NCBI RefSeq assembly: GCF_010728325.1
Contig: NZ_AP022570.1
Span: 5,146,001-5,210,000, forward strand
Origin: Mycolicibacterium poriferae
GTDB lineage: Bacteria > Actinomycetota > Actinomycetes > Mycobacteriales > Mycobacteriaceae
Direction of reading: 5' to 3'
DNA: 64,000 nt
Shown here: one piece after another, positions 1 through 64,000 of the stretch
How positions within the stretch are numbered: the stretch's first letter is position 1
How the letters are laid out: every line of letters starts with the position of its first letter
The notes under the pieces: generated by a model
The model's input: the letters and a program-made list of their open reading frames with translations, nothing else
Databases searched by the model: none
What the model was told of the DNA's origin: nothing
Made by a program: the position numbers and the translations under genes

Positions 1-161
1 TTCGGAAAGTAGCGCTACACCGCCGGAATGGCAGTCGCAGACCCGCGGTTGGTTCCAACATCTCATGGTCCAGATCGTTCTGAGCAAACCCCTCAGCCGA
101 CGCCCGGATCACACCACCAGACACCGACCGCGTGACGCGGCGGTGAAACCGAGAGGGTCTC

Positions 162-1889
162 ATGCCGCGTACGTCTACCGGTCGGGTCGCGGTTGCGGCG
201 GCTGCGATGAGTATCGGACTCACCGTGCCGTTCGCTGCCGGCGCGGCGCCCACTCCCCCCACCCCGGGTCACCTGTCCATCTCCTTGGGCGGCGAAGTCA
301 AACACCAGGAAGGCACCGCAACGGCCGTCTCGGTCGGCGCAGGAGCCGACGATTGGTCGTCGGAGAGCTCGGCCATCGCCAGGGGCGCCAACGCCAGGGC
401 GGAAGTGCGTGACGATCAGTCGGTCGCCGAAGCCACCGGCGACCGCGCCACCGCCGTGGTGACCGGAACGCGTAGCTGGGCCGTCGTGCGGGGAGCCGGC
501 GCCAGCGCGACCGTCGCCGGTTCGCACAACCGCGCCAGGGTCGAGGGAGACGGCGTCGCCGTCGGCATCAACGACGGGTCGCAGAACCGCATCGATGCCG
601 AGGGCTCCAATTTCGCGTTGGCAGTCCTGGGCTCGGGAAACGTCGTCGACTTCACGAACGTGCACGGCGGCAGTTACAGCGTGATCGGCCTGCACACGAT
701 CTCCTGCCGCAACGGCACTGTCGTGTGCTCCCCCTCACCCAACACCGGGGTGACCGGGCGTCGGACACTGGCGCTGGCACTCCTGACAACGCCTCGCGGG
801 CCGCTGTTCGGGCTGTTCGGCAACGGTGTCGATGCCGCGGCGGACTGCACCGGCGACGCGTGCAACGGCGGGCGCGGCGGACTCATCTGGGGTAACGGCG
901 GCACCGGCGCCAACGGTGGTTTCGGCGGTGCGGCCGGGTTGTTCGGTGTCGGCGGAGTGGGTGCGGCAGCCACCGCGACCACGGCGGCGGGCAACGGCGG
1001 TCAGGGCGGACTGCTGATCGGTGCCGGCGGCAACGGTGGCGCCGCCAATGCTGTCTTCACCACCGCAGGTGACGGCGGCGATGCCGGCCTGCTGGGCCGC
1101 GGCGGTGCCGGCGGCACGTCCACGGCGACGTTCGGCACCGGCGGTAACGGCGGTCAGGGTGGTCTCCTCGGCGGCAACGGCGGGCGGGGTGGCGACGCGA
1201 CCGGCAACCGCGGCACGGGCGGCGACGGCGGCGACGCCGTGGCCGCCGGGAGCGGTGGCGACGGCGGCTGCGGGTGCGGAGGCGGGTCCGCCGACTCCAC
1301 CCGTGGTGGGGACGGCGGCAAGGGCGGATCGCTGACCGGGCACGGGGGACGCGGCGGCGACGCGGTAGCCACCACCACGGCGATCGGCGGAAAGGGTGGT
1401 GCCGCCACCGGCACCGGCAACGGTGGGCGTGGCGGCGATGCGGTTGCCACCGATCCGGACTACGGCGTCGCCGTCGGCGGGGACGGCGGAAACGCCGGGC
1501 GCTACGGCGACGGCGGCGACGGGGGCACCGGCACCGGCACCTACGCCGGCATCGGCGGGGACGGCGGAGACGGCGGATCGCGCGCCGGGGACGGCGGAGA
1601 CGGCGGCCTGGGAGTCGGGGACGACGAGGACGGCATCGGCGGCGGCGGTGACGGCGGCGACGCGATCGGGACCGGTGACGGCGGGGACGGCGCCGACGGT
1701 CACGGCTGGTCGGGATCCGGCGGAGACGGCGGCGACGGCAACGGCCGTACCGGTGACGGCGGCGACGGTGGGGACGGCGACAGCCGCGACGGCACCGACG
1801 GCAGCTCGGGTGACAGCGCCGGCAGCTCGGGCGGCACCGCCGGCAGCTCGGGCGGCACCGCCGGCAGCTCGGGCGGCACCGCCGACTGA
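162..1889 (+). CDS. Secreted PGRS-like glycine-rich repeat protein
   Basis: A 575-residue protein. Residues 1 to about 28 look like a signal peptide ending in a run of Ala/Gly. Residues about 40-190 are a low-complexity Ala/Val/Asn segment with short repeats suggesting a beta-solenoid. From about residue 220 to 540 there is dense GGxGG/GGDGG repetition like the PGRS part of mycobacterial PE_PGRS proteins. The C-terminus has three copies of a seven-residue AGSSGGT unit. There is no PE domain at the N-terminus, so this is PGRS-like rather than PE_PGRS. A purine-rich GAGAGGG lies just before the ATG. The function is unknown; a surface or cell-wall role is inferred from the signal peptide and composition. 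Confidence 0.8.
   Translation: MPRTSTGRVAVAAAAMSIGLTVPFAAGAAPTPPTPGHLSISLGGEVKHQEGTATAVSVGAGADDWSSESSAIARGANARAEVRDDQSVAEATGDRATAVVTGTRSWAVVRGAGASATVAGSHNRARVEGDGVAVGINDGSQNRIDAEGSNFALAVLGSGNVVDFTNVHGGSYSVIGLHTISCRNGTVVCSPSPNTGVTGRRTLALALLTTPRGPLFGLFGNGVDAAADCTGDACNGGRGGLIWGNGGTGANGGFGGAAGLFGVGGVGAAATATTAAGNGGQGGLLIGAGGNGGAANAVFTTAGDGGDAGLLGRGGAGGTSTATFGTGGNGGQGGLLGGNGGRGGDATGNRGTGGDGGDAVAAGSGGDGGCGCGGGSADSTRGGDGGKGGSLTGHGGRGGDAVATTTAIGGKGGAATGTGNGGRGGDAVATDPDYGVAVGGDGGNAGRYGDGGDGGTGTGTYAGIGGDGGDGGSRAGDGGDGGLGVGDDEDGIGGGGDGGDAIGTGDGGDGADGHGWSGSGGDGGDGNGRTGDGGDGGDGDSRDGTDGSSGDSAGSSGGTAGSSGGTAGSSGGTAD
1838..1885 (+). repeat. 21-bp tandem repeat in the 3' end of the PGRS-like gene
   Basis: A 21-bp unit beginning GGCAGCTCGGGCGGC is repeated in tandem at the end of the gene, encoding AGSSGGT units. 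The copies are almost identical at the DNA level, which suggests recent slippage or expansion. Confidence 0.7.
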
Positions 1890-1899
1890 GCCGGCTGCG

Positions 1900-2535
1900 C
1901 TACTCCTGGTGCAGCACCGGGTCGGATTCCAGATGGGTCAGCCCGTTCCAGCACAGGTTCACCAGATGTGCGGCCACCACCTCCTTCTTCGGCTCCCGCA
2001 CGTCGAGCCACCACTGCGCGGTCATCGACACCGAGCCGACCAGCGCCTGGGCGTACAGCGGGGCCAGGTCGGGGTCCAGGCCGCGCCGGGAGAAGTCGCC
2101 GGCCAGGATCGAGGCCACCTGGCTGACCGCGTCGTTGAGCAGGGTCGAATAGGTGCCCGAGGTGATGCTGGCCGGGGAGTCCCGGATCAGGATGCGGAAG
2201 CCGTCGGTGTGCTGTTCGACGTAGGTCAGTAGTGCCAGGGCCACCCGTTCGACGCGCACCCGCGACCGGTTGTTGGTCAGCGAGGACGTGATGCCGTCGA
2301 GCAGCGCGGACATCTCCCGGTCCACGACCACGGCGTAGAGACCCTCTTTGCCGCCGAAGTGCTCGTAGACGACCGGTTTGGAGACGTTGGCCCGCAACGC
2401 GATCTCCTCGATCGAGGTGCCGTCGTAGCCCCGCTCGGCGAACAACGACTTGGCGATCTCGATGAGCTGCTGGCGACGTTCACTACCGGTCATCCGGGCA
2501 CGTGGAGCGCGCACCTCTTTCTCGGACCCAGCCAC
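1900..2535 (-). CDS. TetR family transcriptional regulator (Rv1019-like)
   Basis: The N-terminal helix-turn-helix is clear: the segment from RRQQLIEIAKSLFAERGY to VSKPVVYEHFGGKEGLY has the usual TetR pattern. The remainder is a ligand-binding domain rich in helices. It lies next to tRNA-Gln and glmU, as the TetR gene Rv1019 does in M. tuberculosis (recalled synteny). The chosen GTG at 2535 follows GGAG; an ATG at 2493 starting MTGSERR is an alternative and still keeps the whole domain. Open reading continues far upstream but runs antisense through glmU and is not used. The ligand and regulon are unknown. Confidence 0.85.
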   Translation of the reverse strand: MAGSEKEVRAPRARMTGSERRQQLIEIAKSLFAERGYDGTSIEEIALRANVSKPVVYEHFGGKEGLYAVVVDREMSALLDGITSSLTNNRSRVRVERVALALLTYVEQHTDGFRILIRDSPASITSGTYSTLLNDAVSQVASILAGDFSRRGLDPDLAPLYAQALVGSVSMTAQWWLDVREPKKEVVAAHLVNLCWNGLTHLESDPVLHQE

Positions 2536-2579
2536 GGGCTCCAGATTAGTTGCTTCGACTAGAGTCTCTGGGTGATCGG

Positions 2580-2651
2580 TCCGTCGTGGTGTAATCGGCA
2601 GCACCTCTGATTTTGGTTCAGATAGTTCAGGTTCGAGTCCTGGCGACGGAG
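2580..2651 (+). tRNA. tRNA-Gln (anticodon TTG)
   Basis: A complete cloverleaf can be folded. The 7-bp acceptor stem pairs TCCGTCG with CGACGGA. The anticodon stem TCTGA/TCAGA encloses a 7-base loop with TTG, reading CAA codons. The T arm carries GTTCGAGTCC. No encoded CCA follows directly (the next bases are CA). Confidence 0.95.
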
Positions 2652-2656
2652 CAGTG

Positions 2657-2730
2657 ACCGCGGCGACCGTGCGCGGAATGCCGGCGCTGACCGGCGCGTC
2701 GGGGGACAAACACGCACGCTCGCCGGGAAC
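2657..2730 (+). repeat. Interspersed ~70-bp repeat, copy 1 (diverged)
   Basis: This stretch between tRNA-Gln and glmU resembles the elements at 15693-15763 and 18231-18304. Shared landmarks, in order, are CGGCGA(C/G)CG, GCGCGGAATGCC, a GC-rich centre, and ACACGC(A/G)CGCTCGC. The ends are rough inverted complements of each other, so it could fold as a hairpin. It is the least conserved copy. By eye only; no alignment score was computed. Confidence 0.55.
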
Positions 2731-2751
2731 TGGACCGCGGGAAGGACTGTG

Positions 2752-4218
2752 ATGAGTGAGGCCGCCGTCCTGATTCTCGCTGCAGGAGCGGGCACCCGGA
2801 TGAAGTCCGACACCCCCAAGGTGCTGCACACCCTGGCCGGGCGCAGCATGCTCGCCCATTCGCTGCACGCGGTGACGAAGGTGGCGCCGCGCCACCTGGT
2901 GGTCGTCGCGGGCCGCGACCGGGAACGCGTGGCGCCCGCCGCCCTCGACATCGGCAGGGACCTGGGCCGCGACGTGCAGATCGCCGTGCAGGAAGAGCAG
3001 CTGGGCACAGGTCACGCCGTGGTCTGCGGGCTCAGCGCGCTGCCCGAGGACTTCACCGGGGTCGTCGTCGTGACCGCGGGGGACGTACCGCTGCTCGACG
3101 CCGCGACCCTGGCCGAGCTGGTGGCCACCCACAGCGCCGAAGCGGCGCTGGTCACGGTGCTGACCACCACCCTGCCCGACCCGACCGGCTACGGCCGGGT
3201 GCTGCGCACCCAGGACGGCGACGTCATCGGCATCGTCGAACAGGCAGACGCCACCCCGTCGCAGCAGGCGATCACCGAGGTCAACGCCGGGGTGTACGCC
3301 TTCGACATCGCTGCGCTGCGCTCGGCGCTGAGCCGGCTGAGCGCCGACAACGCCCAGCACGAGTTGTACCTGACCGACGTCATCGCGATCGTGCGCGCCG
3401 ACGGTCACCTGGTGCGCGCCCACCACGTCGACGACGCCTCGCTGGTCGCCGGCGTCAACGACCGTGTGCAGCTGTCCGAGCTGGCGGCCGAACTGAACCG
3501 GCGCCTGGTGGCGGCCCATCAACGCAACGGGGTGACGGTCATCGACCCGGCCTCGACGTGGATCGACGTCGACGTCATGATCGGCCGCGACACCGTCGTG
3601 CGGCCCGGCACCCAGCTGCTCGGCGGCACCCGCATAGGGTCGCGCTGCGACATCGGCCCGGACACGACGCTGACGGACGTGACGGTCGGCGACGCCGCCG
3701 AGGTCGTACGCACCCACGCCACGTCGGCGGAGATCGGTGACGAGGCCACCGTCGGCCCCTTCACCTACCTGCGCCCCGGCAGCAAGCTGGGCAGCGCCGG
3801 CAAGCTCGGCGCGTTCGTCGAGACCAAGAACGCCGCGATCGGCGCCGGCAGCAAGGTGCCGCACCTGACCTACGTCGGCGACGCCGACATCGGTGAACAC
3901 AGCAACATCGGCGCCTCCAGCGTCTTCGTCAACTACGACGGGGAGACGAAGTCGCGCACCACGATCGGCTCGCATGTGCGGACCGGCTCGGACACCATGT
4001 TCGTCGCCCCGGTCACGGTCGGCGACGGCGCCTACACCGGCGCGGGCACCGTGATCCGCGACGACGTGCCGCCCGGGGCGCTGGCCGTGTCGGCGGGCCC
4101 GCAACGCAACATCGAAGGCTGGGTGCAGCGCAGACGCCCGGGCAGCGCCGCGGCCGAAGCTGCTCGACTGGCCGCCGAACGGGCCGCGGACACCGCCTCG
4201 TCTGAGGGCGAGAGCTAG
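2752..4218 (+). CDS. glmU: Bifunctional GlmU: glucosamine-1-phosphate N-acetyltransferase / GlcNAc-1-phosphate uridyltransferase
   Basis: Makes UDP-GlcNAc for peptidoglycan and arabinogalactan linker. The N-terminal nucleotidyltransferase motif [18 protein letters not shown] is at residues about 9-27. The middle contains GHAV and NAGVYAFD. The C-terminal half is a left-handed beta-helix of hexapeptide repeats with the acetyltransferase segment [20 protein letters not shown]. At 488 residues it has full family length. The ATG at 2752 is chosen because GAAGGA sits six bases upstream; the GTG one codon earlier is too close to it. It is a cytoplasmic and normally essential enzyme. Confidence 0.97.
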
Positions 4219-4273
4219 ACGGCCTCCCCCGGCGGCGAGAGCTCACCGCCACCCTTGACCGCCGGCGCGGAAG

Positions 4274-5647
4274 CTAGACGACGTCGGGACGGCGCCAGCG
4301 GCCGGCCAGCGCCTCCTCGGTGGCCAGCGCCAACCCCTCGAGCATCTCCCGCTCGGCGGGGTCGAAGTCCTGACCGGCGACGGTGCGTCGCATCCGGGTC
4401 AGCTGGTTGTCGATGGCCGAGTGATGCCGCGAGCCTGCACACCAGGCCAGATCACGCAGCAGCCGGGTGATGGCCGCGAGTACCGCGGCGTCCTCGGCGC
4501 CGTAATGGCGCGGCTGGGTCACCGCCTCGTCGAGCAGCTCAGCCAGGTGCGGACCCTCGACCACCACCCGCACCACGTCGTCGTCATCGCAATACACGGA
4601 GGGGCCGAGCCGACGGTCGGCCAGCCGGCACAGCAGCGCCGACAGGTGACCGATGCCGTGCACCGCCGTGGTCGGATCGTTGATACCGGGCGAGAGCGCC
4701 TTGACCACCACGTCGGTCAACTGCCGCACCGCGTAGCCGATGTCCTGCACCGGCGTGCGCTCGTCGCCGACCCGCACCGCATCGGTCACACAGTCGCGCA
4801 CCGCCGAAAGGTCGTCGTCGTCGAGGCGTCCACCGCCGGCCGCCCACACCAGCGCCACCGGGGTGCCCTGGACCACCCAGTCCCCGGGCTTGCGTTGCAG
4901 CGCGACGACCGCCCCGGCGTCGGCCGCGGCGCCGACCACGGGTTGGGCGTCGACCCCGGTGAGGAAACCCGTCCCGCTGCCGGCGACCGGCACCGCGTCC
5001 CGGGGCGGCGCGGGCGCCGAATGGTTGTCAGACGATTCGTCCAGCTGCTCGAGGCTGGCCTCGGCGTTGCGCAGGGCTTCGTTGAGCACCGAGCCGAGCA
5101 GCGTCTCCACCCGGATGAGCCGCACCAGATGCCCGAGGAACAGCACCAACGTGATCACGCTGATCACCGCGAGCAGAAAGCCGACCGTCACCGAGATCTG
5201 CGGCACGAACACCGTGCCGCCGTTGTCGCTGTCGCGCACGGTCCGCAGCACCGTCAACGCGTAGGCGAAAGTAGCCACGAACAGCCCGAGCGTGCGCTGC
5301 ACGAACCTGTCCCGGGCGAAGGTGCGCAACAGCCGCGGCGAGAACTGGCTGCTGGCCAGCTGCAACGTCACCAGGGTCAGCGAGAACGTCAGCGACGTCA
5401 CCGTCATCACCGAGCCGGCGATGGCTGCCAGCAGGTCGCGCGCCGCCGCGGGGCCCCCGCCGAAGATCCACCTCGAGACCTCCGCGGGCATCGCACCGTC
5501 GAGCATCTGATCGAGCTCGGGCAGCAGCAGACCGGCGACGATGGCCACCGCGATGGCCATCGTCGGCACCGGCCACAGCCGGGTCCGGATCGCGTCGAGC
5601 ATCCACGTTCTGCGGCGGTTGACCGCCGACCAGACGCGCACCTGCAT
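4274..5647 (-). CDS. DUF2254 family membrane protein
   Basis: About 457 residues. The N-terminal half has four likely membrane spans, around WPVPTMAIAVAIVAGLLL, the AIAGSVMTVTSLTFSLTLVTLQ segment, FVATFAYALTVLRTV and VGFLLAVISVITLVLFLGHLV. A soluble C-terminal half follows. The SQFSPRLLRTFARDRFVQRTLGLF stretch is typical of DUF2254. The start is uncertain: ATG at 5647 lies only two bases after GGAGG, whereas GTG at 5641 has eight bases of spacing. It is convergent with glmU and divergent from prs. The function is not established; a channel-like or transport role is speculative. Confidence 0.8.
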   Translation of the reverse strand: MQVRVWSAVNRRRTWMLDAIRTRLWPVPTMAIAVAIVAGLLLPELDQMLDGAMPAEVSRWIFGGGPAAARDLLAAIAGSVMTVTSLTFSLTLVTLQLASSQFSPRLLRTFARDRFVQRTLGLFVATFAYALTVLRTVRDSDNGGTVFVPQISVTVGFLLAVISVITLVLFLGHLVRLIRVETLLGSVLNEALRNAEASLEQLDESSDNHSAPAPPRDAVPVAGSGTGFLTGVDAQPVVGAAADAGAVVALQRKPGDWVVQGTPVALVWAAGGGRLDDDDLSAVRDCVTDAVRVGDERTPVQDIGYAVRQLTDVVVKALSPGINDPTTAVHGIGHLSALLCRLADRRLGPSVYCDDDDVVRVVVEGPHLAELLDEAVTQPRHYGAEDAAVLAAITRLLRDLAWCAGSRHHSAIDNQLTRMRRTVAGQDFDPAEREMLEGLALATEEALAGRWRRPDVV

Positions 5648-5805
5648 CACCTCCGCGGGACGGCCGCTCGGCATCGTTCCCGTAGAGAGGCTACCGACTG
5701 GTAGCGTGCGGTCGCCGGATGTTGGCATTCCGGTAACCCGCCAGCGTATGTGTGTACGCGCTACGTACGATGGCCCCGTACAAATCACCGAGCCGAGGGC
5801 AGCCC

Positions 5806-6786
5806 GTGAGCCACGACTGGACTGACAACCGCAAGAACCTGATGCTGTTCTCGGGTCGCGCGCATCCCGAACTGGCCGAGCAGGTCGCCAAGGAACTCGA
5901 CGTTCCGGTCACCGCCCAAACGGCCCGGGATTTCGCCAACGGCGAGATCTTCGTCCGCTTCGACGAATCCGTGCGCGGATGTGACGCGTTCGTGCTGCAG
6001 AGCCACCCCTGGCCGCTGAACCAGTGGCTGATGGAACAGCTGCTGATGATCGACGCACTCAAGCGCGGCAGCGCCAAGCGCATCACCGCGATCCTGCCGT
6101 TCTACCCCTACGCCCGCCAGGACAAGAAGCACCGCGGCCGCGAACCGATCTCGGCGCGGCTGGTCGCCGACCTGCTCAAGACGGCCGGCGCCGACCGCAT
6201 CGTGACCGTCGATCTGCACACCGACCAGATCCAGGGTTTCTTCGACGGCCCGGTCGACCACATGCGCGCCCAGAAACTGCTGACCGGCTACATCGCCGAG
6301 AACTACGCCGACCACGACATGGTCGTCGTCTCCCCCGACTCCGGCCGGGTGCGGGTGGCCGAGAAGTGGGCCGACTCGCTGGGCGGTGTGCCGCTGGCGT
6401 TCATCCACAAGACCCGTGACCCGCTGGTGCCCAACCAGGTCAAGTCCAACCGCGTCGTCGGTGACGTGGCAGGCAAGACGTGCATCCTGACCGACGACAT
6501 GATCGACACCGGCGGCACGATCGCCGGGGCGGTGCGGCTGCTCAAGGCCGACGGCGCGGCTGATGTCGTCATCGCCGCCACCCACGGGGTGCTGTCCGAC
6601 CCGGCGCCGCAGCGCCTCGCCGACAGCGGCGCCCGCGAGGTCATCGTCACCAACACGCTGCCGATCAGCGAAGACAAGATGTTCCCGCAGCTCACGGTCC
6701 TGTCGATCGCGCCGCTGCTGGCCAACACCATTCGCGCGGTGTTCGAGAACGGTTCGGTGACAGGGCTTTTCGACGGCTCGGCCTGA
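5806..6786 (+). CDS. prs: Ribose-phosphate pyrophosphokinase
   Basis: Makes PRPP from ribose 5-phosphate and ATP for nucleotides, His/Trp and, in mycobacteria, decaprenylphosphoryl-arabinose. Seen motifs are DLHTDQIQGFF (about residue 130), the VVSPDSG segment and the PRPP loop ILTDDMIDTGGTI near residue 225. The GTG at 5806 gives 326 residues, the length I recall for M. tuberculosis PrsA; GAGGG precedes it. The extended ATG at 5752 adds residues with no family support. It heads a plus-strand run with arsC and lpqT. Confidence 0.96.
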   Translation: MSHDWTDNRKNLMLFSGRAHPELAEQVAKELDVPVTAQTARDFANGEIFVRFDESVRGCDAFVLQSHPWPLNQWLMEQLLMIDALKRGSAKRITAILPFYPYARQDKKHRGREPISARLVADLLKTAGADRIVTVDLHTDQIQGFFDGPVDHMRAQKLLTGYIAENYADHDMVVVSPDSGRVRVAEKWADSLGGVPLAFIHKTRDPLVPNQVKSNRVVGDVAGKTCILTDDMIDTGGTIAGAVRLLKADGAADVVIAATHGVLSDPAPQRLADSGAREVIVTNTLPISEDKMFPQLTVLSIAPLLANTIRAVFENGSVTGLFDGSA

Positions 6787-6816
6787 CGAACCCGACGAGC
6801 GCTCGCGCGAGGAGAC

Positions 6817-7161
6817 ATGATGACGGCGCGGATCTACCACAACCCGAAGTGCTCGACGTCGCGTAAGACCCTGGAGTTGTTGCGCGACAACGGTGTCGAG
6901 CCCGAGGTCGTGCTGTATCTGAAGAACCCGCCGTCGCGTGCCGAGCTCGAGACACTGATCGCCGACGCCGGCATCGACGTGCGCACCGCGGTGCGTAAGC
7001 GCGAATCGCTCTACAGCGATCTGGGCCTGGCCGACGCGTCCGACGACCAGCTGCTCGACGCGATGGCCGAGAACCCGATCCTGATCGAGCGCCCTTTCGT
7101 GGTGACCGACAACGGCACCCGGCTCGCCCGCCCCCTCGACAACGTCCGCGAGATCCTGTGA
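6817..7161 (+). CDS. arsC: ArsC-family arsenate reductase (glutaredoxin-dependent type)
   Basis: A thioredoxin-fold protein of about 114 residues. The N-terminal IYHNPKCSTSRKTLELL holds the single catalytic Cys of the glutaredoxin-coupled ArsC family, and the C-terminal part has the conserved RPFVVTDNGTRLARP block. Two tandem ATG codons (6817 and 6820) follow AGGAG. The stop overlaps the lpqT start as GTGA, so the two are probably translated together. No arsR or arsB lies beside it, so a housekeeping ArsC/YffB-like reductase role is also possible. Confidence 0.85.
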   Translation: MMTARIYHNPKCSTSRKTLELLRDNGVEPEVVLYLKNPPSRAELETLIADAGIDVRTAVRKRESLYSDLGLADASDDQLLDAMAENPILIERPFVVTDNGTRLARPLDNVREIL

Positions 7162-7820
7162 CGCTGCGGTGGGCGCTGGCGGCCGCGCTGGGGGCGCTGG
7201 TGGTCTCCGGGTGTGCGACCGAGGCACCGGACTACCAGTCGGTGTGGTCGTCACCCAGCGCGGCGCCGGCCGCCCCGGCGCCGGACCTGGTTCCGCTGTC
7301 CAAGTACCTCGAAGACTCCGGGGTCGTCGGGCAGCCGGTGTCGCCGGAGATGCTCGAGGACCTGACGGTGTCGATGCCGACCCCCGCGGGCTGGCAGCCC
7401 TACCAGGACAGCAGCCTTTCGCCGGGCACCCGGATGATCGCCAAGGGCAACACCTACCCGACGGCGATGCTGATGGTGTTCGAACTCGACGGGGAGTTCG
7501 ACGTCGCCGAGGCTCTGACCCATGCCGACGACGACGCCCAGATGTCGCAGAACTTCCGGATGCTCAATTCCTCCACCAAGGACTACAAGGGCTTCCCGTC
7601 GACGATGATCGAGGGCAGCTACGACCTGGCCGGCAACCGCATGCACACCTACAACCGGGTCGTCATCGCCACCGGAGCGCCCCCGGCGCGCAAACGCTAC
7701 CTGGTCCAGTTCACGGTCACCGGCTACGCCGAACAGGCCGTCGCCGACGCCCCCGACATGGAGAAGATCATCGAGGGCTTCACCGTCTCGGTGCCCGGCG
7801 CCGCACCCGCAACCCGGTGA
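7158..7820 (+). CDS. lpqT: LpqT-like lipoprotein
   Basis: A 220-residue lipoprotein. The signal peptide ends in the lipobox VSGC with Cys19, so it should be acylated and anchored outside the cytoplasmic membrane. The mature part carries the LpqN/LpqT fold seen as a PAGWQPYQDSSLSPGTRMI segment and a C-terminal YAEQAV...IIEGFTV. The GTG overlaps the arsC stop. It sits between prs and rplY, as lpqT does in M. tuberculosis. LpqN-type proteins have been linked to cell-envelope processes; the specific role here is not known. Confidence 0.88.
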   Translation: MTLRWALAAALGALVVSGCATEAPDYQSVWSSPSAAPAAPAPDLVPLSKYLEDSGVVGQPVSPEMLEDLTVSMPTPAGWQPYQDSSLSPGTRMIAKGNTYPTAMLMVFELDGEFDVAEALTHADDDAQMSQNFRMLNSSTKDYKGFPSTMIEGSYDLAGNRMHTYNRVVIATGAPPARKRYLVQFTVTGYAEQAVADAPDMEKIIEGFTVSVPGAAPATR

Positions 7821-7856
7821 ACCGCGCCTCCCGGCAGTAGCCTCCGCTGGACCGAG

Positions 7857-7895
7857 CGGGGACGACGAGGTCGGACTTCGTCATCGTCGCCCCGG
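7857..7895 (+). terminator. Imperfect hairpin after lpqT
   Basis: CGGGGACGACGA and TCATCGTCGCCCCG form a stem with one bulge and a short loop, 36 bases after the lpqT stop. There is no T tract, as is usual in mycobacteria. Confidence 0.45.
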
Positions 7896-7989
7896 GGCTG
7901 TGCACTGATCCGACCGGCCGGCCACCCCGTCGGCTGTCCGGCCGGACGCCCGGCCGCCGACTTCACCGACCGGCGTTAGGGTGATGCCC

Positions 7990-8871
7990 ATGACCGAGTG
8001 GACCGCCGCCGATCTGCCCTCCTTCGCCGGCCGCACCGTCATCGTCACCGGCGCGAACAGCGGCCTCGGGCTCATCACCGCCCGCGAACTGACCCGCGCC
8101 GGCGCCCGGACCATTCTCGCGGTACGCAACGTCGACAAGGGCACCGCGGCCGCCGCGGACATGTCCGGCGACGTCGAGGTACGCCGGCTGGACCTGCAGG
8201 ACCTGTCGTCGATCCGGGATTTCGCGGAAGGCTTCACGCTCTCCGGCGACAGGGTCGACGTGCTGGTCAACAATGCCGGCATCATGGCGGTGCCCTACGC
8301 CCTGACCGCCGACGGTTTCGAGAGCCAGATCGGCACCAACCACCTCGGTCACTTCGCGCTGACCAACATGCTGCTGCCCGTCATCACCGACCGGGTGGTC
8401 ACCGTGTCCTCGATGATGCATCTGTTCGGCTACATCAGCTTGACCGACCTGAACTGGAAGTCGCGGCCCTACCTCGCCTGGCCCGCCTACGGTCAGTCCA
8501 AGCTGGCGAACCTGCTGTTCACCAGCGAACTGCAGCGCCGACTCTCCGCGGCGGGGTCACCGCTGAAGGCGCATGCCGCCCATCCCGGCTATTCGGCGAC
8601 GAACCTGCAGGGACACACCGGCAGCCGGTGGGGCTCCCGGATGGCCGGCCTCGGCAACAAGGTGATGGCCACCGACGCCGACTTCGGCGCCCGCCAGACG
8701 CTTTATGCGGTGTCCGCTGAACTGCCGGGCGACAGCTTCATCGGCCCGAGGTTCGCCATGCGGGGACCGACCGGCCCGTCCCCGCGTAGCCCGCTGGCCC
8801 GCAGGCAGTCCACGGCGCGGGCGCTGTGGACACTGTCCGAGCAGCTCACCGCCACCGAATTTCCGCTCTGA
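7990..8871 (+). CDS. Short-chain dehydrogenase/reductase
   Basis: A classical Rossmann-fold SDR of 293 residues. VTGANSGLGLITA near residue 17 is the TGxxxGxG cofactor motif. NNAG lies near residue 90, catalytic Ser is in VTVSSMM, and Tyr/Lys are in YGQSK. The lack of an acidic residue right after the second beta-strand (AVRNVDK) favours NADP(H) over NAD(H), an inference. The ATG at 7990 is chosen over in-frame GTG 7981 and ATG 7984 because AGGG lies about eight bases upstream. The substrate is unknown; the homologues often include oxidoreductases of retinol/WW-domain type. Confidence 0.88.
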   Translation: MTEWTAADLPSFAGRTVIVTGANSGLGLITARELTRAGARTILAVRNVDKGTAAAADMSGDVEVRRLDLQDLSSIRDFAEGFTLSGDRVDVLVNNAGIMAVPYALTADGFESQIGTNHLGHFALTNMLLPVITDRVVTVSSMMHLFGYISLTDLNWKSRPYLAWPAYGQSKLANLLFTSELQRRLSAAGSPLKAHAAHPGYSATNLQGHTGSRWGSRMAGLGNKVMATDADFGARQTLYAVSAELPGDSFIGPRFAMRGPTGPSPRSPLARRQSTARALWTLSEQLTATEFPL

Positions 8872-9013
8872 GCTCGTCGTGCGCTACCCTGGCTGGCGCG
8901 TCACGGCGAGGGTGGCCTGCTGAGCAGGGCCGCCGTTATCGACGGGATACCGCATCTTCGGTGCGCACCCTGGCCGTGCCTGACCAATCGAGCAACGGCA
9001 CGCTAGGAGAACC

Positions 9014-9670
9014 ATGGCCACCAACAATCTGACCGCATCGGTCCGCACCGAGACCGGCAAGGGCGCCTCACGCCGCGCCCGCCGCGAAGGTCGCGTCCCC
9101 GCCGTGCTGTACGGCCACGGCACCGACCCCCGCCACCTCGAGCTGGACGGCCACGACTTCGCCGCCGTGCTGCGCAACGCCGGCACCAACGCCCTGCTCA
9201 CCCTCGACATCGACGGCGAAGAGCAGCTCGCGCTGCCCAAGGCGCTCGACATCCACCCGATCCGCCGCACCATCACCCATGCCGACCTCATCGTGGTCCG
9301 CCGCGGCGAGAAGGTGACCGTCGAGGTCAACGTCGTCGTCGAGGGCGAAGCCGCACCCGGCACGCTGGTCACCCAGGATGCCAACACCATCGAGATCGAG
9401 GCCGACCCGACCTCGATTCCCCAGCAGTTCACCGTGTCGGTGGAAGGCGCCGAAGAGGGCACGCAGATCACCGCCGGTGACGTCGCGCTGCCCGCTGGTG
9501 TGTCGCTGGTCTCCGACGCGGAGATGCTGGTCGTCAACGTCGTCGAGGCGCCGAGCGAAGAAGAGCTCGAGGCCGAGGGCGCCGGTGAGGAAGGCGAGGC
9601 TGCGGCCGAGGCCGACACCGAGACCGAGGGTGACGAGGCGGCCGAGGAATCGGCATCCGACTCCGAATAG
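9014..9670 (+). CDS. rplY: 50S ribosomal protein L25 / general stress protein Ctc
   Basis: The N-terminal half is the 5S-rRNA-binding L25 domain ([23 protein letters not shown]). The second half is the TL5/Ctc C-terminal beta domain. It ends in an acidic Glu/Ala-rich tail of about 40 residues that is probably disordered. At 218 residues it is the long Ctc form. AGGAGA precedes the ATG. It is 23 bases from pth, an arrangement widely conserved in bacteria, so the two are likely co-transcribed. Confidence 0.95.
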
Positions 9671-9693
9671 TCCGGCGGCAACGAACGCCTGAG

Positions 9694-10272
9694 ATGGCCG
9701 ATCCGCTCCTGGTGGTCGGCCTGGGCAATCCCGGGCCGAACTACGCCAAGACCCGGCACAACGTGGGGTTCATGGTGGCCGACATCCTGGCCGGCCGCCT
9801 CGGCGACGGCTTCAAGGTGCACAAGAAGTCGGGCGCCGAGGTGGCCACCGGGCGGCTCGCCGGCCGCTCGGTGGTGCTCGCCAAACCGCGGGTGTACATG
9901 AACGAATCCGGCCGGCAGGTGGGCCCGCTGGCCAAGTTCTATTCGGTGTCCCCCGCCGACATCGTCGTCATCCACGACGAACTCGACATCGATTTCGGCC
10001 GCATCCGGCTCAAGCGGGGAGGCGGCGAAGGTGGGCACAACGGTCTGCGTTCGGTGGCGTCAGCGCTGGGCACCAAGGACTTTCAGCGGGTACGCATCGG
10101 CATCGGCAGGCCCCCGGGACGTCAGGACCCGGCCGCGTATGTTCTGCAGCCGTTCAGCACCGGGGAACGCGACGAGGTACCCACGATCTGCGAGCAGGCC
10201 GCCGACGCGACCGAGCTGCTGATCGCCGAGGGACTGGAACCGGCCCAGAACACCGTGCACGCCTGGGGTTAA
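9694..10272 (+). CDS. pth: Peptidyl-tRNA hydrolase
   Basis: Releases tRNA from peptidyl-tRNA dropped by ribosomes. The 192-residue protein has the family signature [19 protein letters not shown] with the catalytic His in TRHN, then [14 protein letters not shown] with the active-site Asp, and [11 protein letters not shown]. It lies just after rplY. Its stop overlaps the stop of the convergent 4Fe-4S protein gene by four bases. Confidence 0.97.
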
Positions 10273-11300
10273 CGCAGGTTCAGGCCGCTGTCCACGGTCT
10301 TGACCGGCTTGTGGGGATAGCGCCTGCGCGCATGCTGCTCGGCGTCGGAATTCGGCAGGACGTACAGCGTTTCGACCTTGTCCTGCAAGGGTTTGAGAAC
10401 CAGGTCCATGAATCCCTTGCGATCATCGAGATACGGTTCGATGACGTCCTCGCCGGCCGGGCACACCGCCAGGCAGTACGCGGCCTTGTAGTTGGCCTTG
10501 AACGACAGACTCTGCCACATCGAGGCGTTCTCCGAATCCGTCACCCGGGAGCGGAAGTCCGCGGCGTCGGCACTGTCGGCGACCGTCTGGACCCAGTCGG
10601 TGAAACCGCCCATGAATTCGCGATAGTTGTGCACCGAGCAGGCCATGAAGTCGAAGTCGCCGTCCTTCTTGATCGCGCCGACCGGGCAGGCCGCCACACA
10701 CAGCTTGCACTCCAGACACGGCGAATAATCCAGTGGCCGGCTGTATTCCGTGATCGGGGCGGCCACCAGGATGGTGCCGAGCAGCACGAAGTTGCCGAAC
10801 CGCGGGTGGATGACGTTGCGGTGGATGCCCATCACGCCCATGCCGGCGGCTACGGCGACGGGCTTGTGCGCGATCACCCAGATCCGGCCCGGGAAGCGGT
10901 CCATCTCCATCGGGAACGTCGCCGAGGGATTGACCACGCGGTACCCGGCATCCTGCAACACCCGGGTGATGCGGTGCGCCGCCTCGTTCATGATCTCGCC
11001 GCTGCGGTGGAACTCCTGGTTGGCAACGCTGCGCGCGGTCGAGCGCACGTTGTCGCGATTCATCTTGACCACCAGCGACAGGTAGCTGACCGCGCCCGGT
11101 AGCGCCGCCTGCGCATGGGCGCGTTCATCGCCGAGTGCGGGGTCGTCGACCGCGGCGAAGCCGACGTCGTCGACCCCGGCATCCAGGCACACCTGCCGCA
11201 ACCACGCGGCGTCCAGAGGACCCGGGCGGGTCGTCGGGCGGGCGCGTACTGCTCGCACGGTGGGGTGGTCGGCGAGGCGGGGCGGCAGCTTGGCGGTCAC
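10269..11300 (-). CDS. 4Fe-4S reductase, epoxyqueuosine reductase-like
   Basis: A 343-residue protein. [15 protein letters not shown] around residue 190 is a classical 4Fe-4S ligand set (CxxCxxCxxxCP). Further cysteines at [10 protein letters not shown] and [11 protein letters not shown] could complete a second cluster. This layout recalls QueG and reductive-dehalogenase-like proteins, but the N-terminal cobalamin-binding region is not obvious, so the activity is left open. It begins the accessory block between pth and pks16 and is divergent from the arsR gene. The start is GTG preceded by AGAGG. Confidence 0.7.
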
Positions 11301-11312
11301 CCTCTGAGTATA

Positions 11313-11322
11313 TATAGCTATA
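11313..11322. promoter_or_regulatory. AT-rich palindrome in the 4Fe-4S reductase / arsR divergent region
   Basis: The perfect palindrome TATAGCTATA lies 13 bases upstream of the reductase start, in a run of alternating TA unusual for this GC-rich window. It may be a -10 element or an operator for the neighbouring ArsR protein. It is too short to decide. Confidence 0.4.
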
Positions 11323-11356
11323 CCTAGCTGTCGGCAACCCTGCTCTTACGTATTCC

Positions 11357-11383
11357 TTGACAGGAATATGTTGTGGCCTTAAC
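11357..11383 (+). promoter_or_regulatory. Putative promoter of the arsR-SRPBCC pair
   Basis: TTGACA at 11357-11362 is a perfect -35 hexamer. A weak -10 (around TTAACG, 11379-11384) follows at about 16 bases, close to the ATG at 11392, so the message would have almost no leader. Confidence 0.4.
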
Positions 11384-11391
11384 GTGGGCCC

Positions 11392-11721
11392 ATGCATGCG
11401 ACGGTGTTCGGGGCACTCGCCGAGCCCAGCCGGCTGCGGATCGTCGAATTGCTGCGCACCGGGCCACGATCGGTCGGCGAGATCGCCGAGTCGCTCGAGA
11501 TCCGGCAGCCGCAGGTGAGCAAGCACCTTCGGGTGCTTGGCGATTCGGGGATCGTGGCGGTCGAGGCCATCGCCCGGCACCGCATCTACCACCTCGAGCG
11601 CGCACCGTTCGAGGAGATCGAGCGGTGGGCCGGCTCCTTCGAGCAGCTGTGGCACGCGCGCCTCGACTCGCTCGGTGCATTCCTCGACACCCTCGATAGT
11701 GCTGAGCACCAACAGGATTGA
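11392..11721 (+). CDS. ArsR-type HTH transcriptional regulator
   Basis: A 109-residue winged-helix protein: FGALAEPSRLRIVELL, then the recognition helix region RQPQVSKHLRVLGDSGIVAV. No Cys pairs typical of metal-sensing ArsR proteins are present, so it probably does not sense metal. It is followed after 31 bases by an SRPBCC gene, a pairing common in actinobacteria in which the regulator controls its partner. Confidence 0.9.
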   Translation: MHATVFGALAEPSRLRIVELLRTGPRSVGEIAESLEIRQPQVSKHLRVLGDSGIVAVEAIARHRIYHLERAPFEEIERWAGSFEQLWHARLDSLGAFLDTLDSAEHQQD

Positions 11722-11752
11722 CAAATCGCACCCGCGAGTCTGGAGACACAGC

Positions 11753-12247
11753 ATGATCCTGCAGTTGTTCAAGAAGACCAAGGAGCTCGACTTCGAGCGG
11801 ACCTACCGCGCCCCGCTGGCGACGGTGTGGCAGGCCTGGACCGATCCCGACATGCTGCGCCAATGGTGGGGACCGGAGAAGACGTTCATCCCCGAATGCC
11901 GGGTCGACCTGCGTGTGGGCGGTGAGCTGTATCTCGTCATGGAAGCCGGCGAGGCGATGGGCAAGTACGCCGGCACCCGCTGGCCGATGGCCGGCACCTT
12001 CACCCGGATCGAACCCACCGACCGGTTGACCTACGACGCCAGGTCGTGGACCGAGGGGGAAGAGGAGGGCTCGACGATCCATCACACCAACGACGTGACC
12101 TTCACCGAATCCGACGGCACCACGAAAGTGACGCTGCGCATCGCGATCACCCACATCGGAGCCAAGGCCAAGATGGCGGCCTTCGGCATGAAGTTCGGCT
12201 ACAAAGCGCAACTCGACAAGCTGGACAAGCTGCTCACCTCACGTTGA
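11753..12247 (+). CDS. SRPBCC (AHSA1-type) domain protein
   Basis: A single-domain 164-residue START-like protein. ERTYRAPLATVWQAWTDPDMLRQWWGP is the usual AHSA1/CalC beginning, and the C-terminal helix is ITHIGAKAKMAAFGMKFGYKAQLDKLDKLL. GGAG precedes the ATG at 11753. It is co-oriented with the ArsR gene upstream. It probably binds a small hydrophobic ligand; no enzymatic residues can be pointed to. Confidence 0.88.
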   Translation: MILQLFKKTKELDFERTYRAPLATVWQAWTDPDMLRQWWGPEKTFIPECRVDLRVGGELYLVMEAGEAMGKYAGTRWPMAGTFTRIEPTDRLTYDARSWTEGEEEGSTIHHTNDVTFTESDGTTKVTLRIAITHIGAKAKMAAFGMKFGYKAQLDKLDKLLTSR

Positions 12248-12306
12248 GACTGTGCTGGCCGCGACGAAGTGCGAGTGCGTGCCGCGCTGGCTGCAGTCTC
12301 AACGTG
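12240..12306. terminator. Long inverted repeat between convergent genes
   Basis: A 13-base arm CACGTTGAGACTG (12240-12252) is matched perfectly by CAGTCTCAACGTG (12294-12306), with a GC-rich centre. The left arm contains the stop codon of the SRPBCC gene; the ABC permease gene ends at 12316 on the other strand. It likely serves as a bidirectional terminator or is a mobile palindrome. Confidence 0.65.
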
Positions 12307-12315
12307 GAGTCGGGC

Positions 12316-13170
12316 TCAGTCGGAGGTGCGGCGCCGGTAGGCATACAGCGCGAACGGCGCGAACACGGCGGTCAGCGCCAAGGACCACAGCACCGTCGAG
12401 AGCACCGGATGATGCAGCGGCAGTTGAGCGCTCGCCGGAGCCGGGCCGCCGTTGCCCCAGAGTTCACGCATGGCCTGTGCCAGCGAGGACACCGGGTTCC
12501 ATTCGGCGATCACCCGCAGCCAGTGCGGCATCGGCTCGGTCGGCACGAACGTGTTGGCCAGGAACGTCATCGGGAACAGCGCCGTGAACATCACCCCGTT
12601 GACCGCCTCGACGGTCCGCATCAACGAGCCGATCAGGATGCCGAACCAGATGATCGCGAAGCCGAACAGCAACAGCAGCGCGAAGGCCAGCACCGCTTCA
12701 CCGATGCTGTTGCGGATGCGCCACCCGATCGCCAGCCCGGTCACCGCCATCACCACCACACCCAACGAGGAATGGATCACGCTGGCGATGCTGCGCCCGA
12801 TCAGCACCGAGGACCGCGAGATGGGCAGTGCGCGGAACCTGTCGATGATGCCCTTCTCGACATCGGCGGTGATACCGGCCGCCACCACGAACGCCGAGAA
12901 CACGATGGTCTGCGCCTGAATGCCGGGCAGCAGGAACTCCCGGTAGGACGCCCCACCGGTGTTGGTGATCGAAGCCCCGAAGACGAAGGCGAACAGCAAC
13001 ACGAACATGATCGGCTGCGCGGTGACGTCGCTGAGCATCTCCGGCATCCGCTTGGTGTGGATCATGTTGCGCTTGACCATGATCCACGACTGCTGCGCCA
13101 GGTTGGTCCGGTGCGTCGGAACCGGGTGCGGGGTCGTCGGCGCCTGTGGCGTGGTCTGCAGCGCGGTCAT
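12316..13170 (-). CDS. ABC-2 type drug exporter permease (DrrB-like)
   Basis: A 284-residue membrane protein with about six spans, for example PIMFVLLFAFVFGASI, FSAFVVAAGIT, LGVVVMAVTGLAIGW, AVLAFALLLLFGFAIIWFGILIG and FTALFPMTFLANTFV. The sequence ELWGNGGPAP near the end and the QPIMFVLLFAFVFG start are typical of daunorubicin-resistance DrrB/ABC-2 permeases. The ATG overlaps the stop of the ATPase gene (ATGA). The substrate is unknown: drug or lipid export is likely from the family. Confidence 0.88.
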   Translation of the reverse strand: MTALQTTPQAPTTPHPVPTHRTNLAQQSWIMVKRNMIHTKRMPEMLSDVTAQPIMFVLLFAFVFGASITNTGGASYREFLLPGIQAQTIVFSAFVVAAGITADVEKGIIDRFRALPISRSSVLIGRSIASVIHSSLGVVVMAVTGLAIGWRIRNSIGEAVLAFALLLLFGFAIIWFGILIGSLMRTVEAVNGVMFTALFPMTFLANTFVPTEPMPHWLRVIAEWNPVSSLAQAMRELWGNGGPAPASAQLPLHHPVLSTVLWSLALTAVFAPFALYAYRRRTSD

Positions 13171-14153
13171 GCGCCGACCTCCTCGGAGTCTTCGGTGCGG
13201 TGCCCGGTCAGCGTCAGGAACACGTCGTCGAGGCTGGGCCGAGACAACCCGATGTCGTCGACACCGATGCCGCTGTCGCGCAGCCAGCCCGCCACCTGGA
13301 TCATGTCGTCGATACCGTCGGCGGCCGCGGTCAACTGCCGGGCGGCCTGATCGACGAACACCTCGGCCCCGGTTCGGCGCAGCAGCGCCTCGGCGGCCGC
13401 CACGTCCGCGCCGGCGGTGACCGTCACGACCAGGCTGGCCCGGCCGGCCTGCTGCTTGAGCTCCCTCGGTGAACCCTCGGCGATGATCCGGCCGCGATCG
13501 ATCACGACGATGTTGTCGGCCAGCTGATCGGCCTCTTCCAGATACTGCGTGGTCAGCAGCAAGGTGGTGCCCTCGGCGACCAATCCACGCAGCACGTCCC
13601 ACAACTCGCTGCGGCTGCGCGGATCCAGCCCCGTGGTCGGCTCGTCGAGGAACAACACCGGCGGCGATGCCAGCAGGCTGACCGCCAGATCCAGCCGACG
13701 GCGCATCCCGCCCGAATAGGACTTGACCACCCGGTCACCGGCGTCGGTCAGCGAGAACTGCTCCAGCAATTCCTCACCGAGGCGCGCCAGATCGCGGCGG
13801 CGGATGCCGTAGAGACCACCGATCATGCGGATGTTCTCCCGGCCGGTCAGCAGCTCGTCGACCGTGGCGACCTGACCGGTCAGCCCCATGTTGCGGCGCA
13901 CCGCATCGGGGTCGGTGCGCACGTCGTAGCCCGCGACGCGGGCAGTCCCGGAGGTCGGCTCGGTCAGCGTCGTCATCATCCGCACAGTGGTGGTCTTGCC
14001 GGCGCCGTTGGGTCCCAGCAGGCCCAAGACCGTGCCGGCCGGCACGGCGAAGCTGACGCCGTCGACGGCGGTGTGGTCACCGAACCGCTTCACCAGATCG
14101 ATGGCTTCGATGGCCCACTGCATGGCGTCGACGGTATCCGCGCCGACCGACAT
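13167..14153 (-). CDS. ABC transporter ATP-binding protein (DrrA-like)
   Basis: The nucleotide-binding domain has Walker A GPNGAGKTT, signature SYSGGMRRRLDLA, Walker B VLFLDEPT and the H-loop position replaced by Gln in LLTTQYLEEAD, a feature seen in DrrA-type subunits. The C-terminal extension of about 80 residues (VVTVTAGADVAAAEALLRRTG) is typical of DrrA. ATG 14153 gives 328 residues; ATG 14123 (MQWAIEA) is an alternative. It forms an operon with the permease and is divergent from the next gene. Confidence 0.9.
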   Translation of the reverse strand: MSVGADTVDAMQWAIEAIDLVKRFGDHTAVDGVSFAVPAGTVLGLLGPNGAGKTTTVRMMTTLTEPTSGTARVAGYDVRTDPDAVRRNMGLTGQVATVDELLTGRENIRMIGGLYGIRRRDLARLGEELLEQFSLTDAGDRVVKSYSGGMRRRLDLAVSLLASPPVLFLDEPTTGLDPRSRSELWDVLRGLVAEGTTLLLTTQYLEEADQLADNIVVIDRGRIIAEGSPRELKQQAGRASLVVTVTAGADVAAAEALLRRTGAEVFVDQAARQLTAAADGIDDMIQVAGWLRDSGIGVDDIGLSRPSLDDVFLTLTGHRTEDSEEVGA

Positions 14154-14213
14154 CTGCCCAACCGTTTTCGTCTCCTCCCGTTCGAACACTCGCCGTCCGG
14201 GTACCCGCCCAGC

Positions 14214-15659
14214 GTGGACGCGCAGTGGTTCAGCGCGCCGGAATACTGGCTGGCCCGCGAGCTCGTGCAGCGGGGCGTGGCCGCGATCTATCTGATCGCG
14301 TTCGTCGCGGCGGGCCGGCAGTTTCGCGCGCTCATCGGAGAACAGGGCATGCTCCCGGTCCCCCGCTTCGTGGCGCGCGTTCCGTTCCGCTCGGCGCCGA
14401 GCCTGTTCCAGCTGTACTACTCCGACCGGTTCTTCGCCGCGGTGTGCTGGTTCGGCGCCGCGGTGTCCGCGGGCGTCGTCGCGGGCCTGATCAACGTCGT
14501 GCCGCTGTGGGCCGCGCTGGTGACCTGGCTGGTGCTGTGGGTGCTCTACCAGTCGATCGTCAACGTCGGGCAGCGCTGGTACGGCTTCGGCTGGGAATCG
14601 CTGCTGCTGGAGGCCGGGTTCGTGGCGGCGTTCCTCGGCAACGACGACATCGCGCCACCGCTTCCCGCGTTGTGGCTGGTGCTCTGGCTGGTGTTTCGCG
14701 TCGAGTTCGGGGCCGGGCTGATCAAGCTGCGCGGCGACGAATGCTGGCGCGACCTGTCCTGCCTGGACTACCACCACGAAACTCAGCCCATGCCCGGCCC
14801 GCTGAGCTGGTTCTTCCACCACCTGCCCAGACCGCTGCACCGGGTGGAGGTCGCAGGCAACCACTTCTCGCAGCTGGTGGTGCCGTTCGCGTTGTTCGCG
14901 CCGCAGCCGGTCGGTTCCGTCGCGGGCGTCGTCGTCATCGTCACGCAGTTGTGGCTGGTGGCGTCGGGGAACTTCGCCTGGCTGAACTGGCTGACGATCA
15001 TCCTGGCCTTTGCCGCGCTCGATCACACGGCATTCGCGACCGTGTTGCCGCTGGGCGATCCACCGCCGCTGTCCGGACCCCCACTGTGGTTCGCCGTGCT
15101 CGTCCTCGCCGCTGCGGCGCTGACACTGGCGCTGAGCTACTGGCCGGTGCGCAACATGATCGGACGCGGCCAACGGATGAACGCGTCGTTCAACTCGCTG
15201 CACCTGGTCAACACCTACGGTGCGTTCGGCAGCATCGGCCGGGTCCGCTACGAGGTCGTGCTGGAAGGCACCTCCGACACGCTCGGTGCGGAGCCGGTCT
15301 GGCGGGAGTACGGCTTCAAGGGCAAGCCCGGCGACCCGCGCCGGATGCCCCGCCAGTGGGCGCCCTACCACCTGCGGCTGGACTGGATGATGTGGTTCGC
15401 CGCGCTGTCGCCGAGCTTCGCGGCGGACTGGTTCCGTCCGCTGGTCAACCGGTTGTTACGCAACGACGCGGCGACGCTGCGGTTGCTGCGGCACAACCCG
15501 TTTCCCGATGCCCCACCGCGCTACGTGCGTGCGCGCCTGTACGAATACCACTTCACCACCTGGCGGGAGCTGCGCCGCGACGGGGCGTGGTGGCACCGCG
15601 AGCTGGTCGGCGAATACCTCCCGCCGGTATCGCTGGACCGGCAGCGGTCCTCTCGCTGA
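14214..15659 (+). CDS. Lipase maturation factor family membrane protein (LMF1-like)
   Basis: A 481-residue polytopic protein with about eight spans. LMF-type features are FGWESLLLEAGF, VFRVEFGAGLIKLRGDECWRDLSCLDYHHETQPMPGPLSW and, in the soluble C-terminal part, LVNTYGAFGSIGRVRYEVVLEGT and RMPRQWAPYHLRLDWMMWFAAL. The chosen GTG at 14214 starts VDAQWFSAPEYWLARE. No clear ribosome-binding site is visible. Family members help fold lipases in animals; the bacterial role is not established. It is divergent from the ABC exporter. Confidence 0.85.
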   Translation: MDAQWFSAPEYWLARELVQRGVAAIYLIAFVAAGRQFRALIGEQGMLPVPRFVARVPFRSAPSLFQLYYSDRFFAAVCWFGAAVSAGVVAGLINVVPLWAALVTWLVLWVLYQSIVNVGQRWYGFGWESLLLEAGFVAAFLGNDDIAPPLPALWLVLWLVFRVEFGAGLIKLRGDECWRDLSCLDYHHETQPMPGPLSWFFHHLPRPLHRVEVAGNHFSQLVVPFALFAPQPVGSVAGVVVIVTQLWLVASGNFAWLNWLTIILAFAALDHTAFATVLPLGDPPPLSGPPLWFAVLVLAAAALTLALSYWPVRNMIGRGQRMNASFNSLHLVNTYGAFGSIGRVRYEVVLEGTSDTLGAEPVWREYGFKGKPGDPRRMPRQWAPYHLRLDWMMWFAALSPSFAADWFRPLVNRLLRNDAATLRLLRHNPFPDAPPRYVRARLYEYHFTTWRELRRDGAWWHRELVGEYLPPVSLDRQRSSR

Positions 15660-15692
15660 AACCGCCCCGCGCTGGGGAACGACCCCCGCCGG

Positions 15693-15763
15693 TCCCCGCG
15701 AGCGCGCGTGTCGGCACCGCGGCGCGCCGCAGTTTCTGGCATTCCGCGCGCGCTCGCCGGCGG
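15693..15763 (-). repeat. Interspersed ~70-bp repeat, copy 2 (inverted relative to copy 3)
   Basis: Read on the minus strand it matches the element at 18231-18304 over its whole length: GGCGAGCGCGCGCGGAATGC, then a GCGGCGCGCCG core, then ACACGCGCGCTCGCG. By eye nearly nine in ten positions agree. Its ends are inverted complements, so each copy is itself hairpin-forming. It lies between the LMF1-like gene and the PTS IIC gene. Confidence 0.75.
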
Positions 15764-15815
15764 TCGAGCGCCGTTCCTGGTCGAGCGCCGCCAGAAGGGG
15801 TTCCAGGCGCGTCCG

Positions 15816-17387
15816 TCACTTCGGCGGTGGCGGCGGCGCGGGCGCGCCGTGCGGAGCCGGGATCTTCGGGTAGCTGCGGGCACCGCTCACCGCTGTGTCG
15901 CCGGCGGAGGCCGACTCGGCGGCGCCGGATCCGCCGGGCGCGGGACGCCCCGGTGACGGATCCCAGCCGGTGTCGACGAGCTTGCGCTGCACCGCGATGG
16001 CCAGCCCCAGCAGGGTCGCGCCGATCAACAGCATCACCACGACGCCCCAGACCGTCCCCAGTTTGGCGGCGTTGCCCAGCAGGATCCCGTACCAGCCGAA
16101 GTCGGCGTCGCCGAAGGTGGTGTTCTCTTCACCGAACGACCCGAGCACCCGCACCAGCAGCGCCGGCAGGAAGGTGATCAGCAGTCCGTTGACGAACCCG
16201 CCGGCGATCGCGCCCCGGCGTCCACCGGTGGCGTTGCCGTAGACGCCCGCTGCGCCACCGGTGAAGAAGTGGGGAACCAACCCGGGCAGCACCAGCACCC
16301 AACCGAACGCCGGGCCGAGCCACAACGACAGCACGGCCAACCCGGCCAACCCGGCCACGAAGCTGGAGATGAAGCCGATCAGGACGGCGTTCTGGGCGAA
16401 AGGAAAGACGATCGGGGCGTCGAGGGCGGGTACCGCGCCCGGGACCATCCGCTCGGCGATGCCCTGGAACGCCGGGACCAGTTCACCGAGGATGGTCCGG
16501 ACGCCGAACAGGATCACCGCGACCGCGACCCCGAAGCTCAGCCCTTGCGTCACACCCATCATCACGTAGTTGCCGACACCGCTGGCCGCGCCGGCACCGG
16601 TGTCGTCGGCGAACGCCTCGAACGCCGTGTCCTGACCTGCTCGAGCCAGATAGACCAGCGACACGATGACGTACATCAGCACCATCGACAACGCCGTAGC
16701 CACCATGGAGTCCCGCAGGAAACGCAGGGATTCCGGCAGTTTGAGGTCTTCGGTGGATCGGCTCTTCGCACCCCCGACGAACCGACCCGTGATGCCCGAC
16801 GCGATGTAGCCGAGCGTGCCGAAGTGCCCGATGGCGATGCTGTCGTCGCCGGTGATGCGTTTCGTCCACGGCTGTGAGATGGCCGGCAGGGCGACCATGA
16901 CGACGCCGAGCAGAACCCCACCGACCACGACGACGGTGACCGCGGGCAGTCCCGAGGTCGCGAGCACGATGGTCAGCAGCGTGGCCATGAACAGCGTGTG
17001 GTGTCCGGTGAGGAACACGTAGTGCAACGGGGTGAACCGTGCCAGCAAAAGGCTGATGGCGAAACCGAGGATCATCAACCAGGCGACCTGGCCGCCGAAC
17101 TGGTCCTGGGCGATCCCGACGATGGCCTCGTTGGTGGGCACCACCCCCTGGGTTCCTGCGGCCCCCTGGATCATCACGCCCAGGGGTTGCAGCGACGACA
17201 CGACCAGGGTGGCGCCTGCGCTGATGAGCAGAAAGCCCAATGTGGCCTTCAGCGCTCCGCCGATCACCTGGCCGGTGGACTTGCGCAGCGCGATAAGCCC
17301 GACAGCCGTGATGATCCCGATGAGATAGGCTGGTACAGAGAGTATTTCGTTGACGACGAACTCGGCGATGCTTACCAGCCAATTCAC
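15816..17387 (-). CDS. PTS ascorbate-type permease, EIIC component (UlaA/SgaT-like)
   Basis: A 523-residue membrane protein with about ten to twelve spans and a Pro/Gly/Ala-rich cytoplasmic tail (from about residue 475). The TPLHYVFLTGHHTLFMATLL, GHFGTLGYIASG and LPGLVPHFFTGGAAGVYGNATGGRRGA stretches are typical of the ascorbate (UlaA/SgaT) transporter family. It would import and phosphorylate its sugar with the EIIA-EIIB gene 19 bases upstream. No ulaD/E/F/G-type catabolic genes are nearby, so the substrate is inferred only from family. PTS genes are uncommon in mycobacteria. Confidence 0.9.
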   Translation of the reverse strand: MNWLVSIAEFVVNEILSVPAYLIGIITAVGLIALRKSTGQVIGGALKATLGFLLISAGATLVVSSLQPLGVMIQGAAGTQGVVPTNEAIVGIAQDQFGGQVAWLMILGFAISLLLARFTPLHYVFLTGHHTLFMATLLTIVLATSGLPAVTVVVVGGVLLGVVMVALPAISQPWTKRITGDDSIAIGHFGTLGYIASGITGRFVGGAKSRSTEDLKLPESLRFLRDSMVATALSMVLMYVIVSLVYLARAGQDTAFEAFADDTGAGAASGVGNYVMMGVTQGLSFGVAVAVILFGVRTILGELVPAFQGIAERMVPGAVPALDAPIVFPFAQNAVLIGFISSFVAGLAGLAVLSLWLGPAFGWVLVLPGLVPHFFTGGAAGVYGNATGGRRGAIAGGFVNGLLITFLPALLVRVLGSFGEENTTFGDADFGWYGILLGNAAKLGTVWGVVVMLLIGATLLGLAIAVQRKLVDTGWDPSPGRPAPGGSGAAESASAGDTAVSGARSYPKIPAPHGAPAPPPPPK

Positions 17388-17406
17388 GATGAACTCCTTG
17401 ATGAGG

Positions 17407-18180
17407 TCAGACGTCGTAGGAGTCGCGCAGCGTCGAATCGATCTCGCGCGTGGAGGTGAAGTTCTCGATCACCTTGACGGGCACTCCCACATCGCCGAGG
17501 GTCCGGGCGATCTCGCCGGACGTCAGGATCAGGTCGGCTTCTTTGGCCCTGCCCTTGGCTGAGATGGTGTCGGTGGCCTCGACTTTGATGAACGGCGCCC
17601 ACCCCCAGGTGGACAGCACCTGCTCCAGCGTGTTCTTCAGAAAAAGGCTGGTGCCCAAGCCGTTTCCGCAGACTGTCAGGATCAGGTTCTTGGGCTGCGA
17701 CGCACCGCTGGACGCAGCTGCCGACGCCGGCGCCGTGGAACCCAGCGCCGCGAGCAACTCGTCGGGGGTCGCCGCGGACTCCAGTGCAGCACGCCGGTCG
17801 GTGTCACCGAGCAGCTTGGCCAACTCGGCCATCGCGGTGTTGTGGGCGCCGGAGTCGGTGGCGGCCAGCGCGACGACCAGCGATACCGGGTCATTGCTCT
17901 TGTGGCCGAAGGAAACTGGGTGGGCCAGTCGCACCCAGGACATGCCGGTGTGGTGGACGGCAGGAGACGGTCGGGCATGTGCGAAGGCGAAACCCGGGGC
18001 CACCACGATGTAGGGGCCGTTGGATTCGACGTTGTCGATCATCGACTGCGTGTAGGGGGCATCGGCGATTCCGGCGCGTTCCAGTAATTCACCCGCCGCG
18101 ACGATCGATTCCTGCCAGGTTTCCGCGGCCACGTCCAGCGCGATGCAGTTCGCAGACAGTAGCTCGAGCAGGTCGGCCAT
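17407..18180 (-). CDS. PTS EIIA-EIIB fusion, ascorbate/L-type
   Basis: A 257-residue two-domain protein. Residues 1-145 are an EIIA domain with phospho-acceptor His68 in GFAFAHARPS. A short Ala/Ser-rich linker leads to an EIIB domain at about 163-257 with phospho-acceptor Cys171 in LILTVCGNGLGTS. Phosphate should pass HPr to His68 to Cys171 to sugar in the IIC subunit. In E. coli the Ula A and B units are separate proteins, so this is a fusion. No EI or HPr gene is in the window. It heads the minus-strand operon. Confidence 0.92.
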   Translation of the reverse strand: MADLLELLSANCIALDVAAETWQESIVAAGELLERAGIADAPYTQSMIDNVESNGPYIVVAPGFAFAHARPSPAVHHTGMSWVRLAHPVSFGHKSNDPVSLVVALAATDSGAHNTAMAELAKLLGDTDRRAALESAATPDELLAALGSTAPASAAASSGASQPKNLILTVCGNGLGTSLFLKNTLEQVLSTWGWAPFIKVEATDTISAKGRAKEADLILTSGEIARTLGDVGVPVKVIENFTSTREIDSTLRDSYDV

Positions 18181-18230
18181 GGCCGAACCCTACCCAAACC
18201 CGTCGGGGCAGTTACCCGATTTGCGCGGTC

Positions 18231-18304
18231 ACCGGCGGCGAGCGCGCGCGAAATGCCAGGAATTGCGGCGCGCCGCCGCGCAGACACGCGCGCTCGCGGA
18301 AACT
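18231..18304 (+). repeat. Interspersed ~70-bp repeat, copy 3
   Basis: It starts at GGCGGCGAGCGCGCGCG, has AAATGCCAGGAATTGC and a GCGGCGCGCCG core, and ends at ACACGCGCGCTCGCG. It lies between the start of the PTS EIIAB gene and the stop of the pks16-like gene and is in the opposite orientation to copy 2. Together the two bracket the PTS operon. Confidence 0.75.
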
Positions 18305-19937
18305 AGGTGACCAGGGAGACCGAGGTGGAGCGGCGCAGCTTGCCCGAGGAGGTCTTCGGGATGCTGCCCGGTCCGAGCACCACGACGTTGCGGGGACGCA
18401 CGTCCACCTCGGCGACGACCTCGTGAGCCACCTGGTGCTCGATCCGGCGCACCTCGACCGGGTCCTGCCAGGCGTTGGACTCGACCGCGACGGCGAAGGT
18501 CTCACGGGAATGGCCGGCGTCCAGACGCACCGCCACCGCGCACCCCGGACGCACCCCGTCCACCCGGCCGGCGGCGCGCTCGATGTCGGTCGGATAGATG
18601 TTGCGGCCGGCCATGATGATCACGTCCTTGACGCGACCGCAGACCACCACGTTGCCCTCCTCGGTCATGTAGCCGAGGTCGCCGGTGTCGTACCAGCCGT
18701 GCTCGTCCTGCGCGGGGATGAACCCGCCCATGGTCATGTAGCCGGGCGTGACGCACTCGCCGCGCAACTCGATCACCCCGACACCGCGGGCCGGCATGAC
18801 CTCACCGTGGTCGTCGATGACGCGGGCCTCGAGGTCGGTGAGCAGCGGTCCGAGCTCGGCGAGGCGCTTGGTGTGCCCCTTGGTCGCCGGCACCGCTCGG
18901 CGCAGCGCGGCCAGCAGGTCGGCATCGACCTCGTCCACGGTCAGACCCCGGCCGCACGGCGAGAACGACACCGCCAGCGTGGTCTCGGCCATGCCGTAGG
19001 CGGGCAGGATCGCGCCCGGGTCCAGCCCGAACGGCTTACCGGCGTCCAGCAGGTCCTCGACGTCGGCGGGCTCGACCGGCTCGGCGCCGGACAGCGCGAA
19101 GCGCAGCGTCGACAGGTCGAACTCACCGGGCTTGGCCTGGCGGCGCAACCGCTTGGCGAACAGCGCGTAGGCGAAGTTCGGCGCCGCGGTCATCGTGCCC
19201 TTGTACTTGTCGATCAGCTTGGCCCACAGCAGGGTGTCCCGCATGAAGTCCATCGGCGTGACCTTGACCAGCTCGGCGCCGAAGTACATCGGGATGGTCA
19301 GGAAGCCGACCATGCCCATGTCGTGGAAGCAGGGCAGCCAGCTGACCATGACGTCCTTGTCGACGTCGTACTGCGCGCCGATGAACATGGCCTCGGCGTT
19401 GGAGTAGATGTTGCGGTGGGTGATCTGGACGGCCTTCGGCGAGCCGGTCGAGCCCGACGTCAGCTGCATCAGCGCCAGCTCGTCCTCCCCCACCTCCAGG
19501 GGGTCGACCGGATCGGCGGCCAGCAGGTCGTCGACCTTGAGGACCGTGATGCCCTTTTCCTCGAGCACAGGCACCGCCACCAGGAACGGTTCGGAGACGA
19601 TGACAGCCTTCGCCTCGATCATCCCGATGACGGTCATCGTGTCCTCGGCCCACACCGCCAGGTCGGTGCGCGGGGTCGGCTGGTGCAGCATGGTCAGGCT
19701 GGCGCCGCGCATCCACAGCCCCTGTGCGGTCGGAGCGATCTCGACCGGGAAACCCGCGAGAACGCCGACTGCGTCGCCGAGCCCGACGCCGGCCGCGGCG
19801 AGACCGCCGGCGATGCGCCGCGCTCGCTCGTGCACCTCACTCCAGGTGTGCCGAACCGGTTCGTACGGCTCGCCGGTCACCATTCCGCGGTTGCTGGTGC
19901 GGGCATTGCGGTACATCTTCTCGGTGAATCTGCTCAC
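18303..19937 (-). CDS. pks16: Acyl-activating enzyme (Pks16-like fatty acyl-AMP/CoA ligase)
   Basis: Despite the historical name there is no ketosynthase. It is a 544-residue adenylating enzyme: [19 protein letters not shown] is the AMP-binding P-loop, YDTGDLGYM and [20 protein letters not shown] mark the hinge and C-terminal domain, and [13 protein letters not shown] contains the catalytic Lys. It activates a fatty acid with ATP; transfer to CoA or an acyl carrier cannot be decided here. The GTG start follows GAGGAGG at good spacing. The length equals that I recall for M. tuberculosis Pks16, which also adjoins pth. Confidence 0.88.
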
Positions 19938-20234
19938 GACGACCTCCTCGCCGACATCTGCCCCGTCGAAAACGCGCTTTGTCCATGTTCCGCCTGTTGG
20001 GAGGCGTTTTCACGGAGGCGCGCACACAGTTGGGCAGCGGTTGTGTCTCGAATCGGTGATGTCCCGAAGCCGCGATCAGATTCACCCAAGCACCCACCGA
20101 GAGTTTTCCCGGTGGGCAAGCTCGTTGCGTCCACTACTCGACCGCTAGCTCTCACCGCCGATCATCTTAAGCAACTCTTAAGTAACTGCCAAACGATCGC
20201 GGCTTTTGAGGCATGAGTCACACCGGGCTGCGCC
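19938..20234. other. Intergenic region before pks16
   Basis: A gap of 297 bases between the start of pks16 and the stop of ispE. It holds a possible hairpin (CCCACCG/CGGTGGG, 20092-20116) and an 11-bp tandem repeat at 20166-20187. No credible gene was found; the long plus-strand frame here is antisense to pks16. Confidence 0.6.
20166..20187. promoter_or_regulatory. Two 11-bp direct repeats upstream of pks16
   Basis: CTTAAGCAACT is followed immediately by CTTAAGTAACT, so ten of eleven positions repeat with a spacing of one helical turn. This is a typical layout for response-regulator binding. The protein involved is unknown. Confidence 0.45.
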
Positions 20235-21203
20235 TCAGCTCGCCGGCGACGGCGTCGGCACGACGCGGGCACCGTGCACCGGACCGCTGGCCACCCGGAC
20301 CGTGCGGCACACCCCGGCGCCGGCCAGCTCGGTGCCGACGTCGACCGCCGCCCCGGCCGATGCGCACAGGAACGCACACGTCGGACCGGATCCGGACACC
20401 ACTCCGGCCAGCGCGCCCGCGTCGAGACCGGCGCGCAGGGTGCGGCGCAGCGAGGCATCGAGGCTCAGCGCTGCCGGCTGCAGGTCGTTGCCCAGCAGCG
20501 GGGCGAGCTCGGCGGGGTCACCCGAGGACAGCGCCGCCAGCAGCGGCTCCGGACTCTCCAACCGAGGCGGCAGCGTGCGGCCCCCCTCGGCGCGCAGCCG
20601 GTCGATCTCGGCGAACACCGCCGGGGTCGACAGGCCTTCCGGCGAGAACGCGAGCACCCAGTGGAACGAGTGGCGGGTCAGCACCGTGGCGAGTTCCTCA
20701 CCACGGCCGGTGCCCAGCGCGGTACCGCCGTGCAACGCGAACGGGACGTCACTGCCCAGTTGGGCGGCCAGGGCGTGCAGGTCCCGGCGGGGCACGCCGA
20801 GCTCCCACAGCTCGTTCATCGCGACCAGCACGGCCGCCGCATCGGCACTGCCGCCCGCCATCCCGCCGGCGACCGGGATGGTCTTCTCGATCGAGATCGA
20901 GACGTCGGGTGCGCGGCCCACGTGCTCGGCCATCAACTCGGCCGCCCGCCACGCCAGGTTGCGCTCGTCGGTGGGCAGCGAGTCGGCGCCCTCCCCGGTC
21001 AACTCCAGGGACAACACGTCCGCCGTGGTCACCGTGACCTCGTCGAGCAGTGACACCGCGTGGAACACCGTCGTGAGTTCGTGGTAGCCGTCCGGACGGC
21101 AATCACCCACATCGAGATAGAGGTTGACCTTGCCGGGGACCCGAACGGTCACCGAACCGGTGGGAACCCACTCCGGCGCCGTATTGCCGTCATGCGCGGA
21201 CAC
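20235..21203 (-). CDS. ispE: 4-(cytidine 5'-diphospho)-2-C-methyl-D-erythritol kinase
   Basis: A GHMP kinase of the MEP isoprenoid pathway. The N-terminus has [24 protein letters not shown] with the substrate-binding Lys and His. The ATP loop is [15 protein letters not shown] near residue 117, and the third GHMP motif is [12 protein letters not shown]. At 322 residues it is normal length. It follows rpfB and ksgA on the minus strand, as in M. tuberculosis, and supplies decaprenyl and other polyprenyl precursors. The start is GTG. Confidence 0.95.
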
Positions 21204-21250
21204 CGATCGACAGTAACGCGCGAACTGCTACGCGTGAACTCCGGTCCGGT

Positions 21251-24232
<2,982 letters not shown>

Positions 24233-24260
24233 ATCCGCCTACTTTAGGGTTGACCCTGAC

Positions 24261-25793
24261 ATGAGCCAGCCCTACTACGTCACCACGGCGATCGACTACC
24301 CCAACGGTGCGCCGCACATCGGCCACGCCTACGAGAAGGTCGCCACCGACGCCATCGCCCGGTTCAAGCGACTCGACGGCTTCGACGTACGGTTCCTGAC
24401 CGGCACCGACGTCCACGGCCAGAAGATGTCCGAGACCGCCGCCAAGCTCGGTGTGCCGACCGCCGAGCTGGCCCGCACCAACTCCGAGATGTTCCAGCGC
24501 ATGCAGGAGCGCCTCGACGTCTCGTTCGACCGGTTCATCCGCACCAGCGACGCTGACCATTTCCGCGCCTCCGAGGAGATCTGGCGGCGGATGAACGACG
24601 CCGGCGACATCTACCTGGGCACCTACGCCGGCTGGTACTCGGTGCGCGACGAGCGGTTCTTCGCCGAGGACGAGATCGAGGAACGCGACGGCGTGCGGGT
24701 CGCGATCGAGACCAGCACGCCGGTGACCTGGACCGAGGAGCAGACCTACTTCTTCCGGCTGTCGGCCTACGGCGACAAGCTGCTCGAGCACTACCGCACC
24801 CATCCGGACTTCATCGCACCTGAGGTGCGGCGCAACGAGGTGGTCAGCTTCGTCTCCGGTGGGCTGCGCGATCTGTCGATCTCGCGAACCACGTTCGACT
24901 GGGGGGTGCCCGTCCCCGATCACCCCGACCACGTCATGTACGTGTGGGTCGACGCCCTGACCAACTACTTGACCGGGGTGGGCTTTCCCGACACCGAATC
25001 GGCGATGTTCACCCGCTACTGGCCGGCCGACCTGCACATGATCGGCAAGGACATCATCCGGTTCCACACGGTGTACTGGCCGGCGTTCCTGATGTCGGCC
25101 GGCATCGAGCTGCCCAAGCGGGTCTTCGCCCACGGGTTCATCAACGTCAAGGGCGAAAAGATGAGCAAGTCCGTGGGCAACGTCATCGATCCGCTGGCAC
25201 TCGTCGACGAGTTCGGTGTCGACCCGGTGCGCTTCTTCCTGCTGCGTGAGATCCCGTTCGGCCAGGACGGCAGCTACAGCGCCGAAGGGATCGTCGCCCG
25301 CATCAACGCCGACCTGGCCAACGAGTTCGGCAACCTCGCGCAGCGCTCGTTGTCGATGGTCGCCAAGAACCTCGAGGCGACCGTCCCGCAACCCGGGGAC
25401 TTCAGCGCCGCCGACCGCGAGCTACTGACGCTCGCGGACGAGCTGCTGGACAAGGTGCGCGGCCATTACGACGCGACCGCGATGCACCTGGCGCTCGAGG
25501 CGATCTGGTCGGTGCTGGGCGCCGCCAACCGGTACTTCTCCGCGCAGGAACCCTGGGTGCTGCGCAAGACCGACCCCGACCGGTTCGCCACTGTGCTGTA
25601 CACGACGCTGGAGGTCGTGCGCATCGCCGCGCTGCTCAGTCAGCCGGTCATGCCGGCGTCGATGGCCACGCTGTTGACCCTGCTGGGGCAAACCGAGGAC
25701 CAACGGATGTTCTCCGCGATCGCGACGCGGTTGGCGCCGGGCACCGCGCTGCCCGCACCCACGGGGGTGTTCCCCCGCTACCAGGCGGACTGA
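24261..25793 (+). CDS. metG: Methionyl-tRNA synthetase
   Basis: A class I synthetase of 510 residues. The HIGH motif appears as PHIGHAY near residue 20 and KMSKS as [10 protein letters not shown] near residue 300. The region near [20 protein letters not shown] has no CxxC pair, so this is the zinc-free type, as I recall for other mycobacterial MetRS. It lacks the C-terminal EMAP-like domain. The ATG at 24261 lies eight bases after GTTGAC, suggesting a very short leader. Confidence 0.96.
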
Positions 25794-25810
25794 GTTCTTT
25801 CCTCTATATA

Positions 25811-25855
25811 TGTGCGCTGGGTCACACCCGCTACCTGTGTGCGCTAGGTCACACC
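25811..25855 (+). promoter_or_regulatory. Direct repeat upstream of the oxidoreductase/ECF41 operon
   Basis: TGTGCGCTGGGTCACACC (25811-25828) is repeated at 25838-25855 with one mismatch, 27 bases apart. A third TGTCACA follows at 25857. The second repeat overlaps the predicted -35 element. Confidence 0.55.
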
Positions 25856-25874
25856 GTGTCACACTTCGGTCGTC
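25847..25874 (+). promoter_or_regulatory. Candidate ECF41-type promoter
   Basis: GGTCACA at 25847-25853 and CGTC at 25871-25874 are separated by 17 bases. This is close to the TGTCACA/CGTC pattern I recall for ECF41 sigma factors. The downstream operon encodes such a factor, so it may be autoregulated. Confidence 0.5.
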
Positions 25875-25932
25875 ACCGGTGTCTCAAGGTCAGCCCGGCT
25901 CGACAGGGAGCCGGCCGACCCGAGGAGTAGGC

Positions 25933-27102
25933 ATGCCCACGAACCAGATCCACGTCGTCGTGCTCGGCGGCGGATACGCCGGAGTGATGGCCGCAAACCG
26001 ACTCGAGACCCGTGACGACGTGGCCGTCACGCTGGTCAACCCGCGGCCGCACTTCGTCGAACGCATCCGCCTGCACCAGATGGTCGTCGCCGACGACCCG
26101 GCGACCCAGACCTTCACGACCGTGCTCAACCCGGGCGTGCACGTCGTCGTCGACAGCGCCGAGCACATCGACGTGGCGGCCCGGCGGGTGCGGCTGGCCT
26201 CCGGATCGGTGCTGGACTACGACTACCTGATCTACGCCGTCGGCAGCACCTCCGTGACTCCGGCCGGGGTACCGGGCGCCGCCGAGTTCGCCTACCCGAT
26301 CAGCGAGTGGGAGCAGGCCCAGCGGCTGCGCGCCCGGCTGGCCGACCTCCCCCTGCAGGCGCCGATCGTCGTGGTCGGGGCCGGATTGACCGGCATCGAG
26401 GCCGCCGCGGAGTTCGCCGAGGCGGGCCGTGCCGTGACGCTGGTCAGCAGCGTCATCGCGCCGTCGCTGAGCACGCCGGCCCGCCGTTCGGTGACCAAAC
26501 GGCTGCGCAAGCTGGGTGTCACGCTGATCGAGCGTGCCACCGTCGCCGCGGTCGGCCCCGGCCACGTCGTGCTCGACGACGGCCGCACCGTGGCCGGTGA
26601 GGCGACGGTGTGGACCGCCGGGTTCGGGGTTCCGGCCCTGGCCGCGGCCAGCGGACTGACCACCGACGGCATCGGGCGTCTCGTCACCGACGAAACGCTG
26701 ACCAGCGTGGATGACGAGCGCATCGTCGCCGCCGGCGACGCCTCGGCGCCATCGGGACAGCCCTTCCGGATGAGCTGCCAGGCCGGCCTGCCGCTGGGCG
26801 CGCAGGCGGCCGCGACGGTGCTGGCCCGCATCGCCGGCGACGTTCCCGCCGATGCCACGGTGCCGATGACCGGACAGTGCATCAGCTTGGGCCGGCGGGC
26901 CGGCACCGTGCAGCTGCAACGCCCCGACGACACCCCGATCAACGTGTACCTCGGCGGACGCACCGGCGCGTGGGTCAAGGAGCAGGTGTGTCGCTACACG
27001 GTGAAGTGGCTGGCCGGCGAAGCCGCGAGACCGGGGTCGTACAAGACGCTCAAAGGGCCCGCACGCAGCATCGAACCCGCTGACGTCGCGGCGGCATCGT
27101 GA
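25933..27102 (+). CDS. FAD-dependent pyridine nucleotide-disulphide oxidoreductase (NDH-like)
   Basis: A two-dinucleotide-fold flavoprotein of 389 residues. The FAD site is VVVLGGGYAGVMAANRL at the N-terminus. The NAD(P)H site is IVVVGAGLTGIEAAAEFAE near residue 145. The second FAD motif is RIVAAGDASAP. No CxxxxC redox pair is present, so it resembles type II NADH dehydrogenases rather than thioredoxin-type reductases. CGAGGAG precedes the ATG. Its stop overlaps the sigma factor start (GTGA); ECF41 factors are typically paired with an oxidoreductase, decarboxylase or epimerase. Confidence 0.9.
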   Translation: MPTNQIHVVVLGGGYAGVMAANRLETRDDVAVTLVNPRPHFVERIRLHQMVVADDPATQTFTTVLNPGVHVVVDSAEHIDVAARRVRLASGSVLDYDYLIYAVGSTSVTPAGVPGAAEFAYPISEWEQAQRLRARLADLPLQAPIVVVGAGLTGIEAAAEFAEAGRAVTLVSSVIAPSLSTPARRSVTKRLRKLGVTLIERATVAAVGPGHVVLDDGRTVAGEATVWTAGFGVPALAAASGLTTDGIGRLVTDETLTSVDDERIVAAGDASAPSGQPFRMSCQAGLPLGAQAAATVLARIAGDVPADATVPMTGQCISLGRRAGTVQLQRPDDTPINVYLGGRTGAWVKEQVCRYTVKWLAGEAARPGSYKTLKGPARSIEPADVAAAS

Positions 27103-27983
27103 CCGACGGGCACGCCGAGCGGTTCACCTCTCTGCGGCCGCTGCTGTTCACGATCGCCTACGAGATCCTCGGCAGCGCCACCGAATCCGACGACGTGCTG
27201 CAGGAGAGCTACCTGCGCTGGGCCGAGGTCGACCTGAGCACGGTGCGAGACAGCAAGGCCTACCTGGCTCAGCTGGTCACCCGGCAGGCCCTCAACGCGC
27301 TGCGCGCCCAGTCCCGGCGCCGCGAGCAGTACATCGGCCCGTGGTTGCCTGAGCCGCTGCTGACCGGGCCGGACGCGTCGGCGGACGTGGTGCTGGCCGA
27401 GTCGGTGTCGATGGCGATGCTGGTGGTGCTCGAGACGCTCAGCCCGGACGAACGCGCGGTGTTCGTGCTGCGCGAGGTGTTCGGCTTCAGCCACGACGAG
27501 ATCGCCGCGGCCGTGGGGCGGTCGGCGGCCGCGGTGCGGCAGATGGCGCACCGCGCCCGCGAACACGTCCAGTCCCGGCGCAAGCGGTTCGAGCCCGTCG
27601 ACCCGCAGGTCTCCGCCGAGATCACGTCGCGGTTCTTCACCGCGGCGGCCACCGGCGACCTCGACGGACTGATGGCCATGCTGGCCCCCGACGTGGCGTG
27701 GACCGCCGACAGCGACGGCAAGGTCAGCGCGGCCCGGCGGCCGGTGCTGGGCGCCGACCGAGTGGCGCGGCTGGTGCTGGGCTTCGCCCGGATGGCCGGC
27801 ACGGAGGGCCGCGTCGAGCCCGCCTTCTACAACAGCGCCCCGGCGATGGTGCTGTACCTCGGCGAGCACCTTGAAGGGGTGGTGACCTTCGAGGTCGCCG
27901 ACGGCCGGATCACGAACTTCTACGCGATGCGCAATCCGGAGAAGCTGGCCTCGGTGATGGTGCCTCGTCAGATCGGCCGATGA
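27099..27983 (+). CDS. ECF sigma factor of the ECF41 (SigJ-like) group
   Basis: A 294-residue sigma factor. Region 2 is FTSLRPLLFTIAYEILGSATESDDVLQESYLRW and region 4 is FVLREVFGFSHDEIAAAVGRSAAAVRQMAHRAREHV. A C-terminal SnoaL-like domain of about 100 residues follows, with NPEKL near the end (YAMRNPEKLASV), the NPDKL-type motif of ECF41. The usual DGGGK motif appears as DSDGK. In this group the C-terminal extension replaces an anti-sigma factor. It is translationally coupled to the oxidoreductase upstream. Confidence 0.9.
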   Translation: MTDGHAERFTSLRPLLFTIAYEILGSATESDDVLQESYLRWAEVDLSTVRDSKAYLAQLVTRQALNALRAQSRRREQYIGPWLPEPLLTGPDASADVVLAESVSMAMLVVLETLSPDERAVFVLREVFGFSHDEIAAAVGRSAAAVRQMAHRAREHVQSRRKRFEPVDPQVSAEITSRFFTAAATGDLDGLMAMLAPDVAWTADSDGKVSAARRPVLGADRVARLVLGFARMAGTEGRVEPAFYNSAPAMVLYLGEHLEGVVTFEVADGRITNFYAMRNPEKLASVMVPRQIGR

Positions 27984-28033
27984 CCCGCACGCCGGCGGTG
28001 TCTCTCACGGCTGACGTCTGTCAGGCTTGACCG

Positions 28034-29278
28034 GTGCGTATCGAGCGGCTCGGCGACCTGGGCGACGGCCCGTCGGTGCTGCGTGCACTGGCCACCGCGA
28101 CCCGCCGGCTCGGTCTACCGCCGCCGGCGGCGCTGATCGGCGAGTGGTTCGGCTCCCGCGCGGTGATCGCGCCGAGCCTGAGCGCAATTGCGGTGACACC
28201 GGCCGACGTCTTCGCCGCGCCGCCGGGCGGTCGCGACGACGGACCGGTCGGCGGCGGCTGGTTCGGCTACCTGTCCTACCCCGACGGCGGTGCCGACGGC
28301 CGCGGGCCGCGCATCCCGGAAGCCGCCGGCGGTTGGTCGGACACGGTGCTGCGCTGCGACGCCGACGGCGCGTGGTGGCACGAAAGCCTCACCGGGACAG
28401 GGTGTCCGGGATGGGTGGACGACGCTTTGCATGCGCCGACCGGGCGCCGTGACGCCTCGATCACCTGGGCCGGCGCCGACCGCGCCGCGCACCAGCACGG
28501 CGTGCGGGAGTGCCTGGAGGCCATCGCGGCCGGCGAGGTCTATCAGGCGTGCGTGTGCACCCAGTTCAGCGGCACGCTGCACGGCGAGGCCGCCGAGTTC
28601 TTCGTCGACGCGGTGACACGCACCTCGCCCGCCCGCGCGGCCTACCTGGCCGGTGACTGGGGTGCGGTGGCGTCGTTGTCCCCGGAGCTGTTCCTCAGCC
28701 GCTGCGGCGAAACCACCCGGTCGAGTCCGATCAAGGGCACACTGCCCGCCGACGCGGACCCGGCCCAGCTGCGGGCCTCGGTCAAGGACGTCGCCGAGAA
28801 CATCATGATCGTCGACCTGGTGCGCAACGATCTGGGCCGCGTCGCGCGGACCGGCTCGGTGACCGTGCCCGAACTGCTCGCCGTGCGCCCGGCGCCCGGG
28901 GTGTGGCATCTGGTGTCCACGGTGGCCGCGCAGGTGCCCGTCGACGTGTCGATGGCCGAGGTGCTGGCGGCGACGTTCCCGCCGGCGTCGGTGACCGGCA
29001 CGCCTAAAGACCGCGCCCGCGAGCTGCTGCGCGGCTGGGAACCCGGCCGCCGTGGCGTGTACTGCGGCACGGTCGGCCTGGCCTCACCGGTGGCGGGGTG
29101 TGAACTCAACGTCGCGATCCGCACGGTCGAGATCGCCGCGGACGGCGCGGCGGTGCTGGGTGTCGGAGGCGGCATCACCGCCGACTCGGACCCCGGCCGG
29201 GAGTGGGAGGAGTGTCTGCACAAGGCGGCCCCGATACTCGGCGAGGGTCAGCCGCGCGAGCGCAGGACGGCGTCGTAG
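28034..29278 (+). CDS. pabB: Aminodeoxychorismate synthase component I
   Basis: A chorismate-binding enzyme for p-aminobenzoate and folate synthesis. The 414-residue protein has the family core from FSGTLHG to the end: SPELFLSR, the PIKGTLP motif, DLVRNDLGRV, and GVGGGITADSDPGREWEEC. The PIKGT Lys favours PabB over anthranilate synthase. The N-terminal half is shorter than in E. coli. The start is GTG. Its 3' end overlaps the convergent rsmI by 31 bases. Confidence 0.92.
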   Translation: MRIERLGDLGDGPSVLRALATATRRLGLPPPAALIGEWFGSRAVIAPSLSAIAVTPADVFAAPPGGRDDGPVGGGWFGYLSYPDGGADGRGPRIPEAAGGWSDTVLRCDADGAWWHESLTGTGCPGWVDDALHAPTGRRDASITWAGADRAAHQHGVRECLEAIAAGEVYQACVCTQFSGTLHGEAAEFFVDAVTRTSPARAAYLAGDWGAVASLSPELFLSRCGETTRSSPIKGTLPADADPAQLRASVKDVAENIMIVDLVRNDLGRVARTGSVTVPELLAVRPAPGVWHLVSTVAAQVPVDVSMAEVLAATFPPASVTGTPKDRARELLRGWEPGRRGVYCGTVGLASPVAGCELNVAIRTVEIAADGAAVLGVGGGITADSDPGREWEECLHKAAPILGEGQPRERRTAS

Positions 29279-30084
29279 AGCTCGCGCTTGGACGGGGCAC
29301 CCGCGGTGGCCTCGACGACCTGCGCGCAGGCGTCCTTGACGCGCATGCCGGCACCCACCAGCCGGTTGACCTCCTCGACCAGCGACTCGGGGTCCGCCGA
29401 CGGAATCACCCCGGCCAGCACGACGCTGATCTCGCCCAGCACCCCGTCGGCCGCCCAGTCGGCGAGTTCGGCGAGCGTGCCGCGGACCACCTCCTCGTGG
29501 GTCTTGGTCAGCTCGCGGCACACCGCGGCGCGGCGGTCCGGCCCGAGAACATCGACGGCGTCGCGCAGGCAGTCGCCCAGCCGCCGGGGTGACTCGAAGA
29601 ACACGCAGGTCCGCTGCTCGGCGGCCAACCCGGCCAGCCACGTCTTGCGGGCGGACTGCTTGCGCGGGGCGAACCCCTCGAAACAGAACCGGTCGGCCGG
29701 CAGCCCGGCGACCGCCAGCGCCGTCGTCACCGCCGACGGTCCCGGCAGGCACTGCACCGGCAGCTGCGCCTCGACACAGGCCGTCACCAGCCGGTAGCCC
29801 GGGTCGCTGATCATCGGCATGCCGGCGTCACTGACCAGCAGCACCGTCGCTCCGGCGCGGATGTCGTCGAGCAGCGCAGGCACCCGCGACGCCTCGTTCT
29901 GATCGAAGACGCTGACCACCCGGCCGGCGAGCCGGACCTCCAACGCCTGGGCCAGCACCCGCACGCGGCGGGTGTCCTCGGCAGCGATCACGTCGGCGCT
30001 GCCCAACGCACGGACCAGCCGCGTCGAGGCGTCCGACGGCTGTCCGAGCGGCGTGGCGCCGATGAGCAGTCGACCGGCAGTCAT
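29248..30084 (-). CDS. rsmI: 16S rRNA (cytidine1402-2'-O)-methyltransferase
   Basis: A tetrapyrrole-methylase-fold enzyme of 278 residues. RLLIGATPLGQPSDAS is the N-terminal loop, VSDAGMPMISDPGYRLV and CLPGPSAVTTAL are SAM-site motifs, and FFESPRRL is typical of RsmI. It modifies C1402 in the ribosomal P site. The ATG at 30084 is 24 bases from the divergent pmt start. Confidence 0.95.
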   Translation of the reverse strand: MTAGRLLIGATPLGQPSDASTRLVRALGSADVIAAEDTRRVRVLAQALEVRLAGRVVSVFDQNEASRVPALLDDIRAGATVLLVSDAGMPMISDPGYRLVTACVEAQLPVQCLPGPSAVTTALAVAGLPADRFCFEGFAPRKQSARKTWLAGLAAEQRTCVFFESPRRLGDCLRDAVDVLGPDRRAAVCRELTKTHEEVVRGTLAELADWAADGVLGEISVVLAGVIPSADPESLVEEVNRLVGAGMRVKDACAQVVEATAGAPSKRELYDAVLRSRG

Positions 30085-30108
30085 GCCAGACAGCCTACGA
30101 TCGCTGTC

Positions 30109-31662
30109 GTGACCGCCGCCCCGGCCGCAGAACGCGTGGCCAGCCCGCCCGCGGCTCCGGTGATCAGCCCGGGGCCGGTGACGCCGGTGGCCGACTTCGG
30201 ACCGCTGGACCGGATGCAGGGCTGGGCCATGACCGCGGTGATCACCGCGCTGGCCGCGATCACCCGATTCCTCAACCTCGGGTCGCCCACGGATGCGGGC
30301 ACCCCGATCTTCGACGAGAAGCACTACGCCCCGCAGGCGTGGCAGATGCTGGGCAACCACGGCGTGGAGGACAACCCCGGCTACGGCCTGGTGGTGCATC
30401 CGCCGGTCGGCAAGCAGCTGATCGCGGTCGGGGAGGCCATCTTCGGTTACAACGGGCTGGGGTGGCGGTTCTCCGGCGCGGTATGCGGTGTCGTGCTGGT
30501 GTTGCTGGTCGTGCGCATCGCTCGGCGCATCAGCCGGTCCACGCTGATCGGTGGTGTGGCGGGGCTGCTGCTGATCGCCGACGGCGTCAGCTTCGTGACC
30601 GCCCGCACCGCGCTGCTGGACGGTTTCCTGACGGTGTTCGTGGTCGCGGCGTTCGGCTGCCTGATCGTCGACCGCGACCAGATCCGCGCACGCATGCACA
30701 AGGCGCTGCTCGAAGGCCGCATCGGCGAAACCGTGTGGGGGCCACGGCTGGGCGTGCGGTGGTGGCGTTTCGGCGCAGGCGTGCTGCTGGGTCTGGCGTG
30801 TGCCACCAAGTGGTCGGGTCTGTATTTCGTGATGTTCTTCGGCGTGATGACGGTGGCCTTCGACGTCGCCGCCCGCAAGCAGTACCGGGTGCCGCGGCCG
30901 TGGCTGGGGACGTTCCGCCGCGATGTCGGACCGGCGCTGTACGCCCTGGTGCTGATCCCGTTCGGGGTGTATCTGGCCTCCTACGCGCCGTGGTTCGCCT
31001 CCGAGACCGCGATCGACCGCTACGAGGTGGGCCGCTCGATCGGGCCGGACAGCGTGCTGCCGATCCCTGACGCGGTGCGCTCGCTGTGGCACTACACCTA
31101 CGGCGCGTACCGGTTCCATTCCGGGCTGACCAACGCCGACGGCAACCACCACCCGTGGGAGTCCAAGCCGTGGACATGGCCGATGTCGCTGCGGCCGGTG
31201 TTGTACGCGATCGACTCCGAGAACGTGTCCGGGTGCGGGGCGCAGTCCTGCGTGAAGGCCGTCATGCTTGTCGGCACCCCGGCGATGTGGTTCCTGGCGG
31301 TGCCGGTGCTGGGGTGGGCGCTGTGGCGGGCGTTCGTGAAACGGGACTGGCGCTATGCGGTGCTGCTGGTGGGCTACAGCGCCGGGTTCCTGCCCTGGTT
31401 CGCCGACATCGACCGGCAGATGTACTTCTTCTACGCCGCGACGATGGCGCCGTTCCTGGTGATGATCATCGCGCTGATCCTCGGCGACATCCTCCACAAG
31501 CCGGGCCAGAACGCCGAGCGACGGACGCTGGGTCTGCTGGTGCTGTGTTGTTATGTGGCGCTGGTGATCACGAACTTCGCGTGGCTGTATCCGATCCTGA
31601 CGGGGCTGCCGATCTCGCAGCACACGTGGAACATGCAGATCTGGCTGCCGTCCTGGCGCTAG
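30109..31662 (+). CDS. pmt: Protein O-mannosyltransferase (GT39)
   Basis: A 517-residue integral membrane protein with about eleven spans. The catalytic acidic pair is in TPIFDEKHYAPQAW in the first extracytoplasmic loop. HPPVGKQLIAVGE is also typical of GT39. It transfers mannose from polyprenyl-phosphate mannose to secreted proteins such as lipoproteins, coupled to Sec export. The N-terminal 35 residues are Pro/Ala-rich and cytoplasmic. The start is GTG. The length is close to M. tuberculosis Rv1002c. Confidence 0.95.
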   Translation: MTAAPAAERVASPPAAPVISPGPVTPVADFGPLDRMQGWAMTAVITALAAITRFLNLGSPTDAGTPIFDEKHYAPQAWQMLGNHGVEDNPGYGLVVHPPVGKQLIAVGEAIFGYNGLGWRFSGAVCGVVLVLLVVRIARRISRSTLIGGVAGLLLIADGVSFVTARTALLDGFLTVFVVAAFGCLIVDRDQIRARMHKALLEGRIGETVWGPRLGVRWWRFGAGVLLGLACATKWSGLYFVMFFGVMTVAFDVAARKQYRVPRPWLGTFRRDVGPALYALVLIPFGVYLASYAPWFASETAIDRYEVGRSIGPDSVLPIPDAVRSLWHYTYGAYRFHSGLTNADGNHHPWESKPWTWPMSLRPVLYAIDSENVSGCGAQSCVKAVMLVGTPAMWFLAVPVLGWALWRAFVKRDWRYAVLLVGYSAGFLPWFADIDRQMYFFYAATMAPFLVMIIALILGDILHKPGQNAERRTLGLLVLCCYVALVITNFAWLYPILTGLPISQHTWNMQIWLPSWR

Positions 31663-31677
31663 CTTTCTCGCGGGATG

Positions 31678-31740
31678 CCGCGAACGTGCATTCCCGGTAG
31701 CCGCCGGGCCGCGGGTGCTACCGGGAATGCACGTTCGCGG
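31678..31740. terminator. Perfect 23-bp inverted repeat between pmt and arcA
   Basis: The arm at 31678-31700 (CCGCGAACGTGCATTCCCGG plus TAG) is perfectly complementary to 31718-31740, with a 17-base GC-rich loop. It sits between the stops of two convergent genes, so it would act as a bidirectional transcription stop. The precision of the match suggests recent origin or selection. Confidence 0.75.
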
Positions 31741-31751
31741 ACACCCCCAAC

Positions 31752-32960
31752 CTAGAGCGGGTCGCGGGCGGCCGGGCACGACATGCAGCGTGGCCCGCCG
31801 CGGCCGGTGCCGAGTTCGGAGGCCGCGATCGGCAGTACCTCGATGCCCGAGTCGGCCAGCCGGGCATTGGTTTCGGTGTTGCGCTCGTAGGCCACCACCA
31901 CACCGGGCGCGAGCGCCAGCGTGTTGTTGCCGTCGTCCCACTGCTCGCGCTCGGCGGTCACCGGGTCGAGGCCGGTGTCGATGACACGCAGCTTGCCGAT
32001 GCCCATCGCATCGGCGGCGGCGTCGACGAACGGTGCGGCGTTGTCGATCTTCACTCCCGAGCCGGTGCGCCGAATGGTGAACGCGGTCAACGTGTCCACG
32101 ATGTTCGGGTACATCACCACCGCGTCCGTGTCGACCATGGTGCACACCGTGTCCAGATGCATCTGCGCGCGTTCCTGCGCGATCGGCACCGCCAGCACGG
32201 TGTGGGCGAGGCCGTCGTCGAACAGGCTGCGGGCCAACGCCTCTGCCCCGGCCGGTGTCGTGCGCTCCCCCACCCCGACCGCGAGGACGCCGGGCCCGAG
32301 CAGCAGCACGTCACCGCCCTCCACCGGGGCCGAGCGCGATTCGTAGGCCCGCCTGGTACCCAGGAAGCGCGGATGGTGCGCGTAGATCAGGTCCGTCAGC
32401 GACGTCTCCCGGGCCCGCGCGGGCAACGCCAGCGACGTGATCGCCACCCGCGGCCCGATCCAGACCGACGAGTCCCTGGCGAACAGCAGGTTCGGCAACG
32501 GGTCGACGACGAAATCGCCGCCGTGATGCATCCGGCGCACCAGAGACAGCTCCCCCTCCCCGAACGGCAACTCGTCGAACGTCATCCCGCCGGTCAGCAC
32601 GTGTGCCAGCGACGGAGCGTCGAGGGTCCGCAGATACGCGGCCAGCTCCTGGGCCAGCGGCACGCCGAGACGCCGCGAATTCACCGCCGCGGAGATGCCG
32701 TGCATGCGGGCCGCGCCGCTGTGGGCCAGCGCCTCGGTCAGCAGCTCGCCGAGCAGCAGCACCTCGACCCCGCGCGAACGCAGCAGTTCGGCGAACGCGT
32801 CGTGTTCCTCCTGCGCCTTGGCCACCCACGGCAGCCCGTCGAACAACAGGGTGTCGTTGTTGCGCGGCGTCAGCCGCTGCAGCTCCGGGCCGGGCCGGTG
32901 CAGGATCACCACCCGCAGCGTGCCGACCTCCGAATCACACCCCAGCGCAGCGCCTGTCAC
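31752..32960 (-). CDS. arcA: Arginine deiminase
   Basis: Hydrolyses arginine to citrulline and ammonia. The 402-residue protein has [38 protein letters not shown] and VEGGDVL with active-site Asp/Glu/His residues, and the catalytic Cys392 in [11 protein letters not shown] 32960 gives the length I recall for M. tuberculosis ArcA. No arcB or arcC lies beside it, so this is not a full ATP-yielding pathway here. It is divergent from soxR across 47 bases. Confidence 0.94.
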
Positions 32961-32986
32961 AGCTAGCACAGTAACCCCAAACCGCC

Positions 32987-33006
32987 ACCTCAACTATGGT
33001 TCAGGT
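32987..33006 (+). promoter_or_regulatory. Dyad operator at soxR
   Basis: ACCTCAAC-TATG-GTTCAGGT is an inverted repeat with one mismatch pair, ending one base before the soxR ATG. MerR-family factors bind such dyads between promoter hexamers. Its position suggests SoxR autoregulation, possibly also affecting arcA. Confidence 0.65.
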
Positions 33007-33007
33007 C

Positions 33008-33442
33008 ATGGACCGGGCCCAGGAACTCACACCGGGCGAGATGGCACTGCGCAGCGGGGTCGCGGTGTCGGCGCTGCACTTCTACGAGCGGGAGGGCCTG
33101 ATCACCAGCAGGCGCACCAGCGGCAACCAACGCCGCTACAGCCGCGACATGCTGCGCCGGGTGGCGTTCATCCGGATGTCGCAGCGGTTGGGTATCCCGC
33201 TGGCCCGCATCCGGGAAGCGATGGCCACGCTGCCCGCCGACCGGACCCCCACCAGCAAGGACTGGGCGCGGCTGTCGGCGGCGTGGCGGGCCGACCTCGA
33301 TGAGCGCATCGTCCATCTGCAGCGGTTGCGCGACAACCTGACCGGGTGCATCGGATGTGGTTGCCTGAGCCTGAAGGTCTGCGCGCTGGCCAACCCGGGG
33401 GACGCGCTCGCCGAGGAGGGCCCCGGCGCCGTCCGCCTCTGA
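33008..33442 (+). CDS. soxR: Redox-sensitive transcriptional activator SoxR
   Basis: A MerR-family protein of 144 residues. The N-terminal helix-turn-helix is [15 protein letters not shown] with [12 protein letters not shown] dimerisation helix leads to the 2Fe-2S ligands Cys114, 117, 119 and 125 ([12 protein letters not shown], spacing CX2CXCX5C), which define SoxR. In actinobacteria it usually senses redox-cycling compounds directly and controls a few efflux or oxidoreductase genes. An upstream ATG at 32996 lies inside the operator and is less likely. Confidence 0.93.
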
Positions 33443-33475
33443 GATATCGAACGCCTGTGCGATAGACTGCCGGGC

Positions 33476-34103
33476 ATGCAGCAGGCCCTGCAAAGCTCAC
33501 TGTTCGACCACTCCGAGCGTCGCGAGCTCGGCCACGGCGCCTGGCTGGTAGGTCCGGTCGGGTTGGCTCGCGCAGGACGGCGCGAGCGACGCTGTCGATG
33601 GAGCCCTGTTCGACGAGCTGCGCGACACCGTGCCCTGGCGCGCCGAGCGCCGGCAGATGTACGACCGGGTGCTCGACGTGCCCCGGCTGGTCAGCTTCGT
33701 GGATTTTCGCAATGACGCGGCGGACCCGCCCCCACACCCCCGGCTCAAGCAGCTGCGGCGGCGGCTCAACGACGCCTACGCCGGTGAGCTCGGCGAGCCG
33801 TTCGTCACCGCGGGGCTGTGCCTGTACCGCGACGGTGAGGACAGCGTGGCCTGGCACGGTGACACGATCGGACGCAGCAGCACCGAGGACACCATGGTGG
33901 CCATCGTCGGCCTCGGCGCGACACGAGTGTTCGCGCTGCGACCGCGCGGCGGCGGGCCGGCGCTACGGTTGCGGCACGGCCACGGCGACCTGCTGGTGAT
34001 GGGTGGATCCTGTCAACGCACCTGGGAGCACTGCATTCCCAAGACGGCCCGGCCCACCGGACCCCGCATCAGCATCCAGTTCCGGCCGCACAACGTGCGT
34101 TAG
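33476..34103 (+). pseudogene. alkB: AlkB-like 2OG-Fe(II) dioxygenase, frameshifted
   Basis: Reading from ATG 33476 gives the AlkB N-terminus MQQALQSSLFDHSERRELGHGAWLV, then leaves frame. The rest (GWLAQDGASD...VPWRAERRQMYDRVLDVPRLVSF to the end) is in another frame, joined at a GGG run at 33560-33562; removing one G restores a full protein of about 208 residues. The active-site WHGDTIG (HxD) and the C-terminal Arg region are intact. A GTG at 33630 could start a 157-residue product lacking the N-terminal quarter. It repairs alkylated DNA/RNA in the family; a sequencing error is possible. Confidence 0.8.
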
Positions 34104-34765
34104 CCCTGGACCAGCTCCACCGCGCGCGTCACCAGGTCGCGGGCCCGCCCGGTGTCGACCCGGGCGACCGGCTGGTCCGGCACGACCAGCGGATTGGCGG
34201 TGACGATGACGATGAAGGGCCCGAAGTTCGCCACGTAGTTGTACAGCTCACCGGTACGCGATCCGGCCTGTGTGGTGGTCTGCAGCACGCGGTGGGTCCC
34301 GACGGTTTCGGTGTCCTCGATCTGCGGGGCCTCGATCACCTCGACCAGTCCGCGGATGCCCGGCCCGGTGAAGGTGACCTTCTGGCATTGGTCGCTCGGG
34401 CGGTTGACCGGCACCGGCTCCGAGGTCTCCACGGCCATCACGATGTAGCGGACTCCGTCGCCTTCGGCGGTGGTGGCGGCCATGTTGCCCTGCACGTCGG
34501 GCGGCAGGGTCCGCTCGTTGGCGAGCTTGCCGCAGTCGGCCGGGTCGAACGTGAGCCCCTCGGGCAGCGTCTGCGGACCCAGCAGCCGCGGATCGATGGC
34601 CGCCGGGCCGACGGTGCTGACCGTGAACGGCGGGCCGAACGAGTCCTCGATGCCCGCGATGTTGGCGATGTCGGCGTCAGCCAGATCGGATTGGCTTGTC
34701 GCGCAGGAGGCCAGCAGCACCGCGCACGCGCTCAGGGCCGGCACGGTCAGCTTGGGGTTCGACAT
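34100..34765 (-). CDS. Putative lipoprotein, DUF5642-type
   Basis: A 221-residue exported protein. The signal peptide ends in lipobox LLASC with Cys21. The mature part has LPEGLTFDPADCGKLANERTLPP and CQKVTFTGPG, with two Cys that could pair. Its position beside alkB matches Rv0999 in M. tuberculosis (recalled). It overlaps the end of the alkB reading frame by four bases, tail to tail. It resembles the next lipoprotein in layout (IDPRLLGP... versus IDRARHALPPGYE). The function is unknown. Confidence 0.78.
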   Translation of the reverse strand: MSNPKLTVPALSACAVLLASCATSQSDLADADIANIAGIEDSFGPPFTVSTVGPAAIDPRLLGPQTLPEGLTFDPADCGKLANERTLPPDVQGNMAATTAEGDGVRYIVMAVETSEPVPVNRPSDQCQKVTFTGPGIRGLVEVIEAPQIEDTETVGTHRVLQTTTQAGSRTGELYNYVANFGPFIVIVTANPLVVPDQPVARVDTGRARDLVTRAVELVQG

Positions 34766-34794
34766 CGCCGCCAAATGTACCCGCGCGGACCTGC

Positions 34795-35499
34795 TCAACT
34801 GCGCAGCGCCGACACGGTTTCCACCAGCAGGTCGGCCGCGAACGCCGCGTCCAGGCGCGGGTACGCCGAGCCGGGATCGGTGACCAGCGCGACGAAGCAG
34901 ACGAAGTGTCCGAGGTGGGCGACGAAGGTGTCGGCGTCCGCGCGGGTCTCGGTTCCACCCTCGACGACGGTGGTCGCTGCGGTGGCCATCCCGACGGTGT
35001 GAGCCGCCTCGAGGGCCGGGGCCGGTAGCTCGCGCACCGTTGCGCTGGTGTGCCCCGCTGTCGCCGTCCACGACTGGCAGGCCACCGCCTCGACGGGCGG
35101 GCCGGGGGCGTCGGTGACGGGCGGACCGGGCGCGTCGGTGACGGGCGGACCTGGCGCGGCAGCGGCGACGATGGCGTAGATGATGCCGCCGGGTCCCGAA
35201 GCCGACCAGCCCTGCGCCGAGTCGGGACGCACCGGCGGGGCCGCCAGCTCGACGCACTGCGCGGGCTGCGCCTCGACCGGACCGGCCAACCCCCACACCG
35301 CCAACGGTGTCGGCGCGCCGGTGTAGGGGGCGACCTCATAGCCCGGTGGGAGCGCGTGGCGGGCGCGGTCGATACGAGCAGGTTCGACGGTGAGGTCCGG
35401 CGCCGTCGTGCCCGCCGGGGGCGCGGACTCGGGCGCCCCGGCACATCCGGCGCACACCATCCCGAGTGCAACCAGCGCAGCCAACGGGCGCAGCCTCAC
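34795..35499 (-). CDS. Putative lipoprotein with a Pro-rich tandem repeat
   Basis: A 234-residue exported protein. The lipobox is VCAGC near residue 20. ALPPGYEVAPYTG and PAQCVELAAPPVRP recall the adjacent DUF5642-type lipoprotein, so the two are probably diverged duplicates. The middle holds three tandem copies of an eight-residue APGPPVTD unit (35093-35160), the DNA copies being nearly identical. The C-terminal part has a Cys-containing hydrophobic strand GHFVCFVALVTDPG. It is 29 bases upstream of the partner gene. The start is GTG. No function can be assigned. Confidence 0.7.
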   Translation of the reverse strand: MRLRPLAALVALGMVCAGCAGAPESAPPAGTTAPDLTVEPARIDRARHALPPGYEVAPYTGAPTPLAVWGLAGPVEAQPAQCVELAAPPVRPDSAQGWSASGPGGIIYAIVAAAAPGPPVTDAPGPPVTDAPGPPVEAVACQSWTATAGHTSATVRELPAPALEAAHTVGMATAATTVVEGGTETRADADTFVAHLGHFVCFVALVTDPGSAYPRLDAAFAADLLVETVSALRS

Positions 35500-35576
35500 A
35501 GGCCGTTGATACCACGGCGAACTCTGTGCGGCCGGCTGCAACACCGACGTCGGCGCTGCGGCTATGCTGCGCTGAC

Positions 35577-36278
35577 ATGAGCACCCCCATGCGCGCCGGC
35601 GTCGTCGCCGCCGCTGCCGTCGCCCTCGCGGTCGGGTTGTCCGCCTGCGGGTCGGACACCGCGACCGAGGGCTCGGCCACCACCGAGCAGAGCACCGAAA
35701 CCACCAGCGCAGCGCCGACCACGTCGGCCCAGGCCTCGGGCCCCGAAGCCGGCCCGAAGATGACGATCGACGAGTACGTCGCCCAGAACGACATCGTCCA
35801 GACTCCGGTCCTGCCCGACGACCCGGATGCGCCGGCGGTGACGCTGCCCATCGCGCAGGGCTGGGAGGACATGGGCGATCAGAGCCCACCCGGGGCCTAC
35901 CGCGCCATGGTGTTCACCGCAGACCCGGCGGCCGCCGCCGACCCGCCGACCCTCATCGCGACGATGTCGAAGCTGACCGGCGAGGTCGACCAGGCCAAGA
36001 TCATGGAGTACGCGCCCTCCGACGTGCAGAACATGCCGGAGTTCCAGGGGATGAACACCGGGCAGCCGAGCGACCTGGCCGGCTTCGACGCGACTTTGAT
36101 CGGTGGGTTCTACACCAAGGACGGCACGACACGGATGATCGCGCAGAAGACGGTGGTGATCCCGGCCGAGGACGGCATCTACGTGCTGAACGTCAAGGCG
36201 GACGGGCCGGAGGCGCAGCAGGGAGCGCTGATCGAGGCGACGTCGCTGATCGACGAGCAGGCCACCATCGTTCCCTGA
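35577..36278 (+). CDS. lpqN: LpqN-like lipoprotein
   Basis: A 233-residue lipoprotein with lipobox LSAC (Cys near residue 25), followed by a Thr/Ser/Ala-rich spacer to about residue 60. The domain from MTIDEYVAQNDIVQTPV to the C-terminus (ALIEATSLIDEQATIVP) is the LpqN/LpqT fold also present in the gene at 7158. TATGCT about ten bases before the ATG could be a -10 box, giving a nearly leaderless message. Role unknown; related proteins have been tied to envelope lipid metabolism. Confidence 0.82.
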   Translation: MSTPMRAGVVAAAAVALAVGLSACGSDTATEGSATTEQSTETTSAAPTTSAQASGPEAGPKMTIDEYVAQNDIVQTPVLPDDPDAPAVTLPIAQGWEDMGDQSPPGAYRAMVFTADPAAAADPPTLIATMSKLTGEVDQAKIMEYAPSDVQNMPEFQGMNTGQPSDLAGFDATLIGGFYTKDGTTRMIAQKTVVIPAEDGIYVLNVKADGPEAQQGALIEATSLIDEQATIVP

Positions 36279-36282
36279 TCTC

Positions 36283-38117
<1,835 letters not shown>

Positions 38118-38243
38118 CTACGGCGGGATCACCAGGTCCGGCAAGGTAATCCGCAGGTCGCCGGCGGGCCGACGTGACCTGCGTCGCGGATCGGTGGCGT
38201 GCAGTGCGTTTGCCCGTCCCGGCGATCGGCTACTTTTTCCGGT

Positions 38244-39494
38244 ATGGACGGTCGCGAGTTGCTCGCCGGCCGCTACGAGCTACGAGGAGTTCTCGGCCGC
38301 GGCGGGATGGCTGAGGTCCGTGACGGCTGGGACACCCGACTCGACCGCGCGGTGGCGATCAAGCTGCTGCACCCCACGCTCATCGATCAACCCGATCAGC
38401 GCCGGCGCTTCGACGACGAGGCCCGCGCTGCCGCCGGACTCACCCACCCGAACATCGTGGCGGTGCACGACCGCGGCGAGCACGACGGGGTGCCGTTCAT
38501 CGTGATGGAGCGGCTGCCCGGCAAGACCTTGGCCGATGTCATCGCCCGCGGGCCGTTGCCGCCGGCGCGGGTCCATGCGCTACTCGACGAGGTGCTCGGC
38601 GCGCTGACGGTGGCTCACCGTGCCGGAGTGCTGCACCGCGACATCAAGCCCGGCAACATTCTGCTGTCCCCCGACGGCGAGACGGTCAAGGTGGCCGACT
38701 TCGGCATCGCCAAGACGCCGGGCTCCGCGCAGACCACGAACGGTCAGATCATCGGGACGATGGCCTACATGAGCCCGGAGCGGGTGGCCGGTGCCCCGGC
38801 TTCGGTGGCCGACGACCTGTATGCGGTGGCCGTGCTGGCCTATGAGGCGGTGCTCGGGCGGCGGGCGTTCCCACACGACAACCCGGCGGCCCTGGCACGG
38901 GCCATCATCGACACCCCGCCACCGCCGCTCGCGCGCCTGCGGCCGCAGCTCGGACCCGCACTGACCGGCGTCATCTACCGGGCGATGGCGCGCGACCCGC
39001 GGCAGCGATTCGCCAGTGCCGAACAGATGCGCGCCGCCGCTGCCGGGGATCCCGCCGCGCTGGCCGCCGGCGTCGCACCGGCGCCTCCGGTCACGCCGCC
39101 GGGCACGCGCCCGCTGACCATCGTCCAACCTCCCCCGGGTACCGTCGCCGCGCCGTCGGCCAGTTACTTCGTACCGCCACGTCGCCGTGGCGCCCCGCTG
39201 AACCGAACGGCCCTGCTGGCCGCCGCCGGCGTGGCGGTGGCACTGATGGTGTCGGTTCTCGCGCTGGTGCTCAATTCGGCGTCGCCTGCCACCTCCCCCG
39301 CGGAACCGGCCGGGGCCAGCACCCCGGTGGCCCCACCCCCGCCGCCGCCCCCGCACACCGCACCGGTTGTCGACCAGCCCCCGGTCGTCGACCAGCCGCT
39401 GATACCCGCGTTCACCGGCGAGGGGCCGGGGAACGGGAACGGCAAGGGGAACAGCGGGGGCCGGGGGAACGGCAAGGGCAAGCACGACGACTGA
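38244..39494 (+). CDS. Transmembrane serine/threonine protein kinase
   Basis: A 416-residue receptor-like kinase. The kinase domain (about 9-265) has Gly loop LGRGGMAEV, VAIKLL with the ATP-binding Lys, HRDIKPGN, DFGIAK and MSPERV. A juxtamembrane Pro/Ala linker is followed by one membrane span LLAAAGVAVALMVSVLALVL near residue 330. The short outer tail is Pro-rich, with PVVDQP repeats and a Gly/Asn/Lys C-terminus. There are no PASTA domains, so it is not PknB. The ligand is unknown. Confidence 0.92.
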   Translation: MDGRELLAGRYELRGVLGRGGMAEVRDGWDTRLDRAVAIKLLHPTLIDQPDQRRRFDDEARAAAGLTHPNIVAVHDRGEHDGVPFIVMERLPGKTLADVIARGPLPPARVHALLDEVLGALTVAHRAGVLHRDIKPGNILLSPDGETVKVADFGIAKTPGSAQTTNGQIIGTMAYMSPERVAGAPASVADDLYAVAVLAYEAVLGRRAFPHDNPAALARAIIDTPPPPLARLRPQLGPALTGVIYRAMARDPRQRFASAEQMRAAAAGDPAALAAGVAPAPPVTPPGTRPLTIVQPPPGTVAAPSASYFVPPRRRGAPLNRTALLAAAGVAVALMVSVLALVLNSASPATSPAEPAGASTPVAPPPPPPPHTAPVVDQPPVVDQPLIPAFTGEGPGNGNGKGNSGGRGNGKGKHDD

Positions 39495-39542
39495 TCTCCG
39501 CTGCGTCGCTACGATCCGCAAGGACCGACGAGAGGACGACGC

Positions 39543-39977
39543 ATGCGCACAATGATCACCGGTGTCGACGGGGACGGCAGATCCTGCGTCGTCAGCGACG
39601 GTGAACTGACACTCGACCAGCTGGCCCCCGGATTCGCGATGGGCATCCCGTTCGCCACCGCCACCTGCCCGCCGCCGGCACGGACCGGCGGAGCGGCGCC
39701 GCTGATCGACCAGGGCATCGCGCCGGGTCTGGTGCGCTGGATGGTGGTCGAGCTGGGCGCCGGATCGGAAACCCCGATGCACCACACCGACACCCTCGAT
39801 CTGCAGACCGTGCTCTCCGGCAGCGTCGAGCTGGTGCTCGATGACGGTGCCCACCAGCTCGACGCCGGTGATCTCGTGGTGCTCGCCGGTGTGGATCACG
39901 CGTGGCGGGCCGGACCTGACGGGGCGCGGCTGAGCGCAGTGCTGATCGGCACGCCCCCACCCGGCAACGAGCCCTAG
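39543..39977 (+). CDS. Cupin domain protein
   Basis: A 144-residue protein with one cupin barrel. ETPMHHTDTLDLQTVLSGSVELVL is cupin motif 1 with the His pair, and DLVVLAGVDHAWR is motif 2 with a third His. Metal binding is likely. It is 13 bases before the MFS gene, so the two are probably co-transcribed; a role in handling the transported compound is inference. No substrate can be named. Confidence 0.82.
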   Translation: MRTMITGVDGDGRSCVVSDGELTLDQLAPGFAMGIPFATATCPPPARTGGAAPLIDQGIAPGLVRWMVVELGAGSETPMHHTDTLDLQTVLSGSVELVLDDGAHQLDAGDLVVLAGVDHAWRAGPDGARLSAVLIGTPPPGNEP

Positions 39978-39990
39978 GCGGGAGCCGAGC

Positions 39991-41256
39991 GTGTCCACCA
40001 CCGACGGCGCGCCGGACGCAGCCAACACGGCGGGCGGGCTCGACCACGTCGCCCGTGTGCAGAAGCGCACACTCACCGTCCTGGTCTTCGCGCAGGTGTG
40101 CAGTGGGGCGGGCCTGGCCGCTGGGATCACCGTCGGCGCCCTGCTCGCCCAGGACATGCTCGACTCGACGGGGTGGTCCGGCCTGCCCAGCGCGCTGTTC
40201 ACGTTCGGCTCCGCCGGCGCGGCGCTGGCGGTGGGCCGACTGTCGCAGCGGTGGGGCCGGCGCCCTGGACTGGCGGCCGGCTACGCGGCCGGTGCGATCG
40301 GCAGCCTGGGCATCGTCGCGGCAGCGGTCCTCGACAACGTGGCGCTGCTGTTCGTGGCGCTTCTGGTGTACGGCTCGGGTACCGCCACAAACCTGCAGGC
40401 CCGCTATGCCGGCGCGGACCTGGCGGACCCCGATCACCGGGCCCGGGCCATCAGCACCGTGCTGGTGGCCACCACGCTCGGCGCCGTCGCCGGACCGAAT
40501 CTTGTCGGCGTGCTCGGCGACGTGGCCGCAGCGATCGATGTCCCGCGGCTGGCCGGGCCGTTCCTGCTCGCGGCGCTGGCCTACGGATCGGCGGCGGCCG
40601 TCATCGTGACCTGGCTGCGTCCTGACCCGCTCATGCTGGCGGCGTCGCTGCCCAAGCCGGACGTGGGCGGCGTGCCCGACGGGAAGGACGGTGAGGGGCC
40701 GGCGTCCCTCAACCGCGCCGCGGTGGTCGCGGGCGCGGTGGGCATGGTGGTCACCCAGCTGGTGATGGTCGCGATCATGACCATGACGCCGGTGCACATG
40801 CAGCACCATCACCACCCGCTGTCGGCCGCCGGTCTGGTCATCTCGATCCATGTGGCGGCGATGTACCTGCCCGCGCCGATCTCCGGTGCGCTCGTCGACC
40901 GCTTCGGGGTGACGGTCGTCGGGTTTCTCGCCGCGGCGGTGTTGGCGGCGGCCGGTTTGACCGCGGCCTTCGCCCCGCCGCAGTCGGTGCCGCTGCTCGC
41001 CGTCGCGCTGGCACTGCTGGGTTTCGGGTGGAGCCTGGGGTTGGTGGCCGGGACGACGGCGATCACGAACAACACACCGGTCGCCACCCGCGCGCGCACC
41101 CAGGGCACCGTCGACGTGTTCATCGCCCTCGCCGGCGCCGGCGGCGGGCTCGCTTCCGGATTCATCGTGGCGGCAGCCGGTTTCACCTGGCTGGCCGTGC
41201 TCGGCGCGATCGTGGCGGTGGTCATCGCGCCGGCGGTGCTGCTCAGGAGGCGCTGA
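39991..41256 (+). CDS. Major facilitator superfamily transporter
   Basis: A 421-residue protein with about twelve membrane spans. GRLSQRWGRRPGLAAG is the MFS loop between spans 2 and 3, and PISGALVDRFGVTVVGF is the equivalent in the second half. A His-rich loop, TPVHMQHHHHPLSAAG, lies near the middle, after span 7. It resembles drug-efflux (DHA-type) or metabolite permeases. The start is GTG. The paired cupin gene suggests a small organic substrate. Confidence 0.88.
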   Translation: MSTTDGAPDAANTAGGLDHVARVQKRTLTVLVFAQVCSGAGLAAGITVGALLAQDMLDSTGWSGLPSALFTFGSAGAALAVGRLSQRWGRRPGLAAGYAAGAIGSLGIVAAAVLDNVALLFVALLVYGSGTATNLQARYAGADLADPDHRARAISTVLVATTLGAVAGPNLVGVLGDVAAAIDVPRLAGPFLLAALAYGSAAAVIVTWLRPDPLMLAASLPKPDVGGVPDGKDGEGPASLNRAAVVAGAVGMVVTQLVMVAIMTMTPVHMQHHHHPLSAAGLVISIHVAAMYLPAPISGALVDRFGVTVVGFLAAAVLAAAGLTAAFAPPQSVPLLAVALALLGFGWSLGLVAGTTAITNNTPVATRARTQGTVDVFIALAGAGGGLASGFIVAAAGFTWLAVLGAIVAVVIAPAVLLRRR

Positions 41257-41313
41257 GCGGCGCCAGGTCGCGGTGGGGGTGGTCGTAGGCGCCCGACTGT
41301 TGGGCCCTGCCGC

Positions 41314-42747
41314 TCATCCGTATGCCGGATAGCGGTGCTCCCAGAACGCCAGCTGTGCGGCGCGGTGCCCCATCGCGGTACCGCTCTCGCGACCCAGAAT
41401 CATCGTCGGCCCACCGACGCCGTCGTAGCGTTCCCACGGCTCTCCCCCACGGATGAATTCCAGCCACAGCTGCTGAATCGCCTCAGACATGCCGCGCGCC
41501 GCGTCATCCGCGCCGGCCAAGCCCGGCGCAGCGGCCAGGTTGCCGAAGACCAACGGCAGGCACGAGTCGTGGCAGGCTCCCAGTTCGGGCCGGGGCGACG
41601 GCCACTGCAGTTCGTAGCGGAACACCGCGTTGCCGCGCTCGGCGTGTGCCCGCACGAATTGCTCGGTGGGCGCGGTGAAGTGGTAGTCGGTGACGAGCGC
41701 GCCGGCGACGTCCCGAAGCGAGTTGTGGTCGGCGTGGTAGGCCGCCAGCACGGCGTCGACATCGTGACCCTGCCCCGCGAGCGCCTGCGCCCGCTGCCGG
41801 ACGTACCGCTCGGTGACGACATCGTCGCCCAGCGTCGCATCGAAGATGCGCCACTCGTCGCGGGTCGACCCGGCGAGCACGGGGATCGCCGGCATGGCAC
41901 GCGTGCGAGCGACCACCAAGGGATGTTCGACGATGACGTCGCCGTCGAGGCAGGGATGGAACGGGCCCTGCGGCGGCACGAATCCGGGGTCGATACCGCC
42001 TTGCGCGGCAAGGATCTGCTCGACGCTCGGTTCGCCGGCGCGGCCGACGGCGCCCGTGAACTGCTCGGCGACGGCTGATGCGGCCGCGGTGGAGCGCACG
42101 CGTTCGAGGCCGCCGCTCTGCAGGATGGCCCGGTCGAACAAGTCGCACCCGCTCGCCATCAGGGTGGCCACGGCGATCGCGCCGGAGGACTGCCCCGCCG
42201 CGGTGACGGCATCGGGGTCGCCGCCGAACGCGCCGATGTTCTCGCGTATCCACTGCAGCGCGCACTTCTGGTCGCGCAGTGTCAGATTGGTGGAGCCGGC
42301 CCCGTGCCAGTCGGGCGCGTAGAGGCACCCCAGCGCGCCGAGGCGGAAGTTCATCGTCACCACCACGATGTCACCGCGGCGGGCCAGCTGTGATCCGTCG
42401 AGCAGCGGAGCGGACCCGTGCCCCTGGGTCTGTCCGCCGCCGTGCAGGAAGACGAGCACGGGCCGGCGGGCGTCGTCGGCCGCGGGTGTCCAGATGTTGA
42501 GCGTCAGGCAGTCCTCGCTCATCGTCAGTCCACGCTTGGCCAGCCGCTCGGGTGAGATGGCTTGCGGAGGGATGGGTCCGAATACCGTCGCATCGCGGAT
42601 TCCCGCCCAACTCTGCGTCGGTTGTGTTGGCCGCCAACGGCGCTCGCCGATCGGCGGGGCGGCGTAGGGCACCCCGCGGAACACGACGACGTCGTCGCTG
42701 GTATCTCCGCGCAGCGTGCCGAGCGCGGTGTGGGCCAGTGCGGTCAC
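41314..42747 (-). CDS. Type B carboxylesterase
   Basis: A 477-residue alpha/beta hydrolase. The oxyanion hole is in VFLHGGGQTQG, the nucleophile elbow is AGQSSGAIAV with Ser near residue 195, and SEDCLTLNIWTP is the type B signature. An acidic residue and a His (GACHDSCLPLVFGN) complete the likely triad. The elbow reads GQSSG instead of the usual GESAG. No signal peptide is seen, so it is cytoplasmic. It is last in a five-gene operon; the GTG overlaps the VOC stop (GTGA). Confidence 0.9.
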   Translation of the reverse strand: MTALAHTALGTLRGDTSDDVVVFRGVPYAAPPIGERRWRPTQPTQSWAGIRDATVFGPIPPQAISPERLAKRGLTMSEDCLTLNIWTPAADDARRPVLVFLHGGGQTQGHGSAPLLDGSQLARRGDIVVVTMNFRLGALGCLYAPDWHGAGSTNLTLRDQKCALQWIRENIGAFGGDPDAVTAAGQSSGAIAVATLMASGCDLFDRAILQSGGLERVRSTAAASAVAEQFTGAVGRAGEPSVEQILAAQGGIDPGFVPPQGPFHPCLDGDVIVEHPLVVARTRAMPAIPVLAGSTRDEWRIFDATLGDDVVTERYVRQRAQALAGQGHDVDAVLAAYHADHNSLRDVAGALVTDYHFTAPTEQFVRAHAERGNAVFRYELQWPSPRPELGACHDSCLPLVFGNLAAAPGLAGADDAARGMSEAIQQLWLEFIRGGEPWERYDGVGGPTMILGRESGTAMGHRAAQLAFWEHRYPAYG

Positions 42748-43250
42748 GAACGTTCCGTCAGGGGGTGGGCCCTGGCCATCTCGCCGCTGAGTATCTGGGC
42801 GAGGAAGTCGCGGCCCTTGAAGCTCACCACCTCCACGCGCAGCCCGCTGCGCGGGTCGCGCAGGAACGCCACGCCGGCCCCGGTGCGTTCCAGCTCCCAC
42901 CCCTCGTCCTGCAGGCGCGCCACGTCGTCGCGCCAACGCTGGGCGTAGTAGCCGACGTGGTGCATGCCGCCGAGCTTCGGTGCGGCGAAGATCGAGTCCG
43001 AGGCCGCGACGACCTCGATCAGCTCCAGGTACGGCGGGCCGGACGCCGAGAACGCTATGCGCACAGACTGATCGTCGGCGGAGCCGTCCGGACGGGTGAA
43101 GCCGCTGCGCATCTCGAACGGCGCCGCCCAGGTGATCTGCATGGCGCCGGCGAGCGACTGCATCGCGGGCAGCAGATCGGGCACCAGGTGGCCCACGTGA
43201 TAGACGTTGTCGAAGGCCGACGCGGCGAGCGTCTCGAGGGTGGGGTCCAT
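42744..43250 (-). CDS. VOC (glyoxalase/dioxygenase fold) protein
   Basis: A 168-residue vicinal-oxygen-chelate protein. NVYHVGHLVPDL supplies the first strand His, LELIEVV and GMHHVGYYAQ the second module, and GLRVEVVSFKG the last. Possible metal ligands are His near residue 20, His in GMHHVG and Glu in RVEVV. Its ATG lies one base after the DUF1214 stop, so translation is coupled. It might isomerise, cleave or lyse an operon intermediate; this is inference. Confidence 0.8.
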   Translation of the reverse strand: MDPTLETLAASAFDNVYHVGHLVPDLLPAMQSLAGAMQITWAAPFEMRSGFTRPDGSADDQSVRIAFSASGPPYLELIEVVAASDSIFAAPKLGGMHHVGYYAQRWRDDVARLQDEGWELERTGAGVAFLRDPRSGLRVEVVSFKGRDFLAQILSGEMARAHPLTERS

Positions 43251-43251
43251 G

Positions 43252-44496
43252 TCAGATCCGGTATCGGCGGCGGATGGCGTCGAAGCGGGCGTGTAACTGC
43301 GCGGCCCGCTCGTCGGGCGTGACGCGGCGGGTGCCGGATGGCAGGGCGCTGTCCACGTGCGCGCGGGGGACGACCGCGGTCCGCACGTCGGGCAGTTGCC
43401 GGCTTCCGATCACGCGCATGGTCAGGTAGCCCTCGGCGAACTGTTGGGTGTCGATCCAGTTGTGCACGCCCGGATCATCGTGGGCCAACACAAGTCGTAC
43501 CCGACCGTCAGCGTCGACCGCCGATCGGCTCGGGGTGTAGCTCACCGGCCGGTACAGATAGTCCATGCTGTTCCAGAATGCCCCCATGTTGGTCAGCATC
43601 CAGAATTCGCCGTGGTCGGCGAACTCGACGATCAGCGCCTCGTCGGCCGCCAGACGCCACGGCATCGTGACGATGAGCCGGCCACGCCGGGCGTCACGTT
43701 GTTCTGCGGTGCCCGAAAACCGCGCGCCGGGAAACACGTTGGGCTCGGGTTCGCCGAACAGCGAACCGATCTGCAGCTCACGGTCGGGCCAGTCGGTCAT
43801 CACGCCGGTCAGGAAGTCACCGGCCCACTGCATCGACTCGATGATGTCCTGAGGCGTCGGCGGTGGCCGTGGCGTATCCATGTCGACGCGTTCGATGCTG
43901 AACTGTGCCGAGCGTTCCTCCCAGGAGTCGAAGCCCTGGCGCATGAACAGCTTGCGGGAGCCCGGCTTGGTGGGCAGCCAATTCGGTTCTCGCCGGGCAC
44001 CTCCCACGTAGAGCACGAAGCTGCCGTCGGGTTCGATCACCAGATCGTCGCCGGTGATGTTCGCCTCGGGTGTGTCGCCGAACGGCTCGTGCAGGTTCGG
44101 GTGATCAGCGCCGTAGTACACGTCCTTGTCGGGACGCGGCCCCTGCACGGTGAAGTTGATGAAGCGCGCCGTGCCGCGGTTGCCGGCGATCCGGTAGGTC
44201 GACGCACCGTCGATCCAGGCCTGCAGGTAGACGAAATCGGCGTTGTCGCCGCCGAGTTTTCGGCTGGGCCCGCAGAACGGGTGGATCATCGGGTAGCGGG
44301 TGTTCCGGGTCTCCAGCGCGAGATCGTAGGCCTGACCGAGGTTCTGGGTGAGGTAGCGGAACGCGTCAGCGCGCTGCAGGGCGTTGGCCGGCGAGGTGTC
44401 CTTGAAGGCAAGGTCTCCCGCCGCTTTGAGCCGGTCGCAGAAGTGGTGCCACGCCGCACGCAGCGCCTCGTCGTCTGCGGCGTCCCCGAAGGCCAT
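43252..44496 (-). CDS. DUF1214 domain protein
   Basis: A 414-residue protein with no signal peptide. The middle segment YLQAWIDGASTYRIAGNRGTARFINFTVQG and the C-terminal WMLTNMGAFWNSMDYLYRPVSYTPSRSAVDADGRVRLVLAHDDPG match the DUF1214 type seen in many mycobacterial catabolic clusters. Its ATG overlaps the sulfotransferase stop by one base. DUF1214 proteins have no settled biochemical role; the acid/aromatic-rich strands suggest a beta-sandwich binding fold. Confidence 0.78.
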   Translation of the reverse strand: MAFGDAADDEALRAAWHHFCDRLKAAGDLAFKDTSPANALQRADAFRYLTQNLGQAYDLALETRNTRYPMIHPFCGPSRKLGGDNADFVYLQAWIDGASTYRIAGNRGTARFINFTVQGPRPDKDVYYGADHPNLHEPFGDTPEANITGDDLVIEPDGSFVLYVGGARREPNWLPTKPGSRKLFMRQGFDSWEERSAQFSIERVDMDTPRPPPTPQDIIESMQWAGDFLTGVMTDWPDRELQIGSLFGEPEPNVFPGARFSGTAEQRDARRGRLIVTMPWRLAADEALIVEFADHGEFWMLTNMGAFWNSMDYLYRPVSYTPSRSAVDADGRVRLVLAHDDPGVHNWIDTQQFAEGYLTMRVIGSRQLPDVRTAVVPRAHVDSALPSGTRRVTPDERAAQLHARFDAIRRRYRI

Positions 44497-45647
44497 CAGA
44501 GCCTCGCTTCGATGTCGATACCGAACCGCTCCCGGTAGCCGGCGAACTCCTCGTGCAGGTCGTGCACCGGTACCGGCAGGACGTCGGTGGAGTAGCGGAA
44601 CTTCCCATACCGATCGCTGCGGTTGGTCGCGAGGTAGTCGCACATCGACTTCTCGGCCGCGTTCGTGAACGGCACACCGGCGAAGCCGTAGAAGCCGTCG
44701 ATCGTCGCGACCGGGTCGGCGACGAAGTCGCGGTAGCGGACGTGGTGGATGCGCGGGTCGTCCACCCACGGGTCGGTGAGGTAGGCATGGAAGTTCGCCC
44801 GCGAGTTCTCGATCGTGGCCTGCGCGTACCGGCGCCAATCCAGTGTCCCGGCCAGGCTTTCGTTGATCTGGCCGAACGCCACGATCTGCGAGGCGAGCAC
44901 CTGCACCGGATCGCGGTGTACCCATACGATGCGGGCATCCGGGTAGGTGTCGAACAGGGCTCGCAGACGGCGGCCGTGAAAGCCTTTGATTACCCAGCGC
45001 TTCGGCGGGCGGGTGTATTGGATGTGCTGCAGCATCATGCGGTGCAGGGTGTATTGCGCGTGATGGTCCTGGGCGAAGTTCTGAATCGTGACCGGGACGC
45101 GCCACCAGGCGCTGGGGTTCATCGCGCGAAAGTCGAAGGCCCAGGTGCGTTCACACTCGGGCAGCCCGTCGCCGAGCAGATCGTTGTAGGGGTGGCTGAC
45201 AATCCACGGCGGAATTCGCTCGAGAATGTCACGCCAGTCCGCGTCGGCCCGGGCCCGGCGCGGGTCGTCGGCGTCGGCCGGACCGGGTGGCGGCGAGGGG
45301 TACATGACCTCCCAGAACCGCAGCGCGCGGGAATCCTCGTCCTCGGCGAGCAGGGCATGCAGCAGCGTCGTCCCCGAACGCGGCTCACCGGTGGCGAACA
45401 GCGGCGCGATGATCCGTTCCGCGGCAACAGGGAGCCGGGCACGGTCGGCGATGAAGCGCAGCCGGCTGATCAGCAGTCCGGTGATCGTGTCCGTGGCCGC
45501 CTGCACGCCGGCGTCGTCGAGGCGGGCGCCGTTGAGTCGGTCGACGACCAGCGCCACGCGGGCGGGCACGGTGTCATCACCGAAGTCACTGAGTCCGGTC
45601 TTGTGCTGTGCGGTGGTGACGAGGACGTCGGCGTCGAGGATGGTCAT
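44496..45647 (-). CDS. PAPS-dependent sulfotransferase family protein
   Basis: A 383-residue enzyme. FATGEPRSGTTLLHALLAEDEDSRAL is the 5'-phosphosulfate-binding loop, IVWVHRDPVQVLAS the 3'-phosphate-binding strand, and HHVRYRDFVADPVATIDGFYGFAGVPF the C-terminal motif. Mycobacteria have many such Stf enzymes for sulfolipids and other metabolites. It is second in the operon, overlapping the LLM gene by four bases. The substrate is unknown: a hydroxylated lipid, sterol or xenobiotic is possible. Confidence 0.88.
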   Translation of the reverse strand: MTILDADVLVTTAQHKTGLSDFGDDTVPARVALVVDRLNGARLDDAGVQAATDTITGLLISRLRFIADRARLPVAAERIIAPLFATGEPRSGTTLLHALLAEDEDSRALRFWEVMYPSPPPGPADADDPRRARADADWRDILERIPPWIVSHPYNDLLGDGLPECERTWAFDFRAMNPSAWWRVPVTIQNFAQDHHAQYTLHRMMLQHIQYTRPPKRWVIKGFHGRRLRALFDTYPDARIVWVHRDPVQVLASQIVAFGQINESLAGTLDWRRYAQATIENSRANFHAYLTDPWVDDPRIHHVRYRDFVADPVATIDGFYGFAGVPFTNAAEKSMCDYLATNRSDRYGKFRYSTDVLPVPVHDLHEEFAGYRERFGIDIEARL

Positions 45648-46768
45648 CGGGTGCTTCCTGTGAGTGTCAGCAGTGCGTCCTCGACCTCGCGAACCTTGCT
45701 CGGTGATGCGGCGGCGTAGTCCTGACCGGCCATCGCGCTGTAATCGAGCACCGAGACGACCCGTGCGCCCGCCTCGCCGAACGCCGCGATCTGTTCGGCG
45801 GCCCGCTTCGGTGTGCCATGAGGGACCACCGACAGGATCGCGGCGGGGTCGACCTCGTCGAGGAGTCGCAGCAGTCTGTCGCGGGTCAGCGCACGCGGGT
45901 CGATGTCCTGGATGCCGCGCCAGCGCTCCCCCATCGGATGGTCAAATCCGGCGGCTCGCAGCGCGTCCGCCGTCAGCTGCAGCACCAGCGACTTCACCAG
46001 TGGACGCTGCATGATCACGTCCAGTTCGTCGGGCTCACCGATGAGGCAGACCACCATCTTCGCGGGGGTGATCGCATCGGGGTCGCGGCCTGCCTGCTCG
46101 GCGGCCTCCCGAATGCGCACCAGCTGGGCGGCATAGATGTCCGGTTCGGCGCTGCCAGTGGGCCACCAGCCGTCGCCCAGTTCTCCGACGAGCCGCAGCA
46201 TGCGCGGGCCGTTGGCCCCGATCCAGATCGGTGGCGTCCCGGTGTGGTGCGGCTCGGCGTCCAGCCGGGCGTGCTCCAGTGTGAAGAATTCGCCCTCGAA
46301 GTCGACCGGGCCCGCAGTACTCCACAGCGACCTGATCAGCCGGACCGCCTCGGCGAACCGGCTCACGGCGGCTCGGTCGTCGAAGCCGTAGGGGGCCAGG
46401 TTCTCCCGCTCGCCGGCACCCAGCCCCAGGATGAACCGGCCGTCCGAAAGATGGCTCAGCGTCAGCGCCGACTGGGCCAGCATCACCGGGTGGCGGCGGA
46501 CCGTGTCCACGACGCTGGTGGCCAACCGGGTCCGTGCGGTGCGCGCGGCGACCGCGCCGGCGAGGGGAAGGACGTCCAGATAGCGGTGCGGCGACGGCGA
46601 CGCGTGCGCGAGGTCGGTGAACTCTGGCGTCCAGATCGAGTCCGGCCAGAAGCTCACCAGGTGATCAGGCATCCAGATCGAGTGGTAGCGGCCGTCGTCG
46701 AGCGCGTCCAGAGTGCGGAGATCCAGCGGCAGAGTGGTCCGGAAGAACGCGGCCAGCTCCAGGGGCAT
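45644..46768 (-). CDS. LLM-class (F420-dependent) oxidoreductase
   Basis: A TIM-barrel luciferase-like protein of 374 residues. MPDHLVSFWPDS, RTRLATSVVDTVRRHPVMLAQSALTLSHLSDGRFILGLGAGE and PPIWIGANGPRMLRLVGELGDGWWPTG are typical of mycobacterial F420-using members. The ATG at 46768 is used; the TTG three codons upstream is less likely. It is the first gene of the operon that runs to 41314. It may oxidise or reduce the substrate handled by the sulfotransferase, VOC and esterase. Confidence 0.88.
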   Translation of the reverse strand: MPLELAAFFRTTLPLDLRTLDALDDGRYHSIWMPDHLVSFWPDSIWTPEFTDLAHASPSPHRYLDVLPLAGAVAARTARTRLATSVVDTVRRHPVMLAQSALTLSHLSDGRFILGLGAGERENLAPYGFDDRAAVSRFAEAVRLIRSLWSTAGPVDFEGEFFTLEHARLDAEPHHTGTPPIWIGANGPRMLRLVGELGDGWWPTGSAEPDIYAAQLVRIREAAEQAGRDPDAITPAKMVVCLIGEPDELDVIMQRPLVKSLVLQLTADALRAAGFDHPMGERWRGIQDIDPRALTRDRLLRLLDEVDPAAILSVVPHGTPKRAAEQIAAFGEAGARVVSVLDYSAMAGQDYAAASPSKVREVEDALLTLTGSTR

Positions 46769-46897
46769 GCAGCGCAAGCTACCGCAGGACCGGGGCTACG
46801 TCTGCCGAATGCTGTGCATCCGCTCAGCAGGTCAGGGAGCGGTGAACGACCCGGACTCGAAGGGGGTGATCGTCGACAACGCGACGGGCCAAAAAAG

Positions 46898-46970
46898 TGG
46901 AGCTAAGGGGAATCGAACCCCTGACCTACTCGATGCGAACGAGTCGCGCTACCAACTGCGCCATAGCCCC
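46898..46970 (-). tRNA. tRNA-Ala (anticodon CGC)
   Basis: On the minus strand a full cloverleaf runs from GGGGCTA to TAGCTCC plus discriminator A. The anticodon stem ACTCG/CGAGT encloses TTCGCAT with anticodon CGC, reading GCG. The T arm carries GGTTCGATTCC. CCA is not encoded. Confidence 0.95.
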
Positions 46971-47022
46971 TGATACCGCTAAGGAGGTTACCAGTCCCCC
47001 GCGCGGCTGCCGAAATCGTGCG

Positions 47023-48105
47023 CTACTGACCGGCCGCCCGGGGCAGGTCGTAGTGCCGCGCGAACGCGACGTGCTCGAGGTGTTCGAACTCGGGGTCCTC
47101 GTCGTCGATCTCCAGGACCGCGGCACCTGGCCGGCGTAGCCGCGCCGGGGTGACGTCGAACTCCGGGTCGGCGGTGTTCTCCACACCCAACCGGGACCGG
47201 GCGATGCGCTGAGCGCGACGGCGCCGCAGCTGCTCCTCGATGCGGGTCTGGCGCCGCAGATAGGCCAGGTAGAGCAGCGTCACGGTGGCTACCGCGCCGA
47301 AGGTCCACCACATGGTCGACGACCACGTGAACGCGGCAACGGCACTGGCCAGCAGCAGCACCCCCATCACCGACAGGGTCCGCGCCCGGAAGCGGTACTT
47401 GCGTGCCGTCACGGCTTCGGCGGTGCTGGATTCGTGCCGGCGCCGACGGGCCGCGCTGATCGAGTCGGCGATGCGCAGATCGCCGTCCGAGGGCGCTTCC
47501 AGACCGGAGGAGTCGTCGACGTACTCGTACTCGTCGTCCTCACCGCCGGCGGAATCCTCGGCCCGCGCCGCCTTGACCCCAGCGTCGTCGGAGACGTCGG
47601 TGTCAGGTGAGACGACAGTGTCGTGGGCGTCGTCGGTGTCCTGCGAGTCATCGAAAGCCAACTGGTCGGAGTCGGCCGCCATCACAGGCTGCTCGACCGG
47701 CGTCGCCCGACCGGAGGGCAAGGCCTCCGAGTCCTCGACGACGTCGACGTCGAGATAGTCGGGCTCGTCCTGAGTTGCTTCGGCGGCCACCTTCACCATG
47801 GACCGCTGCGGCGCCCGGGCGCCGTCGTCGGCACGGACGTCGACGCGGGCGTCCTCGAGGTCGGCATCGATGTCCTCGTCGAGGTCGTCCTCGGACGGCC
47901 GCCAGTCCGGATCGCTGCGGTGCCCGGCCGCCGGTCCGCGCCGACGCAGCCGGACCGCGGTGCCGCTGTTGAGCACTCGGGTCGCCAGCGCGACGTCGCT
48001 GGTGCGTCGCACCGCGTCGCGCTTGCTGATCAGCATCGGCACCAGCACGAACAGCCAGAGCACGACGAGAGAAATCCAGAGAAGAGATTGGGGGATGCTT
48101 GGCAT
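47023..48105 (-). CDS. Divisome membrane receptor GlpR/SepX-like protein (Rv0996-like)
   Basis: A 360-residue membrane protein. An N-terminal span (SLLWISLVVLWLFVLVPML) starts at about residue 6. A long acidic, Asp/Glu-rich disordered region follows, then two further spans (LSVMGVLLLASAVAAFTW, TFGAVATVTLLYLAYL) near residues 255-300 and a basic RRQTRIEEQLRRRRAQRIARSR helix. Gene order galU-moeA/glp-rimJ-this gene matches the corynebacterial Glp/GlpR cell-division group and Streptomyces SepX. The ATG follows AAAGGAG. It has its own intergenic region of 143 bases, so likely its own promoter. Confidence 0.82.
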   Translation of the reverse strand: MPSIPQSLLWISLVVLWLFVLVPMLISKRDAVRRTSDVALATRVLNSGTAVRLRRRGPAAGHRSDPDWRPSEDDLDEDIDADLEDARVDVRADDGARAPQRSMVKVAAEATQDEPDYLDVDVVEDSEALPSGRATPVEQPVMAADSDQLAFDDSQDTDDAHDTVVSPDTDVSDDAGVKAARAEDSAGGEDDEYEYVDDSSGLEAPSDGDLRIADSISAARRRRHESSTAEAVTARKYRFRARTLSVMGVLLLASAVAAFTWSSTMWWTFGAVATVTLLYLAYLRRQTRIEEQLRRRRAQRIARSRLGVENTADPEFDVTPARLRRPGAAVLEIDDEDPEFEHLEHVAFARHYDLPRAAGQ

Positions 48106-48172
48106 GGCGCCTGCTCCTTTCCCCATCAGGCTAGGTCTGTGACCAGCGCATCCGTGGGCGGCGCGCCGAGAC

Positions 48173-48190
48173 AATTACACACCTGTAATT
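48173..48190. promoter_or_regulatory. Perfect palindrome upstream of glpR/sepX-like gene
   Basis: AATTACA-CACC-TGTAATT is an exact inverted repeat, 68 bases upstream of the ATG of the divisome receptor gene and in AT-rich DNA unlike its surroundings. It looks like a dimeric repressor or activator site. GTCACATGTGTCACA follows at 48212-48226. Confidence 0.55.
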
Positions 48191-48248
48191 CACTGAGTAC
48201 AAGCACCAACAGTCACATGTGTCACATCAGCAACAGAATTGACCGAGA

Positions 48249-48902
48249 TCAGGTCCACGCGGCGCGGCCGGCCCGTACCAGCGTCGCCGCCACCGAGCCG
48301 TTCAACTCCTCGACCGTCAGCGCCACCAGAAGATGATCGCGCCAGGCGCCGTCGACTTCGAGGTAGCGCTTGAGCAGCCCTTCCTCCCGAAAACCCGCCT
48401 TTGTTAGCACCGCCCGGCTGGCGGCGTTCTCGGGTCGCACGGTGGCCTCGACGCGGTGCAGCATGACCGGCCCGAAGCAGTGGTCGAGGCCCAGCGCCAA
48501 CGCCGCCGTCGCGACTCCCCCGCCGGTGACGCCGCTGGCCACCCAGTAGCCGATCCATGCCGAGCGCAGCGCACCGTGCGTGACGTTGCCGATCGTCAGC
48601 TGCCCGGCGAACTGACCGTCCAACTCGATCGCATACGGCAACATCCGCCCGCGCCGCGCCTCACCGCGCAGTCCCGAACACACCGACGGCCACGCCGAAA
48701 CCGAATGCCGCACTTCCCAATCGAGCTCGGTGACCGGTTCCCACGGCTCGAGGTGTGCCCGGTCGGCAAGCCGTGCGCGGCTCCACTGCGCGGCGTCCCG
48801 AAGCCGTATCGGACGCAACTTCACCACCCCGGCCGCCACCCGCAGCGGGCCGGCGGGCAACGGCCATCCCGGGTGCTGCGACCGCGAACTCCACAGGCTC
48901 AT
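48249..48902 (-). CDS. rimJ: GNAT acetyltransferase RimJ-like
   Basis: A 217-residue N-acetyltransferase. VKLRPIRLRDAAQWSRARLADRAHLEPWEP is the RimJ/RimL start, ASGVTGGGVATAALALGLDH the acetyl-CoA loop, and MLHRVEATVRPENAASRAVLTKAGFREEGLLKRYLEVDG the closing motif. It probably acetylates protein N-termini; the target is unknown. It is between glp and glpR, 21 bases after the former. ATG 48902 is preferred to GTG 48908. Confidence 0.88.
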   Translation of the reverse strand: MSLWSSRSQHPGWPLPAGPLRVAAGVVKLRPIRLRDAAQWSRARLADRAHLEPWEPVTELDWEVRHSVSAWPSVCSGLRGEARRGRMLPYAIELDGQFAGQLTIGNVTHGALRSAWIGYWVASGVTGGGVATAALALGLDHCFGPVMLHRVEATVRPENAASRAVLTKAGFREEGLLKRYLEVDGAWRDHLLVALTVEELNGSVAATLVRAGRAAWT

Positions 48903-48923
48903 CACCACGCACCCGGCCGCGCG

Positions 48924-50201
48924 TCAGCCGCGCTGAGCCAGGAAGGCCACGTCGACGACCTCACCGGTGCGGATCTGGTCGGCGTCGCTGGGCACCACCA
49001 CCAGACAGTTGGCCTCGGCCAGCGTCGCCAGCAGATGCGACGACGCACCCGGTGCGCCGCCGAGCGCCTGAACCAGATATTCGCCGGTGTCCTGATCCCG
49101 CATCAGCTGCCCGCGCAGGAAACCCTTGCGGCCGGCCACCGACGTGATCGGCGACAGCGCCCGGGCCTGCACGATGCGACGCATCGGCTGCCGCTTGCCG
49201 AGGGACAACCTGATCAACGGCCGCACCATCATCTCGAACACCACCAGCGCGCTGACCGGATTGGCCGGCAGCAGAAAGACCGGCACGCCGTCGGGACCGA
49301 GTTGACCGAACCCCTGCACCGAGCCGGGGTGCATCGCGATCCGGGCGACCTCCATGTCACCGAGCTCGCCGAGCACCGCGCGCACACCCTCGGCCGCGGC
49401 ACCGCCGACCGCACCGGCGATCACGATGACCTCGGCGCGGTTGAGCTGGCCCTCGACGGTTTCGCGCAGTTGCTTGGGGTCGGTCGAGACGATGCCGACC
49501 CGGTTCACGTCGGCGTCGGCATCACGACCGGCGGCGGCGAGCGCGTAGGAGTTCACGTCGTAGACCTGACCGTTGCCCGGGGTACGGCTGATGTCGACGA
49601 GCTCACCGCCGACCGACATCACCGACAGGCGCGGCCGCGGGTGCACCAGTACGCGCTCCCGGCCGACCGCGGCAAGCAACCCGACCTGGGCGGCGCCGAT
49701 GATGGTGCCGGCCCGGACCGCGACGTCACCGGGTTGCACGTCATCGCCCGTGCGCCGTACATACGCCCCCGACCGCACGCCGCGCAGCACCCGGACCCGG
49801 GAACCACCGCCGTCGGTCCAGCGCAGCGGCAGGACCGCGTCGGCGAGCGTCGGCATCGGCGCGCCGGTCTGGATCCGCGCCGCCTGCCGGGGCTGCAGCC
49901 TGCTCGGGGTCCGCTCACCCGCCTCGATCAGACCCATCACCGGAAGGCTGATCTCGCCGTCGGCAGACGCCTCGTCGTCCTCGTCGCCCTCGTCCTCCGG
50001 CGACCCGCGGAAACCGAGCACATCGACGCTGCGCACCGCGTAACCGTCGATCGCAGCCTGATCGAAACCCGGCAGCGGACGCTCGGTGACCACCTCTTCG
50101 GCGCACATCAGGCCTTGGGCTTCGGCGATCGCCACCCGAACCGGGCGCGGTGCCACCGCAGCCGCGGCCACTCGAGCCTGCTGCTCCTCAACCGAACGCA
50201 C
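48924..50201 (-). CDS. Gephyrin/MoeA-like protein, probable divisome factor Glp
   Basis: A 425-residue MoeA-fold protein. PGFDQAAIDGYAVR and LLPANPVSALVVFEMMVRP are MoeA landmarks. The active-site loop, normally SGGxSxGxxD, reads AGAVGGAAAEGV and lacks the catalytic Asp, so molybdenum insertion is doubtful. An acidic insertion (PEDEGDEDDEASADGE) is present near residue 67. In corynebacteria the homologue Glp binds FtsZ and the membrane protein GlpR encoded nearby; the same gene group is seen here. It is annotated as moeA1 in M. tuberculosis. Confidence 0.85.
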   Translation of the reverse strand: MRSVEEQQARVAAAAVAPRPVRVAIAEAQGLMCAEEVVTERPLPGFDQAAIDGYAVRSVDVLGFRGSPEDEGDEDDEASADGEISLPVMGLIEAGERTPSRLQPRQAARIQTGAPMPTLADAVLPLRWTDGGGSRVRVLRGVRSGAYVRRTGDDVQPGDVAVRAGTIIGAAQVGLLAAVGRERVLVHPRPRLSVMSVGGELVDISRTPGNGQVYDVNSYALAAAGRDADADVNRVGIVSTDPKQLRETVEGQLNRAEVIVIAGAVGGAAAEGVRAVLGELGDMEVARIAMHPGSVQGFGQLGPDGVPVFLLPANPVSALVVFEMMVRPLIRLSLGKRQPMRRIVQARALSPITSVAGRKGFLRGQLMRDQDTGEYLVQALGGAPGASSHLLATLAEANCLVVVPSDADQIRTGEVVDVAFLAQRG

Positions 50202-50225
50202 AACATGCCTTTCTCACCTGAAGAG

Positions 50226-50253
50226 CCCCTGGCCGGCGACGACCGGCCAGGGG
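50226..50253. terminator. Strong hairpin between galU and glp
   Basis: CCCCTGGCCGG (50226-50236) and CCGGCCAGGGG (50243-50253) form an 11-bp perfect stem with a six-base loop, in the 76 bases between the two genes. It could attenuate read-through or stabilise galU mRNA, since the genes otherwise look like an operon. Confidence 0.7.
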
Positions 50254-50277
50254 CGGATGCGCTCGTCGCAGCAGCCG

Positions 50278-51201
50278 CTACTGCTCAGCCGACCCGGACG
50301 CGAGCCCCAGCCGTTCGATCAACCACCGGCGCAACTCGGGCCCGTAGTCGTCTCGTTCCAACGCAAAGTCAACCGCAGCCTTCAGGTACCCACCGGGATT
50401 TCCCAAATCGTGTCGAGATCCGCGGTGCACCACCACATGCACCGGATGGCCCTCCTCGATCAGCAGCGCGATGGCATCGGTGAGCTGCAATTCGTTCCCC
50501 GCGCCGCGCGGAATCCTGCGCAACGCGTCGAAGATCGCCCGGTCGAGCACGTATCGACCGGCCGCCGCATAGGGCGAGGGCGCGTCCTCGGCCTTGGGCT
50601 TTTCCACCATGCCCTTGACCTTGAGGACATTGGGGTTGACCGCGTCGGGCACCGTCTCGACATCGAAGACGCCGTAGGCGCTGATGTCCTCGGGCGGAAC
50701 CTCGATCGCGCACAGCACCGAACCGCCGCGCTTGGCGCGCACCTTGGACATGGTCTCGAGCACCCCGGTGGGGAGCACGAGATCGTCGGGCAGCAGCACC
50801 GCGATCGCGTCTTCGTCGGGCGCGAGGTTGGCTTCGACACAGCTGACCGCGTGACCCAGGCCGAGCGGCTCGGCCTGCACCACGGACTCGACCTTGATCA
50901 GGGCGGGGGCACGGCGCACCTTCTCGAGCATCGAATGCTTGCCGCGAGATTCCAGCGTCCCCTCCAGCACGAGGTCCTCGACGAAGTGCGCGACCACACC
51001 GTCCTTGCCCTCGGAGGTGATGACGATCAGCCGCTCAGCGCCGGCTTCGGCGGCTTCGGCGGCCACCAGTTCGATACCGGGCGTGTCCACCACCGGCAGC
51101 AACTCTTTGGGCACCGTCTTCGTGGCGGGCAGGAAACGGGTTCCCAGCCCGGCAGCGGGCACGACCGCGGTGTGCGGAATAGGAACTTCAGGCCGATTCA
51201 T
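50278..51201 (-). CDS. galU: UTP-glucose-1-phosphate uridylyltransferase
   Basis: Makes UDP-glucose for galactan, glycogen, trehalose and glycolipids. The 307-residue protein has the nucleotide-binding start VVPAAGLGTRFLPATKTVPKELLPVVDTP, the QAEPLGLGHAV motif, LLPDDLVL and VEKPKAEDAPS. It is the first gene of the galU-glp-rimJ group and is divergent from the folate cyclo-ligase gene. Confidence 0.97.
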   Translation of the reverse strand: MNRPEVPIPHTAVVPAAGLGTRFLPATKTVPKELLPVVDTPGIELVAAEAAEAGAERLIVITSEGKDGVVAHFVEDLVLEGTLESRGKHSMLEKVRRAPALIKVESVVQAEPLGLGHAVSCVEANLAPDEDAIAVLLPDDLVLPTGVLETMSKVRAKRGGSVLCAIEVPPEDISAYGVFDVETVPDAVNPNVLKVKGMVEKPKAEDAPSPYAAAGRYVLDRAIFDALRRIPRGAGNELQLTDAIALLIEEGHPVHVVVHRGSRHDLGNPGGYLKAAVDFALERDDYGPELRRWLIERLGLASGSAEQ

Positions 51202-51266
51202 CGTTCACACACTAACCTCTCTGCGTCTGTTGTTCTCTCCTTACCCGACCTGCCGAGGACTACGCA

Positions 51267-51881
51267 GTGCAAGCGACGAAATCACAGCTACGCAGCAGAA
51301 TCCTGGCTGCCAGACGGCGGCTCGACGCCGCTGAGCGCGAGCGGGACGCGCGTGATCTGGCCCGGCACGCCGCGGCGTTGGCGCGGCCCGGCGAGACGGT
51401 GTGTGGCTATGTTCCGGTGGGGTCCGAACCGGGATCGCTGGCGCTGATCGACGTGCTGGTCGACCGCGGCGCCGTGGTGCTCCTACCGGTGGCCCGCAGA
51501 GACGCCGAGGAGGCGCCGCAGCCGTTGGCGTGGGGCCGCTACCGCCGCGGCGAGCTGGTCGAGGCACCCTTCGGCTTGAAGGAGCCGCCGCCGCCATGGC
51601 TGACCGGCGCCGCGGTACGGGAGGCGACCCTGATCCTGGTGCCGGCGCTGGCGGTGGACCGGCGCGGCGCACGGCTGGGCCGGGGAGCCGGCTTCTACGA
51701 CCGCACGCTGGGGCTGGCCGACCCGACGGCCGCGTTGGTCGCGGTGGTCCGCGACGACGAAATCCTGGAGCGGTTGCCCGCCGAACCGCACGACGTGCCG
51801 ATGACCCATGCGCTGACACCGCGACGGGGGCTGGTGGAACTCGGGGAATCACCCGGCCCGCCTGGCGGTTCTAGCACTTAA
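51267..51881 (+). CDS. 5-formyltetrahydrofolate cyclo-ligase
   Basis: Converts 5-formyl-THF to 5,10-methenyl-THF using ATP. The 204-residue protein has KSQLRSRILAARRRL at the start and the signature LGRGAGFYDRTL near residue 140 for ATP/substrate binding. LVPALAVDRRGARLG is also conserved. Homologues affect antifolate tolerance in mycobacteria. The start is GTG. Its stop codon lies inside the left arm of the CIRCE element that controls the next gene. Confidence 0.93.
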   Translation: MQATKSQLRSRILAARRRLDAAERERDARDLARHAAALARPGETVCGYVPVGSEPGSLALIDVLVDRGAVVLLPVARRDAEEAPQPLAWGRYRRGELVEAPFGLKEPPPPWLTGAAVREATLILVPALAVDRRGARLGRGAGFYDRTLGLADPTAALVAVVRDDEILERLPAEPHDVPMTHALTPRRGLVELGESPGPPGGSST

Positions 51882-51897
51882 GCAGGTAGAGTGCTAA
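51871..51897 (+). promoter_or_regulatory. CIRCE operator (HrcA site) before fmdB
   Basis: CTAGCACTT-N9-GAGTGCTAA matches the CIRCE consensus TTAGCACTC-N9-GAGTGCTAA at 16 of 18 arm positions, with the exact nine-base spacer. CIRCE is bound by the heat-shock repressor HrcA. It ends 26 bases before the fmdB start. Confidence 0.92.
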
Positions 51898-51923
51898 CAA
51901 GTTTGACTGTCTCGGAGGTTTTC

Positions 51924-52274
51924 GTGCCTACCTATTCCTATGCATGTACCGAATGCGACAACAAGTTCGATCAGGTGCAGGCCTTCACCGATGATGCGCT
52001 GACCGAATGCCCGCAGTGCAGCGGACGGCTGCGCAAGCTGTTCGGCAAGGTGGGCGTCGTCTTCAAGGGCAGCGGCTTCTACCGCACCGACAGCCGCGAA
52101 GACTCCAAGAAGAAGAGCTCCAGCAGCTCGGGCGGCAGCTCCGAGTCGTCGAGCTCCTCGTCGAGTTCGTCGGACTCGTCGTCGAGCAGCTCGTCCACCA
52201 CGTCGGCGGGCAGCTCGTCGTCCAGCACGTCGTCGAGCAGCTCGTCGGCTCCCGCCGCAGCCGCATCCAGCTGA
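51924..52274 (+). CDS. FmdB-family zinc ribbon protein (Rv0991c/Ruc-like)
   Basis: A 116-residue protein. The zinc ribbon PTYSYACTECDNKFD...LTECPQCSGRLRKLF has two CxxC pairs. From about residue 60 on the chain is almost only Ser with Lys, Thr and Ala, so it is disordered. The M. tuberculosis homologue is reported to be a redox-regulated chaperone (Ruc), which fits the CIRCE operator upstream. GTG 51924 follows GGAGG at six bases. The Ser codons alternate AGC/TCG/TCC, giving a local DNA repeat. Confidence 0.9.
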   Translation: MPTYSYACTECDNKFDQVQAFTDDALTECPQCSGRLRKLFGKVGVVFKGSGFYRTDSREDSKKKSSSSSGGSSESSSSSSSSSDSSSSSSSTTSAGSSSSSTSSSSSSAPAAAASS

Positions 52275-52340
52275 CCCGAGTTATCCACAGCCGCTCCATC
52301 GGGGGCAGACGCGACAGACCCCGCGCTCTAGCGTGACTGC

Positions 52341-52994
52341 GTGGGCGACTCACTGAACCCGTCGCCGCTGCACCGACTGAGTCGAGCGCTGCGGCCCGAC
52401 TGGGCTCGCACGACAGCCGCTCGGCGAGTCCTCGCGGCCGCCCTCGTCGTTCTGGCAGCAGTCGCAGCACTGCGTGACGATCCGGGCGCCCGCCAGACCG
52501 ATGTCCTCATCGCCAGCCGGGATCTGGCTCCGGGCACCGAGCTGACTGCGGCCGATGTCGTGCTCGAGAAGCGGGACGCGGACGTGGTTCCCGACGGATC
52601 AGTCGCCGACCTCGACGCGACCGCCGGGGCCACTCTGGCCGGGCCGGTGCGGCGCGGCGAGGTACTCACCGATGTGCGATTGCTGAGTCCGCACCTGGCC
52701 GGCGCCGCAGCGGGGCCCGACGCGAGGATCGTGCCCCTGACGCTGGCCGATGCAGCGGTGCTGGATCTTCTCCGGCCGGGAGACGTCCTCGATGTGGTTG
52801 CCGCTGCGCCGGAGGCCGACACCGAGCCCAGACTGATCGCGACCGGCGCGATCGTCGTGCTGGTGTCGGCTGAGACGAGCGGCCTGGCCGGCGGCAGCGG
52901 CAACCGGGTCGTGCTGGTGGCGTTGCCCGCGACGGCCGCCAGGACCGTGGCCGCGGCAGCCCTGGTCGACGCCATCGGGGTCACATTGCACTAG
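52341..52994 (+). CDS. SAF domain membrane-anchored protein (Flp/CpaB-like)
   Basis: A 217-residue protein. After a basic start one membrane span (RVLAAALVVLAAVAAL) lies near residue 30. A SAF domain follows (VLIASRDLAPGTELTAADVVLEKRDADVVPDGSVADLDATAGATLAGPVRRGEVLT). This is the arrangement of CpaB/RcpC-like Flp-pilus assembly proteins, but no other pilus genes are near. It matches the position of Rv0990c. The start is GTG. A strong terminator follows. Confidence 0.82.
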   Translation: MGDSLNPSPLHRLSRALRPDWARTTAARRVLAAALVVLAAVAALRDDPGARQTDVLIASRDLAPGTELTAADVVLEKRDADVVPDGSVADLDATAGATLAGPVRRGEVLTDVRLLSPHLAGAAAGPDARIVPLTLADAAVLDLLRPGDVLDVVAAAPEADTEPRLIATGAIVVLVSAETSGLAGGSGNRVVLVALPATAARTVAAAALVDAIGVTLH

Positions 52995-53001
52995 CCGAAA
53001 A

Positions 53002-53036
53002 CACTGCCGCCCCCGGTGAACCCGGGGGCGGCAGTG
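53002..53036. terminator. Very strong hairpin, bidirectional terminator
   Basis: CACTGCCGCCCCCGG (53002-53016) pairs perfectly with CCGGGGGCGGCAGTG (53022-53036), a 15-bp stem and five-base loop. It lies between the convergent SAF gene and the small secreted protein gene. No T tract on the plus strand. Confidence 0.88.
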
Positions 53037-53051
53037 GAAATTCGAGTCAGG

Positions 53052-53405
53052 TCACCATTCACCGATGGCGGGGCCGACCGGGTACTCCCCCTCAAAGGCT
53101 GACGCTGTCTTGCCGACGACGGCCTTCACGCTGTCGCGGACTTCGCCGAACGCGTTTAGGATTCCGGCTTCGGCCAATCGCGCCTCCGAGATACCACGGG
53201 CGACACCGTAGTCGTTGATCCGGATGACCGAGTTCTCCGAGGCCTGACGGCTCGTCACCACCGGGCTCGGGCCGACCTCGTCGACCTCGGCGCTGGCCGT
53301 TCCGCTGCCCAGGCCGACGACTGCGGCGGCGGCGGCGAAGGAGCCCAAGCCCACCAGACCCAGCTTCTTCGAACTGCGAGTGAAGGCTCTGGCAAATCCG
53401 GCCAT
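53052..53405 (-). CDS. Small secreted protein of unknown function
   Basis: A 117-residue protein. A basic N-terminus (RAFTRSSKKL) and a hydrophobic stretch ending GTASAE predict a cleaved Sec signal peptide with cleavage near residue 39. The mature 78 residues (SENSVIRINDYGVARGISEARLAEAGILNAFGEVRDSVKAVVGKTASAFEG) look helical and contain no Cys. It is divergent from mscL. No family was recognised. Confidence 0.72.
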   Translation of the reverse strand: MAGFARAFTRSSKKLGLVGLGSFAAAAAVVGLGSGTASAEVDEVGPSPVVTSRQASENSVIRINDYGVARGISEARLAEAGILNAFGEVRDSVKAVVGKTASAFEGEYPVGPAIGEW

Positions 53406-53693
53406 CAGCGTTCCCCTTATTCCTAGTGAGGACGCGAGGCCCTCGTGACGTTGTCAGGCCTCCACAGACTAGCAGTGAATCACGCCGTACGCGCAGTTAG
53501 TCATGTTTCCCGATGTCACCAAGAGCCCAGTTCAACCGGTGTTCAGAAAGGGTTAAGTCCGACCAGCTCCCGAACCGTCCAGAAATCCGCACAGCTTCGG
53601 GCGACCGTCCCAGCAACCGGTCGCCGAGGCGCTAGCGTTTCTGGTGTCTTGGCATCCCGCCTGGCAATACATCGGACAGAGAGGCTGGCCGCC

Positions 53694-54128
53694 ATGCTGA
53701 AGGGCTTCAAGGAGTTCATTTCCCGGGGCAACGTCATCGACCTGGCCGTCGCGGTGGTCATCGGCGCAGCGTTCACCGGTCTGGTGACCGCGTTCACCGA
53801 GAACGTCATCCAGCCGCTGGTGGACCGGATCGGCGCCGGGCCCGACGCCGAGTACGGCATCCTGCGGATTCCGCTGGGCGGCCAGCAGTTCGTCGACCTG
53901 AACGCGGTGCTCTCGGCCGCCATCAACTTCCTCATCGTGGCCGCGGTCATCTACGTCGTGATCGTGGTGCCGTTCAAGAAGCTCAAGGAACGCGACGTGA
54001 AGGTCGAGTCCACGGAGACCGAACTGACGCTGCTCACCGAGATCCGGGATCTGTTGCGCGCCGGCGCCGGTGGGGACGCGGCGGCCAAGCTGGAAAGCCA
54101 GGAAGGGCGGCACGCCGTACCCGAGTGA
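53694..54128 (+). CDS. mscL: Large-conductance mechanosensitive channel MscL
   Basis: Emergency osmotic release valve, a homopentamer in the inner membrane. The 144-residue protein has MLKGFKEFISRGNVIDLAVAVVIGAAFTGLVTAFTENVIQPL with the first span and gate, then FVDLNAVLSAAINFLIVAAVIYVVIVVPF as the second span, and a charged C-terminal helix (LTEIRDLL). The length is close to the 151 residues of the M. tuberculosis protein. The ATG at 53694 fixes the usual N-terminal helix; upstream in-frame ATGs add nothing known. Confidence 0.96.
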   Translation: MLKGFKEFISRGNVIDLAVAVVIGAAFTGLVTAFTENVIQPLVDRIGAGPDAEYGILRIPLGGQQFVDLNAVLSAAINFLIVAAVIYVVIVVPFKKLKERDVKVESTETELTLLTEIRDLLRAGAGGDAAAKLESQEGRHAVPE

Positions 54129-54146
54129 CATCCCGTCGAGGGGCGG

Positions 54147-54775
54147 TCACTCGGCGGTCCACGGCGTGCCGTAGGTGGTGACGCTGTCGCCGGTGGACGA
54201 GATCAACCGGGCGAAGGGGCGCAACAGCACACCTCCGGCGGCGCCGGTGACGGTGCCGTGGGCGTTGGACACCGAGACCGCACCGCCCGGGCCTGTCACG
54301 CCGACGGCCAACGTCGCAGCTTCCAGCACACCGGGGCCATTGCCGAGGTCCACCGAGATTTCCACAGCCGGGAACAGCGGCGGGGTGTAGATCCGGTCGA
54401 TTAAATTGTCGTCCAGACCCCATCCGCCGAGCGTGATGTTGGGCGTGCGGTAGCTGAAATTCACGCCGATCCCCAACGCCCACGGGAAACCGATCTGAAA
54501 GCCAGCTCCAGGGTTCCCTCGAACTCGTCGGCGCCATCTCCGACCACCCGGTAGACCGCCCTGGCCGAGTGGAACCACTCCCTGGTGAGGCGGTTGCGAT
54601 CCAGCGGCAGAACGGCGTCGAGGTAGGTGTCCCACTGCTGGACCGTCAGCGTGCGTCCGCGGCCGTCGACCACGCTTACCTCATCGTCCAGGCCGGCATG
54701 CGACGTGGCCGCACCGACGAACAGCATCGTGACAGACCCGGCGATCGCCGTGAGGGTCCGGGTCTTTGCGTTCAT
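54147..54775 (-). pseudogene. mspA: MspA-family porin, frameshifted copy
   Basis: The N-terminal frame from ATG 54775 encodes a signal peptide and mature GLDDEVSVVDGRGRTLTVQQWDTYLDAVLPLDRNRLTREWFHSARAVYRVVG. The C-terminal frame (IGFPWALGIGVNFSYRTPNITLGGWGLDD... to TTYGTPWTAE) is one base out. The break is at a GG run near 54502; adding one base restores the ELGFQIGFPW seen in the neighbour copy as ELGYQVGFPW. Both halves are otherwise well conserved, so the loss is recent or a sequencing error. Intact, it would be an outer-membrane porin. Confidence 0.85.
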
Positions 54776-54880
54776 TGCCCACAAAGCTTCTCAAATCCGC
54801 CCGCAGACGATCGACAGTCTTGACGATCTTGTTCATCGGCGACGCCTGGCTCCGCATCGATCCTCTGACGCGAAAAGCAG

Positions 54881-54909
54881 TCAGCCCCCGGCCGGAAGCC
54901 GAGGGCTGA
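54881..54909 (-). terminator. Intrinsic terminator of the intact mspA
   Basis: TCAGCCC/GGGCTGA and CGGC/GCCG pair around a short loop with one A-C mismatch. On the minus strand a TTTT tract follows (54873-54876). It begins 18 bases after the mspA stop. Confidence 0.8.
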
Positions 54910-54927
54910 CCACTTAAGGAGTGTGTG

Positions 54928-55581
54928 TCAGTTCATGTTCCAAGGCTCGCCGTAGGTGGTGACGCTGTCACCGCTCGACGAGATCAGGCGAGCGAACGGA
55001 CGCAGCAGCACACCACCGGCCGCACCGGTGACCGTCCCGTGAGCGTTCGAAACCGCGACGGCACCGCCGGGGCCCTCGACGTCCACCGAGAAGGTCGCGA
55101 CCTCCTGGATGCCGGGGCCGTTGCCCAGATCAGCCGAGATCGAAACACCCGGGAACAGCGGCGGGGTCACGATGCTGTCGCCGAGGCCCAAGAAGGGGTC
55201 GATTTCACCCTCGGGCGCGAAGCCGTAACCGTCGAACGCGATGTTGGGGGTGGTGTAGCTGAAGTTGATGCCCACACCCAGCGACCACGGGAAGCCGACC
55301 TGGTAGCCGAGCTCCATGGTGCCCTCGAACTCGTCGGCACCTTCGCCGGCCACGGCGTAGACAGCCCGGCCCGAGTGGAACCACTCGCGGGTCAGCCGGT
55401 TGCGGTCCAGCGGAAAGACGCCGTTGAGGAACGTGTCCCACTGCTGGATCGTCAGAGTCCGACCCTGGCCGTCGACCAAGCTCAGCTCATTGTCCAGCCC
55501 AGCGTGAGAGGTGCCAGTGCTCACGAACAAAGCCGCGATGGATGCGACCATCGCGATCAGCACCCGACTGATTGCCTTCAT
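54928..55581 (-). CDS. mspA: MspA-family outer-membrane porin
   Basis: A 217-residue octameric porin that lets small hydrophilic solutes through the mycobacterial outer membrane. The signal peptide runs to about residue 28 (STGTSHA|GLDNEL). The rim domain is GLDNELSLVDGQGRTLTIQQWDTF, and the barrel strands end in GDSVTTYGEPWNMN, identical to my recollection of MspA. The stretch around PEGEIDPFLGLGD is the variable loop before the acidic constriction. GGGAG precedes ATG 55581. It is tandem to a frameshifted copy downstream. Confidence 0.95.
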   Translation of the reverse strand: MKAISRVLIAMVASIAALFVSTGTSHAGLDNELSLVDGQGRTLTIQQWDTFLNGVFPLDRNRLTREWFHSGRAVYAVAGEGADEFEGTMELGYQVGFPWSLGVGINFSYTTPNIAFDGYGFAPEGEIDPFLGLGDSIVTPPLFPGVSISADLGNGPGIQEVATFSVDVEGPGGAVAVSNAHGTVTGAAGGVLLRPFARLISSSGDSVTTYGEPWNMN

Positions 55582-55972
55582 GATCTCCCTAAGTTGTGTA
55601 GTTCGGTGCCCCCGGGCGGGGCACCGATTGTCCGTGCCTGGCTCTACCGCTACACCACACACTTCGCAAGGCGAACATGTGAGCGGAATTAGAAGACCCA
55701 CATGCCGTTCTTACGAATCACTCATCGTTGACACGAGGAACATAACGGGGAGGCTTCTGACCGGCAACGCGTAGAGGCGGTGGTGTCGGACGACTCCACG
55801 AATTGCATGTCGTTTGCTGACGTCTCCCCGACAGCTGGCCGAACCCCCTCCACGCGACGACGGGGAGTGGCCGAAGAAACCGTCGCTGATCTTGACCCCG
55901 CATCTGGCTATTCGGATGCCGAGCCTCAAGTGTTACTGGAGATACCAACGAGGTTCATGAAGAAGTCACAGG
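55582..55972. other. Intergenic region upstream of mspA
   Basis: A gap of 391 bases before the mspA start. It holds a hairpin in the probable mspA leader (55604-55626) and otherwise no clear gene. The open frame on the plus strand here (55780-56097) has unmycobacterial composition and is not accepted. It should contain the mspA promoter, but no confident -35/-10 was picked. Confidence 0.6.
55604..55626 (-). promoter_or_regulatory. Hairpin in the mspA leader
   Basis: CGGTGCCCC and GGGGCACCG form a perfect nine-base stem with a five-base loop, 22 bases before the mspA ATG. It could affect translation or mRNA stability. Confidence 0.55.
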
Positions 55973-56131
55973 TCAATCGTGGTGCGGCGGCACGTTCTCC
56001 CGCAGCCACCGATCGTGGCCGTTCTCATCGTCCGGCCGCGCCGGCTCCCGCTCGTCGCGCGTCGTCTCCGGCAACGCGTCACCAAAGATGTTGTTAACTG
56101 CATCGCGCGAGCGCTTCGAAGGTTCCCGCAC
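55973..56131 (-). CDS. Small conserved-looking hydrophilic protein (52 aa)
   Basis: This gene is short. On the minus strand GTG 56131 (AGGAAG eight bases upstream) opens REPSKRSRDAVNNIFGDALP, then an acid/basic stretch, then DRWLRENVPPHHD and TGA. The composition (charged, third-position GC) is gene-like, whereas the opposite frame is not. An earlier GTG at 56140 would add three residues. No membrane span or signal. A perfect CRP-type palindrome abuts the ribosome-binding site. I do not know a function. Confidence 0.62.
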   Translation of the reverse strand: MREPSKRSRDAVNNIFGDALPETTRDEREPARPDDENGHDRWLRENVPPHHD

Positions 56132-56144
56132 AGCCCTCACTTCC

Positions 56145-56160
56145 TGTGACTAACATCACA
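56145..56160. promoter_or_regulatory. CRP-type binding site
   Basis: TGTGA-CTAACA-TCACA matches the CRP consensus TGTGA-N6-TCACA exactly. It lies 14 bases upstream of the small gene's GTG. Mycobacterial CRP (Rv3676) recognises this palindrome. Confidence 0.7.
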
Positions 56161-56235
56161 ATGCAGACAGGATTAGTGTTCACCTGCTCGTAACACTGCA
56201 GGTAGGACAACGGTTGGCGCCGACCCCCGGAAATG

Positions 56236-56269
56236 CGTGTGGGGAAGCCGAACCCGGCTTCCCCACACG
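56236..56269 (-). terminator. Terminator hairpin after moaB2
   Basis: CGTGTGGGGAAGCCG (56236-56250) pairs perfectly with CGGCTTCCCCACACG (56255-56269), a 15-bp stem with a four-base loop. It lies 25 bases past the moaB2 stop. Confidence 0.85.
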
Positions 56270-56293
56270 ATACCTTCAGCGAGCGGTACTCGA

Positions 56294-56791
56294 TTAGATC
56301 TCCAAACTGGATAGCTGCGCGATGACCTGCGCCGCCAACGGCCCGAGCGTGGCCATGCCGTCGCGCACCGCCGCCCGTGAGCCCGCAAGGTTGACCACCA
56401 GCGTGCTGCCGGAGATACCGGCCAGTCCGCGAGACACGCCGGCGTCGACGATGCCTGCGGACAACCCGGACGCGCGCAGCGCTTCGGAGATGCCCAGCAA
56501 CTCGCGGTCGAGAAGGTCGCGGGTGGCCTCGGGGGTGACGTCACGCGGTGTCACGCCCGTCCCTCCGACCGACACCACCAGGTCGACGCCGCCGATGACC
56601 GCGGTGTTCAAGGCATTGCGGATCTCGACCTCATCTGAGGAGACCACGACGACTCCGTCGACCATGAACCCGGCCTCGCCGAGCAACTCCGTGACCAACG
56701 GACCACTGTGGTCCTCTTCATCACCGTGGGCCGTGCGGTCATCGACGACGATGACCAGGGCCCGGCCGACCAACGTATGAGCCTGTTCCAT
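56294..56791 (-). CDS. moaB2: Molybdopterin adenylyltransferase/MoaB-type protein
   Basis: A MogA/MoaB-fold protein of 165 residues. VGRALVIVVDDRTAHGDEEDHSGPLVTELL and VVSVGGTGVTPRDVTPEATRDLLDRELLGISEAL include the molybdopterin-binding GGTG and TPRDVTPEA. GLAGISGSTLVVNLAGSRAAVRDGM follows. ATG 56791 is used; GTG 56872, overlapping the pepD stop, is possible and would add 27 residues. It follows pepD as in the M. tuberculosis mprAB-pepD-moaB2 order. Confidence 0.9.
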   Translation of the reverse strand: MEQAHTLVGRALVIVVDDRTAHGDEEDHSGPLVTELLGEAGFMVDGVVVVSSDEVEIRNALNTAVIGGVDLVVSVGGTGVTPRDVTPEATRDLLDRELLGISEALRASGLSAGIVDAGVSRGLAGISGSTLVVNLAGSRAAVRDGMATLGPLAAQVIAQLSSLEI

Positions 56792-56868
56792 GGGCACAAC
56801 CGTATATCTCGGCCCGGACAGCGGCGCAGCCACACGGAGCAGGCGGTCGGCCGGATCGGCGGACAGCG

Positions 56869-58254
56869 TCACTGGGCTGCCCTGCCGAGGGTGACCTGCA
56901 CGGTCTGGGAGCGGCCGGACGGGTCGACGTAGGTCAGCGTGACGGTGTCACCGGGGGCTTTGGACCGCACCGCCGCGACCAACGCGTCGGCGCTGCCGAT
57001 GACCCGGTCGTCGAGCTTGGTGACCACGACGCCGTTGGGCAGACCTGCCGCCGAGGCGGCGCCGCCGGAGGTGACCTCGACGATCTTGGCGCCGTCGATG
57101 CCGGCGTCATTGCCCACCTGCACGCCCAGCGAGGCGCGCGACGCGGTGCCGGTCTGGATCAGTTCGTCGGCGATGCGCTTGGCCTGATCGACCGGGATGG
57201 CGAAACCCAGCCCGATCGAGCCGCCCTGCGCACCGCCGGCGTCCGCGCCCAGAGTCGCGATCGCCGAGTTGATGCCGACCAGTTCGCCGTTCATGTTGAC
57301 CAGCGCGCCGCCGGAGTTGCCCGGGTTGATCGCGGCGTCGGTCTGGATGGCGTCGAGCACGGTGTTCTGGTTCTGCGCGTCTCCGCCGGCGGCCACCGGA
57401 CGGTTCAGGGCGCTGATGATACCGGTGGTCACGGTGCCCTCCAAGCCGAGAGGCGATCCGATGGCCACGACGTCCTGGCCCACCTTGAGCTCGGCCGAGG
57501 AGCCCACCGTGATGGGGGTCAGGCCGGACACGTTCTCGGCGCGCACCACCGCGATGTCGCTGCCGGGATCCGTCCCGACGACGGTGAACGGAGCACTGCT
57601 GCCGTCGGCGAAGGTCACTTTGGTCTCCGCGCCGGACGACGCGGCCTGCGCGGCAGCCACCACGTGGTTGTTGGTCAGGATCAGGCCGTCGGTCGACAGG
57701 ATGACGCCGGATCCCTCCTCGGACGCCCGGCCGCGGTCCACCTCGAGCTTGACCACGCTCGGCACGACCTTCAGCGCAACCTGTTCGACGGACCCGGCGG
57801 GCACGCTGGCCGCGGGCACGCTGGGCGCTGCGCCCGTGGCGCTGATGCCGGTGCTGTGGTCGGGGTGCACGAGCATCGCGACACCGCCGCCGATCCCGCC
57901 GGACAGCAGCGCCAGAGCGACGGCTCCGACAGCCAGACCCGTCCCCCGGGAGCGCTTGCGCGGTGTGTGCGGCGGTGTCGACCCGTCCGGGCGCAGATAC
58001 TGCCCGGGGCCCTGCGGCATCGGGGCGCCACGGTAGGGGTCGCCGCGGTAGGTGTCATTGCGGTAGGTGTCATTGCGGTAGGTGTCACTGCGGTAGGCCT
58101 CATACTGCGAGCGGAACGCCTGGCGCTGCTGTTCGGTCGCGTAACGCCAGTCGTAGGGCTGCTGGGGCCCCACCTGTCCGGGCGGCACTGATCCGTGCAT
58201 ACCGGGTCGCGGTCCCTGGTTCGGGTTCTGCGGGTACCTCGGGTATTCGGTCAT
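56869..58254 (-). CDS. pepD: HtrA-like serine protease PepD
   Basis: A membrane-anchored envelope protease of 461 residues. The cytoplasmic N-terminal ~105 residues are Gln/Pro/Tyr-rich and hold a YRNDT repeat. One span, LAVGAVALALLSGGIGGGVAML, is near residue 110-130. The trypsin domain has His in NNHVV, Asp in GSDIAVV and Ser in GNSGGAL. A PDZ domain (SLGVQVGNDAGIDGAKIVEV...) ends the protein. It acts with MprAB in the envelope stress response. ATG follows AGGAAGAG. Confidence 0.95.
   Translation of the reverse strand: MTEYPRYPQNPNQGPRPGMHGSVPPGQVGPQQPYDWRYATEQQRQAFRSQYEAYRSDTYRNDTYRNDTYRGDPYRGAPMPQGPGQYLRPDGSTPPHTPRKRSRGTGLAVGAVALALLSGGIGGGVAMLVHPDHSTGISATGAAPSVPAASVPAGSVEQVALKVVPSVVKLEVDRGRASEEGSGVILSTDGLILTNNHVVAAAQAASSGAETKVTFADGSSAPFTVVGTDPGSDIAVVRAENVSGLTPITVGSSAELKVGQDVVAIGSPLGLEGTVTTGIISALNRPVAAGGDAQNQNTVLDAIQTDAAINPGNSGGALVNMNGELVGINSAIATLGADAGGAQGGSIGLGFAIPVDQAKRIADELIQTGTASRASLGVQVGNDAGIDGAKIVEVTSGGAASAAGLPNGVVVTKLDDRVIGSADALVAAVRSKAPGDTVTLTYVDPSGRSQTVQVTLGRAAQ
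58030..58093 (-). repeat. 15-bp tandem repeat in pepD
   Basis: GCGGTAGGTGTCATT is repeated about four times (last copies diverged to CACT, then AGGCC), encoding the YRNDT/YRSDT/YRGDP units of the PepD cytoplasmic tail. Copy number may vary between strains. Confidence 0.75.
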
Positions 58255-58332
58255 GTCGCTGCGATGCTCTTCCTGACGTAGGTGTCTTCGCCTGAATCAA
58301 CGAAGGGGTGACGCCTACAGTGCCCACCCGGG

Positions 58333-58352
58333 CTGAGAATCCACTTAGAGAA
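58333..58352 (-). promoter_or_regulatory. Possible MprA box upstream of pepD
   Basis: On the minus strand GTTCTCTAA and ATTCTCAGC are 12 bases apart, with a shared TTCTC core, about 80 bases upstream of the pepD start. It resembles the direct repeat at the mprA promoter. Confidence 0.4.
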
Positions 58353-58415
58353 CACTCCGCGCACCCCTAGACTTCTGCCCCACCATCCTCGCTGGTGACA
58401 CGCGTCACGGAAGGG

Positions 58416-59882
58416 TCAGTGGCGGCGTGTCGTCACTTCGTCAGATGACAGTTCGGTATCGGCAACCGCCGGCCGACCGGGCAGCACCACGTGCATCGCC
58501 GTGCCCGGCGGCTGCCCGCCCGGCACGGCGTCCTCGACCCGTAGCGAGCCGCCGTGCTTGAGCACCACCTGCTGCACGATCGCCAGTCCCAGACCGGATC
58601 CCGGCATCGCGCGCGCGGAGGCCGACCGGTAGAACCGCTCGAAGATCAAGCCCCGCTCCATCGGCGGGATCCCCGGCCCCTGATCGGCGACCACCAGTTC
58701 GGCGTGCTGCGAGTCGATCTGCCGGAGGCTGACGGCGACCCGCCCCCCCGGTGGGCTCCACTTCGCTGCGTTGTCGAGAAGGTTGAGCACCGCGCGCGCC
58801 AACCCTGCGGCGTCCCCGTAGACCCGCCACGGGCTGGTCGCCACGTCGAACTCGATGTCGTTGCGGCGCCGACGAACCCGCTCGAGCGAACGGTCGATCA
58901 CCTCCGACATCTCGACGATCTCGTGGATCACGCCTCCGGCGTCCTCACGGGTGAGGTCCACCAGATCGCCCACCAGAGTGGACAGTTCCTCGATCTGGCC
59001 GAGTACGTCGGCGCGCAGGTCGGCCATCTCGTGCTCGGGCAGCCGGGGCCTGCCCGGCTCCATGGACACCATGAGCAACTCGACGTTGGTGCGCAACGAG
59101 GTTAACGGAGTGCGCAATTCGTGCCCGGCGTCGGTGACCAGCCGGGCCTGCCGCTCGCGCGACTCGGCGAGCGCGCGCAACATCATGTTGAAAGCCTCGG
59201 TCAGACGGGCGAGTTCGTCGCTGCCGAACACCGGGATCGGGCGCAGGTCGTCGGTCCTGGCGACTCGTTCGGCGGCCTGCGTCAGCCGGGCGACGGGCCG
59301 CAGCCCGGCACTGGCGACCATGCCGCCGGCGATGGCCGCCACTGCCACCCCGATCCCGCCGACGATCAGCAGCACCGTGGTCAGCCGTCGCAGGACCTGG
59401 TTGGTCGGCTCCAGGCTCTTGGAGATGACCAACGCCCTGTCGTTGCTCAACCGGATCGCCAGCACCCGCTGCTGGTCCACGGTGCGCAGCGACATCCGCA
59501 GCTTGCCGTCGATGACACCCTGCTCCGGAGGACCCACCGGCAGGGTCTGCCCCGTCTGGGTCGCGGTATATCTCATCTGGCCGGGGATCACCAGCATCGC
59601 GTTGACGTCGGAGTAGGCGGTACCTTCGATGGCCTTGCCCGGGTCCACCTCCAGCGATCCGCTCTCGATCAGCAGCTTCACCCGGCTCTGCAACTGGTTG
59701 TCGAGGTCGTCGTAGAGCGCGCGCGCCACCACGGCATACACCGCGAAGGCCATCAGCACCACCGCCATGACCACCATCGACATGGCGAGCAGCATCACGC
59801 GCCAGCGCAGCGACACCGAGCGGGTGACGGGCACCGGCGCCGGGGCGCCCGGCCAGGGCGTCATCGGCTGGCCGTTCGTCAC
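58416..59882 (-). CDS. mprB: Sensor histidine kinase MprB
   Basis: A 488-residue envelope-stress sensor. Span 1 is near residues 28-50 ([24 protein letters not shown]), an outer loop runs to about 165, and span 2 is [25 protein letters not shown] and HisKA follow with the phospho-His in [17 protein letters not shown]-binding boxes are [22 protein letters not shown] and GSGLGLAIV. The GTG overlaps the mprA stop (GTGA). It phosphorylates MprA, which controls pepD and, in M. tuberculosis, sigE. Confidence 0.95.
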
Positions 59883-60571
59883 GGGGGTGTCTCCCGGAGC
59901 ACGTAACCCACCCCGCGCACGGTGTGGATCAGGCGGGGCTCGCCCTCGGCCTCGGTCTTGCGACGCAGGTAGCCGACGTACACCTCCAGGGCGTTGCCCG
60001 AGGTCGGGAAATCGAAGCCCCACACCTCCTCGAGGATGCGGCTGCGCGTCAGCACCCGGCGCGGGTTGGCGATCAGCATCTCCAGCAGCGCGAACTCGGT
60101 GCGGGTCAGACTGATCGGCCGGTCGCCGCGCGTCACCTCGCGGGTCACGGGGTCCAGCGTCAGATCGGAGAACGTCAGCGCCGCCGACTCGACACCCTCG
60201 TCCGGGCCGGTCCGGCGTAGCAGGGCGCGCATCCGCGCCAGCAGTTCCTCCAGCGCGAAGGGCTTCGGGAGGTAGTCGTCGGCTCCGGCGTCCAGGCCGG
60301 CGACCCGCTCGGACACCGAGTCACGGGCGGTCAACACGAGGATCGGCAGATCGTCGCCGGTGCTGCGGAGCTGACGGCATACCTCGAGGCCGTCCAGCCG
60401 GGGCATCATCACGTCGAGCACCACGGCGTCCGGCCGATCGCTGGCGATCAGGTCGAGCGCCTCACGGCCGTCCTGCGCCAACTCCACGGAGTAACCGTTG
60501 AACGACAGGGACCTTCGGAGGGACTCGCGCACCGCGCGATCGTCATCAACGACAAGAATGCGCACCGCCAC
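59879..60571 (-). CDS. mprA: Response regulator MprA
   Basis: A 230-residue OmpR-type regulator. The receiver domain has the acidic pair in [10 protein letters not shown], phospho-Asp in [12 protein letters not shown] near residue 48, Thr in LVLTARD and Lys in LPKPF. The winged helix contains [32 protein letters not shown]. It is almost identical in sequence to recollected M. tuberculosis MprA. GTG start. It heads the mprA-mprB pair, with pepD downstream. Confidence 0.96.
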
Positions 60572-60587
60572 AGTGTCAACCCCGCGT

Positions 60588-60605
60588 CTGAGAGTGACCT
60601 GAGAG
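60588..60605 (-). promoter_or_regulatory. MprA autoregulatory direct repeat
   Basis: CTCTCAG-GTCA-CTCTCAG on the minus strand is a perfect seven-base direct repeat with an 11-base period, 17 bases upstream of mprA. This is the layout expected for a pair of MprA recognition units (MprA box). Confidence 0.7.
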
Positions 60606-60618
60606 GCGCGCCGAGGGA

Positions 60619-60792
60619 CTAGCGGCGGTCGAGATCAATCAGTCCAAGGCGGGCGGCCTTGAGCAGACGGCGCGGCACCTTGTGCTGCTGGCCAGCGACG
60701 GTCACCGTGACCAGTCCGGTCGGCGTGGCCTTCCACTGCGCGCGCCGGCTACGGGTGTTCGCGCGCGACATCCTGCGCTTGGGCACAGCCAT
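60619..60792 (-). CDS. rpmF: 50S ribosomal protein L32
   Basis: A 57-residue ribosomal protein, the normal size. [21 protein letters not shown] is the conserved start and [19 protein letters not shown] the end. There is no Cys, so this is the zinc-free C-minus form. GAGGAG lies about nine bases before the ATG. Confidence 0.95.
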
Positions 60793-60919
60793 GATCAAGC
60801 TCTCCTCATATATGGGGTTGGTACTGCAGGCAAGCCTGGACCTACCCGGCGCCGGCAATTGGTCACCAGGATAGCCGTTGGGCTGGTCGGGCTCCAAACT
60901 GCGGCAGCGCGGGGACCGT

Positions 60920-60976
60920 AGAGGGGCCGTCACCGGCGCAGACGACGGCAACGGCCCCTCTGACAACGGCCCCTCT
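60920..60976. terminator. Hairpin with two alternative right arms
   Basis: AGAGGGGCCGT (60920-60930) is complementary to ACGGCCCCTCT at both 60951-60961 and 60966-60976, so two mutually exclusive 11-bp stems are possible. It lies between the hemophore-like gene and rpmF on the minus strand, ending the first message. Confidence 0.7.
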
Positions 60977-60991
60977 CGGTGATCGAACGGA

Positions 60992-61342
60992 TCAGCCGTC
61001 CATGCCGAGGCCGCCCGGAGGCATGCCGCAGCGGGCCCGGAAGTCGGTCATCGGCTGGCGGATGGCCTGCAGTTCGGCCTGGACCTGAGGATTGGCCGAC
61101 ATGTAGTCCTGCATGTAGGCCGAGCGCTCTTCGCCGGACATGTCGGTCATCGTCGACAGCTCGGCGTTGACCTCCGGGTGGGTGAACAGGTAGGCGGACA
61201 TCCCGGCGGACACACCGGACAGGACCCCGGACATGTCGGCGAGGCTGCAGTTGGGCGGCTCGGCGGCCGCGGTCGCTGTGCTGCCCAGCAGCGCGGCCCC
61301 GGCGATCGCCACGACGCCGGCCGTACGGACGATGAAGGACAT
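60992..61342 (-). CDS. Secreted hemophore-related protein
   Basis: A 116-residue exported protein. The signal peptide ends near ATAAAAEPP (residue ~27). The mature part has two Cys, in NCSLAD and RCGMP, that can form a disulphide, and a helical middle, [24 protein letters not shown] and [21 protein letters not shown]. This pattern is typical of the mycobacterial heme-binding/hemophore-like family (MHB). GAGGAG precedes the ATG. Heme scavenging is inferred from family only. Confidence 0.82.
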
Positions 61343-61393
61343 GGTCACTCCTCTAGGTGATCGAGTCATCTGTGATCAAGATTTCCAGAAAAT

Positions 61394-61660
61394 TCAGTTG
61401 TCGGCGAGAGCCGGATTAGGCGTAAGAAATCCGCCACCAAACTCCGGTTCCATCCGCTCGCTGCGCCCCGTCACGACGAGGTCCAGACCGCTGTCGCAGT
61501 AATTCAACAACTCACAGGACACATCGTCCTGGGGGAAGGGAACCATCGGAGCGGCGCTGAAACCGCCGGGGACATCGGCGTTGGCCGACGTCGCGGACAA
61601 CAGTGCGGCGGCACACGCCCCCACCACAATCGGTACTGCGCGGTGTAGAGCCTTCCGCAT
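61394..61660 (-). CDS. Small secreted protein of unknown function
   Basis: An 88-residue protein. A basic start and hydrophobic run (RAVPIVVGACAAALLSATSANADV) predict a cleaved signal peptide at about residue 28. The mature 60 residues have two Cys (SCELLNYC) four apart on each side of a short loop, and end LTPNPALADN. GGGAG precedes the ATG. It is 51 bases from the hemophore-like gene and may share its message. No family recognised. Confidence 0.7.
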   Translation of the reverse strand: MRKALHRAVPIVVGACAAALLSATSANADVPGGFSAAPMVPFPQDDVSCELLNYCDSGLDLVVTGRSERMEPEFGGGFLTPNPALADN

Positions 61661-62047
61661 CGTTCTCCCTCCTGACCGGTCGACATCATCGTTGGTCCGG
61701 ATGTCGATCCCCCAGGAGGCCACAGGCTTGCCGACACGGCTTCCCGAAATCGCAACGATCCGGCATCGCGCCGGCCGGTGCAAGCACAACTGCGACTCCA
61801 CCACCACGGCGAAATCTCGCTGTGCATTGAACTGACCGGGCGCGCGAGCTGAAGCCTACCCGAGTCGACGCGTCGGCGGGCGCAGACGATGCAGCCTTCC
61901 CGCGCAGGTCAGAGGACATTGTTCTTCGCTGTCCGGATAGCCGTCGGGACGGGATTTGCCAAGGGGTTGACTCGGTACCGTCGGTACGAAGTAACCTACC
62001 GGTTGGTTGGGCGAGCATCCGGCCTGTGGGTTCACAAGGGAGTGCGT
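61661..62047. other. Divergent intergenic region before the DUF1446 gene
   Basis: A gap of 387 bases between a minus-strand small secreted gene and the plus-strand DUF1446 gene. It holds a candidate operator at 61993-62008 and a TTGACT (61967) that may be a -35 box. No other gene was supported; the DUF1446 frame stays open upstream but has no start with a ribosome-binding site. Confidence 0.6.
61993..62008. promoter_or_regulatory. Inverted repeat operator upstream of the DUF1446 operon
   Basis: AACCTACCGGTTGGTT is a palindrome except at one pair (AACCNACCGGTNGGTT). It lies 40 bases before the gene start, where a TetR-type repressor would block transcription. The regulator is not in the window. 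Confidence 0.6.
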
Positions 62048-63766
62048 GTGGCGTCAGCGGTCCGCATCGGAAACTGTTCGGGCTTCTACGGCGACCGCCT
62101 GTCGGCCATGCACGAGATGCTGACCGGCGGCGAACTCGACTACCTGACAGGTGATTACCTGGCCGAGCTCACGATGCTCATCCTGGGCCGCGACCGCATG
62201 AAGCACCCGGAGCGTGGCTACGCCAAGACGTTCCTGCGCCAACTCGAAGAATGCCTCGGACTCGCGCAAGACCGGCAGGTGCGCATCGTCGCCAACGCGG
62301 GCGGCCTCAATCCGGCCGGATTAGCTGACGCGATTCGGACGCTGGCCGACACCCTGGGCGTTCCTGCCACCGTCGCGCACGTCGAGGGGGACGATCTGCT
62401 GCCCCGCGCCGACGAACTCGGCCTGGGCGCCCCGCTCACCGCCAACGCCTACCTCGGCGCGTGGGGCATCGTCGAGTGCCTCGACAGCGGCGCGGACGTC
62501 GTCGTGACCGGTCGGGTCACCGATGCCTCGGTCATCGTCGGTCCGGCCGCCGCACACTTCGGCTGGCGACCCACCGACCATGACCGGATCGCCGGCGCCA
62601 TCGCAGCCGGACACGTCATCGAGTGCGGCACCCAGGCCACCGGCGGCAACTACGCGTTCTTCACCGAACTCGGCGACCTCACCCATCCCGGTTTCCCGAT
62701 CGCCGAGATCCACGCCGACGGCTCGTCGGTGATCACCAAACACCCCGGTACGGGCGGCGCCGTGACCGTCGGCACCGTGACCGCACAGCTGCTCTACGAG
62801 ATCGCAGGGCCCCGCTACGTCAATCCCGACGCGACGCTGCGGGTGGACAGCATCACGCTGACCGACGACGGTGAGGACCGCGTGCGGCTCAGCGGGGTCC
62901 GCGGCGAGGCGCCGCCACCGACGGTGAAGGTGTCGCTGAACAGCCTGGGCGGCTTCCGCAACGAGGTGACGTTCGTGCTCACCGGTCTGGACATCGACGC
63001 CAAAGCCGACCTGGTGCGGCGCCAGCTGGAGGCCGGTCTGGCCGCCAAGCCGGCGGAGATGGAATGGACGCTGGCGCGCACCGACCACCCCGACGCGGAC
63101 ACCGAGCAGACTGCCAGCGCGCTGTTGCGCTGTGTGGCAAGGGATCCCGACGCCGCGACGGTCGGGCGCCGCTTCTCGTCCGCGGCTGTCGAGCTGGCCC
63201 TGGCCAGCTATCCGGGATTCACCAGCACCGCCCCGCCCGGCGACGGTCAGGTCTACGGGATATTCACCGCGGCCTACGTGCCGGCTGACGAGGTCACCCA
63301 CGTCGCCGTGCATGCCGACGGCACCCGCGTCGACATCCCCGCCGCCACCGCCACCCAGGAGCTGGCACCTGTGCCGGAGCCGGCCGCACCGCCCGCCCGG
63401 CCCTACGGGCCGACCCGGCGGATGCCGCTGGGCCTCATCGCCGGGGCGCGCAGCGGCGACAAAGGGGGCAGCGCCAACGTCGGGCTGTGGGTCCGCACCG
63501 ACGAGCAGTGGGCGTGGCTGGCGAACACGCTCACCGAGGATGCACTGCGCGGGCTCCTGCCCGAGGCGGCCGACCTTCCGATCACCCGCCACCTGCTGCC
63601 CAACCTGCGCGCGGTGAACTTCGTCATCGACGACATCCTCGGCCAGGGCGTGGCGTACCAGGCCCGGTTCGATCCCCAGGCCAAAGGCTTGGGCGAATGG
63701 CTGCGCAGCCGATATGTCGAGATCCCTGTCGACCTATGTGACACACCAGAGGAGTTGCTGCCGTGA
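62048..63766 (+). CDS. DUF1446 / acyclic terpene utilisation AtuA-like protein
   Basis: A 572-residue cytoplasmic protein. RIGNCSGFYGDRLSAMHEMLTGGELDYLTGDYLAELTM is the AtuA start; VTGRVTDASVIVGPAAAHFGW and HVIECGTQATGGNYAFF are core motifs, and a C-terminal domain from about residue 455 (LGLIAGARSGDKGGSANVGLWVRT) is the second AtuA part. GTG 62048 follows GGGAG. Its stop overlaps the acyl-CoA dehydrogenase start (GTGA). It corresponds to Rv0976c. In Pseudomonas AtuA belongs to citronellol/leucine-type acyl-CoA carboxylase pathways. Confidence 0.88.
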   Translation: MASAVRIGNCSGFYGDRLSAMHEMLTGGELDYLTGDYLAELTMLILGRDRMKHPERGYAKTFLRQLEECLGLAQDRQVRIVANAGGLNPAGLADAIRTLADTLGVPATVAHVEGDDLLPRADELGLGAPLTANAYLGAWGIVECLDSGADVVVTGRVTDASVIVGPAAAHFGWRPTDHDRIAGAIAAGHVIECGTQATGGNYAFFTELGDLTHPGFPIAEIHADGSSVITKHPGTGGAVTVGTVTAQLLYEIAGPRYVNPDATLRVDSITLTDDGEDRVRLSGVRGEAPPPTVKVSLNSLGGFRNEVTFVLTGLDIDAKADLVRRQLEAGLAAKPAEMEWTLARTDHPDADTEQTASALLRCVARDPDAATVGRRFSSAAVELALASYPGFTSTAPPGDGQVYGIFTAAYVPADEVTHVAVHADGTRVDIPAATATQELAPVPEPAAPPARPYGPTRRMPLGLIAGARSGDKGGSANVGLWVRTDEQWAWLANTLTEDALRGLLPEAADLPITRHLLPNLRAVNFVIDDILGQGVAYQARFDPQAKGLGEWLRSRYVEIPVDLCDTPEELLP

Positions 63767-64000
63767 GCATGTGGACCACACCCGAGCGCGACGACCTCCG
63801 AAAGACGGTGCGCGCCTTCGCTGAACGCGAGGTCCTCCCCTACGTCACCGAGTGGGAACACACCGGCGAGCTGCCGCGCGAGCTGCACCGCAAGGCCGCC
63901 GCAGCTGGGCTGCTCGGCGCCGGGTTCCCGGAATCGGTAGGCGGCGAGGGCGGGGACGGCGCCGACGCCGTGGTCATCTGTGAGGAGATGCACCAGGCCG
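63763..64000 (+). CDS. Acyl-CoA dehydrogenase (FadE13-like), 5' part
   Basis: Only the first 79 residues are in the window. WTTPERDDLRKTVRAFAEREVLPYVTEWEHTGELPRELHRKAAAAGLLG is the usual acyl-CoA dehydrogenase N-terminus, followed by FPESVGGEGGDGADAVVICEEM. The GTG overlaps the DUF1446 stop. In M. tuberculosis the corresponding gene is followed by acyl-CoA carboxylase subunits accD2/accA2, so this is probably the start of a branched-chain or terpenoid acyl-CoA pathway. Confidence 0.88.
   Translation, partial: MSMWTTPERDDLRKTVRAFAEREVLPYVTEWEHTGELPRELHRKAAAAGLLGAGFPESVGGEGGDGADAVVICEEMHQA

Follow-up and report, generated by a model that had tools for sequence, protein, structure and literature searches.

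Hairpin repeats around a PTS operon of Mycolicibacterium poriferae belong to a family that in related mycobacteria encloses a predicted AbiEi/Vsr-like nuclease gene, its likely mobiliser

The window, a 64,000-nucleotide stretch of the Mycolicibacterium poriferae chromosome, contains a PTS operon between a gene for a lipase maturation factor (LMF1) and a gene for an AMP-binding protein. Two copies of a repeat, hereafter EL, flank the operon and a third lies close to a tRNA gene; all three were placed with a covariance model. The features concerned are as follows, the names pks16 and pth used in this text being those of the original prediction.

2580-2652, + strand: tRNA-Gln (ttg)
2657-2729, - strand: third EL copy, between the tRNA-Gln 3' end and the GlmU-like gene (E 1.3e-11)
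2749-4218: ORF with Hexapep and NTP_transferase domains, which from these domains we take to be GlmU
14073-15659, + strand: LMF1 gene, the convergent neighbour
15692-15763, + strand: EL copy on the LMF1/EIIC side (68.0 bits, E 4.3e-12)
15816-17387, - strand: PTS EIIC gene (EIIC-GAT)
17407-18180, - strand: PTS EIIA-EIIB fusion gene
18232-18303, - strand: EL copy on the pks16/EIIA side (78.6 bits, E 1.3e-14)
18303-19937, - strand: AMP-binding gene (pks16)

Repeat comparison within the window revealed inverted arms at 15696-15764 and 18231-18299, 69 nt long and 90% complementary, which bears out the original prediction that near-identical inverted repeats bracket the PTS genes. A DNA search of the genome with the copy at 18231-18302 retrieved the copy at 15696-15764 with an E value of 1.9e-20. 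The two are 0.88 identical and are each other's best match among the at least 44 copies of this genome, suggesting recent copying or conversion between them. The diverged third copy, noticed at the outset, proved to be a true member of the family. Both PTS-flanking copies are read in sense directly after the gene that ends there, a feature that had gone unmentioned: the left EL follows the LMF1 stop at 15659, sense to LMF1 and antisense to the PTS genes, and the right EL is sense to pks16, whose stop (18303) precedes it. An Rfam scan of the window at gathering thresholds returned two tRNA matches only, and none to EL. Other repetitive stretches of the window are an ORF at 162-1889 with Gly/Asp-rich repeats and a Pfam PGRS match (E 4.2e-9), two adjoining stretches at 54158-55581 with ~800-bp spacing and 75-77% identity, probably tandem paralogous genes, and a 15-bp tandem repeat of about five units at 58031-58105.

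EL is a family of ~70-bp hairpin elements that includes both PTS-flanking repeats. Its members measure 60-70 bp in the alignment and by eye carry the ends CCGCGAG and CTCGCGG; the majority consensus in sense orientation is CCGCGAGCG-GCGTGTCTGCAC--CGACACGCCGC...GGCATTTTGCGCACGCTCGCGG, with dashes for variable positions. Complementary ends had been attributed to each repeat, and every copy does fold as a hairpin, but the two PTS copies are no stabler than dinucleotide shuffles of this GC-rich DNA (z -0.5 to -1.2); stability exceeds that of the shuffles only for the copy near the tRNA gene (z -2.5 and -3.5). The case for a hairpin therefore rests mainly on covariation across species. The outer stem pairs columns 5-17 with 60-72, and 84.9% of its cells are paired. 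For the outer and inner structure together, the percentage paired, the number of double-change cells and the covariation score exceeded all 500 shuffles, and two of the five measures (pairs with double changes and pair types) did not, so that the covariation of EL is carried mainly by two outer-stem pairs, 14-63 (UA 30, CG 24, AU 5) and 15-62 (GC 66, CG 5). The inner hairpin was rejected as a proven structure: its columns are conserved but its changes do not rise above the shuffles.

A DNA search of the M. poriferae genome yielded at least 23 EL matches (best 40 of 94 candidates scored), and the covariance model, built from 72 copies, at least 44 (best 150 of 9480 candidates scored). These counts are lower bounds, as are those of the multi-genome searches, in which stricter filters were used. 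At least 52 of 60 genomes of the genus, this one included, carry one EL or more, with 0 to 59 in each among the matches listed. In a family-wide sample of 121 genomes at least nine were matched, five of the same genus and four of other genera, the latter with weak matches only, none better than E 1e-4 among those listed. EL is thus nearly confined to the genus.

Scattered copies had been expected to mean that the flanking of the PTS genes is chance, and the copies are indeed scattered, but their pairing is not random. In eight genomes, 24 adjacent EL pairs were spaced by 0.2-3 kb, against ~6 expected under random placement, and 19 of them face each other, five point in the same direction and none diverge; opposite-strand duplicate matches had been dropped from these counts (keeping 52 of 56 in G016, 57 of 59 in G022 and 17 of 18 in G020), and G012, which measures 5,201,667 bases, was entered at 5.18 Mb. 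The genome of the window has eight such pairs against 0.94 expected, six of them facing, including the pair around the PTS genes. The other five facing pairs (C1 1330549/1331085, 1639489/1641438, 1957589/1958918, 3303328/3303646 and 4835336/4837544) each hold one to three ordinary genes, and their members are not specially alike (0.56-0.71 identity). In G006 alone, same-direction tandem duplicates of EL lie 82-105 bp apart (C1 1529437, 2684311, 3084229, 3212132 and 5095541). EL shares with REP elements an extragenic position, a place downstream of coding regions and the occurrence of opposite-orientation pairs. The suggestion of a REP-like or mobile element is strengthened by the dispersal of these copies and by facing pairs that bound a gene unit at several loci in other genomes.

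The gene so bounded in other mycobacteria, here called X, encodes a protein of ~295 aa. Its predicted structure combines an AbiEi-like domain with a Vsr-like nuclease domain (five AlphaFold models, two of them with mean pLDDT under 75), and the conserved acidic residues of Vsr-like PD-(D/E)XK nucleases are present. Pfam matches were restricted to MTES_1575, AbiEi and DUF559, the C-terminal domain matching REase_MTES_1575 (PF18741) at E about 2e-7, which is under the curated Pfam cut-off. PADLOC assigned AbiEi to one X at E 7e-9 and a homing-endonuclease model to the other at 7e-5; with NCBIfam, one X had no match and the other an unrelated weak match only. Neither Pfam nor the fold revealed an HUH/Y1 tyrosine transposase domain in X. 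Among the 26 close X genes (at least 58% identity, fetched loci), which leave out partial or broken matches of that identity in G021, G027 and G043 and include the X of L237, found by search outside the gene calls, 22 lie between facing ELs and four have none. In the 22 units the distance from the EL end to the X start is 44-125 nt (median 86.5), the second EL overlaps the 3' end of X by a median of 6 nt, and the whole EL-X-EL unit spans 1048-1198 bp. No AbiEii partner gene was found inside, these units leaving no room beside X.

Flanking hairpins were further scored irrespective of type, at a score threshold of 40. An inverted hairpin pair was detected around 21 of the 26 close X genes and 17 of 20 X genes of 50-56% identity, the latter mostly with another hairpin type, and around one of 208 control genes (219 non-X genes less 11 that were X-like). 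The four close X genes without EL were examined together with four relatives of 54-56% identity, and in six of these eight the flanks hold a different hairpin as an inverted pair that reaches significance; L270 and L276 gave no significant pair, though hairpin-like sequence is visible there by eye. Two groups were discarded as flanked groups, namely distant X-like genes of 33-37% identity (two of 20; like the 50-56% set, chosen from a longer match list) and the X-like genes of the M. poriferae genome (two of eight, neither pair EL-like by eye). Mapping hairpin types onto a tree of 52 X proteins required eight changes, compared with 23.8 for shuffled labels, and none of 200 shuffles was as low; EL as the sole label required seven. 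One branch with full support consists of the AGACGC type apart from a single unlabelled row; six of the 52 rows bear the label 'none', and five of these six have flanking ELs according to other data. Hairpin type tracks X lineage, with three types. The type that flanks the 50-56% X genes is a second hairpin family (GAGCAGAC...GTCTGCTC). It was also seen eight times in the 80 named pks16 loci, each time between genes and close to a gene end (median distance 18 nt), and not at all in Markov controls.

Clustering of flanks placed EL-X-EL at four distinct loci. The first, occupied in most genomes, has a peptidase M20 gene (B) on one side and an AIG2-like gene (A) on the other; the second is that of L262, L263 and L269, reversed in L262; the third is found in L228 and L236, which have the upstream flank in common; and the fourth in L253. 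Since most of the 22 units share one locus by descent, they represent few independent events. The B gene was matched in 60 genomes and 30 of its loci were fetched. At seven of the 30 the ends of B and A are separated by 3-49 nt that contain no EL and no X, eight carry EL-X-EL and one more has X reversed, five have a solo EL (M. poriferae included; A lies outside the stretch in three and 1.4 kb off in one), and nine are rearranged or otherwise different. In Mycolicibacterium sp. PO1, whose pks16 is 99% identical to that of M. poriferae, a broken X adjoins an EL beside the A gene. These states plausibly form a series, which would run from EL-X-EL to solo EL. At G043 C160 188175-189104, an X is matched as two fragments, with two EL matches on or next to it; an EL may have disrupted this gene. 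A search for target-site duplications, as expected of a MITE of a DDE transposon, gave 371 candidate rows of flank pairs, many of them at places with an EL of their own, and none of four orthologous site pairs compared by eye revealed a clean insertion with such a duplication. Taken at a probability of roughly 0.6, our main reading is that the window repeats belong to the EL family, of which a facing pair in related mycobacteria encloses the predicted AbiEi/Vsr-like nuclease gene X, and that X likely mobilises EL. Weighing against this reading are the EL-rich genomes that lack an EL-flanked X, M. poriferae among them, the weaker copy-number association under phylogenetic control (both below), the absence of a clean duplication from the four site pairs, the small number of independent EL-X-EL events, the four close X genes without EL and the dissimilar members of the other facing pairs of M. 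poriferae.

The history of the PTS operon bears on whether it moved in the same way. EIIC was found in 12 of 198 genomes of the genus, once as a short weak match, and M. poriferae has a single EIIC. Comparison of the pks16 interval across species, proposed with the original prediction, located the PTS at one of 80 named loci, that of sp. PO1, in addition to the window, with EL there mostly unaccompanied by PTS. In G179 and G185 the PTS lies near an amino-acid permease gene, and in G166 and G012 a neighbour gene of equal length stands there; M. poriferae and PO1 have kept the permease gene, and the adjoining 1.5 kb is free of PTS genes. The gene next to the permease reads as sigma-factor-like from its sequence and domains. 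An EL follows the EIIC stop by ~20 nt in G179 and G185, oriented as the left EL of the window, and upstream of EIIAB there is an EL of opposite orientation in G179 and, by eye, an EL fragment in G185. PO1 has no LMF1-side EL, only a pks16-side copy that is 0.78 identical to that of the window. The PTS was relocated to the pks16-LMF1 junction in this lineage, and the pks16-side EL is older than the insertion. Because this EL occurs in species without the PTS, and the PTS of PO1 lacks a second copy, the PTS can occupy this junction without being bracketed.

Of the earlier proposal that the PTS cassette moved as a unit, the change of place thus stands, whereas movement bounded by EL, though possible, is not supported in the form proposed, given the pks16-side EL in PTS-free species and the single copy of PO1. 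That EL-PTS-EL travelled as one cassette, with X acting in trans on both facing ELs, we consider rather unlikely. The reciprocal similarity of the facing pair, the ELs or EL fragment on both sides of the PTS in G179 and G185 and the PTS-free permease locus of M. poriferae would agree with it, but the prior presence of the pks16-side EL, its lone occurrence in PO1 and the opposite orientation of the upstream EL in G179 argue against it, and plain homologous transfer or deletion could give the same result. Transfer of the PTS via EL homology would fit the data.

The placement of EL at gene ends raises another alternative to mobilisation by X. According to gene calls made with a codon-usage caller written for this analysis, the 44 matches listed for M. 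poriferae comprise 21 tandem-sense, seven tandem-antisense, 14 convergent and two divergent copies, and none lies within a called gene. The 61 ELs from other genomes (60 loci picked from the best-scoring matches listed) comprise 23 tandem-sense, eight tandem-antisense, 24 convergent and five divergent copies and one inside a called gene. In tandem contexts of both sets, sense exceeds antisense by 44:15 (two-sided p 0.0002), and the 5' edge of EL lies a median of 11 nt past the stop codon (47 non-own cases). At the pks16 3' end EL is sense in 34 of the 80 named loci, antisense in seven and absent from 39, and the genes downstream of an EL-bearing pks16 end differ between species. The tRNA-Gln was found in 37 named loci, and in 21 of them an EL adjoins its 3' end, always antisense to it and oriented as in the window. 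In L059 (11640-11700), the pks16 3' end has by eye an EL-like hairpin without the inner part, which suggests decay by internal deletion.

EL could accordingly be a 3'-UTR hairpin of the upstream gene, terminator-like or RNA-protecting, of which convergent genes each keep one, so that facing pairs arise and shield the DNA between them, X being one gene so shielded. This reading draws on the sense bias and short distance from the stop codon, on the compensatory changes of the outer stem, on the conservation of the pks16 site while downstream genes change, and on an ordinary-looking hairpin seen by eye at the same place in M. peregrinum L074 and L077. It is nevertheless unlikely. Of the criteria for an intrinsic terminator, EL has the hairpin after a stop codon, but by eye the alignment contains no U-run 3' of the stem; independent placement at gene ends should, by reasoning rather than computation, favour same-direction pairs and not the 19:5 excess of facing ones; and neither the compact EL-X-EL, with the X stop in or beside EL, nor the different hairpins around other X lineages, set against one flanked gene in 208 controls, is accounted for. 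That EL copies are just terminators was rejected: this view accommodates the 44 listed copies of this genome well, yet it explains neither the arrangement of facing pairs nor the link to X. EL could still serve as a gene-end hairpin, having gained that role secondarily.

EL copy number also differs with X. Among the counts listed, 23 genomes with an EL-flanked X have a median of 25 copies and the 37 others a median of three (p 2e-8), an association that weakens under phylogenetic control: eight phylogenetically independent pairs gave on average 5.1 in the same direction, 0.1 opposite and 2.9 undecided (median sign-test p 0.06). The possibility that an unrelated transposase, RAYT-like or IS, moves EL in trans, with X as cargo or a defence gene riding between copies, could explain why M. 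poriferae has at least 44 ELs without a close X (best 33% identity) and why eight of the 37 genomes without an EL-flanked X, M. poriferae included, hold at least ten copies, but it is quite improbable given that hairpin type tracks X lineage across three types, that such flanks occur in only one of the 208 control genes, and that genomes with zero EL number none of 26 with X versus eight of 34 without.

Mobilisation by X has its nearest counterparts among REP-associated systems. As described in the relevant passages of PMC3733652 and PMC3116915, a REPtron is a RAYT tyrosine transposase gene (HUH) flanked by REPs. EL resembles REPs, REPINs and REPtrons as a short palindromic extragenic repeat mostly downstream of genes, its close opposite-orientation pairs flank a dedicated DNA-processing gene as in REPtrons, and several hairpin types are matched to several enzymes. 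A REP is a 20-40 bp palindrome with a GTAG or CGTC end tag, according to PMC3733652; unlike described REPs, EL is 60-70 bp long, outside that range, and carries neither tag. According to the same paper, REP-type repeats with a dedicated enzyme use the HUH transposase, CGTC-type REPs apparently having none. X is an AbiEi/Vsr-like nuclease by prediction and has no HUH transposase, hence EL-X is filed as REPtron-like and not as a REPtron. EL and X are found in mycobacteria, a word with no occurrence in the main text of PMC3733652. TIRtrons, in which, as presented there, long terminal inverted repeats stand on either side of a RAYT-like gene, likewise have a single gene between inverted repeats and solo copies forming repeat families, but their enzyme is unrelated to X by fold. 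X differs from the Vsr-like homing endonuclease I-Bth0305I (PDB 3r3p) in its N-terminal AbiEi-like domain and in its place between intergenic hairpins; compared with AbiEi antitoxins of type IV toxin-antitoxin systems (PDB 6y8q), its AbiEi-like fold is fused to a nuclease, and EL-X-EL differs from AbiE in having no partner gene. REase_MTES_1575 (PF18741) is described as a 'Novel Vsr-REase' whose founding protein is large and multidomain, and the passages of PMC3710099 devoted to it tell of no link to repeats.

From sequence comparison and predicted structure we infer that X may mobilise its hairpins in a REPtron-like manner with an unrelated enzyme. The predicted AbiEi-like winged helix would bind the hairpin arms and the Vsr-like domain would cut or nick at EL, after which repair or rejoining would place a copy of EL, or of EL-X-EL, in a short spacer next to a stop codon. 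Decay of X would leave solo copies, some of which would be retained by the gene upstream as a hairpin at its 3' end. On this view the pks16-side EL of the window is such a resident solo copy. The PTS operon entered the pks16-LMF1 junction in the lineage of M. poriferae and sp. PO1, for which the likeliest route would be recombination of the resident EL with an EL at the PTS 3' end.

More tentatively, and with some doubt on our part, hairpin-ended AbiEi-Vsr nuclease units of mycobacteria may constitute a new class of mobile element, with lineage-matched hairpins, homing-like nuclease-induced copying without a transposase, solo hairpins that turn into gene-end signals, and operons such as the PTS moving between resident hairpins. 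In searches of open-licence papers we recognised no link of such a nuclease to hairpin repeats. If the proposal is true, a Vsr-like nuclease unrelated to the HUH transposase would be the partner of a repeat family, with its own hairpin as substrate, which would explain where many of the hairpins at the ends of mycobacterial genes come from and how operons could relocate.
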